Shown: positions 1-42,212 of the stretch, piece by piece | Layout: each line of letters starts with the position of its first letter | How positions within the stretch are numbered: the first letter of the stretch is position 1 | NCBI GenBank assembly: GCA_018003015.1 | Contig: JAGNEZ010000055.1 | Span: forward strand, 1-42,212 | DNA: 42,212 bases | Origin: Phycisphaerae bacterium | GTDB taxonomy: Bacteria > Planctomycetota > Phycisphaerae > UBA1845 > PWPN01 | Direction of reading: 5' to 3' | Notes under the pieces: model-generated | Databases searched by the model: none | What the model was told of the DNA's origin: nothing | The model's input: only the letters and a program-made list of their open reading frames with translations | Translations under genes and position numbers: made by a program

Positions 1-1
1 C

Positions 2-442
2 TTCGTCCAGACCCTTTCTGGGCGGGTGGGCCGCACCATCGATTTGCCCACCGAGTCCCAGTGGGAGTACGCCTGCCGGGGGGGCACCAGTACCTTCTAT
101 TCCTTCGGTAATTCCTCCGATCAGCTGGCAAATCATGCCTGGTTTTGGGATAATGCAGATTCGCAGACTCACGCCGTCGGCGGCCGGCTGGCCAATCCCT
201 ACGGCCTGTTCGACATGTACGGCAATGTATGGGAGTGGTGCCAGGACGTCTGGCATGAGACCTACGCCGGTGCTCCGACCGATGGCAGCGCCTGGCTCAG
301 CGGTGATGACACGACCCTGCGGGTCGCCCGCGGCGGTTCGTGGGGTCATGAGGCCGTGGATTGCAGCTCGCCGTCGCGCGACCGGGGCACGGCCACCCAT
401 CCCAGTTACCTCATCGGTTTCCGGGTGGCCTCGGGTTCGTGA
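2..442 (+). CDS. FGE/SUMF1-domain protein, 3' end only
   Basis: This is the C-terminal part of a formylglycine-generating-enzyme-like (SUMF1, FGE-sulfatase) domain. The frame is open from base 2, so the true start lies upstream of the window. Family hallmarks seen in order are LPTESQWEYACRGG, NPYGLFDMYGNVWEWCQD, LRVARGGSW and a terminal IGFRVA. In genuine FGEs two catalytic cysteines follow the RGGSW motif. Here the stretch reads GGSWGHEAVDCSSP, so one Cys is present at the position expected for the second, and the first appears to be missing. A non-FGE role is therefore likely, as in many bacterial SUMF1-domain proteins. It ends 62 bp before the EPS genes on the same strand, and no link to them can be shown. 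Confidence 0.85.
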   Translation, partial: FVQTLSGRVGRTIDLPTESQWEYACRGGTSTFYSFGNSSDQLANHAWFWDNADSQTHAVGGRLANPYGLFDMYGNVWEWCQDVWHETYAGAPTDGSAWLSGDDTTLRVARGGSWGHEAVDCSSPSRDRGTATHPSYLIGFRVASGS

Positions 443-504
443 GGGCTTCGACAGCCTCCGTAGTTCGGGCTTGATTTGGCCCTTGAGAGTGACACTGTGA
501 CGAG

Positions 505-1776
505 ATGACGGTGATGAGAAGGAAGACAACTCAGACGCGAGTGGGGTTCATCCTGGGGTTATTCTGCACAGCCCTGGCCACGGGCTGTGGGGAGTCTTCC
601 ACGCCTGAGGAGGTTACTCGCTTTCAACAGGCCGGCCCGGTGCAGCCGCCGGTCGATGAGGACCGGGTGGTCAATGCCAAGCTGCCGTCCGGGCCCTACC
701 GGCCGGTGGCGGGCGACGTTCTGGAAGTGGTCATGCCTGCGGTGCTTCAGGAGGCTCGATCCAGCTACCAGCCCACCATCGAGTTGACCCGTCCGGAATC
801 TCATCTCTGCCGGGTGGGCGACGACGGCAAGATCACCTTGCCCATCATCGGCGAGCTGGATGTCAGGGCTCGGAGCCTGCCGGAGATCGAGGCCCTGGCC
901 ACCAAGGCCTACTACCCGAAGTACGTCAAAGAACGGCCGAGCATCGTGGCCAAGGTTCAGACCTACCGTACGGCCCGCGTTTCTGTTGTCGGGGCGATCA
1001 ACCTGCCCGGTGTCTACGAGCTGCAAAGCCAGGAGATGTCCCTGGTCGCCCTGCTGATGAAAGCCGGGGGGATTGATCTGAAGGGTTCGACCGGCGCCGC
1101 GACGGGCGGGGCCAGCGTGGTGCGGATCAAGCGGATGGGCAACCCGGCCCTGGCCGCATCTGCCGCACCCCAGACCCAACCGGCCGGTCTGCCAGTTCGT
1201 GCTCCGGATTCCCTGTCTCCCCCGGGACAAGCCGGGGTGATGACCGTGGTACTGCCCGTCCGCGGGCTCAACATTCCGTTTGCGGATGTGCCCCTGGTGG
1301 AGGGCGACATGATCGAGATCGAAGGCCTCAAGCCCGAGGTCTTCACCGTGATCGGCTTGGTCAACAAGGCCGGGGCGTTTCCTTACCCGCCGGGCACGCA
1401 GTTCAGCCTGCTCCAGGCCCTTTCGTTTGCGGCGGGCCTGAACGACATCGCCGACCCCCAGTACGCCAAGATCTACCGCCAGGACGCCGATGGGAGCATT
1501 GTCGAAGCCTCGTTCAAGGTGAAGGGCAGCGCCCTGACCAGCGCCTCCAATGTCATGATCAAGCCGGGCGACGTCATCGCCGTGGAGCACACGCCGGCCA
1601 CCCGATTCAACTTGATACTGGCCGAGGTATTCAAGATCAACGCCGGCGTGAACCTGCAGGCAACGTATTACTACTGGAATCCGTATGATTACGATACCGG
1701 TAGAACCAGTCTTCGTCAGAGCCTTCTCCAGGATGTGATTAACAACCGGCCCACGCTCCTGAACCTGGGGCAGTAG
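505..1776 (+). CDS. Wza-like polysaccharide export lipoprotein (Poly_export + SLBB domains)
   Basis: This is the outer-membrane/periplasmic export component of a Wzx/Wzy-type EPS system. Residues 1-28 form a lipoprotein signal peptide: a basic N-terminus (MRRK), a hydrophobic run and a lipobox-like ATGC with Cys28. A Poly_export domain follows at about residues 64-152 (GPYRPVAGDVLEVVMP, then DGKITLPIIGELDV). Two SLBB/soluble-ligand-binding segments start near residues 156 (VSVVGAINLPGVYEL) and 278 (EVFTVIGLVNKAGAF). The length, 423 aa, is normal for the family. An alternative ATG at 514 would only shorten the n-region, and neither start has a strong ribosome-binding site. The tyrosine-kinase gene follows after 23 bp, the usual wza-wzc order. 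Confidence 0.9.
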   Translation: MTVMRRKTTQTRVGFILGLFCTALATGCGESSTPEEVTRFQQAGPVQPPVDEDRVVNAKLPSGPYRPVAGDVLEVVMPAVLQEARSSYQPTIELTRPESHLCRVGDDGKITLPIIGELDVRARSLPEIEALATKAYYPKYVKERPSIVAKVQTYRTARVSVVGAINLPGVYELQSQEMSLVALLMKAGGIDLKGSTGAATGGASVVRIKRMGNPALAASAAPQTQPAGLPVRAPDSLSPPGQAGVMTVVLPVRGLNIPFADVPLVEGDMIEIEGLKPEVFTVIGLVNKAGAFPYPPGTQFSLLQALSFAAGLNDIADPQYAKIYRQDADGSIVEASFKVKGSALTSASNVMIKPGDVIAVEHTPATRFNLILAEVFKINAGVNLQATYYYWNPYDYDTGRTSLRQSLLQDVINNRPTLLNLGQ

Positions 1777-1799
1777 TATGAGCAAGTAAGGGGTGTGTC

Positions 1800-4040
1800 A
1801 TGAGTCGACTGGATAACTTGCCGCCGATCGAACCTCGAAAGCCCGCGGGTCCGCCCGCCGGGTCGGGTGCGGTCGCGGTCATGTCCTCAAGCCTTTTCGA
1901 GATCGCCTGGCGCCGGCGCTGGGTTATTGCCGCGATCACTGTGGCCGCCCTGGCCGCCGCGTTTCTCTACGTCATGAAGGCCACCCCGATCTTCACTAGT
2001 ACTTCGCGCTTGTATGTGGAGCAGGCCGGCCCGCAGATCATGAACGAGCGTGAAGGGATCGTGACCCAGTCCAAGAACTACCTGTACACCCAGGCCGAGA
2101 TTCTCGCCTCCACCCCGATCCTCACCGAAGTGGCCGATCAGTCCACGGTTCGGCGGATGAAGACCTTCGCCGAGGTCGACAATCTCATGGTCTTCCTGAA
2201 GAAGGCCCTGAACGTCAAGGTGGGTGCCAAGGACGACATCATCAGCGTGGCCCTCGACTCACCTTATCCCGAAGAAGCGGCCGGCGTGGTCAACAGTGTG
2301 GTCGAAGCCTATGTGAACTACCAGACCAATCGCAGGAAGAGTACGTCCTCCGAAGTACTCAAGATCCTCCAGAAGGAAAAGGAGAAACGCGACAGCGAAC
2401 TGACCGGCACCAACAAGAAGATCCTCGATTTCAAGATCGCCAACCCAACGTTGACCATCGAGGACGAGCGCGGGGGCAACATCCTGATTCAGGCCCTCTC
2501 CCGCTTGTCGGCCGCCCTGGCCGAAGCCCGAATCACCACGATTAACGCCAAAGCCTCCTATGAGTCCGCCAAACTCCTGTCCTCCGACCCGGAGCAACTC
2601 CAGCGATTCGCCGAGGCCCAGCTCGAACGCGGGGTTCGCATCTCCATGGAGCAGGAGAAGACCCAGCTCACCGGCGAACTCCACCAGCTCGAGCTGCAGT
2701 TGGCCGACTGGCAGCAGAAGGTGACCGCCGATCACCCTGCAGTTCAGACTCTCCAGACCAAGATCGGTCAGCTTCGCGCCCAGATCGAGGAGCAGGGCAC
2801 CAAGACCGCCAAGGATTTCCTGGAGGTTGCCAAGCAGCAGTGGCTGACCGCCCAGCAGGCCGAGAGCGAGATGGACAACGCCTTCAAGGAGCAGCTCACC
2901 CAGGCCCAGCTGGTCAATACCAAGGCAGCGGAGCTGGCCATTCTCACGGCCGACAAGGAGCGAACCGAGAAACTCCTCGACATCCTCGACAGCCGCATCA
3001 AGGAGCTGAACGTCACCGAGGACGCCGGGGCCCTGAACATCAGTGTGCTCGAGGTCGCTCGCCCGGAAGAGAAGCCCAGCAAGCCCCAGAAAGCCCGGAT
3101 CATGGCCATGGCCCTGGTCCTGGGGCTGATGCTCGGCTTCGGTCTGGCCATGCTCCTCGATTGGATGGATCATCGGCTTCGCTCGGCCGACGAGATCTCC
3201 GCCGTACTGGGCGCCCCGGTCCTCGGTGTGGTGCCGACCATGTCGTCCAGGGAATCCCGGACCGAGCGCGGCCAGAAGGCCCACCGCGAGTCGAGCTCCA
3301 CCATCGCCGAGTCCTACCGGACCATCCGCACGGCGATTTACTTCGGGGTGCCCGAAGGCGGTGCCAAGACCATTCTGGTGACCTCGCCCGCGCCGGGTGA
3401 CGGGAAGTCCACTGCGGCCAGCAACCTGGCCATCACCATGGCCCAGGCCGGCCAGCGGACCCTTTTGGTCGATGCCGACTTCCGCAAGCCGATGATTCAT
3501 CAGATCTTCGAGATTGACGATCAGCACGGCCTGTCGTCCGCCCTCGCCGGCCAGTCGACCAACGGATTGGCTATTCAGGCCAGCCAGATTCCTGGTCTCG
3601 ACCTGCTGCCCTGCGGGCCGGTGCCACCCAATCCGTCGGAGCTGCTCAACAGCGAGGCCTTCGCCCAGCTGCTCCGCAAGCTCGCCGCCGACTACGACCG
3701 CGTGGTCATCGACTCGCCGCCGGTCATGCCGGTGACCGATGCTCGCATTCTGGGCGCGCTCTGCGACGTCACCGTCTTGGTCCTTCGCGCCGAGCGGTCC
3801 ACCCGCAAAGCCAGCGAACAAGCTCGTGACGGGCTACTCAGCGTGGGGGCCCGACTCCTGGGCGTCGTGGTCAATGATGTGCCTCGCGGGCGGGACCGCT
3901 ACGGTTACTACGGAGGCTATGGTTACTACGGAGGCTACGGTTACTACGGCCACTACGGAAAGAACGGAGAGGATAACCCGAAGGAACGGCGAAGGGCGTC
4001 TCGGACCGCCGCCCCGACCGAGGGTACGACACAGGCATGA
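1800..4040 (+). CDS. Wzc-like polysaccharide co-polymerase / bacterial tyrosine kinase
   Basis: This inner-membrane chain-length regulator is fused to a BY-kinase domain (746 aa). The N-terminal Wzz domain is bounded by transmembrane segments near residues 42-60 and 435-455, with a long coiled-coil periplasmic part between them. The cytoplasmic CpsD/CapB-type kinase shows Walker A (SPAPGDGKSTAASN, about 527-540), Walker A' (LLVDADFRKP, about 555-564) and Walker B (VVIDSPP, about 635-641). The C-terminus carries a Tyr-rich tail (about 699-720), the usual autophosphorylation site of these kinases. The ATG at 1800 is preceded by a Shine-Dalgarno (TAAGGGG, 1787-1793). The stop overlaps the start of the phosphatase gene by 4 bp, which implies translational coupling of kinase and phosphatase. 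Confidence 0.93.
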   Translation: MSRLDNLPPIEPRKPAGPPAGSGAVAVMSSSLFEIAWRRRWVIAAITVAALAAAFLYVMKATPIFTSTSRLYVEQAGPQIMNEREGIVTQSKNYLYTQAEILASTPILTEVADQSTVRRMKTFAEVDNLMVFLKKALNVKVGAKDDIISVALDSPYPEEAAGVVNSVVEAYVNYQTNRRKSTSSEVLKILQKEKEKRDSELTGTNKKILDFKIANPTLTIEDERGGNILIQALSRLSAALAEARITTINAKASYESAKLLSSDPEQLQRFAEAQLERGVRISMEQEKTQLTGELHQLELQLADWQQKVTADHPAVQTLQTKIGQLRAQIEEQGTKTAKDFLEVAKQQWLTAQQAESEMDNAFKEQLTQAQLVNTKAAELAILTADKERTEKLLDILDSRIKELNVTEDAGALNISVLEVARPEEKPSKPQKARIMAMALVLGLMLGFGLAMLLDWMDHRLRSADEISAVLGAPVLGVVPTMSSRESRTERGQKAHRESSSTIAESYRTIRTAIYFGVPEGGAKTILVTSPAPGDGKSTAASNLAITMAQAGQRTLLVDADFRKPMIHQIFEIDDQHGLSSALAGQSTNGLAIQASQIPGLDLLPCGPVPPNPSELLNSEAFAQLLRKLAADYDRVVIDSPPVMPVTDARILGALCDVTVLVLRAERSTRKASEQARDGLLSVGARLLGVVVNDVPRGRDRYGYYGGYGYYGGYGYYGHYGKNGEDNPKERRRASRTAAPTEGTTQA
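3903..3956 (+). repeat. Three 18-bp tandem repeats encoding the kinase Tyr tail
   Basis: Three consecutive 18-bp units (3903-3920, 3921-3938, 3939-3956) each encode GYYGGY or GYYGHY. The first two differ only at the last base; the third differs at its 3' end. They place at least nine tyrosines in the autophosphorylation tail of the kinase. In-frame tandem repeats of this kind can gain or lose whole units by slippage without breaking the gene. Confidence 0.9.
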
Positions 4041-4864
4041 TCAGTTTCCTCCAGGCACTGACCGCACTCACGGGCAGAGGCCACCCCGCCCAGCAGTTCA
4101 CGGGGGTGGATCTGCACTGCCATGTTCTGCCTGGCCTGGACGACGGTCCTGCCTCCGAGGCCGAGTCGCTGGCTCTGTGTCGGGCCCTGGTGGCGGATGG
4201 CGTCCACACCGTTGTGGCCACGCCTCACCAACTGGGGAAGATGGAGCAGCGATACAGCGCCCTCGATATCCGTCAGGCGGTGACCTACCTGCGGACTCGG
4301 CTTCAGGTCGCGAGTATTCCCCTGGAAGTAGTCCCCGGGGCAGAGGTGCGAATCCATGAAGGACTGCCCGGGCTAATTGATGAGGATGAGGTGCTCACCC
4401 TGGCCGACCGCGGCCGCTGGGTCCTGATCGAGCTCCCTCGCCTCAGCTACATCGAGCCGCTGCCCCTGATTCGGCAGCTCAAGGATGCGGGTATCCGCTC
4501 CATCATCGCCCATCCGGAGCGGCATGTCTGCGTGCAGACTCACCCGCACGTGATCCGCGGCTGGATTGAGGCCGGGGCCTGCATTCAGGTCACCGCCACC
4601 AGCCTGCTGGACCGTCTGGAGGAAGAAGCCTATCGCTGTGCCTGGCGGATGGTCGCCGAGGTGGGTGCCGTGTTGATCGCTTCTGACGCCCACGATGCCG
4701 ATCGCCGCCGGCCACGGTTGTCCGAGGCGTTCCGGGCCGTCGCGCTGCGGATGGGTGAGCGCGTTGCCCGGCGGGTGTGCATCGATCATCCGGCCGACGT
4801 TCTGGCCGGACAGGCTTTGCGACCCGTTTTCGAGACCCCTGCTAGGCAAGAGGCCTCCAGATGA
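4037..4864 (+). CDS. CpsB/CapC-type tyrosine-protein phosphatase (PHP domain)
   Basis: This is a Mn-dependent protein-tyrosine phosphatase of the PHP family (CpsB, YwqE, Wzb analogue), expected to dephosphorylate the upstream BY-kinase. Metal-binding motifs are visible: DLHCH at residues 25-29, ATPH at about 61-64, PGAEVR, AHPERH at about 158-163 and SDAHDADRR starting near 216. The length, 275 aa, is typical. The ATG overlaps the kinase stop codon (ATGA), and its own stop overlaps the next gene in the same way, so kinase, phosphatase and polymerase form a coupled translational unit. A phosphoesterase of other specificity is possible in principle, but the neighbours argue strongly for this role. 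Confidence 0.92.
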   Translation: MISFLQALTALTGRGHPAQQFTGVDLHCHVLPGLDDGPASEAESLALCRALVADGVHTVVATPHQLGKMEQRYSALDIRQAVTYLRTRLQVASIPLEVVPGAEVRIHEGLPGLIDEDEVLTLADRGRWVLIELPRLSYIEPLPLIRQLKDAGIRSIIAHPERHVCVQTHPHVIRGWIEAGACIQVTATSLLDRLEEEAYRCAWRMVAEVGAVLIASDAHDADRRRPRLSEAFRAVALRMGERVARRVCIDHPADVLAGQALRPVFETPARQEASR

Positions 4865-7650
4865 CCACCCTCACCACGCACCACAGATCTGAGCGCGCCG
4901 CCGCCCATCACCGGTCGACGATACCGGTCGAGCCGGTCGCGAGCCCCCTCGACGGCCTGATCGAGTTGATCCTGATCGGCCTGCTGGCGTTCATGCCCCT
5001 GGCCTTCGGGGCGGTCGAGGCCTGGAGCGAGCTGGTCATCCTGGTTGCCGCGGTCGTCCTGGCCGGGTGTGTGGCTCTGCGGTTCATGATCACGCGTGAG
5101 GTTCGGCCGGTCTGGAGCTGGACCTACGTGCCCATGGCCCTGTTCGTTCTCCTGGTTGCCCTGCAGCTCGTCCCGTTGCCGGCTCGTGTCGTCCAGGCCA
5201 TCGCTCCGCACACCGCGGCCACCCGCACCCAGCTCCTCGCCGATCTGCCCGATGCGTCACGAGTGCTCGACACCATGACCTTGAGCTTCTATCCGCTGGC
5301 CACGGCCCACAACCTTCGCCTGATCCTGGTCGTGTGTGTCGTGTATCTCACCGTGGTCAACGTCATCCGCCGCCCCGAGCAGATCAAACGCCTGCTGGCC
5401 GCGGTCGCGGCCATCGGCGGGGCCGTCACGCTCATCGCCCTCGCCCAGACCATCACCGGGACTGATTCCATCTACTGGTCTGTCCCGACCGGCGGCAAGT
5501 ACGCCGACGCCGGTCCGTTCATTAACCACAGCCATTTTGGTCAGTTCACCAACCTGGCCATCGGCGCGGCGTTCGGCCTGGCCCTGCTGCTGGTCTACGA
5601 GAACTTCCGCGGCATACCCTACACCCCGGCAGCGGTCATGGACCGGCTCGGCGAGCCCAAGCTCCGGCCCTTCTGGGCCCTGGTGACGATGATGGTCCTC
5701 GGTGTCGCCAGCGTTTTCACCTCGCTGACCCGCGGCGGTATGATCACAATGCTGATCGCGGCCTCTTTCACCGTGCTGGTCCTGTCCAGCAAGCGCGGCC
5801 TACGCGGCGTCCGCTGGTTGATCGCGGTCATCTCCCTGGTCGCCTTCTGCGTCGTGCTCTACGTCGGGTTCGACGCGGTCTATGACCGGCTCGCCACTCT
5901 CCGCGAGGTGGACCAGGCCCAAAGCGGCCGGCTGCAGATCCTCAAGGACATCGCCCTCGCCTGGACCCAGTTCCCACTGTTCGGCACCGGCCTCGGCACC
6001 CACGAGGTCGTTTACCCCATGTTCGAGCATTCGAGCATCACCCATCTGGCCGGCCACGCCGAAAACGAGTACGCCCAGCTCGCTGAGGAGACGGGCATCC
6101 TTGGCCTCAGTTGCGCGGTGGTTTTTCTGACGCTGGTCTGGTCGAGCTATGTTCGCAGCATCCGCCGGCTCCGTCCCTCGATTCGCTGGGTCGCGTTTGG
6201 CCTGGGCTTCGGCCTGCTGGCGGTCATGCTCCATAGCCTGAGCGACTTCGGCCAGCACATACCCGCGGTCATCTGCCTGTCGGCGGTGACCTGCGGCCTG
6301 CTCGTGGTGCTCGCCCGCATGCGCCACTCCGAGGATCCCCCGCGTTCGCCGGGCCTGCTCCAGCGCTTGGTCGATACCCGGGTCGCGCCCATGGCCGCCC
6401 TGGTACTGGTCGCCGTGGGCGCCGCCTGGTCGATCCCCGCTGCCCTGCGGGCCAACGACGCCGAGTCCTCCTGGCGGATCGCGGCACGCATGGAGAACAA
6501 GCTCCGCGACGACGATTGGATCGGCACCAACGATCAGTTCGCCATCCTCATCAATCAGGCCGCCCAGGCGGCGACGCTCGAGCCGGCCAACGTCAAGTAC
6601 CGCTACAACCTGAGCGTCTTCCGGTGGCGGGCGGTCAGCCGGGTGATCAACCCGGACACCGGCGAACTGGTGCTCAACGACCAGTCCATCCGCCACACCG
6701 AGCGGATCGTCGATGAGCTCCACCAGACCCGGCCGGTCTGCCCGGCGTACGGGCCGGTCTATGCCCTGCTCGGCCAGCTGGAGTGTTTCATCCTCAACCG
6801 GCCGGCGGGTGCCGACCGGGTCCGGCTTGGGGTCAAGCTCGCTCCGAACGATGCCACCGCCTGGTACTCCGCCGGCCTGCTCGAGGCCGAGTCAGACCGC
6901 CCCGAAGCGACCGACGCGGCAGGCAGGGCCTTCGCGAGGGCCATTGAGCTCGACGGCTCACTCATGGTCGATATCGCTGATGTCTGCGTCGCCAAGCTCG
7001 GCCGGCCGGATCTGGCCGTCACCCTGGCCGGCGACGACGTGGGTCGCCTGACCGCCGTCGCCGACGTACTCGAGGACTACGCAACGGTCAACGATCAGCC
7101 TCAGCCGCCAGCGATCAGCAGTCAACCAGCCGGAGCCAGCACTCAGCCGTCAGTAGTCAGCACCCAGCCTTCCGAGGTTGGAGCTGACGGCCGACCGCTG
7201 GCCGCTGAGAGCTCGCCTCGTGAGCACCGCGTGCCCGCTGAGAGCCTTGCCCTTGCCGAACAGGCGAGAGCGAGAGTTTTCGATCTACTGAAAGCCAAGT
7301 GCGAAGGCCCGGACGCCGAGGCCAGCACGCTTGCCGCCTTTGCCAACCTGTGCATCAAGCGAAAGTCCGATAAGCAGGGCATCGATTATTACTTCAAGGC
7401 TTTACAGTTGGATTACGGCCAGGTATACTGGCGATTTGCGCTGGCCCAGGCGCTGGGCCGCGTGGGAGACACGGAGGAGGCCCTCAAGCAGGCCAAGATC
7501 TGCCTTCGTCTTCGACCAGACTGGCCGCCGGCCAAGAAGTTGGCTGGCGATCTGAGCATCGCTCCGGCGGGTAAGCCGTTTGGTGTGCCCGCGAGCGCCC
7601 CTGCGACGCAGCCGGCGATGGCTCCGGCGAGTGCGCCGAGCGCCAAGTAA
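4861..7650 (+). CDS. Wzy-like O-antigen polymerase/ligase with C-terminal TPR region
   Basis: A large (929 aa) multi-spanning membrane protein. Hydrophobic segments fill residues about 30-530, including the O-antigen ligase/polymerase (Wzy_C) region near 285-420 with SLTRGGMITMLIAASFTVLV and GTGLGTHEVVYPMF..HAENEYAQLAEETGILGL. The last about 380 residues are soluble and look like TPR units (NVKYRYNLSVFRWRA, APNDATAWYSAGLLEAESD, IDYYFKALQLDYGQVYWRFALAQALGRVGDTEEALKQAK). A low-complexity linker at about residues 745-790 is encoded by a period-7 DNA repeat. The C-terminus is Ala/Pro-rich. The gene overlaps the phosphatase stop (ATGA). Polymerase and ligase cannot be told apart from sequence alone; the EPS context favours polymerase. 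Confidence 0.85.
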   Translation: MTTLTTHHRSERAAAHHRSTIPVEPVASPLDGLIELILIGLLAFMPLAFGAVEAWSELVILVAAVVLAGCVALRFMITREVRPVWSWTYVPMALFVLLVALQLVPLPARVVQAIAPHTAATRTQLLADLPDASRVLDTMTLSFYPLATAHNLRLILVVCVVYLTVVNVIRRPEQIKRLLAAVAAIGGAVTLIALAQTITGTDSIYWSVPTGGKYADAGPFINHSHFGQFTNLAIGAAFGLALLLVYENFRGIPYTPAAVMDRLGEPKLRPFWALVTMMVLGVASVFTSLTRGGMITMLIAASFTVLVLSSKRGLRGVRWLIAVISLVAFCVVLYVGFDAVYDRLATLREVDQAQSGRLQILKDIALAWTQFPLFGTGLGTHEVVYPMFEHSSITHLAGHAENEYAQLAEETGILGLSCAVVFLTLVWSSYVRSIRRLRPSIRWVAFGLGFGLLAVMLHSLSDFGQHIPAVICLSAVTCGLLVVLARMRHSEDPPRSPGLLQRLVDTRVAPMAALVLVAVGAAWSIPAALRANDAESSWRIAARMENKLRDDDWIGTNDQFAILINQAAQAATLEPANVKYRYNLSVFRWRAVSRVINPDTGELVLNDQSIRHTERIVDELHQTRPVCPAYGPVYALLGQLECFILNRPAGADRVRLGVKLAPNDATAWYSAGLLEAESDRPEATDAAGRAFARAIELDGSLMVDIADVCVAKLGRPDLAVTLAGDDVGRLTAVADVLEDYATVNDQPQPPAISSQPAGASTQPSVVSTQPSEVGADGRPLAAESSPREHRVPAESLALAEQARARVFDLLKAKCEGPDAEASTLAAFANLCIKRKSDKQGIDYYFKALQLDYGQVYWRFALAQALGRVGDTEEALKQAKICLRLRPDWPPAKKLAGDLSIAPAGKPFGVPASAPATQPAMAPASAPSAK
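7097..7224. repeat. 7-nt-phased degenerate repeat inside the polymerase gene
   Basis: The stretch can be cut into consecutive 7-mers with a recurring core. From about 7097 to 7170 the core reads as CAGC/TCAGC (for example CTCAGCC-GTCAGTA-GTCAGCA). From 7183 it switches to the opposite-strand form (GCTGACG at 7183, GCTGAGA at 7204). Seven bases times three codon positions gives a 7-residue protein period: SSQPAGA, STQPSVV, STQPSEV. GCCGTCAG (7146-7153) and CTGACGGC (7184-7191) form a short inverted pair. The same heptad class lies in the following intergenic region. Confidence 0.75.
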
Positions 7651-7669
7651 AGAGCATGGAGGAAACCGG

Positions 7670-7998
7670 GCTGAGAGCTGAGTGCTGATGGCCGTCGCGT
7701 CGAGGGCGTGCCTGGCCCGCTTCCTTCTCCCTTCCCTCCCTTCGCAAGGGGGGCTTAAGGGGTCGGCAGTGGGGTAGCCGCGTTCGGCGTAAGGTGAGAG
7801 GATCGAATGTGCTCCGGCTGAATGCTGAGTGTTGATGGCTCACAGGTTCGACGAGCGCGAGGCAGGGAGTAGGGATGCTCTCCGGTTTCTGACAACTGAG
7901 CGCTGACAGCCATCAAGTGTGCCAAGCGCCAAGCAGGCAGCGCGAAGGATGAAGGACGAAGCACAGGAGCTAAGAAGCCAAGTTGGAGTCTCGAGTTG
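7670..7998. repeat. Intergenic 7-nt-phased degenerate repeat tracts
   Basis: Several runs of consecutive related 7-mers occur. GCTGAGA-GCTGAGT and GCTGATG lie at 7670-7690. GCTGAAT-GCTGAGT and GTTGATG lie at 7817-7837. ACTGAGC-GCTGACA lies at 7895-7908, GCCAAGC-GCCAAGC at 7921-7934, and ATGAAGG-ACGAAGC at 7949-7962. Between runs the 7-nt phase is only loosely kept. The pattern resembles the heptanucleotide STRR repeats known from cyanobacteria. A short related run (GCTGAGA-GCTGATC, then GCTGAAA) lies at 34193-34213, before gmd. Confidence 0.7.
7735..7753 (+). terminator. Possible hairpin after the polymerase gene
   Basis: CCTCCCTT and AAGGGGGG can pair as an 8-bp stem (one U-G wobble) around a CGC loop, 85 bp after the polymerase stop. 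No U-run follows, so intrinsic termination is not shown. It may be only part of the repeat-rich intergenic sequence. Confidence 0.25.
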
Positions 7999-8378
7999 GG
8001 CTTCTCGCGCGTTCTCTCCTCTTGCCTGCCTGCCCATACGTCGTCGACTGGAGCATGGCGACGGTTGACGGGGACGGAGTCTGCGCCGGTAAGCTTCGCT
8101 TGCTGCCGAAACCGCAGCGGGAGGCACGAAACACGGCCTGACAGCAAAGTCCCGTGCTGCCCTGCGTCGATTGCACGTCGTCCTTGCCTCAGGCTCTTGG
8201 TTGTTCATACTGTGCTTCTCGGCCGCCAAGCCAGGGCGGGGGTGAAGAACTTCGATTTGTAATCGCTGCCGAGATCGCAAAACGGCTGAAAAACGGCGGT
8301 CCGCAAGCCGCATTTTCCCAGGCATTCTCCCGCGCAGGACGCGGTTGAAACTCACGTAAGTGGCCCCGCAATAAAGAG

Positions 8379-9518
8379 ATGAAGACGGTCTCGTTTATCT
8401 TCGGAACGCGCCCCGAGGCGATCAAGCTGTGTCCAGTGATTCTGGCCATGCAGAATCACCCCACGCTGCGACCGCACGTGTGCGTCACCGGCCAACATCG
8501 CCAGATGCTCGACCAGGTGCTGGAAGTCTTCGGCATCACGCCCGACGTGGATCTGGCCCTCATGCAGCCCAACCAGACGCTTGGCTCGCTGACCGCCCGG
8601 GCCATCGCCGCCATCGACGGCTATTTGGCTGAGTACAAGCCCGACCTCGTCCTAGTCCAGGGCGATACGACTACCGTTTTCTGCGCCTCGCTGGCCGCCT
8701 TCTACCACCGCATCCCCGTCGGCCATGTGGAGGCCGGCCTGCGTACCTGGAACCGCTTCTCCCCGTACCCCGAGGAGATCAACCGCGTCCTGACCACCCG
8801 GCTGGCCGACCTGCACTTTGCCCCGACCGCCTGGGCCAGGGAGAACCTGCTCAAGGAAGGCGTCCCTGATGATCGGATCTTCGTCACCGGAAACACCGTG
8901 ATCGATGCCCTGCACATCGCCGTCGCCAAGGTCCGCGAGAACCCGCCGGCCATCCCCGGTCTCCCCGCTCACCTGATGAACGGCCAGGCCCACCGGCCGC
9001 TGGTGCTCATCACCGGTCATCGCCGTGAGAACTTCGGCCAGGGCTTCGAGGACATCTGCCAGGCGGTCCGGACGCTGGCCGGTCGCTTCGCCGAGACCGC
9101 CTTCGTCTACCCCGTGCACCTGAACCCCAACGTCCGCGAGCCGGTCAACCGCCTACTGGGCAACCTGCCCAACGTGCACCTGATCGAGCCGCTGGCGTAC
9201 CTGCCCTTCGTGGCCCTCATGAACCGGGCCAAGGTCATCCTGACGGATTCGGGCGGCGTGCAGGAGGAGGCCCCCAGTCTGGGCAAGCCCGTGCTGGTCA
9301 TGCGCGACACCACCGAACGCCCTGAGGCCGTCCAGGCTGGCACCGTGCGCCTCGTCGGCACCGACAGCGAAACAATCACCCGCGAGGTCTCACGCCTCCT
9401 GACTGACAGTGAGGCCTCCGATTCCATGGCCCGGGCGCACAATCCCTACGGCGACGGCAAGGCAACACGGCGTATCCTCGGCGTCTGTGAGGCGTACATC
9501 GTTGAGTGTACCCACTGA
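8379..9518 (+). CDS. wecB: UDP-N-acetylglucosamine 2-epimerase (non-hydrolysing)
   Basis: This enzyme interconverts UDP-GlcNAc and UDP-ManNAc, supplying a ManNAc donor for the glycan. The family signature is clear: GTRPEAIKLCPV near the start, then TGQHRQMLDQVL, QGDTTTVF, GHVEAGLRT, YPEEINR, GHRRENFG and DSGGVQEEAP. The four residues known as catalytic in E. coli WecB (D95, E117, E131, H213) are all present here with an offset of one: D96, E118, E132 and H214. The length, 379 aa, is normal. The ATG at 8379 gives the canonical N-terminus; the only nearby purine-rich stretch (AAAGAG) abuts it. No wecC-like dehydrogenase is in the window, so ManNAc itself may be the sugar used. Confidence 0.95.
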   Translation: MKTVSFIFGTRPEAIKLCPVILAMQNHPTLRPHVCVTGQHRQMLDQVLEVFGITPDVDLALMQPNQTLGSLTARAIAAIDGYLAEYKPDLVLVQGDTTTVFCASLAAFYHRIPVGHVEAGLRTWNRFSPYPEEINRVLTTRLADLHFAPTAWARENLLKEGVPDDRIFVTGNTVIDALHIAVAKVRENPPAIPGLPAHLMNGQAHRPLVLITGHRRENFGQGFEDICQAVRTLAGRFAETAFVYPVHLNPNVREPVNRLLGNLPNVHLIEPLAYLPFVALMNRAKVILTDSGGVQEEAPSLGKPVLVMRDTTERPEAVQAGTVRLVGTDSETITREVSRLLTDSEASDSMARAHNPYGDGKATRRILGVCEAYIVECTH

Positions 9519-9520
9519 CC

Positions 9521-10924
9521 ATGGGTATCAAGGCCATCCTCACCGCCATGTGCCCCGGGCCACTCAAGCCGGTCATGGACCGGATCGAGGCATCGCCGAT
9601 CGGCTTTCGGCTTGCCCAGGGCGCGTTCTGGTCCATGGCTGGGGCGGTCGTCTCGCGCAGCCTGATGCTTTTTGCGTCCATACTCATTGCCCGGATACTG
9701 GGCAAAACAGGCTTCGGCGAATTGGGCATCATACAGAGCACGGTCGGTATGTTCGGCGTCTTCGCCGGCTTCGGGCTGGGCCTGACCGCCACAAAGCATG
9801 TTGCCGAGTTTCGGACCAAGGATCCTGCACGGGCGGGCCACGTCATAGCCCTTTCAGGCCTCGTCGCTCTGATCACCGGTGGCGCGATGGCAGTTACTCT
9901 CGCCACCTTCTCCACTTGGCTCGCTGTTCACACGCTAGCTGCACCCCAGTTGACTGGTCTGTTGCGCATCGGCGCTATTATGCTGTTCCTCGAAGCCATA
10001 AACGGCGCCCAGATCGGGGCTCTCTCTGGCTTTGAGGCTTTCAGACACATTGCCATCGTGAATCTCTGGGGGGGGCTCGCGGCCTTCCCGCTCATGGTGG
10101 CTGGCGCATATACTGCTGGCCTCCAGGGAGCCGTATGGGGTTTGGTCGGCAGCCGCGCCATCAGTTGGCTGCTCAATCATTTGGCCCTTCGCCAAGCCGC
10201 AGCACGATACTCAGTGCCGCTCTCGTTCGCCTGCTGCTGGCAAGAGCGATCGGTCCTTTGGTCTTTCAGCCTTCCTGCTGCCCTCTCCGGGATTATGGTG
10301 ACGCCCGTTAGCTGGGCCTGCAACGCCCTGCTCGTCAACCAGCCGAATGGGTACGGAGAAATGGGAATCCTCAATGCCGCCAACCAATGGCGAAACCTGC
10401 TGCTATTCCTTCCCTCGCTACTGTCATCGGTACTCTTGCCAGTCCTGTCACACTCTTCAAGTCAGTCGCACGGATTCGCGAGAGCTTTCGAAATTGCTCA
10501 TCGTCTGACGCTTGTATTGGTGCTTCCGGTGTCGCTGCTACTAATGCTGGCCGCACCCTGGCTGATCGCTATGTACGGACGTGATTTTCACACCGGCAGG
10601 ACCGCTATGGTGTACTCGGTGGCCGCCGCGGCTGTCTTTGCGATCGGTTCGCAAGCCGGCACTGCCATAACAGCTCGCTCTCGCATGTGGCTTGGTTTCT
10701 TGATCAACACATCGCACGCCGGTCTTTATCTTCTTCTCTCGCTTTGTCTAGTAGCACGGCTGGGCGCTGCTGGTATTGCCCTGAGTCTGCTGATCGCCTA
10801 TGTGTGCTTGACGTTGTGGGGGTACTGCTACTTGTATCCACAGCTGCCACCACGAGTCTTCCAACGCACGATCATGGCAACCGTCGTTATCACCCTTGCC
10901 GCGGTCGCAGTTTCTGCCTTCTGA
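9521..10924 (+). CDS. Wzx-like polysaccharide flippase
   Basis: A polytopic membrane protein of 467 aa from this ATG, with about 12-14 hydrophobic segments and the polysaccharide-biosynthesis/MATE-like start FRLAQGAFWSMAGAVVSRSLMLFASILIARILG. Such proteins flip lipid-linked repeat units across the inner membrane. Further family features are the GLGLTATKHVAEFR segment early in the protein and a run of hydrophobic helices to the end. An in-frame GTG at 9506 would overlap wecB by 13 bp. The ATG at 9521, 2 bp after the wecB stop, is preferred, though neither has a strong Shine-Dalgarno. It is the only flippase in the window. Confidence 0.88.
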   Translation: MGIKAILTAMCPGPLKPVMDRIEASPIGFRLAQGAFWSMAGAVVSRSLMLFASILIARILGKTGFGELGIIQSTVGMFGVFAGFGLGLTATKHVAEFRTKDPARAGHVIALSGLVALITGGAMAVTLATFSTWLAVHTLAAPQLTGLLRIGAIMLFLEAINGAQIGALSGFEAFRHIAIVNLWGGLAAFPLMVAGAYTAGLQGAVWGLVGSRAISWLLNHLALRQAAARYSVPLSFACCWQERSVLWSFSLPAALSGIMVTPVSWACNALLVNQPNGYGEMGILNAANQWRNLLLFLPSLLSSVLLPVLSHSSSQSHGFARAFEIAHRLTLVLVLPVSLLLMLAAPWLIAMYGRDFHTGRTAMVYSVAAAAVFAIGSQAGTAITARSRMWLGFLINTSHAGLYLLLSLCLVARLGAAGIALSLLIAYVCLTLWGYCYLYPQLPPRVFQRTIMATVVITLAAVAVSAF

Positions 10925-10994
10925 ATCGGATAGTCCAGGGGTTCTTGTTCCCCCTTCAACACCGACCACTAGCATCGCCTAAAGGACACATGCT

Positions 10995-11819
10995 ATGACA
11001 TCATTAGTGCTTCGTGACATCGTAAGGCGAACACTCCCATGTCCGGTTCGCAAGGTCGTGCGAAAGGCAATTATGACAGCGGCCGACCTTAGACTCACTC
11101 CATTCCAGAGGAAGTTTGCCAGGGCCATGCGAAGGGACTACAGTGACCTACCTCTCGCACCTTTTGCGGACGCTAGTATCTACGAAACAGAGCAGGCTGC
11201 GATCAGGACATACAACGCTGAATGGAATTACTACAGCAACGCTTTGCGGCGCGAGGTCGTGTCTACTTTCCAGAAGAGCATTGAGACACTTCTTTCTTCG
11301 TTCGAGACGATTGACTATCTTGAAATTGGCTCCGCACAGGGACTATCAATGGGTGTCATCGCTTGCATGCTGCGCCGAGTCCGCAGGTTGCATACGCTCC
11401 TGTCGATTGACCCTTACTATGAGGACGGATACACCGAAGGTGGCGGAGCCCCCCAGCCAGATGTTCAGAAAGTGCGTATCAACAAGGCCACTCGTGACAA
11501 AGCTCTTGGCCTCTATCGATCTCTTGGTTTATCTGTCAGTCTGCTGGAGCGACAGAGTTCCAGCGGCCTAAAGGAACTACTTTCCGAAAACAGACAGTTT
11601 CATCTGATCTACATCGATGGTTCGCACGAGGGATTGAACCCCACAATTGATTTTGGCCTCTGTCACGAACTGGTGCACAAAGGGGGGATCATCATGCTTG
11701 ATGACCACTATTGGGAGGATGTCATTCCTATACGCGCTCTCTGCGACAGGCATGCCACAAAGATAGCCGAGTGCTGGAAGGTGGCTGCCTACCAGATAGC
11801 CAGAGAGCAGTCGCATTAA
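10995..11819 (+). CDS. Class I SAM-dependent methyltransferase
   Basis: This 274-aa protein has a Rossmann-type methyltransferase fold of the Methyltransf_24 kind. Motif I is DYLEIGSAQGLSMGVIA (about residues 110-126), followed by LLSIDPYYEDGY, FHLIYIDGSHEG and GGIIMLDDHYWEDV. Small methyltransferases of this type in glycan clusters often modify sugars, but the substrate cannot be read from the sequence. A good Shine-Dalgarno (AAAGGA, 10981-10986) lies 8 nt before the ATG. From here to about 23 kb many codons end in A or T, unlike the GC-rich genes before 10 kb, suggesting a separately acquired cassette. Confidence 0.8.
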   Translation: MTSLVLRDIVRRTLPCPVRKVVRKAIMTAADLRLTPFQRKFARAMRRDYSDLPLAPFADASIYETEQAAIRTYNAEWNYYSNALRREVVSTFQKSIETLLSSFETIDYLEIGSAQGLSMGVIACMLRRVRRLHTLLSIDPYYEDGYTEGGGAPQPDVQKVRINKATRDKALGLYRSLGLSVSLLERQSSSGLKELLSENRQFHLIYIDGSHEGLNPTIDFGLCHELVHKGGIIMLDDHYWEDVIPIRALCDRHATKIAECWKVAAYQIAREQSH

Positions 11820-11876
11820 TGGAATGTGTCTCGCATGCCCAAGGTTAACACCTGAGAACATTGAGGAGGTTCACCG

Positions 11877-12926
11877 TTGAAGGGTCTCTTAACTGCAGTC
11901 ATCACAACTGTCCAGAACCCCACTATGTACACCCGAATGTTATATGAGCGCTTTGGGGAATGCGGCGGCCACCTCGTCGTGGTCGGCGACAAGAGCGGAC
12001 CGTCTGCCTATGAGCTTCCCGGTGTAACGTTTCTAAGTTTGGAGGCGCAATGTCGGAGCGGCTTCCGCCTAGCCTCACTGCTGCCGATAGGGCATTATGC
12101 CCGGAAGAATATCGGTTATCTCCAGGCGATCGCAAACCAAGCGCCATGCCTGTACGAAACAGATGACGATAATGCACCCCTTCCGGACTGGCATCCGCGC
12201 GAGTCCACTTACCGTAACGGTCGGACCGTCCCACGGACCCACAGCCGCTGGCTGAACGCCTATGGATATTTCACGTCGCAGTACATCTGGCCACGAGGCT
12301 TCCCCCTTGATGAAGTTCGACACCAGCCATCCATCACGGAGCTTGTCAAGGGTGACGTTTCGGCTCCAGTTCAACAAGCGTTGGTGAATCGGGCCCCAGA
12401 CGTGGACGCAGTCTGGCGTCTGTTATTTGGGCACGAACTCGATTTCGACCGCGGCGTACCCGCCCTGTACCTCACGGCTGGCAACTGGTGTCCATTTAAC
12501 AGCCAGAACACCTGGTGGTGGCCCGAAGCCTACCCCTTGATGTATCTCCCTAGTTTCTGTTCCTTTCGGATGTGCGATATATGGCGCAGCTTTATTGCTT
12601 TGCGTTGTCTCTGGGCCATGAACGCGGGCATTCTGTTTCTTCCTGCCGACAGTTTCCAGGAACGCAACGCACATCGCCTCATGAAGGATTTCGACGACGA
12701 AATCCCCGGCTACCTGGGAAACAAGGGCTTCGTCCGCGTTTTGGAGGAGACTGAGCTTGAGTCAGGTTCTTCTGGAGCAACGGTGGGCAATTTGCGGCGT
12801 TGCTATCAGGCGTTGATTGGTGCTTCTTTCTTCCCGCCTGATGAGCTGCCGCTTGTGGATGCTTGGGTGGAAGACCTCCGAGCAATAGGCAATACTGAAG
12901 GAGACTGTAGCATGAATACAGGGTGA
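11877..12926 (+). CDS. STELLO-family (DUF288) glycosyltransferase, 3' end altered by an IS
   Basis: The protein resembles the STELLO/DUF288 glycosyltransferase family, known best from plant Golgi proteins linked to cellulose synthase assembly. Seen here are the N-terminal TAVITTVQNPT, HYARKNIGYLQAI and the acidic YETDDDNAPL near residues 94-103, followed by aromatic-rich segments (NSQNTWWWPEAYP, DIWRSF). The start is TTG at 11877, chosen because GAGGAGGT (11863-11870) sits about 7 nt upstream. The last residues (CSMNTG) are encoded by the terminal repeat of the IS that begins at 12901, so the native C-terminus has been replaced. Loss seems limited to a few residues. Donor and acceptor are unknown. 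Confidence 0.75.
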   Translation: MKGLLTAVITTVQNPTMYTRMLYERFGECGGHLVVVGDKSGPSAYELPGVTFLSLEAQCRSGFRLASLLPIGHYARKNIGYLQAIANQAPCLYETDDDNAPLPDWHPRESTYRNGRTVPRTHSRWLNAYGYFTSQYIWPRGFPLDEVRHQPSITELVKGDVSAPVQQALVNRAPDVDAVWRLLFGHELDFDRGVPALYLTAGNWCPFNSQNTWWWPEAYPLMYLPSFCSFRMCDIWRSFIALRCLWAMNAGILFLPADSFQERNAHRLMKDFDDEIPGYLGNKGFVRVLEETELESGSSGATVGNLRRCYQALIGASFFPPDELPLVDAWVEDLRAIGNTEGDCSMNTG

Positions 12927-13926
12927 CTACCCTGCTCTGGCGAGGTGGAGCATTGCGGTTGCCTGATCGCGGCCTGGTGCTTGGGCGTCGCGTTGCATGT
13001 CGAATGCGATTCGCTGAATGATATGCTCCCGGGATCGAACCCGGTACACGGTCTTCTGCATTTTGCGGTGTCGGCGATTGCCGCGCTCAACGGCATTCTC
13101 GCCAAACACCTCGGTGATGGGAACCGGATAGAGTGGCGACCCATCCGTGGTGATGCCGGCCAAGGTCAGCCCCCGGCCGTCGAGGGCTGCTTTGAAACGC
13201 CGGAAGAACCGCCGGATGTTGTCGTGGGTTGGATCGTGGTCAAGAACCTCGTAGCAGATCCGCTTGAACGTGTGATTGTCCACGATCGAGAGAACACAGA
13301 AAGGACCGTCGTACAACTCGTCCGCGGCGATGTAGCCGGAAAGTCCGCCAGCGCTTGATCAAGATACGCGCCGGCGACGTATTCGGCGGCCCATTCTTCC
13401 CCCCGCTTCGACCCAGTTCTGAACGGTGGCGAAGGGGACGAAGACCCGATGGTCCCGCCACAAATGCCACGAAGCCGATCGGTAGGGCAGGCCGTCTTCC
13501 ACCACCAACCGCACCGCCGTGTGAATCACCCGGTGCGTATAGTGGCTTTGGGGCGGGGCCAGATCCTCCATGTCGGCGTTGAAGTAACCTCCGCATCCGA
13601 GACAATGGTGCTGGGAATAGGTGATCTGAATATCTCGAGGTTTGCCGGAAACCAGGTCACCCAGATCGTGAAGCCGACGAACGACGGTGCGAAGACGATA
13701 GGCGCTCCGCCCGCACTCCGGACACGTTCGATGCCGAAAGTTGCGACTCCGCTCGCTGACTTTGGCCTTGGGCAAGTCCTCCACACGAACGATGCCCTCG
13801 GTCACATCCGGAACGTACCTTCCTGGCCCGGCCATGGCGACATCCTCCATGAGTCACACTCACTGGAATTGTCGGCCAAACCGGCTTCGAACCGAGAGGA
13901 ATACTCTGTATTGATGCTACAGTCTC
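12901..13926 (-). mobile_element. Complete-ended, internally deleted IS (1,026 bp)
   Basis: The element is bounded by 24-bp terminal inverted repeats that differ at two positions; both outer ends read GAGACTGTAGCAT with one base change at the edge. It carries one transposase-derived gene on the minus strand. No target duplication is visible at either side. The left end lies inside the last codons of the STELLO-like gene. The transposase lacks a central block, so this copy is probably non-autonomous. Confidence 0.8.
12927..13835 (-). pseudogene. Decayed zinc-ribbon DDE transposase
   Basis: The protein starts MAGPGRYVPDV at 13835, with GGAGGA just upstream. It has a zinc-ribbon-like N-terminus (CPECG then HHCLGCGGYF). 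Around 13399-13404 (a C6/G6 run) the natural-looking sequence (EEWAAEYVAGAYLDQALADF) moves to another frame, then returns to the first frame at SGYIAADELYDGPF; the first frame itself contains a stop there. Further on, GITTDGSPLYPVPITEVF is joined directly to NAVERGNRRHRKMQK. From memory of the family about 200 residues are missing between these blocks, including catalytic residues. Family assignment within ISfinder is uncertain (ISL3-like is one guess). Confidence 0.7.
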
Positions 13927-14660
13927 GATATTCAGATCACCTATTCCCAGCACCATTGTCTCGGATGCGGAGGTTACTTCAACGCCGACATGGAGGATCT
14001 GGCCCCGCCCCAAAGCCACTATACGCACCGGGTGATTCACACGGCGGTGCGGTTGGTGGTGGAAGACGGCCTGCCCTACCGATCGGCTTCGTGGCATTTG
14101 TGGCGGGACCATCGGGTCTTCGTCCCCTTCGCCACCGTTCAGAACTGGGTCGAAGCGGGGGGAAGAATGGGCCGCCGAATACGTCGCCGGCGCGTATCTT
14201 GATCAAGCGCTGGCGGACTTTCCGGCTACATCGCCGCGGACGAGTTGTACGACGGTCCTTTCTGTGTTCTCTCGATCGTGGACAATCACACGTTCAAGCG
14301 GATCTGCTACGAGGTTCTTGACCACGATCCAACCCACGACAACATCCGGCGGTTCTTCCGGCGTTTCAAAGCAGCCCTCGACGGCCGGGGGCTGACCTTG
14401 GCCGGCATCACCACGGATGGGTCGCCACTCTATCCGGTTCCCATCACCGAGGTGTTTGGCGAGAATGCCGTTGAGCGCGGCAATCGCCGACACCGCAAAA
14501 TGCAGAAGACCGTGTACCGGGTTCGATCCCGGGAGCATATCATTCAGCGAATCGCATTCGACATGCAACGCGACGCCCAAGCACCAGGCCGCGATCAGGC
14601 AACCGCAATGCTCCACCTCGCCAGAGCAGGGTAGTCACCCTGTATTCATGCTACAGTCTC
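13927..14660 (+). mobile_element. 5'-truncated second copy of the same IS, opposite orientation
   Basis: This copy begins exactly at the last base of the left element and keeps the same double frame disruption and the same internal deletion as its partner. The transposase remnant runs to the stop at 14634. It lacks about 290 bp that hold the transposase N-terminus and one terminal repeat. The shared damage means both copies descend from one already defective element. Confidence 0.8.
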
Positions 14661-14731
14661 GTTTTAGGACGCACTCTAATACTACAACGCTAAGAAAGCT
14701 CAAGAAACGTTATGCGACCAGCCGATGGGAG

Positions 14732-14750
14732 GTTCGAGTGGAACTCGAAC
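14732..14750 (+). promoter_or_regulatory. Hairpin upstream of the IS701 transposase ribosome-binding site
   Basis: GTTCGAGT (14732-14739) and ACTCGAAC (14743-14750) form a perfect 8-bp stem with a GGA loop. The stem ends 2 nt before the transposase Shine-Dalgarno AGGAGG (14753-14758). In several IS families a hairpin near the start limits translation from read-through transcripts. Here the Shine-Dalgarno itself is not in the stem, so such a role is inference. The second copy carries the same structure at 30560-30578. Confidence 0.5.
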
Positions 14751-14766
14751 ACAGGAGGTCATGGGC

Positions 14767-16227
14767 ATGGACGCCGATACGATTCTCCGGATCAAGCCTG
14801 CTTTGACTGAATACCTTCACCAGCTTGACGGATTGATGGGACGGGTCACCAACCGCAGCCATCTGAACCGGTACGTCAGTGGCCAGCTGAGCGACTTGGA
14901 CCGCAAGAGCATCGAACCGATCGCGGACGCTGCCGGTGTCCCGCCACGCACGCTTCAGGAGTTTCTGAGCATGCTGGTATGGGACGAATCTGGGGTTCGG
15001 GATGAAATTCAGCGTCAGGTGGCCCGTCGACACGGCCATCCCGACAGTGTTGGCATCATCGACGAGACGAGCTTTCCCAAGCAAGGCACCAAGACCGCCT
15101 GCGTTCAGCGGCAGCACTGCGGAGCACGGGGCAAGATGGATAACTGTGTGGTCAGCGTTCATCTGGGGTATGCCGCCGGGGAGTTTCACACGCTGCTGGA
15201 CGGCGATCTTTTCTTGCCCGAGCACACCTGGGATGCGGATCGTTCCCGATGCCGGGCGGCGGGGATACCCGACGATGTGGTCTACCGCTCCAAGTGGCAG
15301 ATCGCCCTCGAACAGATCCGGCGTGCCCTGGGCAACGGCGTCCGGTTCGCCTGGCTGACCTTCGATGAAGGGTACGGCGGAAAACCCCCGTTTCTGAGGG
15401 CCTTGGACGGTCTGGGCCAAAACTATGTGGGCGAGATTCCCGCCAGTTTCGTGGGCTGGACTCGTCCACCGGAGATCCTGTACCGTGAGCACGGTCGAGA
15501 CCAAGGCAAAGGACGGCCCCGAAAGCTGCCCCGCCTGAAGGTTCGCAACACGCCGGCGGCGGAAGTGCGGAACATCCTCGCCCACTCGCCGGTCCTGCGG
15601 CGGATTCCCTGGGAGAAGTTCCACGTCAAGGATGGCGCCAAAGGGCCGATGGTTTGGGAGGTCAAGCGTATCCCGCTGTGGATCAAGGACGAGAATGGGC
15701 TGCCGTCCCGCCCTCATCACCTGCTGATCGCCCGCAATACCCTGGCTCCCAAAGAGGTCAAGTTCTTCCTGAGCAACGCTCCGGAGTCCACGTCCGTGGA
15801 ACTGCTGCTGCTCGTGGCTTTCAGCCGCTGGCGGATTGAGCGGCTCTTCGAAGACAGCAAGACGGAACTGGGGATGGATCACTTCGAGGTCCGCAAGTAC
15901 ATCTCGATCCAGCGACATCTGATCCTGACCTGTGTGAGCCATCTGTTTCTGGCGGAGTTCTGGCTGGCCCATAACGACAAAAAAAACGGAGCTGACTTGG
16001 TGCCAGGTGCGGACCGCCACCCGGTCGCTCGTTCCCATGTGGTATCGCGGTGGCCGTTGCTCTCGGAAGCAGGCCGAGATCATCGCCGCGCAATTGACGA
16101 TAACACAGGCCCGCAACGCGGCAGCTCGACGCTCGCACCGAAAGCGAACTCTATGTCGTTTACACAGGATGGGCATATACTTGACCAGCATACGGCGTTG
16201 CCAATGGCCCGATCGTTAGCGTTGTAG
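14767..16227 (+). CDS. IS701-family transposase (copy 1), C-terminus in a shifted frame
   Basis: This DDE transposase catalyses movement of its own IS. The start at 14767 (MDADTILRIKP) is chosen because AGGAGG lies 8 nt upstream; the ATG at 14761 is too close. Likely catalytic positions are D99 (GIIDETSFPK), D200 (WLTFDEGYGG) and E362 (ERLFEDSKTELGMDHFEVR). After the A8 tract at 15979-15986 the zero frame gives an implausible tail ending at 16227. The frame one base further on gives the family-like C-terminus (ELTWCQVRTATRSLVPMW, QAEIIAAQLT, ARNAAARRSHRKRT) and stops at 16219. Either slippage on the A8 produces the full protein, or the gene is frameshifted. Confidence 0.9.
   Translation: MDADTILRIKPALTEYLHQLDGLMGRVTNRSHLNRYVSGQLSDLDRKSIEPIADAAGVPPRTLQEFLSMLVWDESGVRDEIQRQVARRHGHPDSVGIIDETSFPKQGTKTACVQRQHCGARGKMDNCVVSVHLGYAAGEFHTLLDGDLFLPEHTWDADRSRCRAAGIPDDVVYRSKWQIALEQIRRALGNGVRFAWLTFDEGYGGKPPFLRALDGLGQNYVGEIPASFVGWTRPPEILYREHGRDQGKGRPRKLPRLKVRNTPAAEVRNILAHSPVLRRIPWEKFHVKDGAKGPMVWEVKRIPLWIKDENGLPSRPHHLLIARNTLAPKEVKFFLSNAPESTSVELLLLVAFSRWRIERLFEDSKTELGMDHFEVRKYISIQRHLILTCVSHLFLAEFWLAHNDKKNGADLVPGADRHPVARSHVVSRWPLLSEAGRDHRRAIDDNTGPQRGSSTLAPKANSMSFTQDGHILDQHTALPMARSLAL
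15979..16219 (+). other. A8 slippage tract and shifted-frame transposase C-terminus
   Basis: Eight A residues (15979-15986) precede about 75 codons that continue the transposase in the +1 frame and end in a TAG inside the right terminal repeat. The product matches the basic, Arg-rich ends typical of IS701 transposases far better than the zero-frame tail does. Loss of one A in the transcript, or +1 ribosomal shifting, would join the frames. The copy at 31807-32047 is the same. Confidence 0.65.
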
Positions 16228-16291
16228 TACTAAGTGAGCACCGGAAGAACGGCTTGCCGTTCGAGGTAACCTACTTCGTTAGGATGCTCGT

Positions 16292-17266
16292 ATGCCGCTT
16301 ATTACACTGGTTACCACGTGTTACAATGAGGCCATGTCGGTTCGGTCCTGGCTTGATGACCTCGCACATCAAACGCGCCAGCCAGATCAAATCGTGGTCG
16401 TGGATGCCGGCTCGAATGATGGCACTGTGGAAGTACTGAGCGACTGGGTGACGCAATCTTCGAACAGGCTTCTGGAGGTACGAGACGGATGTACCGTCGC
16501 TCAGGGAAGGAACCGAGCCATTGAAGTTGCGTGTGGCAGCGTCATTGCGTCCACTGATATGGGCTGCCGACTAAACCATGACTGGTTCGAGCAGCTTGTG
16601 GCTCCCCTTGACACATCGTCTGAACTCTTTGATGTAGTGGCCGGCAACTACACCGTTGATCCGAGTACGCTGCGCACGGTGTGGGACTGGGCCGATTACT
16701 ACCTCCACAACAAGTATGAGACGCATTTGGCCCCAGGCTTCCTGCCCTCAAGCCGCTCGATCGCGTATCGCAAGAGTGTCTGGGAGCTTTTGGGAGGCTA
16801 CCCCGAGGATCTGCGGTACGCGGGCGATGACACCGTGTTTGCCAAGCAGATCTACGCGTCCGGCCTAAGAATCGCTCTTGCCCCCGAAGCAATGGCCTTC
16901 TGGCGTCGCCCTGGTTGCTGGGGCAAATACCTGAAGGAGGCCTTCAATTATGGTCGAGGCAACGGCGAAGCTGGCCTAGCGCGCGCGTTCGGATTACGCG
17001 GGGATGGCGTCGTTCATCATCTACCGCTTCTCCTTTGGACAGCATCCTTCCTCGTTAGGCGCTCGAACCTCGTGTACGCCGCTAGAGCGATTGGGGATGG
17101 GCACGTCCTCGCCGCAGCACTACTGCCCTTTCTTCGGGCCGCGTGTGTTTATAAAACTGGGCGCGGTCTTTGGGACGGTGTGAGCTACGGCGCGAGTAAC
17201 TGTGTAGCGTGCAGAGCCCGACTCCGACGTGAGAGCAGGAACTCAGAACGGGCTTTCCATACGTAA
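16292..17266 (+). CDS. Family 2 glycosyltransferase
   Basis: This 324-aa GT-A type enzyme is expected to add a sugar to the lipid-linked repeat unit on the cytoplasmic face. The N-terminal GT2 core is clear: LITLVTTCYNEAMSVRSWL, PDQIVVVDAGSNDGT and a DxD-like ASTDMG near residue 90, followed by DDTVFAKQIYASG. A C-terminal hydrophobic stretch (VHHLPLLLWTASFLV) may associate with the membrane. The start at 16292 has AGGA about 9 nt upstream. The IS701 right end lies only about 60 bp before the gene, so its original promoter or leader may have been altered. The sugar specificity cannot be deduced. Confidence 0.88.
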   Translation: MPLITLVTTCYNEAMSVRSWLDDLAHQTRQPDQIVVVDAGSNDGTVEVLSDWVTQSSNRLLEVRDGCTVAQGRNRAIEVACGSVIASTDMGCRLNHDWFEQLVAPLDTSSELFDVVAGNYTVDPSTLRTVWDWADYYLHNKYETHLAPGFLPSSRSIAYRKSVWELLGGYPEDLRYAGDDTVFAKQIYASGLRIALAPEAMAFWRRPGCWGKYLKEAFNYGRGNGEAGLARAFGLRGDGVVHHLPLLLWTASFLVRRSNLVYAARAIGDGHVLAAALLPFLRAACVYKTGRGLWDGVSYGASNCVACRARLRRESRNSERAFHT

Positions 17267-17335
17267 TTTCCCGCTGTGCCTCCTTGTGCCGAAGCCTCGC
17301 CCTTGCCGTCGTCTGGCATTTAACGGATCACCGAG

Positions 17336-18691
17336 ATGCAATCGTTGTTCTTCCCAACCCCGCACCGCATTGCTCGGTTCCTTCTTCTAGTTCTTCTTGT
17401 TACAGAGTGCACCTTCTCTTTCTTTGAATGGGCAAAGCTTACGGTCCCGAAGGTTGGAACCATCTCGCCAACAGACATAGCCTTTGCTGGGCTTGCACTC
17501 CTTTTAGTACGATCTCTCAAGGACGGCCCGCGGTGGCTGCGATTTGTTGATGTGGTTTCCATCCTGCTTGGGTTCTGGATCCTCGTGGCAGGAGCCTATC
17601 TCGTCGGAACGCAGGCGCTGCCGACGGAGTTGTTCCTGCGTCGCCACTTGCGCCTTTCCCTCATATGGCTGTGCTTCCCCGTAATCCGAGTGCTGGATGC
17701 TCGCATTAAACTGCATCTAGGCGTTGCAGCCCTGTTCCTGGGATTCGTGGTCGCCTGCATTCATGACTACATTGTTCTTAATCATCGTGCAGATTTGATG
17801 GAGAACTGGTACTACCTGTTTCTTGGGCTCGAAGGTCACCCTGATCGTGATGCCTTAAAGGCTGTGCTGTATGCTGACCTACTGGCGAACTGGCCGAGTG
17901 GTGGCAGTCTTGTGAGCGCCCTTGCTGTCGTGTGCGTGGTCCAGATCCTGCAAGCGCGTTGTGTTGCATCACGGCTCGTCGCTTCATGCATTCTGATCGC
18001 ACCGGCACTTGCTTGTGTTCTAGCTCTGTCGCGAGGACGGGTACTCGCCATTTTTGTGGTGTCCCCGCTTGCCTTGTTGTTTCTAAGAGGTACCCAGATC
18101 CTGCCGCGTGCCGCCTCGCTGTGGATAGTCCTCGGAGGCCTGGCAGTGTGCGTTTTCTCGGCGCCCAGTTTAGATTCCCCTGCTGTGCGCGAGATCCAGC
18201 GCAAGTTCCTTCGCTGGTTCGAGGAGGATCCACGGCAGGACACGTCAGTTCAGATCCGATTCGAGGATTCGTTGCAGGCGTCCCGGGAGATTGCCGCCTC
18301 GCCCTTTGTCGGGACGGGTCAGATGACTTTGCATGAGGTCACTACATTTCTTGGCGCCGACATACACGGTGTGTTGACCCTCGGATTAGTAGCAGGCCTT
18401 CCAGCCGTGCTGTTGTTGGCGATCTTCGTGGGGTCGGTCCTTCGAGCACACTCCTCATCATCAGCAAGCGTGTTTCCTTTCGCTTTCTGCGTATTTGTTC
18501 ATTACCTGTTTCTTCTTCTCGCAAATGTGGATTCAACCATAACTGTGCCACGTTCCGTGATTCCATTCCTGCTATCCGCCGCACTCCTCTGTTCTGCCTC
18601 AAACACCGACATCGTAGCGCCACCTACATTACCGGGGCGTGGAGACCCCACGCTCTGCTCGCGCTCGCCACGGGCGGAAATTGTTCTCTAG
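17336..18691 (+). CDS. Second Wzy-like O-antigen polymerase/ligase
   Basis: A 451-aa integral membrane protein with about 10-12 hydrophobic segments. The O-antigen ligase/polymerase region shows CVLALSRGRVLAIFVVSPLA followed by a soluble loop with IRFEDSLQASREIAASPFVGTG and ADIHGVLTLGLVAGLPAVL. This is the usual SRG...GTG pattern of the Wzy_C superfamily. Unlike the first polymerase (4861-7650) it has no TPR region. Two Wzy-like proteins with one flippase suggest that one polymerises the repeat unit and the other is a ligase, or that this one came in with the variable cassette. Its stop codon overlaps the Shine-Dalgarno of the next gene. Confidence 0.78.
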   Translation: MQSLFFPTPHRIARFLLLVLLVTECTFSFFEWAKLTVPKVGTISPTDIAFAGLALLLVRSLKDGPRWLRFVDVVSILLGFWILVAGAYLVGTQALPTELFLRRHLRLSLIWLCFPVIRVLDARIKLHLGVAALFLGFVVACIHDYIVLNHRADLMENWYYLFLGLEGHPDRDALKAVLYADLLANWPSGGSLVSALAVVCVVQILQARCVASRLVASCILIAPALACVLALSRGRVLAIFVVSPLALLFLRGTQILPRAASLWIVLGGLAVCVFSAPSLDSPAVREIQRKFLRWFEEDPRQDTSVQIRFEDSLQASREIAASPFVGTGQMTLHEVTTFLGADIHGVLTLGLVAGLPAVLLLAIFVGSVLRAHSSSSASVFPFAFCVFVHYLFLLLANVDSTITVPRSVIPFLLSAALLCSASNTDIVAPPTLPGRGDPTLCSRSPRAEIVL

Positions 18692-18703
18692 GAGAGTTGC
18701 GCC

Positions 18704-19783
18704 TTGCACGACATTGCCGTATACAGTTGGTGGTTTACTAGAAAACAGCGGCCTCATCACCTAGTGGATGTAGCTAACGCTGGCGGTCTGGTCGCGCATG
18801 TCTGGTCACTCTCTGGTGTGCATTCACGCGGTTCCGCGCTTTTCTCCCCGAATCGCCTCAGCCGGAAGTACCTACTGCCTTTTCGCTGGGCTCGTCGTTC
18901 CGCGTTCATTTCGCATCTCAACAGCATTCAGCAACGACGAGTTGTTAGTGGGTTCGCCAGGGATGACGTGCGGCTGTTAATCTACGCTGCGTGCCCACAT
19001 TACGTTCCGAAGGTAAAACATGCACCGTTGGTATACGACTGCATGGACGAATGGTCAGGCTTCGACGACGCGGACCCTGAGATCCAGGACAAAGAGGCGG
19101 CCCTTTGCAGTTTAGCGGACATCATCTGGTGTGTGAGCGCTCCACTGGTCGAGAAGCTCAAGCCAAGGTTTCCCAACAAGGTCAGATATGTCCCGAACGG
19201 TGTCAACTACGAGTTCTTCAGCAGATCCATCGCACTTCGCAATCGCTCCCCGTCTCAAGGCCTGCCCGTCCTTTGCTACATTGGCGCACTAGATTCCTGG
19301 TTTGACTCCTCGTTAGTACGCGGCGTCGCTCAGCAACTTCCAGAATGGCGCATTGTGCTTGTCGGACCACCTAGGCTTTCCGCAACACAACTGTCCGAGT
19401 TGGCCTTGCCGAACATCACACTTGCAGGGAGTCTAGACTACGGGCAACTTCCACTGCTTCTTTCCGCGGTCGATGTGTGCATGATTCCGTTTATTCTGAA
19501 TGACTTGATTCGGGCAACAAGTCCCATCAAGCTCTACGAATACCTTGGTGCCGGCTTGCCTGTCGTATCAACGCCACTGCCAGAGGTTCTTGTGCATCAG
19601 GAGGCAGGCGTGGTGCAGTGCGAGAGTGATCCGCGTCGCTTCGCTCACGCTGTTCGCGAACTGCAGCAGACAAATGCACGTGAACGTCGGCAAGCCGTCG
19701 CGAGAACACGGGACTGGCAGGTACTGTTTAAAGCAGCCCTACGGGAAGCCGGCGTTCTCGACGGGTTCGGCCCCCATGAGTAG
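18704..19783 (+). CDS. GT4-type glycosyltransferase, TTG start
   Basis: A 359-aa GT-B protein similar to the TuaH/GT1-GT4 group. The N-terminal domain has AVYSWWFTRKQRPHHLVDVA and PLVYDCMDEWSGFDDADPEI. The C-terminal domain has VRYVPNGVNYEFFS, LPVLCYIGALDSWFD, RIVLVGPP and RATSPIKLYEYLGAGLPVVS. The start is TTG at 18704: AGGAG (18690-18694) lies about 9 nt upstream and partly overlaps the preceding stop codon. This is the second TTG start with a strong Shine-Dalgarno in the cassette, after 11877. The sugar transferred is unknown. Confidence 0.82.
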   Translation: MHDIAVYSWWFTRKQRPHHLVDVANAGGLVAHVWSLSGVHSRGSALFSPNRLSRKYLLPFRWARRSAFISHLNSIQQRRVVSGFARDDVRLLIYAACPHYVPKVKHAPLVYDCMDEWSGFDDADPEIQDKEAALCSLADIIWCVSAPLVEKLKPRFPNKVRYVPNGVNYEFFSRSIALRNRSPSQGLPVLCYIGALDSWFDSSLVRGVAQQLPEWRIVLVGPPRLSATQLSELALPNITLAGSLDYGQLPLLLSAVDVCMIPFILNDLIRATSPIKLYEYLGAGLPVVSTPLPEVLVHQEAGVVQCESDPRRFAHAVRELQQTNARERRQAVARTRDWQVLFKAALREAGVLDGFGPHE

Positions 19784-19873
19784 AAGGTGCACCCCAGGAT
19801 CGAGCGGCGCCCTGCCAGAATGGCCGGTACGCTAACCAGTTTTGCCGCCGTGTTCTGTGGCCAGTAACCCAGC

Positions 19874-21103
19874 ATGAAGAACCAACCCAGTCCACCCTTA
19901 CCCATTAACAGACGGATCCTCGTCGTTGGATACGGTCGAGCCAACAGGGCGACCGCCTACACTCACCGTATCAAGGGTATCTGCTCCTCACTGGCCAACG
20001 CGAGATACGACGTTACACTGCTTTGGCTCACGCCGTTCTATTCGTGTTCCTCAAGTCAGTTCAGGGTCCTGCGGTCTCAGCTTCGAGTCATCGTCTGGCC
20101 CACGTTACCCGTCTTCTCTGTGCGCCCGCTCACTGTCGTGAGCCGCTTTGTATTCTCGCTCACGATCGCGCTCCTGCTAGTCGTGCTGCGACCGGCCTGC
20201 GTCCACGCTGAGACTGCGGGTGTTGCCGCGCTTGTACCCCCACGCAGGGTGCGATGCCCGCTTGTGATGGACTTGCACGGCGACGAACTCGCCGAGCTGT
20301 CTATGGCAGGGATGAAGGAATGGAGGATTAGACAAGCCGAGGCAGATCTGCAGGCCGCTGCTCAGCGTGCTGATGCGATAGTCTGTGTTTCGGAGAACCT
20401 CAAGAACACGCTGCTCCGCCACAATACGCTCGCGCGCATCCCGATGTGCATTGCACCATGTGGTGTCAATGTCGAGCAATTCGCTGCCGAGCGGTGCCGT
20501 CGCGTCCAAGCACGACAACGGCTAAACGTGGCTGATCGGCTCGTCGTCTGCTACTCTGGCGGCCTCGCAACATGGCAGTGCGTAGGTGAAACACTGGAGC
20601 TTGTGCGGCAACTCAGAGACAAGGATGGGCGAGTGTTCTTCTTGCTCCTTACACACCATGATCCAGCGCGCTGGGATACGGCACTGCGGCGGGTTGGTAC
20701 CCCGGTCCGCGATTACCAAGTGCTCTCCTTGACTCCAGAAGACGTTCCCAAGTGGCTCTCTGCCGGTGATCTTGGCCTGCTTCTTCGCAGGCCAAGTCCG
20801 GTCAATGCTGTAGCGAGCCCGACCAAATTGGGCGAGTACCTCGCTGCAGGGATGCCAGTGGTGACCACACAGCATGCTGGCGACGCTCCAGAGATCATAA
20901 GACACAGTGCTTGCGGCTATGTATTAGAAGACGTTGCTGTAGGTACGGGGGAGCTCGACGTCATACATACCCTTTTGTGCAGTGTAGTAGCTGATCGGGA
21001 GAGGGTGGCGTCACGATGCGTCCATGCAGCCCGCAACTACCAGAGCTGGGCAGTAAGCACCCAGCGGATTACGGAGCTCTACGCCAACCTGCTCTCCACG
21101 TGA
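19874..21103 (+). CDS. GT4-type glycosyltransferase
   Basis: This 409-aa GT-B fold protein begins RRILVVGYGRANRATAYTHRIKGI. The C-terminal nucleotide-sugar domain includes ADRLVVCYSGGLATWQCVGE and SPTKLGEYLAAGMPVVTT. The classical EX7E motif of many GT4 enzymes is not obvious in the SPVNAVASPTKLGEYL segment; only the last Glu is conserved. A hydrophobic stretch near residues 90-115 (VSRFVFSLTIALLLVVL) could be a membrane-binding helix. It lies 90 bp after the previous glycosyltransferase on the same strand and is probably in the same transcript. No clear Shine-Dalgarno was seen. Confidence 0.8.
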   Translation: MKNQPSPPLPINRRILVVGYGRANRATAYTHRIKGICSSLANARYDVTLLWLTPFYSCSSSQFRVLRSQLRVIVWPTLPVFSVRPLTVVSRFVFSLTIALLLVVLRPACVHAETAGVAALVPPRRVRCPLVMDLHGDELAELSMAGMKEWRIRQAEADLQAAAQRADAIVCVSENLKNTLLRHNTLARIPMCIAPCGVNVEQFAAERCRRVQARQRLNVADRLVVCYSGGLATWQCVGETLELVRQLRDKDGRVFFLLLTHHDPARWDTALRRVGTPVRDYQVLSLTPEDVPKWLSAGDLGLLLRRPSPVNAVASPTKLGEYLAAGMPVVTTQHAGDAPEIIRHSACGYVLEDVAVGTGELDVIHTLLCSVVADRERVASRCVHAARNYQSWAVSTQRITELYANLLST

Positions 21104-21138
21104 TGCATCGCTGATGTATTCATGGGCCGGAGGTAACG

Positions 21139-22272
21139 ATGACTCGTGTGCTTCATGCTACGTGGAGCGGGAAATATGCGGGGCTGCTCTCGCAAATCGT
21201 AACACGCCAGATGTCTGAAACGGATGTCCAGCTGACCGTGCTCTTCTGCACCGATGAGGAGGGTGGTCACGCCAAGGACCTTCGGCTGCGTGGAGTTCAA
21301 GTCCAGACGCTGAACATGCGGTCAAAGTATGGACTCTTGTCAAATCTCTACGGACTGTTTAGGCTCCACAAGCTTCTTCACGGTCGCGACTTCGACGTCA
21401 TCCATATGCAGGAGATCATCCTTCCGTTCATCTTTCTCGCACTCCGACACAGGTGCCGAACAGCACGGCTGGTCCTACACAGCCGAGGGGAATTCCCGTT
21501 CGCAAGACAGACCCCTTTCAGGGCTACCTTCTTCCTACTAAAGAAGCTTCTTTACAGGGTTCTTGTCAACTCGTACGTCGACGTACTCGTGACGAACTCG
21601 GATTTCATTACGCGTCACATGATTTCGTTGGGCATACGCCCACAGCTTATCGTCAGGTTGCATAATGCTACCGATCTTTCACGGATTGACGCTATCCGGA
21701 GCCGTCGACTTGAGATCGGGAAGAGGATCAAGGAGGAACTGCGTATCGGTGAGGATGTTCCGATTCTCTCAACCGCCGCTCGGTTAGAGGGACTCAAACG
21801 GATCGACTTGCTTCTCGAAGCAATGGCTAAGCTTCAGGACACCACCGCTCAATTGCTTGTGCTAGGGGACGGCCCCATGATGGGTTCGTTGAAGCGCCAC
21901 ACACAGCGGCTCGGACTTGGCGAACGCGTCACGTTCTTAGGTCACAGACATGACGCCCTTGAGTGGATAGCCACGTCAAATGCGTTTGTACTACCCACTA
22001 AAGGGGAGGCATTTGGGCTTGCCTGCCTCGAGGCGATTCTGTTGGAGATTCCGGTATTTGTGATGCAGGATGCTGGGGGTATGTGCGAGTTGGTCGAACA
22101 GGGGCGCAACGGATGGACATGCAGCTCGGTCGACGATCTTGCGTTCAAGGTGGACCAGCATCTAAGCGGCAGCGCCCACCTGGCACACTGGGATTACTCC
22201 GCATTTCGGAGACGATACGACATAGGAACGTATGTCCACGAGTTGGGTTTAATGTACGCAGGATCCTGGTGA
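21139..22272 (+). CDS. GT4 family glycosyltransferase
   Basis: A 377-aa GT-B enzyme. The N-terminus (MTRVLHATWSGKYAGLLSQI) is followed by DVIHMQEIILPFIFLALR and LVLHSRGEFPF. The C-terminal GT4 domain carries LSTAARLEGLKRIDLLLEAM, LVLGDGP, GERVTFLGHR and an EX7E motif within KGEAFGLACLEAIL. A strong Shine-Dalgarno (GGAGGT, 21129-21134) precedes the ATG. The gene is 35 bp downstream of the previous glycosyltransferase. It probably extends the repeat unit; the sugar and linkage are unknown. Confidence 0.86.
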   Translation: MTRVLHATWSGKYAGLLSQIVTRQMSETDVQLTVLFCTDEEGGHAKDLRLRGVQVQTLNMRSKYGLLSNLYGLFRLHKLLHGRDFDVIHMQEIILPFIFLALRHRCRTARLVLHSRGEFPFARQTPFRATFFLLKKLLYRVLVNSYVDVLVTNSDFITRHMISLGIRPQLIVRLHNATDLSRIDAIRSRRLEIGKRIKEELRIGEDVPILSTAARLEGLKRIDLLLEAMAKLQDTTAQLLVLGDGPMMGSLKRHTQRLGLGERVTFLGHRHDALEWIATSNAFVLPTKGEAFGLACLEAILLEIPVFVMQDAGGMCELVEQGRNGWTCSSVDDLAFKVDQHLSGSAHLAHWDYSAFRRRYDIGTYVHELGLMYAGSW

Positions 22273-22318
22273 GGACACTGGAGACTTGGAGAACTGACAC
22301 CCTATTCGGAGCGTGATG

Positions 22319-23209
22319 ATGCTTCTTCTCCAGAGAGCAATCGCCTTCATGACTAGGCATTACCCCCTCTACAGCGGCGGCCCCCGGATCATTAGGTCAC
22401 CGATCTTCAGATCAATAACTAAAGGCCGCAGCGACGTAATCTGGGCACGCTTACGCTGTGGTAGTCACGTTCTTGCTCCTCTCGATGACTTCAACGGTCA
22501 ACTCGCGTTTTATCTGGCGGACTCGGATCGAAAGATCTCCTGGGTGTGCCGACGAATTGTACGTCCGGGAGATACCGTGATCGATATCGGCGCAAATATC
22601 GGGATCGTAACAGCTGTCTTGGCCGAACTCGTCGGGAGTAAAGGCAGAGTCTACGCCTTTGAGCCAAATCCAGAGTTGTGCGGTCTTCTGAGAAAGATGA
22701 TAAAACGGAATCAGTATGAGAACGTCAGCCTTTACGAAACAGCACTTGGTGACGAGGAGGGCGAACTGGAGCTCGCTGTTCCGCACGGCCATTCCGGAGG
22801 AGCCTCGTTCGTGCGCCGAACTCAGGATTCCGCCAGCGTACGGGTCTCTGTTAGGCGCCTCTCACCCATTCTGCGCGACGCTGATGCCAAATCGGTTCGA
22901 TTAGTGAAGCTTGATGTTGAAGGCTTTGAGCTAGAGGTTTTGTTGGGGGCACGGGAGTGGTTCAAGGACCATGCACCAGATGCGATTCTCTTCGAACTGA
23001 ACGATTCGGCGACAAAGCAGGACTGTCATCCGACCGTTCGCGTTCTTCAGGAGTTGGGTTTTGCGTTCTTCAGCATTCCTAGGACGCTGATCCGCCCTCG
23101 TCTGCGCGAGTACAAGCCCGATGAAGGTGGTGTGCCAGAGAGTAGCGATCTCTTGGCAGTTCGCACCGGCGAAAAGCTGGCGGAGATTGGACCTTTGGTA
23201 AGCAGATGA
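22319..23209 (+). CDS. FkbM family methyltransferase
   Basis: A class I SAM-dependent methyltransferase of the FkbM family, about 296 aa. The motif I region reads GDTVIDIGANIGIVTAVLAE and is followed by GRVYAFEPNPELCGLL, SLYETALGDEEGELEL, RLVKLDVEGFELEVLLGA and ILFELND, all typical of the family. FkbM enzymes O-methylate sugars or polyketides, and here a sugar in the EPS repeat is likely. Three in-frame starts are stacked: GTG 22313, ATG 22316 and ATG 22319. ATG 22319 gives the best spacing to GGAG (22308-22311). It is the last gene before an IS630 remnant, which begins 113 bp beyond its stop. Confidence 0.88.
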   Translation: MLLLQRAIAFMTRHYPLYSGGPRIIRSPIFRSITKGRSDVIWARLRCGSHVLAPLDDFNGQLAFYLADSDRKISWVCRRIVRPGDTVIDIGANIGIVTAVLAELVGSKGRVYAFEPNPELCGLLRKMIKRNQYENVSLYETALGDEEGELELAVPHGHSGGASFVRRTQDSASVRVSVRRLSPILRDADAKSVRLVKLDVEGFELEVLLGAREWFKDHAPDAILFELNDSATKQDCHPTVRVLQELGFAFFSIPRTLIRPRLREYKPDEGGVPESSDLLAVRTGEKLAEIGPLVSR

Positions 23210-23219
23210 AGAACGCCTG

Positions 23220-23320
23220 GCGCATCTCACGATGTAGCCTAGCAATTTGCGTGCCAGACGGCCGGCTCGCCATCCGACACGGCTATTCCGCCCGATACGA
23301 CCATCAGTCGTGAGATGCGC
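23220..23320. repeat. 101-bp segment bounded by 13-bp perfect inverted repeats
   Basis: GCGCATCTCACGA (23220-23232) is repeated in inverse at 23308-23320, around 75 bp that include a GC-rich stretch (GGCCGGCTCGCC). It starts 10 bp after the FkbM stop and ends directly at the TA where the IS630-family element inserted. It may be a small mobile or REP-like element, or a long terminator stem. No U-run follows. Confidence 0.5.
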
Positions 23321-23342
23321 TAGTGCCGTTTCCATAAAGGTT

Positions 23343-24243
23343 CTACCGGTTTTCGGCCGCGTACCGGTTTCGGTATGCAGCATAACGATTCAAGGCGGTC
23401 CGGAGTTCGGCATGATCGGGATAGTACGAGTTGCGGATGACGAACTCCTTGACCGGCGTGAACTGGCATTCGATCGGGTTCAGCCATGATGCGTTGGTCG
23501 GCGTCCAGATCATGTGAACGTTGTTGGCCTGGCACCATCGCCGAACCTCGGGCGTGCCGTGGGGCGAGAAGTTGTCCAGGATGAGATGGACCCGCTGCTC
23601 GGCCGGGTACTGCCGCCTCATGCGTTTCAGTACCTCCAGAACTTCGCGAGACCGCTTTCTCGCACGCGTGTACCCCCACAGCCTGTCGGCGTGGATGTCG
23701 TAGAACGCCAGCCAATGTCGCACGCCCTGCTGTCGCGTGTACGTGGTGGGCCAGCGTTTCTGCCGGTTGCTGCGATAGTAACCCTGCCCCGGTTGCGGTC
23801 GAATCTCCAGCGGGCCGAACTCGTCGAACGAGATGGTCGGCCCATTCGAGGCGGGCTGGTTCACGAACCGGCGAATCACTTTTTTTCTACGGCGGCAAAG
23901 CCCGCTTGAGGCTTTCTGGAGGATTGGCCGATAGGGATGGGTGGAGCTTCAAGCGAGGAGGGCCACGGATGGCCAGGACTCAATCCCGCCCGAAGGCACC
24001 GGTAGAGAAGGCGCTTCACACCTGTGCGACTCGTTGTCCCCGCCGTAACCCCGCCGCATACCTCGCCCAGCTCGAAGTCTTGCTGCTCAAGCGGACTTTG
24101 CCGCCGTAGGTTTTTTTAGACTTGAGCGCGGGATCGTTGCATTCTTTCCAGGTTTTCGTGCGACGCAGGCGGACCTTGGCACCTTTGATGTTCTGAAGCT
24201 TCCTTCCTTCGTCGATCCGGAGGTTTCGAACGTACAAGCACAT
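23343..24243 (-). pseudogene. IS630-family transposase, deleted and interrupted
   Basis: Read from 24243 leftward, the N-terminus (MCLYVRNLRIDEGRKLQN) passes directly to RTKTWKECNDPALKSKK. The helix-turn-helix part, roughly 100 residues by comparison with what I know of the family, is missing. The frame is then broken by the nested insertion 23887-24110. It resumes at VIRRFVNQPASNGPTISFDEFGPLEIRP and runs intact through LILDNFSPHGTPEVRRW and TPTNASWLNPIEC to a stop at 23343. Asp, Asp and Glu of the DDE triad are still recognisable in FDEFGP, LDNFSP and NPIE. No active protein is expected. Confidence 0.8.
23887..24110. mobile_element. 224-bp MITE-like insertion nested in the IS630 transposase
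   Basis: The ends are 24-bp inverted repeats with one mismatch (23887-23910 and 24086-24109); both begin CTACGGCGGCAAAG read inward. On each side lies a run of seven T (23880-23886 and 24111-24117), which could be a target duplication or a preferred T-rich target. No coding capacity is visible inside. It splits the transposase exactly between the SKK and VIRRF segments. Confidence 0.7.
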
Positions 24244-24396
24244 GGCGAGACTCCACGTGAAACCGTGGCATCCATGTCAACACGTGGCACTCTATATATA
24301 CCATCTCTCGCCATGGCGCAAATCCGTCAGCACGAGAAAGTTACATCACGTTTTTGGAAACGGCAACTAGCTCAGCTGGACTGCGTTACCAGGGTC

Positions 24397-25617
24397 ATGA
24401 AGAGCATGCGAATCGCTTTGGTGAACAACTTCTACTACGAAAGGGGGGGATCAGAACGCGTCCTTCTGAAGGAGGAGGAGCTTCTCAGGCAGCACGGACA
24501 CCAAACAATCGCCTTCTCCACGCAGCACCAGGGAAACTGTCCCTCTGAGGCTGCAGGCTTCTTTGTCGATCGATGTGACACTTCGCATCTCTCCTTCGTG
24601 CAGAAGCTCCGCACTGTGCCCAAGATGGTGTATAACCGGTCGACCGGCAAAGCGTTCCTCAAGCTGATAGATGACCGCCGTCCTGATCTTGTCCACTGCC
24701 ACAATATTTACGGTACACTGACAACAGCCGTGCTCGACGCCGCGAGACGCCGGAAGGTCCCAACCGTCCTGACTCTTCACGACTGCAAGCTGATTTGTCC
24801 ATCGTACCTCATGCTCGACCACGGGCGGGTCTGCGAAGCATGCCTTGGAGGCACGTTCTACCGATGCGTACTGAAGGGCTGTCACAAGAACAGCCGGACG
24901 GCATCGCTTGTCTACACCATTGAATCGTACTTCAACCGTTGGCTTGGCAAGTACGATTGGCCCCGTTACCTCCTATGCCCGAGCATGTTTCTCCTCCGCA
25001 AGCATCTGGAAGCAGGCTTCGCCGAGGATCGGCTCGTACACCTCCCCAACCCCATCGATACCCAGCAGTATGCGCCCGATTACGGCCGCCACGAGTTTGG
25101 CGTGTTCATCGGACGGCTGTCCCACGAGAAGGGCATCTTCACACTACTGCGCGCGGTACGCGGCCTCAGTATTCCGCTGCGAATTGTAGGCGATGGGCCA
25201 CTCAAGGAACCGCTGCAGCAATTCATCACCGACAACGGCGTGAACGGCGTCGCTCTCGACGGCTACAAGACCGGCGAGGAACTGCGCGAACTCTGCCGCC
25301 GGGCAGCCATGGTAATCGTCCCATCAGAGTGCCACGAGAACGCCCCGATGACCATCCTTGAGGCCTTCGCCTCAGGCAAGCCGGTCATCGCCGCGAATAT
25401 CGGCGGCATCTCCGAGATGGTTATCCCCGGCAAGACCGGCCTGCTTTTTCAGTCGGGTGATGCCGATCAACTGCGTGACTGCATTAGGAGCCTCTGGTCC
25501 GATCCGGCTAAGCTCGTAGAGATGGGCCGTGCTGCGCGCCGCTTGGTGGAGACCTCCCACTCGTTGGAGACTCATTACGAGCGGCTAATTGCAGTGTACA
25601 ACCAAACAATTCGTTAG
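24397..25617 (+). CDS. GT4 family glycosyltransferase
   Basis: A GT-B enzyme of 407 aa. The N-terminal MRIALVNNFYYERGGSERVL is the donor/acceptor loop seen in many EPS glycosyltransferases. Next come DLVHCHNIYGTLT, a Cys-rich insert (GRVCEACLGGTFYRCVLKGC) and a C-terminal domain with FIGRLSHEKGIFTLLRA, LRIVGDGPL and an EX7E motif in CHENAPMTILEAFASGKP. The open frame extends upstream into the IS630 element, but homology begins at 24397 or 24406 (MKSMRIAL or MRIAL), just beyond the IS end; AGGG at 24391 serves either start poorly. Codon third positions are GC-rich, unlike the genes before 23 kb. Confidence 0.87.
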   Translation: MKSMRIALVNNFYYERGGSERVLLKEEELLRQHGHQTIAFSTQHQGNCPSEAAGFFVDRCDTSHLSFVQKLRTVPKMVYNRSTGKAFLKLIDDRRPDLVHCHNIYGTLTTAVLDAARRRKVPTVLTLHDCKLICPSYLMLDHGRVCEACLGGTFYRCVLKGCHKNSRTASLVYTIESYFNRWLGKYDWPRYLLCPSMFLLRKHLEAGFAEDRLVHLPNPIDTQQYAPDYGRHEFGVFIGRLSHEKGIFTLLRAVRGLSIPLRIVGDGPLKEPLQQFITDNGVNGVALDGYKTGEELRELCRRAAMVIVPSECHENAPMTILEAFASGKPVIAANIGGISEMVIPGKTGLLFQSGDADQLRDCIRSLWSDPAKLVEMGRAARRLVETSHSLETHYERLIAVYNQTIR

Positions 25618-25636
25618 CGACCTCAGAGATGAATCG

Positions 25637-26560
25637 ATGAATACCTCTCGACGAAGCGCGCGAACACGACTGGAAAGCGCCTTTTACTACTTTGCAGGGT
25701 TGGCGTTTTTGTGTCTGGCTAGGATCAAATACATGTTCTGTGGCTACTCTTCTCCTAAGCCGTTTACGGTTCGCGACTACAGCAGATGCTTCGAGTACGA
25801 CATAGGCGTCGTTGAGCACTGGCTGTCTTATCTGGACAAATATTCATCTGGCCAGGCATCCTTAGCGGGCAAGACGGTCTTGGACCTAGGTCCCGGCGCT
25901 GATCTTGGCGTTGGCGTGTACCTCCTATCAAAGGGCGCTGGGAGGTACAATGCCATCGACGTGAACAATCTGATCAAGAGTGTTCCGCAGCAGTTCTACG
26001 GGAAGTTTCTTGCCCGTCTTAGCGAGATCACTTTGCCCACTACTCTGGACTCCCTTAGAACTCAACTTGACAGGCTACAGGCCGGAGAAAGTGACAGACT
26101 GAACTACGTATGTCGCAGCGATTTCGACATCGTGTCAGCCTTTGGTGAGAAGAGCACGGACTTGGTTTTTAGTCAGGCAGCCTTTGAGCACTTTGACAAT
26201 GTCGATCACACCGTTAAACAGTTAAGCAGCGTCACGAGGAGCGGCGCAATCATTATCGCCGAGATTGATCTGAAGACACACTCCCGATGGATTCGCGAGA
26301 AGGATCCGAATAGTATTTACCGGTATAGCGAGATACTATACAACGTGCTAAGATTTCGTGGTAGCCCGAACCGTGTTAGACCATACCAGTACATCGATTC
26401 TTTCAGGCGTCACGGGTGGCACACTATAGTTGTCATGCCATTGACTACTCTTGATGGCACTCAGTATTGCTCAATACGGGAATCACTGCATCCGGCCTTC
26501 CGCGAAGAGAAGAATCAGATGCACTACTTGACCATTATGTTCTGCGCGACAAAGCGATAG
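25637..26560 (+). CDS. SAM-dependent methyltransferase
   Basis: This protein of about 307 aa begins MNTSRRSARTRL at 25637. A hydrophobic patch (FYYFAGLAFLCLARIKYMF) near residues 14-32 may anchor it to the membrane. The class I methyltransferase core is at GKTVLDLGPGADLGVG, with YNAIDVNN as the acidic-loop region and STDLVFSQAAFEHFDNVDHT followed by GAIIIAEIDLKTHSRW. It is probably a sugar or lipid-carrier modifying enzyme; the substrate is not deducible. The Shine-Dalgarno is weak. Its AT-richer codons contrast with both neighbouring genes, which suggests mosaic assembly of this part of the cluster. Confidence 0.78.
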   Translation: MNTSRRSARTRLESAFYYFAGLAFLCLARIKYMFCGYSSPKPFTVRDYSRCFEYDIGVVEHWLSYLDKYSSGQASLAGKTVLDLGPGADLGVGVYLLSKGAGRYNAIDVNNLIKSVPQQFYGKFLARLSEITLPTTLDSLRTQLDRLQAGESDRLNYVCRSDFDIVSAFGEKSTDLVFSQAAFEHFDNVDHTVKQLSSVTRSGAIIIAEIDLKTHSRWIREKDPNSIYRYSEILYNVLRFRGSPNRVRPYQYIDSFRRHGWHTIVVMPLTTLDGTQYCSIRESLHPAFREEKNQMHYLTIMFCATKR

Positions 26561-26630
26561 ACGATGTCATGATATGCGCTGAGCACCTACGTCTCCGGTG
26601 ATAGAAGTGCATTTACATTAAAGGGTAACG

Positions 26631-27656
26631 ATGGAAGCCTCCATCATCGTCACATACCGCTGCCCTATGCAGTGTACGATGTGCAACGTGTGGGCGAACC
26701 CCACGAAGGAAGAGGAGGAGTTCAAACCTGACCTCCTCAGGAAACTTCCCCCCGTGGGTTTGGTTAACGTGACCGGCGGTGAGCCGACCATTCGGGACGA
26801 CCTGGACGAGATCATTGGTATCCTCTTGACCAAGACAGATCGTGTGGTGGTCAGTACCAGCGGCTGGTTCGAGGACCGCGTCGTTGGGCTTGCCCGCAAG
26901 CATCCGCGCCTCGGCTTCCGCGTAAGCATCGAGGGCCTCTCCCAGAGGAACGACGAACTCCGCGGCCGCCCCGGGGGATTCGACCGGGGCCTGCGCGTCC
27001 TGCTGGGCCTGCGCCGGATGGGAGTTAAGGACATTGGCTTCGGGATCACGGTTTCCAACAGCAACTCCGCCGACATGCTCTCGCTGTACGACCTGGCCCG
27101 GGAGCTCAAGCTCCAGTTCGCCACTGCCGCTTTCCACAATTCCTTCTACTTCCATAAGGACGACAACGTCATCACTAACCTTGACGAGGTCACCGCAAAT
27201 TTCGAGGAGCTGATCAACCGGCTTATGCGGGAGGGCCACCCCAAGAGCTGGTTCCGGGCGTTCTTCAATATGGGCTTAGTCAACTACATCCACGGTAAGC
27301 CGCGTCTCCTGCCCTGCGAAGCCGGCTCCGAGAACTTCTTCATCGACCCCTACGGCAATGTCCTGCCCTGCAACGGCATGGAACGTAAGCACTGGTACGA
27401 CACCATGGGCAATCTCCACGAGGTGCAGGACTTCATGGAGATCTGGAACGGCCCGAAGGCCCGCGAAGTTCGCCAGAAGGTCCGCCGGTGCCCCAAGAAC
27501 TGCTGGATGATCGGCTCGGCCTCCCCGGTGATGAAGAAATACATCCGGCAGGTAGCCATGTGGGTGATCAAGAACAAGATCCGCACCATGCGCGGCCAGC
27601 GGATCAAGACTGCCTGCCTGCCCGTCCTCAATATCCCTCCCTGCGACAGCCATTGA
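26631..27656 (+). CDS. Radical SAM protein with C-terminal cysteine cluster
   Basis: This 341-aa radical SAM enzyme has the CX3CX2C 4Fe-4S motif at C11, C15 and C18 (TYRCPMQCTMCNVW) and the GGEP-type SAM-binding motif in VNVTGGEPTIRDDL. The C-terminal third holds further cysteines in a SPASM-like arrangement: LPCEAG near residue 229, then GNVLPCNGM, and RRCPKNCWM near 287-293, probably binding an auxiliary cluster. A good Shine-Dalgarno (AAAGGG) lies about 6 nt before the ATG. It sits between a methyltransferase and a glycosyltransferase, so it may act on a sugar or a lipid carrier. No peptide substrate gene is visible nearby, which argues against RiPP maturation. The function is unknown. Confidence 0.85.
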   Translation: MEASIIVTYRCPMQCTMCNVWANPTKEEEEFKPDLLRKLPPVGLVNVTGGEPTIRDDLDEIIGILLTKTDRVVVSTSGWFEDRVVGLARKHPRLGFRVSIEGLSQRNDELRGRPGGFDRGLRVLLGLRRMGVKDIGFGITVSNSNSADMLSLYDLARELKLQFATAAFHNSFYFHKDDNVITNLDEVTANFEELINRLMREGHPKSWFRAFFNMGLVNYIHGKPRLLPCEAGSENFFIDPYGNVLPCNGMERKHWYDTMGNLHEVQDFMEIWNGPKAREVRQKVRRCPKNCWMIGSASPVMKKYIRQVAMWVIKNKIRTMRGQRIKTACLPVLNIPPCDSH

Positions 27657-27661
27657 CCTCC

Positions 27662-28759
27662 ATGCGCATTGCCTTTCTCGTCGTCAAGAACATCGCCCGC
27701 GGCGGCGGGATTGAGAAGTACACCCAGGAACTCGGCTCGCGCCTGGTGAGCCGCGGCCACGACGTGACCGTCTACTCGATGCGCCACTACGGCCAGGTGC
27801 CTGCCGAGTTCCAGGGCATGCGCATCGTAGGCGTACGCTCGGTCCGCAAAGCTGCCGCGGAGAAGCTCTCCACCTCCGCAACGGCCGCCTTAAAGGTGCT
27901 CACCGGGTCTCGTTACGACATCGTCCACTTCCACAGCGTGGCTGCTGGTGCCTTCGCTTGGATGGCCCGCGTCCGCCGCGAAAAATGCGTCCTTCAGATG
28001 CACGGCCTGGAGTGGAAGCGCAGCCGCTGGGGCAAGGGCGGCGCGATGGTCCTCCGCCTGCTGGAGGGCCTCTGCCTGCGCCAGTCACACGCCTATACGG
28101 CCGTCTCTCGCACCCAGTGCGATCACTTCGCCCAGCGCGGCATCGAGATGGCTTACATTCCCACGGGAACTGAACTCAAGGAGCCCATGCCGCCCCAGGA
28201 GATCCTCAAGCTCGGTCTTGAGCCCGGCCGCTACGTCCTCTTCGCCTCGCGCCTGGTCGCAGAGAAGGGCGCCCACTACCTCATCCCGGCCTTTCGCCGT
28301 CTCGGAGTTGACCACAAGCTGGTAATCGCTGGCGATGTGCCCGGCGCGGATCGCTACAAGGCGGAGCTGCTCAAGCTCGCTGATGGCGATCCCAGGATCC
28401 TCTTCCCTGGATTCGTAACCGGCCGACTGCTGGAGGAGCTGTTCAGTCATGCGGCCGTTTACGTTCAACCCTCCGAGGTTGAAGGCCTTTCGATAGCCCT
28501 TCTGGAGGCCATGAGCTACGGCAATTGCTGCCTGGTGAGCGACATTCCCGAGAACGTGGAAGCCATCGACGCGGCTGGTTGGACCTTCGGCAACAAGGAG
28601 ATCAACTCCTTGGCCGAGCGGCTCGCTTGGTTGCTGCGGAATCCCACCGAAGCCCGCAAGACCTCAGAACAAGCCAGACAGCGAATCCGCGACCATTACT
28701 CCTGGGACCACATCACCGACCAGTTCGAGACCCTCTACAAAGGCGTTCTCTCGCGATAA
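27662..28759 (+). CDS. GT4 family glycosyltransferase
   Basis: A GT-B protein of 365 aa starting MRIAFLVVKNIARGGGIEKYTQEL. The acceptor-side segment YDIVHFHSVAAGAFAWMAR and QMHGLEWKRSRWGKGG is followed by a GT4 C-domain with LFASRLVAEKGAHYLIPAF, LVIAGDVPGADRY and an EX7E motif in SEVEGLSIALLEAMSYGN. It begins 5 bp after the radical SAM stop, without a recognisable Shine-Dalgarno, so translational coupling is likely. It is GC-rich and is the last glycosyltransferase of the cassette. Confidence 0.87.
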   Translation: MRIAFLVVKNIARGGGIEKYTQELGSRLVSRGHDVTVYSMRHYGQVPAEFQGMRIVGVRSVRKAAAEKLSTSATAALKVLTGSRYDIVHFHSVAAGAFAWMARVRREKCVLQMHGLEWKRSRWGKGGAMVLRLLEGLCLRQSHAYTAVSRTQCDHFAQRGIEMAYIPTGTELKEPMPPQEILKLGLEPGRYVLFASRLVAEKGAHYLIPAFRRLGVDHKLVIAGDVPGADRYKAELLKLADGDPRILFPGFVTGRLLEELFSHAAVYVQPSEVEGLSIALLEAMSYGNCCLVSDIPENVEAIDAAGWTFGNKEINSLAERLAWLLRNPTEARKTSEQARQRIRDHYSWDHITDQFETLYKGVLSR

Positions 28760-28951
28760 CCCATCCGTCATCGGTCATCATCCCAGCGAGCCCCGATGTC
28801 AGGAGCTCTCCCCGGTTTGCTGCTGGTGGCTCGAGGCTCCTCCCGCCGTCTGAGATCGTCTCCAGTACCGAGTCTTTTCGGCAAGCCTGCATGAACCGTC
28901 TTGAATCGTCTGGTAAGGTCATCTGTCATCCTGAGGACCGATGGAGGACAG
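28760..28951. other. Gap after the last glycosyltransferase
   Basis: I see no supported gene, RNA or clear terminator in these 192 bp. Short open frames here have no plausible start or family resemblance. Confidence 0.5.
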
Positions 28952-29194
28952 ATGATGAGCACCGGCATCTCGCGTGATGTTCCTGCCCGGCTGGAGGGAA
29001 CGCTCCGGCGTTTTGAGCGATGGCGTGAGAACCGCAATGGCCGCTCGCGCATTCCTGAGAGGCTATGGGCGTTGGCGGTGAAGGCGGTGGCCCGGTACGG
29101 ACTTCACTCGACCGCCCGGGCGAGAGTGGATTGGTCAACAACATCAATGTCGCATAGGGCAGAGCAACAGGGCGGGCCAGCGGGTTGTTGTTGA
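28952..29194 (+). pseudogene. Truncated small helix-turn-helix protein, transposon-associated type
   Basis: The ATG at 28952 (or 28955) follows a good Shine-Dalgarno (GGAGGA, 28943-28948). About 55 residues look genuine: LRRFERWRENRNGRSRIPERLW then ALAVKAVARYGLHSTARA. This resembles small HTH proteins often found beside IS66-type transposase genes. After TARARVDW the sequence degenerates (STTSMSHRAEQQGG), as if frameshifted or cut by a rearrangement. No transposase follows directly. Function as a protein is doubtful. Confidence 0.45.
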
Positions 29195-29267
29195 TTCGTG
29201 AGTGAGCATGCGGCCGGCCCTATGTCGAGAGGCGCCCGAGAACCAGCCAGGTCCCTGAGCATTGAGC

Positions 29268-29699
29268 ATGCAGTGGTTGTCTGCTATTCCCGAGGCAACG
29301 AGTACTCGCTGTCGCGTCCTCATCGCTGTTGATGGGTTTGGGGCAGTCGTGCTCCTGACTCACGTTCCGCAGAGCATTGTACGCCATCCATCGTGGGCGG
29401 AGACAGCCGAATGGCCAATCCACGCTACCCTCTATTGCCTACTAACCTGGCTGCTGCTGTGGCTTAGTCGGTCCAGTTGCAGTTGGTTTCGCACGACAAC
29501 GGCCTTACTTTCGGTTGTCCTATTGGCTGCAGCCGACGAGGTCACGCAGGACTGGACCGGTCGTGCCGCGAGTTTGGGTGACTGGCTCGCCGATATGATA
29601 GGCGCTATCCTCGCTGCGACTGTCTGGCTATGGCGTCGTCGGGCCTGCGATCGGAAGTCGTGTGATCCCGTCCTGCCCGACCACGGCTTGCTGGAGTAG
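29268..29699 (+). CDS. VanZ-like membrane protein
   Basis: A small (about 143 aa) polytopic protein with three or four hydrophobic segments. The VanZ-family signature lies in the C-terminal half: DEVTQDWTGRAASLGDWLAD followed by MIGAILAATVWLW, matching the DE..Q...GR...D..AD..G pattern. VanZ-like proteins are frequent in EPS and exosortase loci, but their molecular role there is unknown; the founding member affects teicoplanin resistance. A TTG at 29262 is an alternative start, and the Shine-Dalgarno is weak. It is the last gene of the EPS cassette before mobile-element DNA. Confidence 0.75.
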   Translation: MQWLSAIPEATSTRCRVLIAVDGFGAVVLLTHVPQSIVRHPSWAETAEWPIHATLYCLLTWLLLWLSRSSCSWFRTTTALLSVVLLAAADEVTQDWTGRAASLGDWLADMIGAILAATVWLWRRRACDRKSCDPVLPDHGLLE

Positions 29700-29832
29700 G
29701 ATCGAGCCACCAGATGCGCTCGACTGCCTGGCCCAGCGTGTCTATCCGCTTGGTTGTCCAGATCGGCGTCCTCGGGACCGCACCGGCCACCGCTCAGATC
29801 CCATCGGGCAATGCCCGGCCGAGGCCCCTGGA

Positions 29833-30399
29833 CTACGCTTGGGTCGGGTCGGCGCTTGGACCGTGGATGTTCAAATCGCCTGCCGCCGGGGCGGGGACGC
29901 TTTCTCCTTGGCGCTGCCGCTGTAGCCGCTCCAACTCGTGCAATTCGCGGTAGAGCTTGTTCTCAAGCGCGGTTTCGTACCGTCCTACGGACTCGTTGAG
30001 TGTGCGGATGTGCTCAGTCGTGAGTTCGTCCTCGATGGGTGTCCGTACAAACCTGGGCAAGCCGCATGAATCCGTGTACGTGCGCAAGTCCTCGAGCATT
30101 TCAACCCTGTCACGTATCAATTGGGCCATGCAGTCCTTCTCGATTTCTGCCGCCCGCTTGATACGGACCATGAGCAGGCTGATCTGTTCGACCAGCCAGC
30201 GTTCGAGGGGTCCCACGGGCCGGTAGTGCTCCAGCATATGCCCAAGCACCTCTGCGTAGGCTGACTGATCCTGGTCGGTGATCCTTTTGGCCAGCAGGCC
30301 GTGCTTGACAGCGTTCTGGCTCGTCTGGCCGGTATCATGCGGGCCGGTGGAAGACCGGGCGTTCCGTCTGTTGGCACCGATCTGCTTGCGAGAGCTCAT
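29833..30399 (-). CDS. Conserved hypothetical protein, NRRNA..STGP family
   Basis: A 188-aa protein beginning MSSRKQIGANRRNARSSTGP and continuing SQNAVKHGLLAKR. I recognise this pattern from hypothetical proteins common in planctomycete-like genomes and often near mobile DNA; no function is known to me. The middle is helical and charged (PLERWLVEQISLLMVRIKRAAEIEKDCMAQL), and the end (YETALENKLYRELHELERLQ) could form a coiled coil. A strong Shine-Dalgarno (GAGGAGGGG on the minus strand) lies just upstream of 30399. A damaged copy of its 3' part lies at 32505-32660. Confidence 0.7.
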   Translation of the reverse strand: MSSRKQIGANRRNARSSTGPHDTGQTSQNAVKHGLLAKRITDQDQSAYAEVLGHMLEHYRPVGPLERWLVEQISLLMVRIKRAAEIEKDCMAQLIRDRVEMLEDLRTYTDSCGLPRFVRTPIEDELTTEHIRTLNESVGRYETALENKLYRELHELERLQRQRQGESVPAPAAGDLNIHGPSADPTQA

Positions 30400-30507
30400 T
30401 CGAGGCCCCTCCTCAGCAGGAGCAACGGAATACCGTGGAATTCAACGGATTCCGCGGGACACTGTCAAGGCTTTTCATCCTCGGCGCAGCGTCACGGAAG
30501 GCCTTAG

Positions 30508-32057
30508 TACTACAACGCTAAGAAAGCTCAAGAAACGTTATGCGACCAGCCGATGGGAGGTTCGAGTGGAACTCGAACACAGGAGGTCATGGGCATGGAC
30601 GCCGATACGATTCTCCGGATCAAGCCTGCTTTGACTGAATACCTTCACCAGCTTGACGGATTGATGGGACGGGTCACCAACCGCAGCCATCTGAACCGGT
30701 ACGTCAGTGGCCAGCTGAGCGACTTGGACCGCAAGAGCATCGAACCGATCGCGGACGCTGCCGGTGTCCCGCCACGCACGCTTCAGGAGTTTCTGAGCAT
30801 GCTGGTATGGGACGAATCTGGGGTTCGGGATGAAATTCAGCGTCAGGTGGCCCGTCGACACGGCCATCCCGACAGTGTTGGCATCATCGACGAGACGAGC
30901 TTTCCCAAGCAAGGCACCAAGACCGCCTGCGTTCAGCGGCAGCACTGCGGAGCACGGGGCAAGATGGATAACTGTGTGGTCAGCGTTCATCTGGGGTATG
31001 CCGCCGGGGAGTTTCACACGCTGCTGGACGGCGATCTTTTCTTGCCCGAGCACACCTGGGATGCGGATCGTTCCCGATGCCGGGCGGCGGGGATACCCGA
31101 CGATGTGGTCTACCGCTCCAAGTGGCAGATCGCCCTCGAACAGATCCGGCGTGCCCTGGGCAACGGCGTCCGGTTCGCCTGGCTGACCTTCGATGAAGGG
31201 TACGGCGGAAAACCCCCGTTTCTGAGGGCCTTGGACGGTCTGGGCCAAAACTATGTGGGCGAGATTCCCGCCAGTTTCGTGGGCTGGACTCGTCCACCGG
31301 AGATCCTGTACCGTGAGCACGGTCGAGACCAAGGCAAAGGACGGCCCCGAAAGCTGCCCCGCCTGAAGGTTCGCAACACGCCGGCGGCGGAAGTGCGGAA
31401 CATCCTCGCCCACTCGCCGGTCCTGCGGCGGATTCCCTGGGAGAAGTTCCACGTCAAGGATGGCGCCAAAGGGCCGATGGTTTGGGAGGTCAAGCGTATC
31501 CCGCTGTGGATCAAGGACGAGAATGGGCTGCCGTCCCGCCCTCATCACCTGCTGATCGCCCGCAATACCCTGGCTCCCAAAGAGGTCAAGTTCTTCCTGA
31601 GCAACGCTCCGGAGTCCACGTCCGTGGAACTGCTGCTGCTCGTGGCTTTCAGCCGCTGGCGGATTGAGCGGCTCTTCGAAGACAGCAAGACGGAACTGGG
31701 GATGGATCACTTCGAGGTCCGCAAGTACATCTCGATCCAGCGACATCTGATCCTGACCTGTGTGAGCCATCTGTTTCTGGCGGAGTTCTGGCTGGCCCAT
31801 AACGACAAAAAAAACGGAGCTGACTTGGTGCCAGGTGCGGACCGCCACCCGGTCGCTCGTTCCCATGTGGTATCGCGGTGGCCGTTGCTCTCGGAAGCAG
31901 GCCGAGATCATCGCCGCGCAATTGACGATAACACAGGCCCGCAACGCGGCAGCTCGACGCTCGCACCGAAAGCGAACTCTATGTCGTTTACACAGGATGG
32001 GCATATACTTGACCAGCATACGGCGTTGCCAATGGCCCGATCGTTAGCGTTGTAGTA
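30508..32057 (+). mobile_element. IS701-family insertion sequence, copy 2 (1,550 bp)
   Basis: Same length and orientation as 14680-16229, and identical wherever I compared, including all translated products. It is flanked by the 4-bp direct repeat TTAG (30504-30507 and 32058-32061), again a YTAR-type target. The upstream hairpin and the A8 tract are conserved. Its right end lies 37 bp before vapB. Confidence 0.92.
30595..32055 (+). CDS. IS701-family transposase (copy 2)
   Basis: The coding sequence appears identical to copy 1, with the same AGGAGG 8 nt before the chosen ATG and the same DDE positions (D99, D200, E362). The A8 tract is at 31807-31814. The family-like C-terminus again continues in the +1 frame, to a TAG at 32045-32047, rather than in the frame that ends at 32055. 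Because both copies share the feature, it either predates the latest transposition and is compatible with activity, or both derive from a copy mobilised in trans. Confidence 0.9.
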   Translation: MDADTILRIKPALTEYLHQLDGLMGRVTNRSHLNRYVSGQLSDLDRKSIEPIADAAGVPPRTLQEFLSMLVWDESGVRDEIQRQVARRHGHPDSVGIIDETSFPKQGTKTACVQRQHCGARGKMDNCVVSVHLGYAAGEFHTLLDGDLFLPEHTWDADRSRCRAAGIPDDVVYRSKWQIALEQIRRALGNGVRFAWLTFDEGYGGKPPFLRALDGLGQNYVGEIPASFVGWTRPPEILYREHGRDQGKGRPRKLPRLKVRNTPAAEVRNILAHSPVLRRIPWEKFHVKDGAKGPMVWEVKRIPLWIKDENGLPSRPHHLLIARNTLAPKEVKFFLSNAPESTSVELLLLVAFSRWRIERLFEDSKTELGMDHFEVRKYISIQRHLILTCVSHLFLAEFWLAHNDKKNGADLVPGADRHPVARSHVVSRWPLLSEAGRDHRRAIDDNTGPQRGSSTLAPKANSMSFTQDGHILDQHTALPMARSLAL

Positions 32058-32094
32058 TTAGAATCCCGCGTGGATTGGCATTGGGAGCTCTTTG

Positions 32095-32331
32095 ATGAAA
32101 ACCGCGACGGTGACCACGCAACGGGAAGGCCAGGTCGTTCACCTGCCGGCGGAGGTTCGGCTGCAAGGCAACGAGGTGTTCGTCGTACAGGTCGGGCAAT
32201 CCGTCGTTCTGGTGCCCAAGGGAGGCAGTCCGTGGCAATCGCTGCGCGGCAGCCTGGATCAGTTCTCTGATGACTACATGGCAGATCGCGACCAGCCAGG
32301 CCCTCAGCAGCGCGAGGCGGTTTTCCAGTGA
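32095..32331 (+). CDS. vapB: VapB-type antitoxin (AbrB/SpoVT fold)
   Basis: This small protein (78 aa) starts MKTATVTTQREGQVVHLPAE and continues VRLQGNEVFVVQVGQSVVLVPKG, the swapped-hairpin AbrB-type DNA-binding domain of VapB antitoxins. The conserved tail SPWQSLRGSLDQFSDDYM is the toxin-binding part. GGGAG (32083-32087) is the likely Shine-Dalgarno. Its stop overlaps the vapC start, as in typical vapBC operons. The gene is intact although its toxin is broken, and the IS701 copy sits where its promoter would be expected. Confidence 0.85.
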   Translation: MKTATVTTQREGQVVHLPAEVRLQGNEVFVVQVGQSVVLVPKGGSPWQSLRGSLDQFSDDYMADRDQPGPQQREAVFQ

Positions 32332-32455
32332 GATACCTCCTCGACACACCAACATCTGCATCTTCATCATCAAGCGGAGGCCGCCGGCCGTGCTCGACCG
32401 CTTCGAGCAGCACCCGGCCGGGGGTCTCCTCGGTCACGTTGGCCGAGCTGCGTGA
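32328..32455 (+). pseudogene. vapC: vapC toxin remnant (PIN domain), two frameshifts and truncated
   Basis: Pieces of a PIN-domain RNase are found in alternating frames. RYLLDT starts from a GTG at 32328. One base later NICIFIIKRRPPAVLDRFEQ continues in a second frame, and SSVTLAELRDG returns to the first after a G-run. The conserved first Asp (in LLDTN) and the Glu of LAEL are recognisable. The C-terminal half with the remaining acidic residues is absent, because unrelated sequence begins after about 32455. No functional toxin can be made. Confidence 0.75.
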
Positions 32456-32504
32456 CGGGCGCCTCGAAAAGTGTCCGTCCTGGCCAGAGCGATGCGGCTC
32501 GGCG

Positions 32505-32660
32505 CTTTGACCGTGGATGTTCAAATCGCCTGCCGCCGGGGCGGGGACGCTTTCTCCTCGGCACCGCCGCTGCAGCCGCTCCAACTCGTGCAGCACGCGG
32601 TATAGCTTGTTGTTCAGGGCGGTCTCCTACCGGCCGACGGATTCGTTGAGCTGGGTTCCG
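32505..32660 (-). pseudogene. 3' fragment of an NRRNA..STGP family gene
   Basis: The minus strand encodes LNESVGR, then a TAG where the intact homologue has Tyr, then ETALNNKLYRVLHELERLQ and GESVPAPAAGDLNIHG. This parallels the last about 50 residues of the gene at 29833-30399. Nucleotide similarity is clearly visible but not perfect, so this is an old diverged relative, not a product of the recent IS movement. Confidence 0.7.
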
Positions 32661-32831
32661 GGCGGTCCTCCAGCCCCAGGCCTGGCCAGCAGGCGGATTG
32701 GCGGGATCACGAGGGGCGGATTACGAAACGAAGCCAATTCGCCTTCGGTACAGAGGCAACCTTCGGCGGAAGCACGAGTTACACGCTCAGCATCAAACAG
32801 GTCCGAAGGGGGTGTAGGATAGAGCGGGTCG

Positions 32832-32909
32832 ATGGTTGACGCCGACCGCAAGCAGTACCGCCGGGCCACACGCCGGCACATCCTGCTCCAATCGTCGAAA
32901 ACAGCGTGA
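32832..32909 (+). pseudogene. C-terminal tail of an IS66-like transposase (remnant)
   Basis: The frame encodes ADRKQYRRATRRHILLQ and a stop. This resembles the tail of the minus-strand fragment at the window end (ADRKQLRRATRRRFQ). Only about 20 residues are left. Confidence 0.45.
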
Positions 32910-33239
32910 CCACCCCCGCGGATCACCCCCCGCGCGGCCAACCAGTTCCCCGGTTCTGATGGGGGCTCACCCTACTGCCCGCCGAGATGGCCGACGACTG
33001 GCTGGGGCACTCGCCCAAGGGTAGCAATCGCCTTTCTACGGGCGATGCCCAGCCGGATGACCTGCTGCCCCTGGTCAAGGTGATCGGGCAGCAGTGCACC
33101 GCTGCAGGATTCAGGAGCTTGTGCTTGCGCAGCCGGTCCGGGATGGCGTGGATGATGCCTGATCGGAGCCGGATCTGCGGGCCATCCGTCCGCGCTTTGG
33201 GGCGGGTTGGACTGGGGTGTATCGCTGAAAGCTACTCCA
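32910..33239. other. Gap before fcl, no supported gene
   Basis: One frame (around 32960-33110) encodes EMADDWLGHSPKGSNRL, faintly like the C-terminal part of tyrosine recombinases, but it is too short and degraded to call. The last 20 bp before fcl contain ATCGCTGAAA, shared with the leaders at 34203 and 41677. Confidence 0.4.
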
Positions 33240-34196
33240 ATGCCCATCGATTTCACTCGTGACCGTTTCGTCGTGACCGGCGGGGCCGGATTCCTCGGCT
33301 CCTTTCTCTGCCAGAAGCTTCGCGCCCGCGGCGTGACCCCCGACCGGCTCTTCGTCCCGCTCATCGAAGACTACGACCTCACCCGCGAGGCGGATGTCGA
33401 GCGGCTATACGCGACGGCCCGGCCCGATGTGGTCATTCACCTCGCCGCCCAGGTCGGCGGCATCGGGGCCAACCGGGCCAACCCCGGCCGGTACTTCTAC
33501 GCCAACATGGCCATGGGCCTGCATCTCATCGAGCACGCCCGCCGGAATGGCACCAAAAAATTCGTCCAGGTGGGCACCATCTGCGCGTACCCCAAGTTCA
33601 CTCCCCTGCCCTTCCGCGAGGAGGAGCTCTGGAACGGCTATCCCGAGGAGACCAACGCGCCCTATGGCGTGGCGAAGAAGGCCCTCCTGGTCATGTGTCA
33701 GGCCTACCGCCAGCAGTATGGACTCAACGCGGTCTACCTCCTGCCGGTCAATCTCTACGGCCCGCGCGACAACTTCGACCTCGAAACCTCGCACGTCATC
33801 CCGGCCCTGATTCGCAAGTGCATCGAGGCTCGCGACGCCGGGGACGATCGAGTGGTCTGCTGGGGCGACGGCTCGCCCACCCGCGAGTTCCTTTACGTCG
33901 AGGACGCGGCCGAGGGGCTGGTCCTGGCGACAGAGCGGTACGACCAGCCGGGCCCGGTCAACCTCGGCTCTGGCCGGGAGATCAGCATCTGCAATCTCAC
34001 CGAGCTGGTCGCCCGGCTGACGCGGTTCACGGGCCGGATCGAGTGGGATACCACTCAGCCCAACGGCCAGCCGCGGCGCTGTCTGGACACCACCCGCGCC
34101 CGCGAGCGCTTCGGCTTCACCGCCGGCACGGACTTTGAGGAAGGTCTTCGAAAGACAATTGGGTGGTACGAGCAGCATCGCCAGGCTGCCCGCTGA
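33240..34196 (+). CDS. fcl: GDP-L-fucose synthase
   Basis: This short-chain dehydrogenase (318 aa) converts GDP-4-keto-6-deoxy-mannose to GDP-L-fucose by epimerisation and NADPH reduction. It shows the nucleotide-binding [48 protein letters not shown], the YxxxK pair in APYGVAKK and [20 protein letters not shown], all close to the GMER/Fcl family. A Thr stands where the E. coli enzyme has its catalytic Ser, a common variant. The ATG at 33240 gives the normal N-terminus; the open frame upstream is not family-like. It is followed 38 bp later by gmd, the preceding step of the pathway. Confidence 0.94.
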
Positions 34197-34234
34197 GAGC
34201 TGATCGCTGAAAACTCATTGAGAGGAAGCAATTC

Positions 34235-35272
34235 ATGTCGCGCAAAGCACTCATCACCGGCATCACCGGCCAGGACGGCAGCTATCTCGCCGAATTCCTG
34301 CTGGCCAAAGGCTACGAGGTCCACGGCATCATCCGCCGCTCCAGCTCGTTCAACACGGAGCGCATCGACCATCTCTACAAAGATCCCCACGAGCACGATG
34401 CCCGCCTGTTCCTGCACTTTGGCGACCTGACCGACGGCACCGGCGTGCGCGAAGTGCTCACCCGCGTGCAGCCCGATGAAGTCTATAACCTGGGCGCCCA
34501 GTCGCACGTCCGCGTGAGCTTCGACCAGCCCGTCTACACCACCCAGGTGGTGGCCGTGGGGACGATGCGGCTGCTGGAAGCCATCCGTGACACCGGCGTG
34601 GCCTGCCGGTTCTATCAGGCCTCCTCCAGCGAAATGTACGGCAAGGTGGTCGAGGCGCCCCAGACCGAAAAGACGCCCTTTTACCCACGAAGCCCCTACG
34701 CCTGCGCGAAGCTCTGCGGCTATTGGCAGACGGTCAACTACCGCGAGAGCTACGGCATGTTCGCCTGCAACGGGATCCTGTTCAACCACGAGTCCCCGCG
34801 CCGCGGCGAGACCTTCGTGACCCGCAAGATCACTCGCGCCGCCACCCGCATCGCCGAGGGGCTCCAGAAGAAGCTCTACCTGGGCAACCTCGACGCCAAG
34901 CGCGACTGGGGGTTTGCCGGCGATTACGTGGAAGCCATGTGGCTCATGCTCCAGCAGGACAAGGCGGATGATTATGTGATCGCGACCGGCGAGACCCACT
35001 CCGTGCGCGAGTTCCTCGAACTGGTCTTCCAGCGCGTGGGCCTGGATTGGAAGCAATACGTCGAATGCGACCCGCGTTACCTGCGCCCGGCCGAAGTGGA
35101 CCTGCTCTTGGGCGACTCGGCCAAGGCGCGTCGCGTTCTTGGCTGGAAACCGAAGGTGAGCTTCGCCGGCCTGGTGGAAATGATGGTTGACGCCGACTGG
35201 GAGCTGGCCCGCCGGGAGTGCGTCCTGGCCGACCACGGCATGCTCAAGGAGAATCGACCCGCACGCGGATAA
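34235..35272 (+). CDS. gmd: GDP-mannose 4,6-dehydratase
   Basis: This enzyme makes GDP-4-keto-6-deoxy-D-mannose, the precursor used by the neighbouring fcl product. The 345-aa sequence has [19 protein letters not shown] (NADP-binding Gly-rich loop), [37 protein letters not shown] with E133, YxxxK with Y155 and K159, and [17 protein letters not shown]. These match GMD family positions. AGAGGAAG lies 8-10 nt before the ATG. A truncated second copy with a similar leader is found at 41713. Together fcl and gmd would supply GDP-L-fucose to the EPS glycosyltransferases. Confidence 0.95.
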
Positions 35273-35325
35273 CGTGAGCTGAGCAACGCCAGGTAACGCG
35301 CCGCGCCGAAGTGGCTGCGACAATG

Positions 35326-35359
35326 AAAAAAGCGGCAGGGCTCGCCAGGGCCTTGCCGC
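35326..35359 (-). terminator. Intrinsic terminator for the minus-strand gene at 35464
   Basis: On the minus strand a GC-rich hairpin (GCGGCAAGGC pairing with GCCCTGCCGC, with G-U wobbles) at 35332-35359 is followed directly by six T (35326-35331). It lies about 100 bp beyond the stop of the DUF6880-like gene. It could also stop plus-strand transcription from gmd, but no T-run follows on that strand. Confidence 0.75.
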
Positions 35360-35463
35360 TCATTGCATTTCATGCATGGCCGACATGAGGGCAGTAGTTG
35401 ACGCTCTCTCGCTGGCATCCTTCGGAGACCGCTCTGACCGTCACGTCACGAACCGACCGCCTC

Positions 35464-36843
35464 TCAGGCCATTCCTGGCGTATCTGCTCGTGGATTGGAA
35501 GCCTGGTTCGCCCATCTTTGCCTGGCTTTCTCCGCGAACGTCAAGGAGCGCGGCGCGGATCCAGCAGCCGCGATTTGCTCAAACCCGCTCATGAATCCAA
35601 ACTTCCGCCGGTGGTCTCGGCGTAGCTGCTCCACCAGGGATTGCCATAGCTCTGTCTGCCCGTGCGTCTCGTAAAGCTGCCGGGCTATCCTGAGGTGCTC
35701 CAGGGCGTACCCGTAGTACTTGCTCTTGGCACTCCTGACGATTCGCATGCCCAGGGCGCGATGGACCTTGGCGGCGGTCAGGGGGAATCCCTTGGTCAAA
35801 CCCTCGGCGGCCGGCTCGTTCACGAAGTGACTGATGCCTTCCAGTTCGTCATCCTCAGCGGCATTTACCCGCTCGGCGAGCAGTCTCCACTCTTTCGTGT
35901 GGGTGCAGATCTCAACGAACGTCGAGAGCGGCGCCCGGCGGGTTACCTGCATGACCTTCTCATGCCAGGTGTGGACATTCTTCTTGGGCACGTACCGCAT
36001 CAGCTCGTCATAGCCGAAACTCGAAGGATGCAGCTCGAAGCTCGACCAGGCCGCGTCAATGGCCTCCTGACGCCTGCCGAGTTGAACCAGCAGATCCTGC
36101 CTCAGCTTATCGAGGCCGAACGCGGGTTCATTGCGCCAGCGGTCATCATCTTTCAGCGCGAACCCCTTCTCGACCCAAGATAAGGCGTCGGCGAAGCGCT
36201 TTCTGGCCTTCAACAGGCCCGCAATGTTCTCGCAGTCCTTGGGGCTCGGGTCGATCCTGTGGCACAGGGCGAGGTAGGCGCGCAGGTCGCCTCGCGCATG
36301 GTAGATCTCCTTGAGCTTCAGCCTGAGGCCGTATGGCAGGGTGAAACAGGGCCGTGGGTCGGGTGCTTCGGTGTTCTCCAGCGTGGCAACCGCTTCTCCC
36401 AGGAGATTCTCGAAATGTGACCGGAACAGCCGGTATCCCGCGGCATTGAGCGCCTTGGCAACGGGACCGTGGATGCGATAGCAGAGGCCGTAATCGTCGT
36501 TGTGCATCCAGCTCAGGATGGATCGGACGGTCTCTTCGGGCGGGCAACCGGCTTTCTGGCGGGCATGGATCCACGAGATGAACAGGTCCTCGAAGAACAT
36601 GCTCAGGTTGGCACCGGAGTCATCCACCTCCTCGGCCTTGTCGTAGCAGCCGGCCAGGAAGACCTCGTACAGGGTGACGGCACGCTGGAACTGCCCCTGT
36701 GTGACCAGCGCGTCGACCTGGTTCTTGGCTGAATCCAGTCCTTCGGCGAAGTGGAACATCTCCCCGTAGGGAACGAAGTGCCCGCGAAAAAGGGCGTGTT
36801 CGATAGCCGCAATCAGCGGGTCTGGTTTCTTCGCCTTGGCCAT
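35464..36843 (-). CDS. DUF6880-like hypothetical protein
   Basis: This soluble protein (about 459 aa) is rich in helices and resembles the DUF6880 family as far as I can judge (ILSWMHNDDYGLCYRI, then RLFRSHFENLL and LPYGLRLKLKEIYHARGDL). The second half has TPR-like helical repeats (YLALCHRIDPSPKDCENIAGLLKARKRFADALSWVEKGF). No catalytic motif or membrane segment is seen. The start MAKAKKPDPL at 36843 is preceded by AGGA; a TTG further upstream is less likely. It is transcribed divergently from the pRiA4b-type gene and has its own terminator. Function is unknown. Confidence 0.7.
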   Translation of the reverse strand: MAKAKKPDPLIAAIEHALFRGHFVPYGEMFHFAEGLDSAKNQVDALVTQGQFQRAVTLYEVFLAGCYDKAEEVDDSGANLSMFFEDLFISWIHARQKAGCPPEETVRSILSWMHNDDYGLCYRIHGPVAKALNAAGYRLFRSHFENLLGEAVATLENTEAPDPRPCFTLPYGLRLKLKEIYHARGDLRAYLALCHRIDPSPKDCENIAGLLKARKRFADALSWVEKGFALKDDDRWRNEPAFGLDKLRQDLLVQLGRRQEAIDAAWSSFELHPSSFGYDELMRYVPKKNVHTWHEKVMQVTRRAPLSTFVEICTHTKEWRLLAERVNAAEDDELEGISHFVNEPAAEGLTKGFPLTAAKVHRALGMRIVRSAKSKYYGYALEHLRIARQLYETHGQTELWQSLVEQLRRDHRRKFGFMSGFEQIAAAGSAPRSLTFAEKARQRWANQASNPRADTPGMA

Positions 36844-37001
36844 GGTCCTGCTCGACTCAAGTCCCTTCAAGCTCGGTTCTCAGAGTGTACCCGGGCGATG
36901 ATCAAGAGCAAGCGTTCTGTTCTTTGTCATTCCCGCGTGATCGGATAGACTGGGTGCATCAGGAATGGCGACGCTTTCGACGGTGTCTAGAGGAAATCCC
37001 G

Positions 37002-37619
37002 ATGCCCCCAGCGAATCCACCAGATACGGCATACACCCTGAAGATCACGCTGACCGAAAGCAAGCCAACCATCTGGCGGCGTTTCTATGTGCCACGCCAG
37101 ATTACCCTCGACCGGCTGCACGACGTGATTCAGATCGTCATGGGCTGGGATGAAAAGCACCTGCACTGCTTCACGATCAACGGCCAGCGATACACCGAGA
37201 CGCCGGAAGACATGGAAATGGAGGGCCAGGAGGAGGGCGACTTCAAGCTCTGCGATGTGGTTCCGCGGGTCGGGATGAGCTTCAGCTACAAGTACGACTT
37301 CGGCGACGGATGGGAGCACACGCTGGACGCAGAGGACATCAAGCCAGTGCCGGAAGGTCATTCTGCATGTGTGGCGTGCTTTGGTGGCGAGCGCAGTTGC
37401 CCGCCCGAGGACGTGGGCGGCATGGACGGCTTTAGGGAGTTCCTCGCCGCGATCGTCCAGCCCGAGCATCCCCGGCATAAGCGAAACCGCAGATGGGTCG
37501 GCCGCCAGTTCGATCCGGAGGGCTTCCATCTTAAAGCGATCAACCTCGAGCTGGGCAAGTACGCCCGCTGGTCACGGCCGAGACTGGTGGATCAGGAGCT
37601 GTTCGTAGGAGAGTTCTGA
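37002..37619 (+). CDS. Plasmid pRiA4b ORF-3 family protein
   Basis: A 205-aa protein with the full family pattern: YTLKITLTESKPTIWRRFYV, LDRLHDVIQIVMGWDEKHLH, FSYKYDFGDGWEHTL, ACFGGERSCPPEDVGGMDGF and a C-terminal FDPEGFHLKAIN. The family (PF07929) is named after an Agrobacterium Ri plasmid ORF and has no firmly known activity. The ATG at 37002 is chosen because AGAGGAAA lies about 7 nt upstream and homology begins there. It is often carried on mobile or accessory DNA, which fits the surroundings. Confidence 0.85.
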   Translation: MPPANPPDTAYTLKITLTESKPTIWRRFYVPRQITLDRLHDVIQIVMGWDEKHLHCFTINGQRYTETPEDMEMEGQEEGDFKLCDVVPRVGMSFSYKYDFGDGWEHTLDAEDIKPVPEGHSACVACFGGERSCPPEDVGGMDGFREFLAAIVQPEHPRHKRNRRWVGRQFDPEGFHLKAINLELGKYARWSRPRLVDQELFVGEF

Positions 37620-37948
37620 ATCAGGGCAGGCCACAGCAGACCGCTCGGACGTCTGCTCGATGATGATCGGATGCCATCGTGCACAATAGAGGTACGGCTC
37701 AAGCCAAGCTGAGGACTGAATAATCGGGCCTTTGCGTCGCGGAGCCGACGCGATAAGCCTCTTGGACGAAATGTACAAGATGTGCCGAGCAGTTCAGGGA
37801 TCACTTCTTAAGCCCTTGGTTATCATACGTGAAGCTCGATCGTGATTATTTCCTGGACTTGGCGCGGGGGGCATTCGAGACCCAGCCGCCGCGGCCGTTC
37901 CATGGGCTCATCGTTCTGGTTCGGCGACGGACCCGCCACCCGGGTGGA
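37620..37948. other. Gap between accessory genes
   Basis: A short stem (GCAGAC / GTCTGC, near 37636-37658) follows the pRiA4b gene without a T-run. A short plus-strand frame from about 37829 (KLDRDYFLDLARGAFETQ) might be the start of a lost gene, but it runs into sequence antisense to the next gene. Nothing else is visible. Confidence 0.4.
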
Positions 37949-38155
37949 TCACGATTCGATGGCGATGCTGGTTTCGAGGATCTGGTCAACCGTGGCTTGA
38001 CCATCGCGGACGGCCATGCAGGCTCGGAGAACGTGTAATTCGAGCATCATCAGATCGTGTGGGAACTCGATTCTCATCGCTGCCACGACCCGAGTCAGCA
38101 GATCGGCGGAGATACCGGCTTCCCGGGCGGCGCTCTCGTAGTCAAAGTACTCCAT
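37949..38155 (-). CDS. Small conserved-looking hypothetical protein
   Basis: A 68-residue acidic protein, MEYFDYESAAREAGISADLL followed by MRIEFPHDLMMLELHVLRAC. The start at 38155 has AGGAG 9 nt upstream on the minus strand, much better spaced than the upstream ATG at 38164. Composition and codon use look like a real gene, and I have an impression of similar small proteins in related genomes, but I cannot name a family. No partner gene in the same orientation is intact: upstream lies an IS66 transposase tail. Confidence 0.5.
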   Translation of the reverse strand: MEYFDYESAAREAGISADLLTRVVAAMRIEFPHDLMMLELHVLRACMAVRDGQATVDQILETSIAIES

Positions 38156-38320
38156 GTGCCTCATCTCCTACAGTTCGGGAGGAGCCACGATCTCGACCGT
38201 TGGCAGGCCGGCGAGCGTGTTGATCTCATTACTCGAATGAACCAATGTTGTGGAGCTGGCAGGTGTGAATGAGGCGTGTCCTTCCGGCAAGCCTGCGTAG
38301 TGTGATTTTTTCCGGCGCGG

Positions 38321-38536
38321 TCAGTTGGAGCAGGTGGGCGTGATGCTCTCCCGGTAGCTCCAGGGCATCCATTGCCGAGGATTCGTGCGCAGTTCGCCGG
38401 CGTGCCGCTGGAGTTGGGTAAGGTAGTCGAAGGGATTGGCTCCGCCGAGTTCACAAGTGTGGATGAGGCTCATGAACACGTCGCCGACATGAGCCCCGTT
38501 CTGGGTCTTGTAGAACATCGCGTTCTTGCGATGAAG
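38321..38536 (-). pseudogene. IS66-family transposase, C-terminal fragment
   Basis: The minus strand encodes RKNAMFYKTQNGAHVGDVFM, SLIHTCELGGANPFDYLTQL and then WMPWSYRE, the well-known C-terminal block of IS66 TnpC proteins. The upstream part (before HRKN) is unrelated sequence, so most of the transposase is missing. No IS66 terminal repeat was identified. Confidence 0.8.
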
Positions 38537-38703
38537 AATCGCTAATCCACAGAATCTTAAACTGAGATTGTTTAAACCCCTCGGCTTCAGCACCTGCCAT
38601 GCTGCCGGGTTATTCCTCGCTTGGGTGATCGCCGCCGGGCTAATACGGCAGGTCTCGTCTCAGGGGGCAGGAATACCATGCGTGAGGAGGCCTTTTTCCT
38701 TCT

Positions 38704-38794
38704 GGTGAAAGAGACATTTTGGGTGAAAAAAGGCTTGACATTTTCCGATTTCACGATTACTCTGAGTTTTACCGATTGGTGAAATGGCGTGAAA
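38704..38794 (+). promoter_or_regulatory. Array of GTGAAA half-sites around a TTGACA box
   Basis: Direct copies GGTGAAA occur at 38704, 38722 and 38778, and CGTGAAA at 38788. Inverted forms TTTCACG and TTTTACC start at 38749 and 38767. TTTTACC-GATT-GGTGAAA (38767-38784) is a near-palindrome. A consensus -35 box TTGACA (38735-38740) is followed 17 bp later by a weak TACTCT. This could be the promoter and operator of the following AbiEi-like regulator. If so, translation starts downstream of about 38770. Confidence 0.5.
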
Positions 38795-39855
38795 CAGTGG
38801 AACTAGCCGAAACCAACATCTCCTGGCAGACCGTCGAGAAGCTACGCGAGTACTTGGCCGACGTGCCGTTCTGCTCCTTGGATGAGGGCGCGCCGGAGTC
38901 CGATGTGGCCGAGACGGGGGCAGATTGGATTGGTCGTCTGCGCATCGGCGACAACTCGGAGCTGCTGCTGATCGAGACGAAACCCAGTGGTCAGCCACGC
39001 CTGGCCCGAGAGGCGGTCAACCAACTGCTTCGTTATCATGGCCGGTTCCCGAAGGCTTGCCTTGTCTTTGCCGCGCCATACATCTCAGCGGCGGCTGGCA
39101 AGATTGCGACCGACGAGGGCATCGGGTACTTGGATCTGGCCGGCAATTGTCGGCTATGCTTCGATCACGTGTACATTCGCCGGACTGATTGGCCCAACCC
39201 TGCCGTCGAGCGGCGTGGGCTGAGATCCCTGTACTCGCCCAAGGCCGAGCGGGTTCTGCGGGCACTTCTGGCCGAACCCAGGCGAACCTGGAAAATCGAG
39301 CCATTAGCCGCAGCCGCGCAGGTGAGCCTGGGCATGGCATCCAAGGTGAAACGGCTCCTTGATGACCGCGAATGGTTGATCCGTGAGGCCGGCGGATTCA
39401 GGCTTAATCAACCTGCCGCGTTACTGAATGAGTGGAACAGGAACTACAAATACGACCGCAACACGGTGCATGACTTCTATTCATTCGACTCTATCCCGCA
39501 GATCGAGGCGAAACTGGCTCAGGCGTGCGAAAGCATGACATCCAGGTACGCGCTGACCGGATTCTCGGCGGGAGCGCGATTAGCGCCGATGGTGCGGTAT
39601 CAGCGCGTTACCGCCTATGTGACCGGCCGGCTTGAGGAAGTTGCCCAGCACATGGGTCTAAAACGTGTCACCAGCGGGGCCAATGTGAGCCTGATCGAGC
39701 CCTATGACGAGGGCGTGCTCTTTGGGGCCAGGGACGTGGACGGCAGGTGGATCGTCTCACCGCTGCAGGCCTATCTCGACCTGCTCAATTTCCGTGGCCG
39801 TGGTGAGGAGGCGGCCGAGGCCATTCTGGATCAGGTAGTGAAGCCGACATGGTGA
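38719..39855 (+). CDS. AbiEi-like antitoxin/regulator of an AbiE-type system (locus 1)
   Basis: This two-domain protein is of the type usually annotated as type IV toxin-antitoxin AbiEi family antitoxin. The N-terminal part resembles a nuclease-like fold (LLLIETKPSGQPRLAREAVN, then YLDLAGNCRL). Next come a winged-helix segment near residues 190-225 (EPLAAAAQVSLGMASKVKRL) and the C-terminal RYALTGFSAGARLAPMVRY. AbiEi proteins repress their own promoter and neutralise AbiEii. The maximal frame starts at TTG 38719, but a putative promoter and operator array lies inside its first 25 codons, so GTG 38779 or 38797 may be the true start. Its stop overlaps the toxin start by 7 bp. Confidence 0.75.
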   Translation: MGEKRLDIFRFHDYSEFYRLVKWRETVELAETNISWQTVEKLREYLADVPFCSLDEGAPESDVAETGADWIGRLRIGDNSELLLIETKPSGQPRLAREAVNQLLRYHGRFPKACLVFAAPYISAAAGKIATDEGIGYLDLAGNCRLCFDHVYIRRTDWPNPAVERRGLRSLYSPKAERVLRALLAEPRRTWKIEPLAAAAQVSLGMASKVKRLLDDREWLIREAGGFRLNQPAALLNEWNRNYKYDRNTVHDFYSFDSIPQIEAKLAQACESMTSRYALTGFSAGARLAPMVRYQRVTAYVTGRLEEVAQHMGLKRVTSGANVSLIEPYDEGVLFGARDVDGRWIVSPLQAYLDLLNFRGRGEEAAEAILDQVVKPTW

Positions 39856-40680
39856 GCCCGCGCGACGAATACACCGAAGATGCCGTCCAGGCTGCACGCC
39901 AGGTCATGTTGGAGCTCATCCGCATCCTTGGCGAGTACCGTGACTGTCTGGTCGTCGTGGGGGGCTGGGTGCCGGAGCTGGTGTTGGCCGCAGCGGGAGC
40001 AGCTCACATCGGCAGCAACGATGTCGATCTGGCCTTGGATCACAGAAAGCTGACCGAGGGAGGCCGGATACCGCACGATTCGTGAGCATCTGACCCGACG
40101 CGGGTATCGCCAGGGAAATCAGCCATTCATCTTCTTGCGCACGGTCATCGTAAACGGCCGCGAAATCACCGTTCACGTGGATCTCCTGTTTGGCGAGTAC
40201 GGTGGCACGGCCAAGTCCCACCGGCATCAGCATGTTCAAGACGTGATGGTCAGGAAAAGCCGCGGCTGTGACCTGGCGCTGGACATCAACACCGAGGTCA
40301 AGCTGGAAGGCACGCTTCCCGGTGGCGCCCGGGATTCGGCTATCGTGCGCGTGGCCGGCATTGTCCCCTTCATCGTCATGAAGGGGATGGCTCTGGCTGC
40401 CCGCATGAAGGAAAAGGATGCGTGGGATATTCACTTCTGCCTGACGTACTTCCCCGGTGGCCTGGAGGCACTGGCGGATCGGTTTCGGCCCCATTTAAGC
40501 CACGCGCTCGTGCGTGAGGGGCTTGAGAAGATCAAGGAGAAGTTCGCCTCGCCCGCGGATAGCGGGCCCCAGTGGGTGGCTGATTTTGACGAGCTCACAG
40601 ACCCACAGGATCGCGCGGCCCGGCAGCGTGACGCCTTCGAGCGCGTCAACCGGCTGCTGGAGCTGTTGGGGATCTGCTGA
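39849..40680 (+). pseudogene. AbiEii-like nucleotidyltransferase toxin, frameshifted (locus 1)
   Basis: The N-terminal part (39849-40085) has the nucleotidyltransferase hallmarks VVVGGWVPELVL and SNDVDLALDHRKL, then runs into a stop. In the frame one base further on, the protein continues as YRTIREHLTRRGYRQGNQPF and RTVIVNGREITVHVDLLFGE, and extends through MKGMALAARMKEKDAWDIHF to a stop at 40680. One extra base near 40055-40070 explains the break. Both parts together give a normal-length AbiEii-type protein (about 275 aa). The rest of the gene is well preserved, so the lesion is recent or a sequencing error. Confidence 0.8.
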
Positions 40681-40737
40681 AAACCGCAGTGGCTCTGGCA
40701 CCTGAGCGGAACTGTGGATCGGCAGCGTGACCGCTTA

Positions 40738-40771
40738 TTGGATAGAATCGCACAAATTTGATAAAATGTGC
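40738..40771 (+). promoter_or_regulatory. Candidate promoter/operator of the second abiEi
   Basis: TTGGAT (40738-40743) and TAAAAT (40762-40767) are separated by 18 bp and could be -35 and -10 boxes. GCACA (40750-40754) and TGTGC (40767-40771) form an inverted repeat overlapping the -10 box. AbiEi antitoxins are known to bind inverted repeats in their own promoters, so this is a plausible operator. The region is locally AT-rich, unlike its surroundings. Confidence 0.45.
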
Positions 40772-40807
40772 ATGCATTATTATCCGACAGTCTCAGCGGG
40801 GTCTGCC

Positions 40808-41410
40808 ATGGCCACGACGACGAGCCAAGCCAAGAAGGCTTTTGCGAGACACGGCGGCATGCTCCGCACCAGCGAAGCCCTCGCGGAAGGTATCCACCCG
40901 CGCACGCTGTATGCCCTGCGCGATGCCGGGGAACTGGAGCAACTGGCGCGGGGGCTGTATCGACTGGCCAAGCTGCCACCGCTGAGTGAGCCAGACCTGG
41001 CCACGGTCGCCAAACGCATTCCGCAGGGCGTTGTCTGCCTGATCTCGGCCCTGGCTTACCACGAGCTGACGACTCAGATTCCGCACGAGGTCCACCTCGC
41101 GCTTCCACGCACCGCTCGTCACCCCTGTCTGGACTACCCGCCCCTGCATGTGTACCGGTTTTCTCCCGCCCCTTTTGAGGCCGGCGTCGACACGCACATG
41201 ATCGACCGAGTCCCTGTCCGGGTCTATAACCCAGAGAAGACGCTCGCTGACTGCTTCAAATACCGCAATAAGATCGGCTTGGATGTGGCCCTTGAAGCTC
41301 TCAGGACCTATCGTGGTCGTCGCGGGGCTCGGCTGCAATCGGTGCTGGAATACGCCCGCATCTGCCGCGTCGAGCAGGTGGTTCGACCGTACCTGGAGGC
41401 CATGGCATGA
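40808..41410 (+). CDS. AbiEi-family antitoxin (locus 2)
   Basis: A 200-aa protein with an N-terminal winged-helix antitoxin domain (AKKAFARHGGMLRTSEALAE, HPRTLYALRDAGELEQLARG, LYRLAKLPPL) and an AbiEi C-terminal domain (GVVCLISALAYHELTTQIPH, VYRFSPAPFEAGVDTHMIDR, VRVYNPEKTLADCFKYRNKI, GLDVALEALRTY). This is the canonical layout of type IV antitoxins. The start MATTTSQAKK at 40808 is chosen by homology; the upstream extension covers the putative promoter. The stop overlaps the ATG of the truncated toxin (ATGA). The antitoxin itself looks complete. Confidence 0.88.
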   Translation: MATTTSQAKKAFARHGGMLRTSEALAEGIHPRTLYALRDAGELEQLARGLYRLAKLPPLSEPDLATVAKRIPQGVVCLISALAYHELTTQIPHEVHLALPRTARHPCLDYPPLHVYRFSPAPFEAGVDTHMIDRVPVRVYNPEKTLADCFKYRNKIGLDVALEALRTYRGRRGARLQSVLEYARICRVEQVVRPYLEAMA

Positions 41411-41496
41411 CCAAGCGGAAGATCAGGAATGTCGCCGAATCCGTGCATCAGCGCCTGCTGAACGCCGCAAAGGGAACGGACCGTCCCCGGCCATGA
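41407..41496 (+). pseudogene. AbiEii-family toxin, N-terminal stub (locus 2)
   Basis: Only 29 codons remain. MTKRKIRNVAESVHQRLLNA followed by AKG is the usual N-terminus of AbiEii/AbiGii nucleotidyltransferase toxins. After about GTDRP the sequence becomes an antisense transposase fragment and the frame stops at 41496. The GG[S/W] and DxD catalytic motifs are absent, so no toxin activity is possible. Confidence 0.75.
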
Positions 41497-41590
41497 TCAC
41501 ATCCCGCAGACCGTACATCTCCTTCAGTTCGTTGATCCGGTCCGCCAGCGTCTTCTGATCGTTCGTGTTCCCCCGATACACGGACACCGG
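41484..41590 (-). pseudogene. Transposase fragment, IS1634/IS4-like
   Basis: The minus strand encodes VSVYRGNTNDQKTLADRINE followed by LKEMYGLRDVIMAGDG, the segment before and including the second catalytic Asp in IS1634/IS4-type transposases. Both ends are missing. It forms the breakpoint of the truncated AbiEii toxin. Confidence 0.6.
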
Positions 41591-41712
41591 CCACGAACGG
41601 CGACATCAGGCGTTCGTCCGAACAAAGGAAGATTCGCCAAGGGAGCGTTTTCCCTTGACAACACGGGGCTAATGGGTGATCGCTGAAAACCACTTTTGAG
41701 GGGAAGCAGTTC

Positions 41713-41815
41713 ATGTCCCGCAAAGCACTGATCACCGGCATCACCGGCCAGGACGGCAGCTATCTGGCCGAGTTCCTGCAGGCCAAGGGCTACGAGGTCC
41801 ACGGCCTCATCCGCC
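41713..41815 (+). pseudogene. gmd 5' fragment (second copy)
   Basis: The first 34 residues ([20 protein letters not shown] and [14 protein letters not shown]) match gmd at 34235, with mostly silent differences. The leader upstream is also related (GATCGCTGAAAA, then GGGGAAGCAGTTC before the ATG). After about 41815 the similarity ends and the frame runs on in unrelated sequence to 41943. The copy is therefore a truncated, older duplicate or the remnant of a second nucleotide-sugar locus. Confidence 0.8.
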
Positions 41816-42000
41816 CTGGCGGCGAAGAGCGCCGCATCACGTGGACCGGATCATACGCGCTCCCGCTCCCGAGAACGGTCCTGGCTGCCAGCTTGGCAAC
41901 CTATCGCCGGGCGCGGAGGCGGCAGACATCAACGGACGAGTAAGCGCCCACCAGAACCATGGGGGGCTGGGCCGGAACGCGGGAGGGTGCGGAGCTGGAC

Positions 42001-42212
42001 TCAGCGGGGGAACGAGGCCTGGAAACGCCGGCGGGTGGCCCGGCGGAGTTGCTTGCGGTCAGCCCGGTCGCGACGTTCGGCCACTCGGTACTCGCGGATA
42101 GCTTCCGGATGGGCCTGTCGCCAGACGTCCGGCCGTAGCCCGGCGTAGTCTTTGTCACCGGCCAGCAGACGATCGAGCACGTCTTTCAGATAGGCCCAGA
42201 CGTCCAGGTCGT
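42001..42212 (-). pseudogene. IS66-like transposase C-terminus, cut by the window end
   Basis: The minus strand encodes DLDVWAYLKDVLDRLLAGDK, YAGLRPDVWRQAHPEAIREY and ADRKQLRRATRRRF, ending at 42001. The AYLKDVLDRL segment is typical of the region near the end of IS66-family transposases. The 5' part lies beyond the window, so it may be a whole gene or a fragment. A short relative of its tail is at 32832-32909. Confidence 0.55.

Follow-up and report, generated by a model that had tools for sequence, protein, structure and literature searches.

Essentially the whole of a 52-codon linker inside an O-antigen ligase/polymerase (Wzy_C) gene is made up of seven-base units from a family that is dispersed through the genome. 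The gene lies in the stretch of DNA analyzed here (the window; 42,212 nucleotides, contig C55 of a 6.86-Mb Planctomycetota genome), and we consider it probable that a dispersed, outward-facing heptad element became part of it at a tolerant loop. Arrays of this family keep a fixed polarity toward the edges of coding sequences, and the copy inside the gene has changed length in frame and has lost a potential TGA in both species that carry it.

The gene (plus strand, 4861–7650) encodes a protein of 929 residues with a PF04932 match at residues 277–419 (Pfam, E = 5.8e-19) and a C-terminal TPR-like helical region; its assignment is further supported by full-length orthologues across the class. A CpsB/CapC-like gene lies on one side and an epimerase gene on the other. 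Elsewhere in the polysaccharide region, two identical 1550-bp insertion-sequence copies in the same orientation (14680–16229 and 30508–32057), which carry a DDE_5 transposase, terminal repeats (TACTACAACGCTAA) and apparent 4-bp target duplications (CTAA and TTAG), flank about 14 kb. An 18-nt tandem repeat at 3898–3969, at the 3′ end of a Wzc-like chain-length/kinase gene, encodes a tyrosine-/glycine-rich tail (RYGYYGGYGYYGGYGYYG) that resembles the tyrosine cluster known from tyrosine kinases of bacteria.

The linker spans 156 nt of the plus strand (7084–7239, residues 742–793), in near-exact overlap with the heptad element, which covers the same positions and has a repeat edge reaching 7245. 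The insert is two-armed, with a TCAGC arm, a short spacer and a GCTGA arm. In the TCAGC arm (plus strand, 7088–7168), recognized from the sequence and from lag-7 statistics, units of the form (T/C)CAGCNN run along the coding strand with the register (T/C)CA(G)C at 7088, 7095, 7101, 7108, 7115, 7122, 7136, 7143, 7150, 7157 and 7164, broken by a 6-nt step between 7095 and 7101. This orientation is stop-free; on the minus strand, the same arm reads as GCTGANN arrays at 7099–7126 and 7134–7161. The GCTGA arm (plus strand, 7183–7210; GCTGACG GCCGACC GCTGGCC GCTGAGA) has units starting at 7183 (GCTGA), 7190 (GCCGA), 7197 (GCTGG) and 7204 (GCTGA). A preliminary description had already read CAGC-type heptads followed by GCTG-type ones in the coding sequence, and both are present, in the registers 7088–7164 and 7183–7204. 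The 7-residue peptide period that it reported is likewise found in the translation (SSQPAGA, STQPSVV, STQPSEV); it follows from 7 × 3, and Tandem Repeats Finder (TRF) returns a period of 21 with 3.6 copies at 7095–7169. Only one unit of the GCTGA arm, that at 7190, is able to put a TGA in frame (7192–7194). Position 7192 is a C in both sister species, where a T would create the stop, so that the reading frame is kept.

Identity at lag 7 across 7097–7224 amounts to 0.504; averaged over the window it is 0.252 (sd 0.046). Values are also high at lags 14, 21 and 28, but not at lags 5, 6, 8 and 9. In this autocorrelation, which had been suggested as a check, the top-scoring 128-nt stretch of 830 kb of the genome starts at 7082, and none of 20,000 codon shuffles reached the value for 7097–7224. 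The unit consists of a 5-nt core and two nearly free bases (NNRCTGA). An unbiased search of the 830 kb for three consecutive heptads in which five or more columns are constant returned no perfect triplet. Of 122 pairs of adjacent units, 20 (16%) have the same two variable bases, where chance predicts 13%, so that whole-unit duplication is not recent. A simple tandem expansion of the STRR type, the comparison drawn in the preliminary description, is not supported for these arrays.

The close relatives of the protein come from metagenome-assembled genomes (MAGs) of Planctomycetota/Phycisphaerae. The linker is missing altogether from two orthologues in Phycisphaerae that share 50% identity over 826 residues. 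Reliably aligned orthologues across the class have 7–12 residues in the linker columns, where the window protein has 60 and that of the sister species 47; the exceptions are L249, with 17 residues, and L260, with 47 unrelated ones. These alignments, also suggested earlier as a check, show the linker as a derived insertion at the level of sequence comparison. As the nearest linker-free orthologue is only 50% identical, they do not separate insertion from stepwise growth in place. No target-site duplication was seen at the insert. A gene-fusion origin was considered and rejected, since orthologues without the linker run continuously across the site.

The Wzy protein of the sister genome (G294), which is identical to that of the MAG RA.bin145, shares 93% identity with that of the window and carries the array at the same site, with in-frame indels of 6 and 33 nt. 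The array is common to both species and is therefore not recent. The 33-nt difference (7202–7245, plus strand) corresponds to the step between two copies of CCGCTGAGAGC, at 7202–7212 and 7235–7245, of which pairwise alignment finds one in the sister. Identity between the two proteins is 64% in the linker (25/39) and 96% in the remainder (819/857; p = 4e-9), which shows, as far as a two-species comparison of sequences goes, that the linker is under relaxed constraint. An AlphaFold model gives a pLDDT of about 26 at residues 746–791, between helices at 727–745 and 793–814 with pLDDT of about 70–89; the model was built from four input sequences, and its quality is poor outside these flanking helices (mean pLDDT 48). 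The linker is accordingly predicted to be a disordered loop between TPR-like helices, and together with the linker-free orthologues this is consistent with the earlier proposal that the repeat entered a tolerant linker. The 3′ ends of the two genes also differ (about 4230–4323 of L025 in the sister, 7629–7650 in the window), in that the sister gene carries an additional block of ~113 nt where its stop codon lies and encodes an alternative C-terminus.

Related arrays occur outside the gene. Downstream of it, on the plus strand, lie GCTGAGA GCTGAGT GCTGATG (7670–7690), which has one extra 7-nt unit in the sister, GCTGAAT GCTGAGT GTTGATG GCTCACA (7817–7844), which is orthologous there, and a weaker array, TCTGACA ACTGAGC GCTGACA (7888–7908), for which the sister has GCTGACA GGTGAAC GCTGACA. 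Related runs had been said to fill this intergenic DNA; the arrays are there, but three short ones in 728 nt hardly fill it. The run said to reappear before gmd is an array at 34185–34212 (plus strand; GCTGCCC GCTGAGA GCTGATC GCTGAAA), which overlaps the preceding gene's stop and ends 22 nt short of the gmd start. Genome-wide, the pattern GCTGANNGCTGANNGCTGA occurs as 13 perfect-core triplets, with none for the reversed control, and at 61 places with one mismatch allowed, with one for the control. GCTGA-type units are the main product of the unbiased heptad search of the 830 kb, in which segments of period 7 outnumber those of periods 5, 8, 10, 11 and 13; rates for this genome rest on these 830 kb plus the loci of pattern matches. 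Most arrays are intergenic (35/42), and six of the seven within coding sequences have the stop-free TCAGC on the coding strand. Across the phylum, GCTGA-type arrays were found in 49 of 294 sampled Planctomycetota genomes.

Further heptads are present in the genome of the window, G000 (GGAGAAT, GTGAGAA, AGGCGAG and CGAAGGA), some of them near CDS edges; examples lie at C2:99848–99878, C1:110694–110714 and C1:260720–260752 and at 7943–7961 of the window. Three units of the reversed control AGTCGNN gave 12–14 matches each in G242, G105, G131 and G221, which indicates that the phylum has additional heptad families in which two bases are free. Single GCTGA pentamers are not enriched before start codons in this genome, where AGGAG is the commonest upstream pentamer; the idea that the heptads generally replace the Shine–Dalgarno sequence was rejected on these grounds.

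Comparison of the sister species gives some insight into how the arrays evolve. Length differences between orthologous intergenic arrays include 7- and 14-nt steps, compared with the 6 and 33 nt within the gene. This finding, with the dispersal of the same heptads in this genome and its sister, bears out the part of the preliminary description that proposed a comparable repeat class in the lineage. Over all 43 arrays, divergence is 15.2% in the core, 25.4% in the two variable bases, 22.7% in intergenic flanks and 7.6% in coding sequence. The sequences suggest some selection on the heptad core; changes involving the consensus comprise 72 losses and 30 gains, however, so that the low core rate is partly an effect of ascertainment. 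Strong purifying selection was rejected, because the values that had pointed to it (9.3% against 16.5% for intergenic DNA) came from sister loci selected for their arrays.

The arrays are oriented with respect to genes, a property that the preliminary description had missed, as it had the outward-facing inverted arms that abut CDS edges. From the 3′ end of the GCTGA strand, the median distance to the CDS edge is 19 nt ahead and 114 nt behind (27/33, p = 3e-4), with CDS edges and gene starts predicted by a purpose-written gene finder. Within 30 nt, there is an edge ahead of 21 of the 33 intergenic arrays and behind only one. The edge ahead is either the start codon of a gene on the same strand or the stop codon of one on the opposite strand, and 15 of the 18 arrays that read toward a same-strand gene end at most 27 nt from its predicted start. 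In 20 Planctomycetota genomes, the order TCAGC arm–GCTGA arm gave 120 matches and the everted order 5, in a tally that includes overlapping matches. Inverted pairs are few in this genome, where most intergenic arrays are one-armed; at one orthologous junction mainly the start-side arm is present here and mainly the stop-side arm in the sister, a pattern suggesting that one-armed loci have arisen from two-armed ones by reduction. A distinct arrangement is seen in G011 (L164–L176), where about 20 dispersed palindromes of ~80 bp, with four to five GCTGA heptads per arm and a common AT-rich centre (TTATTATTTTTATTAATATT-like), occur in both orientations; 17 of 19 lie between tandem genes.

Taken together, these results would be explained most simply if the family consisted of imperfect NNRCTGA arrays that normally occupy intergenic positions, with arms facing outward to the flanking CDS edges. 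Before this species and its sister diverged, one two-armed copy would have joined the Wzy gene, where a surface loop connects two helices in the TPR-like region. It probably did so through a junction-type element that inserted or expanded, rather than by de novo origin. The stop-free TCAGC orientation and the disordered loop may have made it tolerable, the linker itself presumably having no function in the protein, and the in-frame state would have been kept partly through the loss of one TGA. Persistence of an inverted-repeat element in short intergenic gaps is the most economical reading, and its core may be kept by selection on a motif acting at the nucleic-acid level or by the copying mechanism.

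Other origins have to be weighed against this one. The palindromes could be MITE- or REP-like elements mobilized by a transposase, the Wzy copy being an insertion of one of them, an alternative that we regard as somewhat unlikely. Copies of such elements have their whole sequence in common and carry terminal inverted repeats and target duplications; here a centre common to the copies was seen in G011 only. The alternative is favored by the G011 copies, with their common centre and two orientations, and by the outward arms within short intergenic gaps, but the palindrome spacers look unrelated in G198 (of the same class) and G188, similarity in this genome exists at the level of units only, and neither a target-site duplication nor an associated transposase was identified. 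Unlikely as well is an STRR-like heptanucleotide microsatellite that expanded within the gene by replication slippage, the mechanism usually put forward to explain heptamers (PMC4679880, PMC4692102), and has decayed since. Intergenic copy number does differ between the sisters by 7 nt, and the GGAGAAT and GTGAGAA heptads of this genome would fit such a process. Slippage copies whole units, however, and neither the chance-level matching of neighboring variable bases nor the lack of perfect triplets in 830 kb agrees with this; outward-facing arms and edge polarity are not predicted either.

A role in RNA was considered in two forms, in which a UCAGC…GCUGA hairpin between tandem genes either joins stop and start in translational coupling or marks mRNA ends, the in-gene copy being a by-product in both; even jointly we hold these to be quite improbable. 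Hairpins predicted at junctions in G188 and G011 are very stable (z −5 to −8), and some palindromes occupy the full gap from stop to start codon. Against this, palindromes also sit between divergent and convergent genes, one-armed loci predominate in this genome, and the everted arm order, which would fold equally well, is nearly absent. Covariation of variable bases across the arms was looked for and rejected, pairing being no better than in shuffled sequences (32 against 41 ± 5). The heptads might instead be protein binding sites, in which a short core is recognized at 7-nt spacing. The omega repressor of pSM19035 provides an analogy, with contiguous 7-bp WATCACW sites in direct or inverted layout and a 5-bp core; the analogy extends to the fixed core, the free spacer bases and the direct or inverted layout seen here, and the core has changed less than the spacer between the sisters. 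The omega heptads are bound by a ribbon–helix–helix protein at plasmid promoters and centromeres and are unlike GCTGANN in sequence, whereas here no candidate protein is known, the adjoining genes are unrelated, and the core/spacer contrast is in part ascertainment; this explanation therefore seems a long shot. Membrane proteins of bacteria often contain low-complexity linkers, and a plain Gln/Pro/Ser linker could in principle acquire a DNA period through a coincidence of codon usage. The codon shuffles, the identical heptads in neighboring non-coding DNA and genome-wide, and the lack of a counterpart in other orthologues leave this hardly credible. The incorporation of a dispersed element thus remains our preferred reading of the Wzy linker.

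The Wzy heptads are a new member of a class of heptad repeats that is known from bacteria but still lacks an explanation. Like the STRRs of cyanobacteria, in which one fixed heptamer is repeated in tandem with perfect or nearly perfect copies, they have a seven-base period and are dispersed; the STRR label, which requires perfect tandem copies, was rejected because no all-constant triplet was found in 830 kb. The closest published parallels are instead two other families. Rehm et al. (2015) described GGGAATC/GGGANTN heptads in Xanthomonas and GGGGA(C/T)T in Nostoc, which have conserved and variable positions, lie mostly in intergenic DNA, almost exclusively by one CDS edge (0–50 nt from it) regardless of gene direction, and form 70–75 inverted pairs; G-quadruplexes were proposed, and a function was not found (PMC4692102). 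GGGANTN and GCTGANN share a period of seven in which roughly five positions are conserved and two vary, a polarity to the nearest CDS edge that is independent of gene direction, inverted pairs in a fixed order, variation in length between related species and the lack of a functional gene class. The GCTGA/TCAGC core differs in having no G run, so that G-quadruplexes cannot explain these arrays, which are also from another phylum, shorter and less perfect. A three-frame TGA insulator was rejected as the basis of the polarity, because GATTCCC of Xanthomonas is stop-free and yet has the same polarity (PMC4692102); neither quadruplexes nor stops therefore explain what the two families have in common.

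The second parallel is provided by the exact TAACTGA repeats of Beggiatoaceae, Cyanobacteria and Bacteroidetes (MacGregor, 2015; PMC4679880), which lie just before start codons, are reversed inside ORFs at protein peripheries and show 7-nt indels between relatives. NNRCTGA shares with them the period, CTGA in the same orientation, the 7-nt indels and the forward placement upstream of starts with mainly reversed copies within ORFs. The TAACTGA copies are exact, whereas NNRCTGA has two free positions, and the doublet TAACTGATAACTGA is absent from the 6.86-Mb genome. According to surveys with SPADE (PMC6344855) and of LSSR (Mrazek, 2007, as cited in PMC4679880), intergenic heptamer arrays, of unknown function, outnumber all other short tandem periods in many prokaryotes; the portions of these surveys considered here do not describe the GCTGA core, the polarity in Planctomycetota or the Wzy coding insertion. 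A literature search for heptanucleotides in Planctomycetes returned no papers. New in the present case are the GCTGA core, its presence in 49 of the 294 genomes sampled from the phylum, the outward two-armed design and a documented coding insertion.

It is conceivable, and we propose it only tentatively, that one sequence-independent process makes or selects heptads with unrelated cores across phyla (GCTGANN in Planctomycetota, GGGANTN in Xanthomonas and Nostoc, TAACTGA in Beggiatoaceae), giving them a common architecture of period seven, fixed core and free bases, and outward arms at CDS edges, often as inverted pairs. If so, G-quadruplexes and three-frame stops would be excluded as its cause, since neither fits all cores. 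A new core in a new phylum that keeps the gene-edge polarity without quadruplex potential counts against the published structural explanation. The Wzy case would represent a dated natural experiment, in which a heptad element has been turned into 52 residues of a membrane polymerase, and the pattern of orientation and lost stop shows how heptad repeats are filtered by coding constraint.
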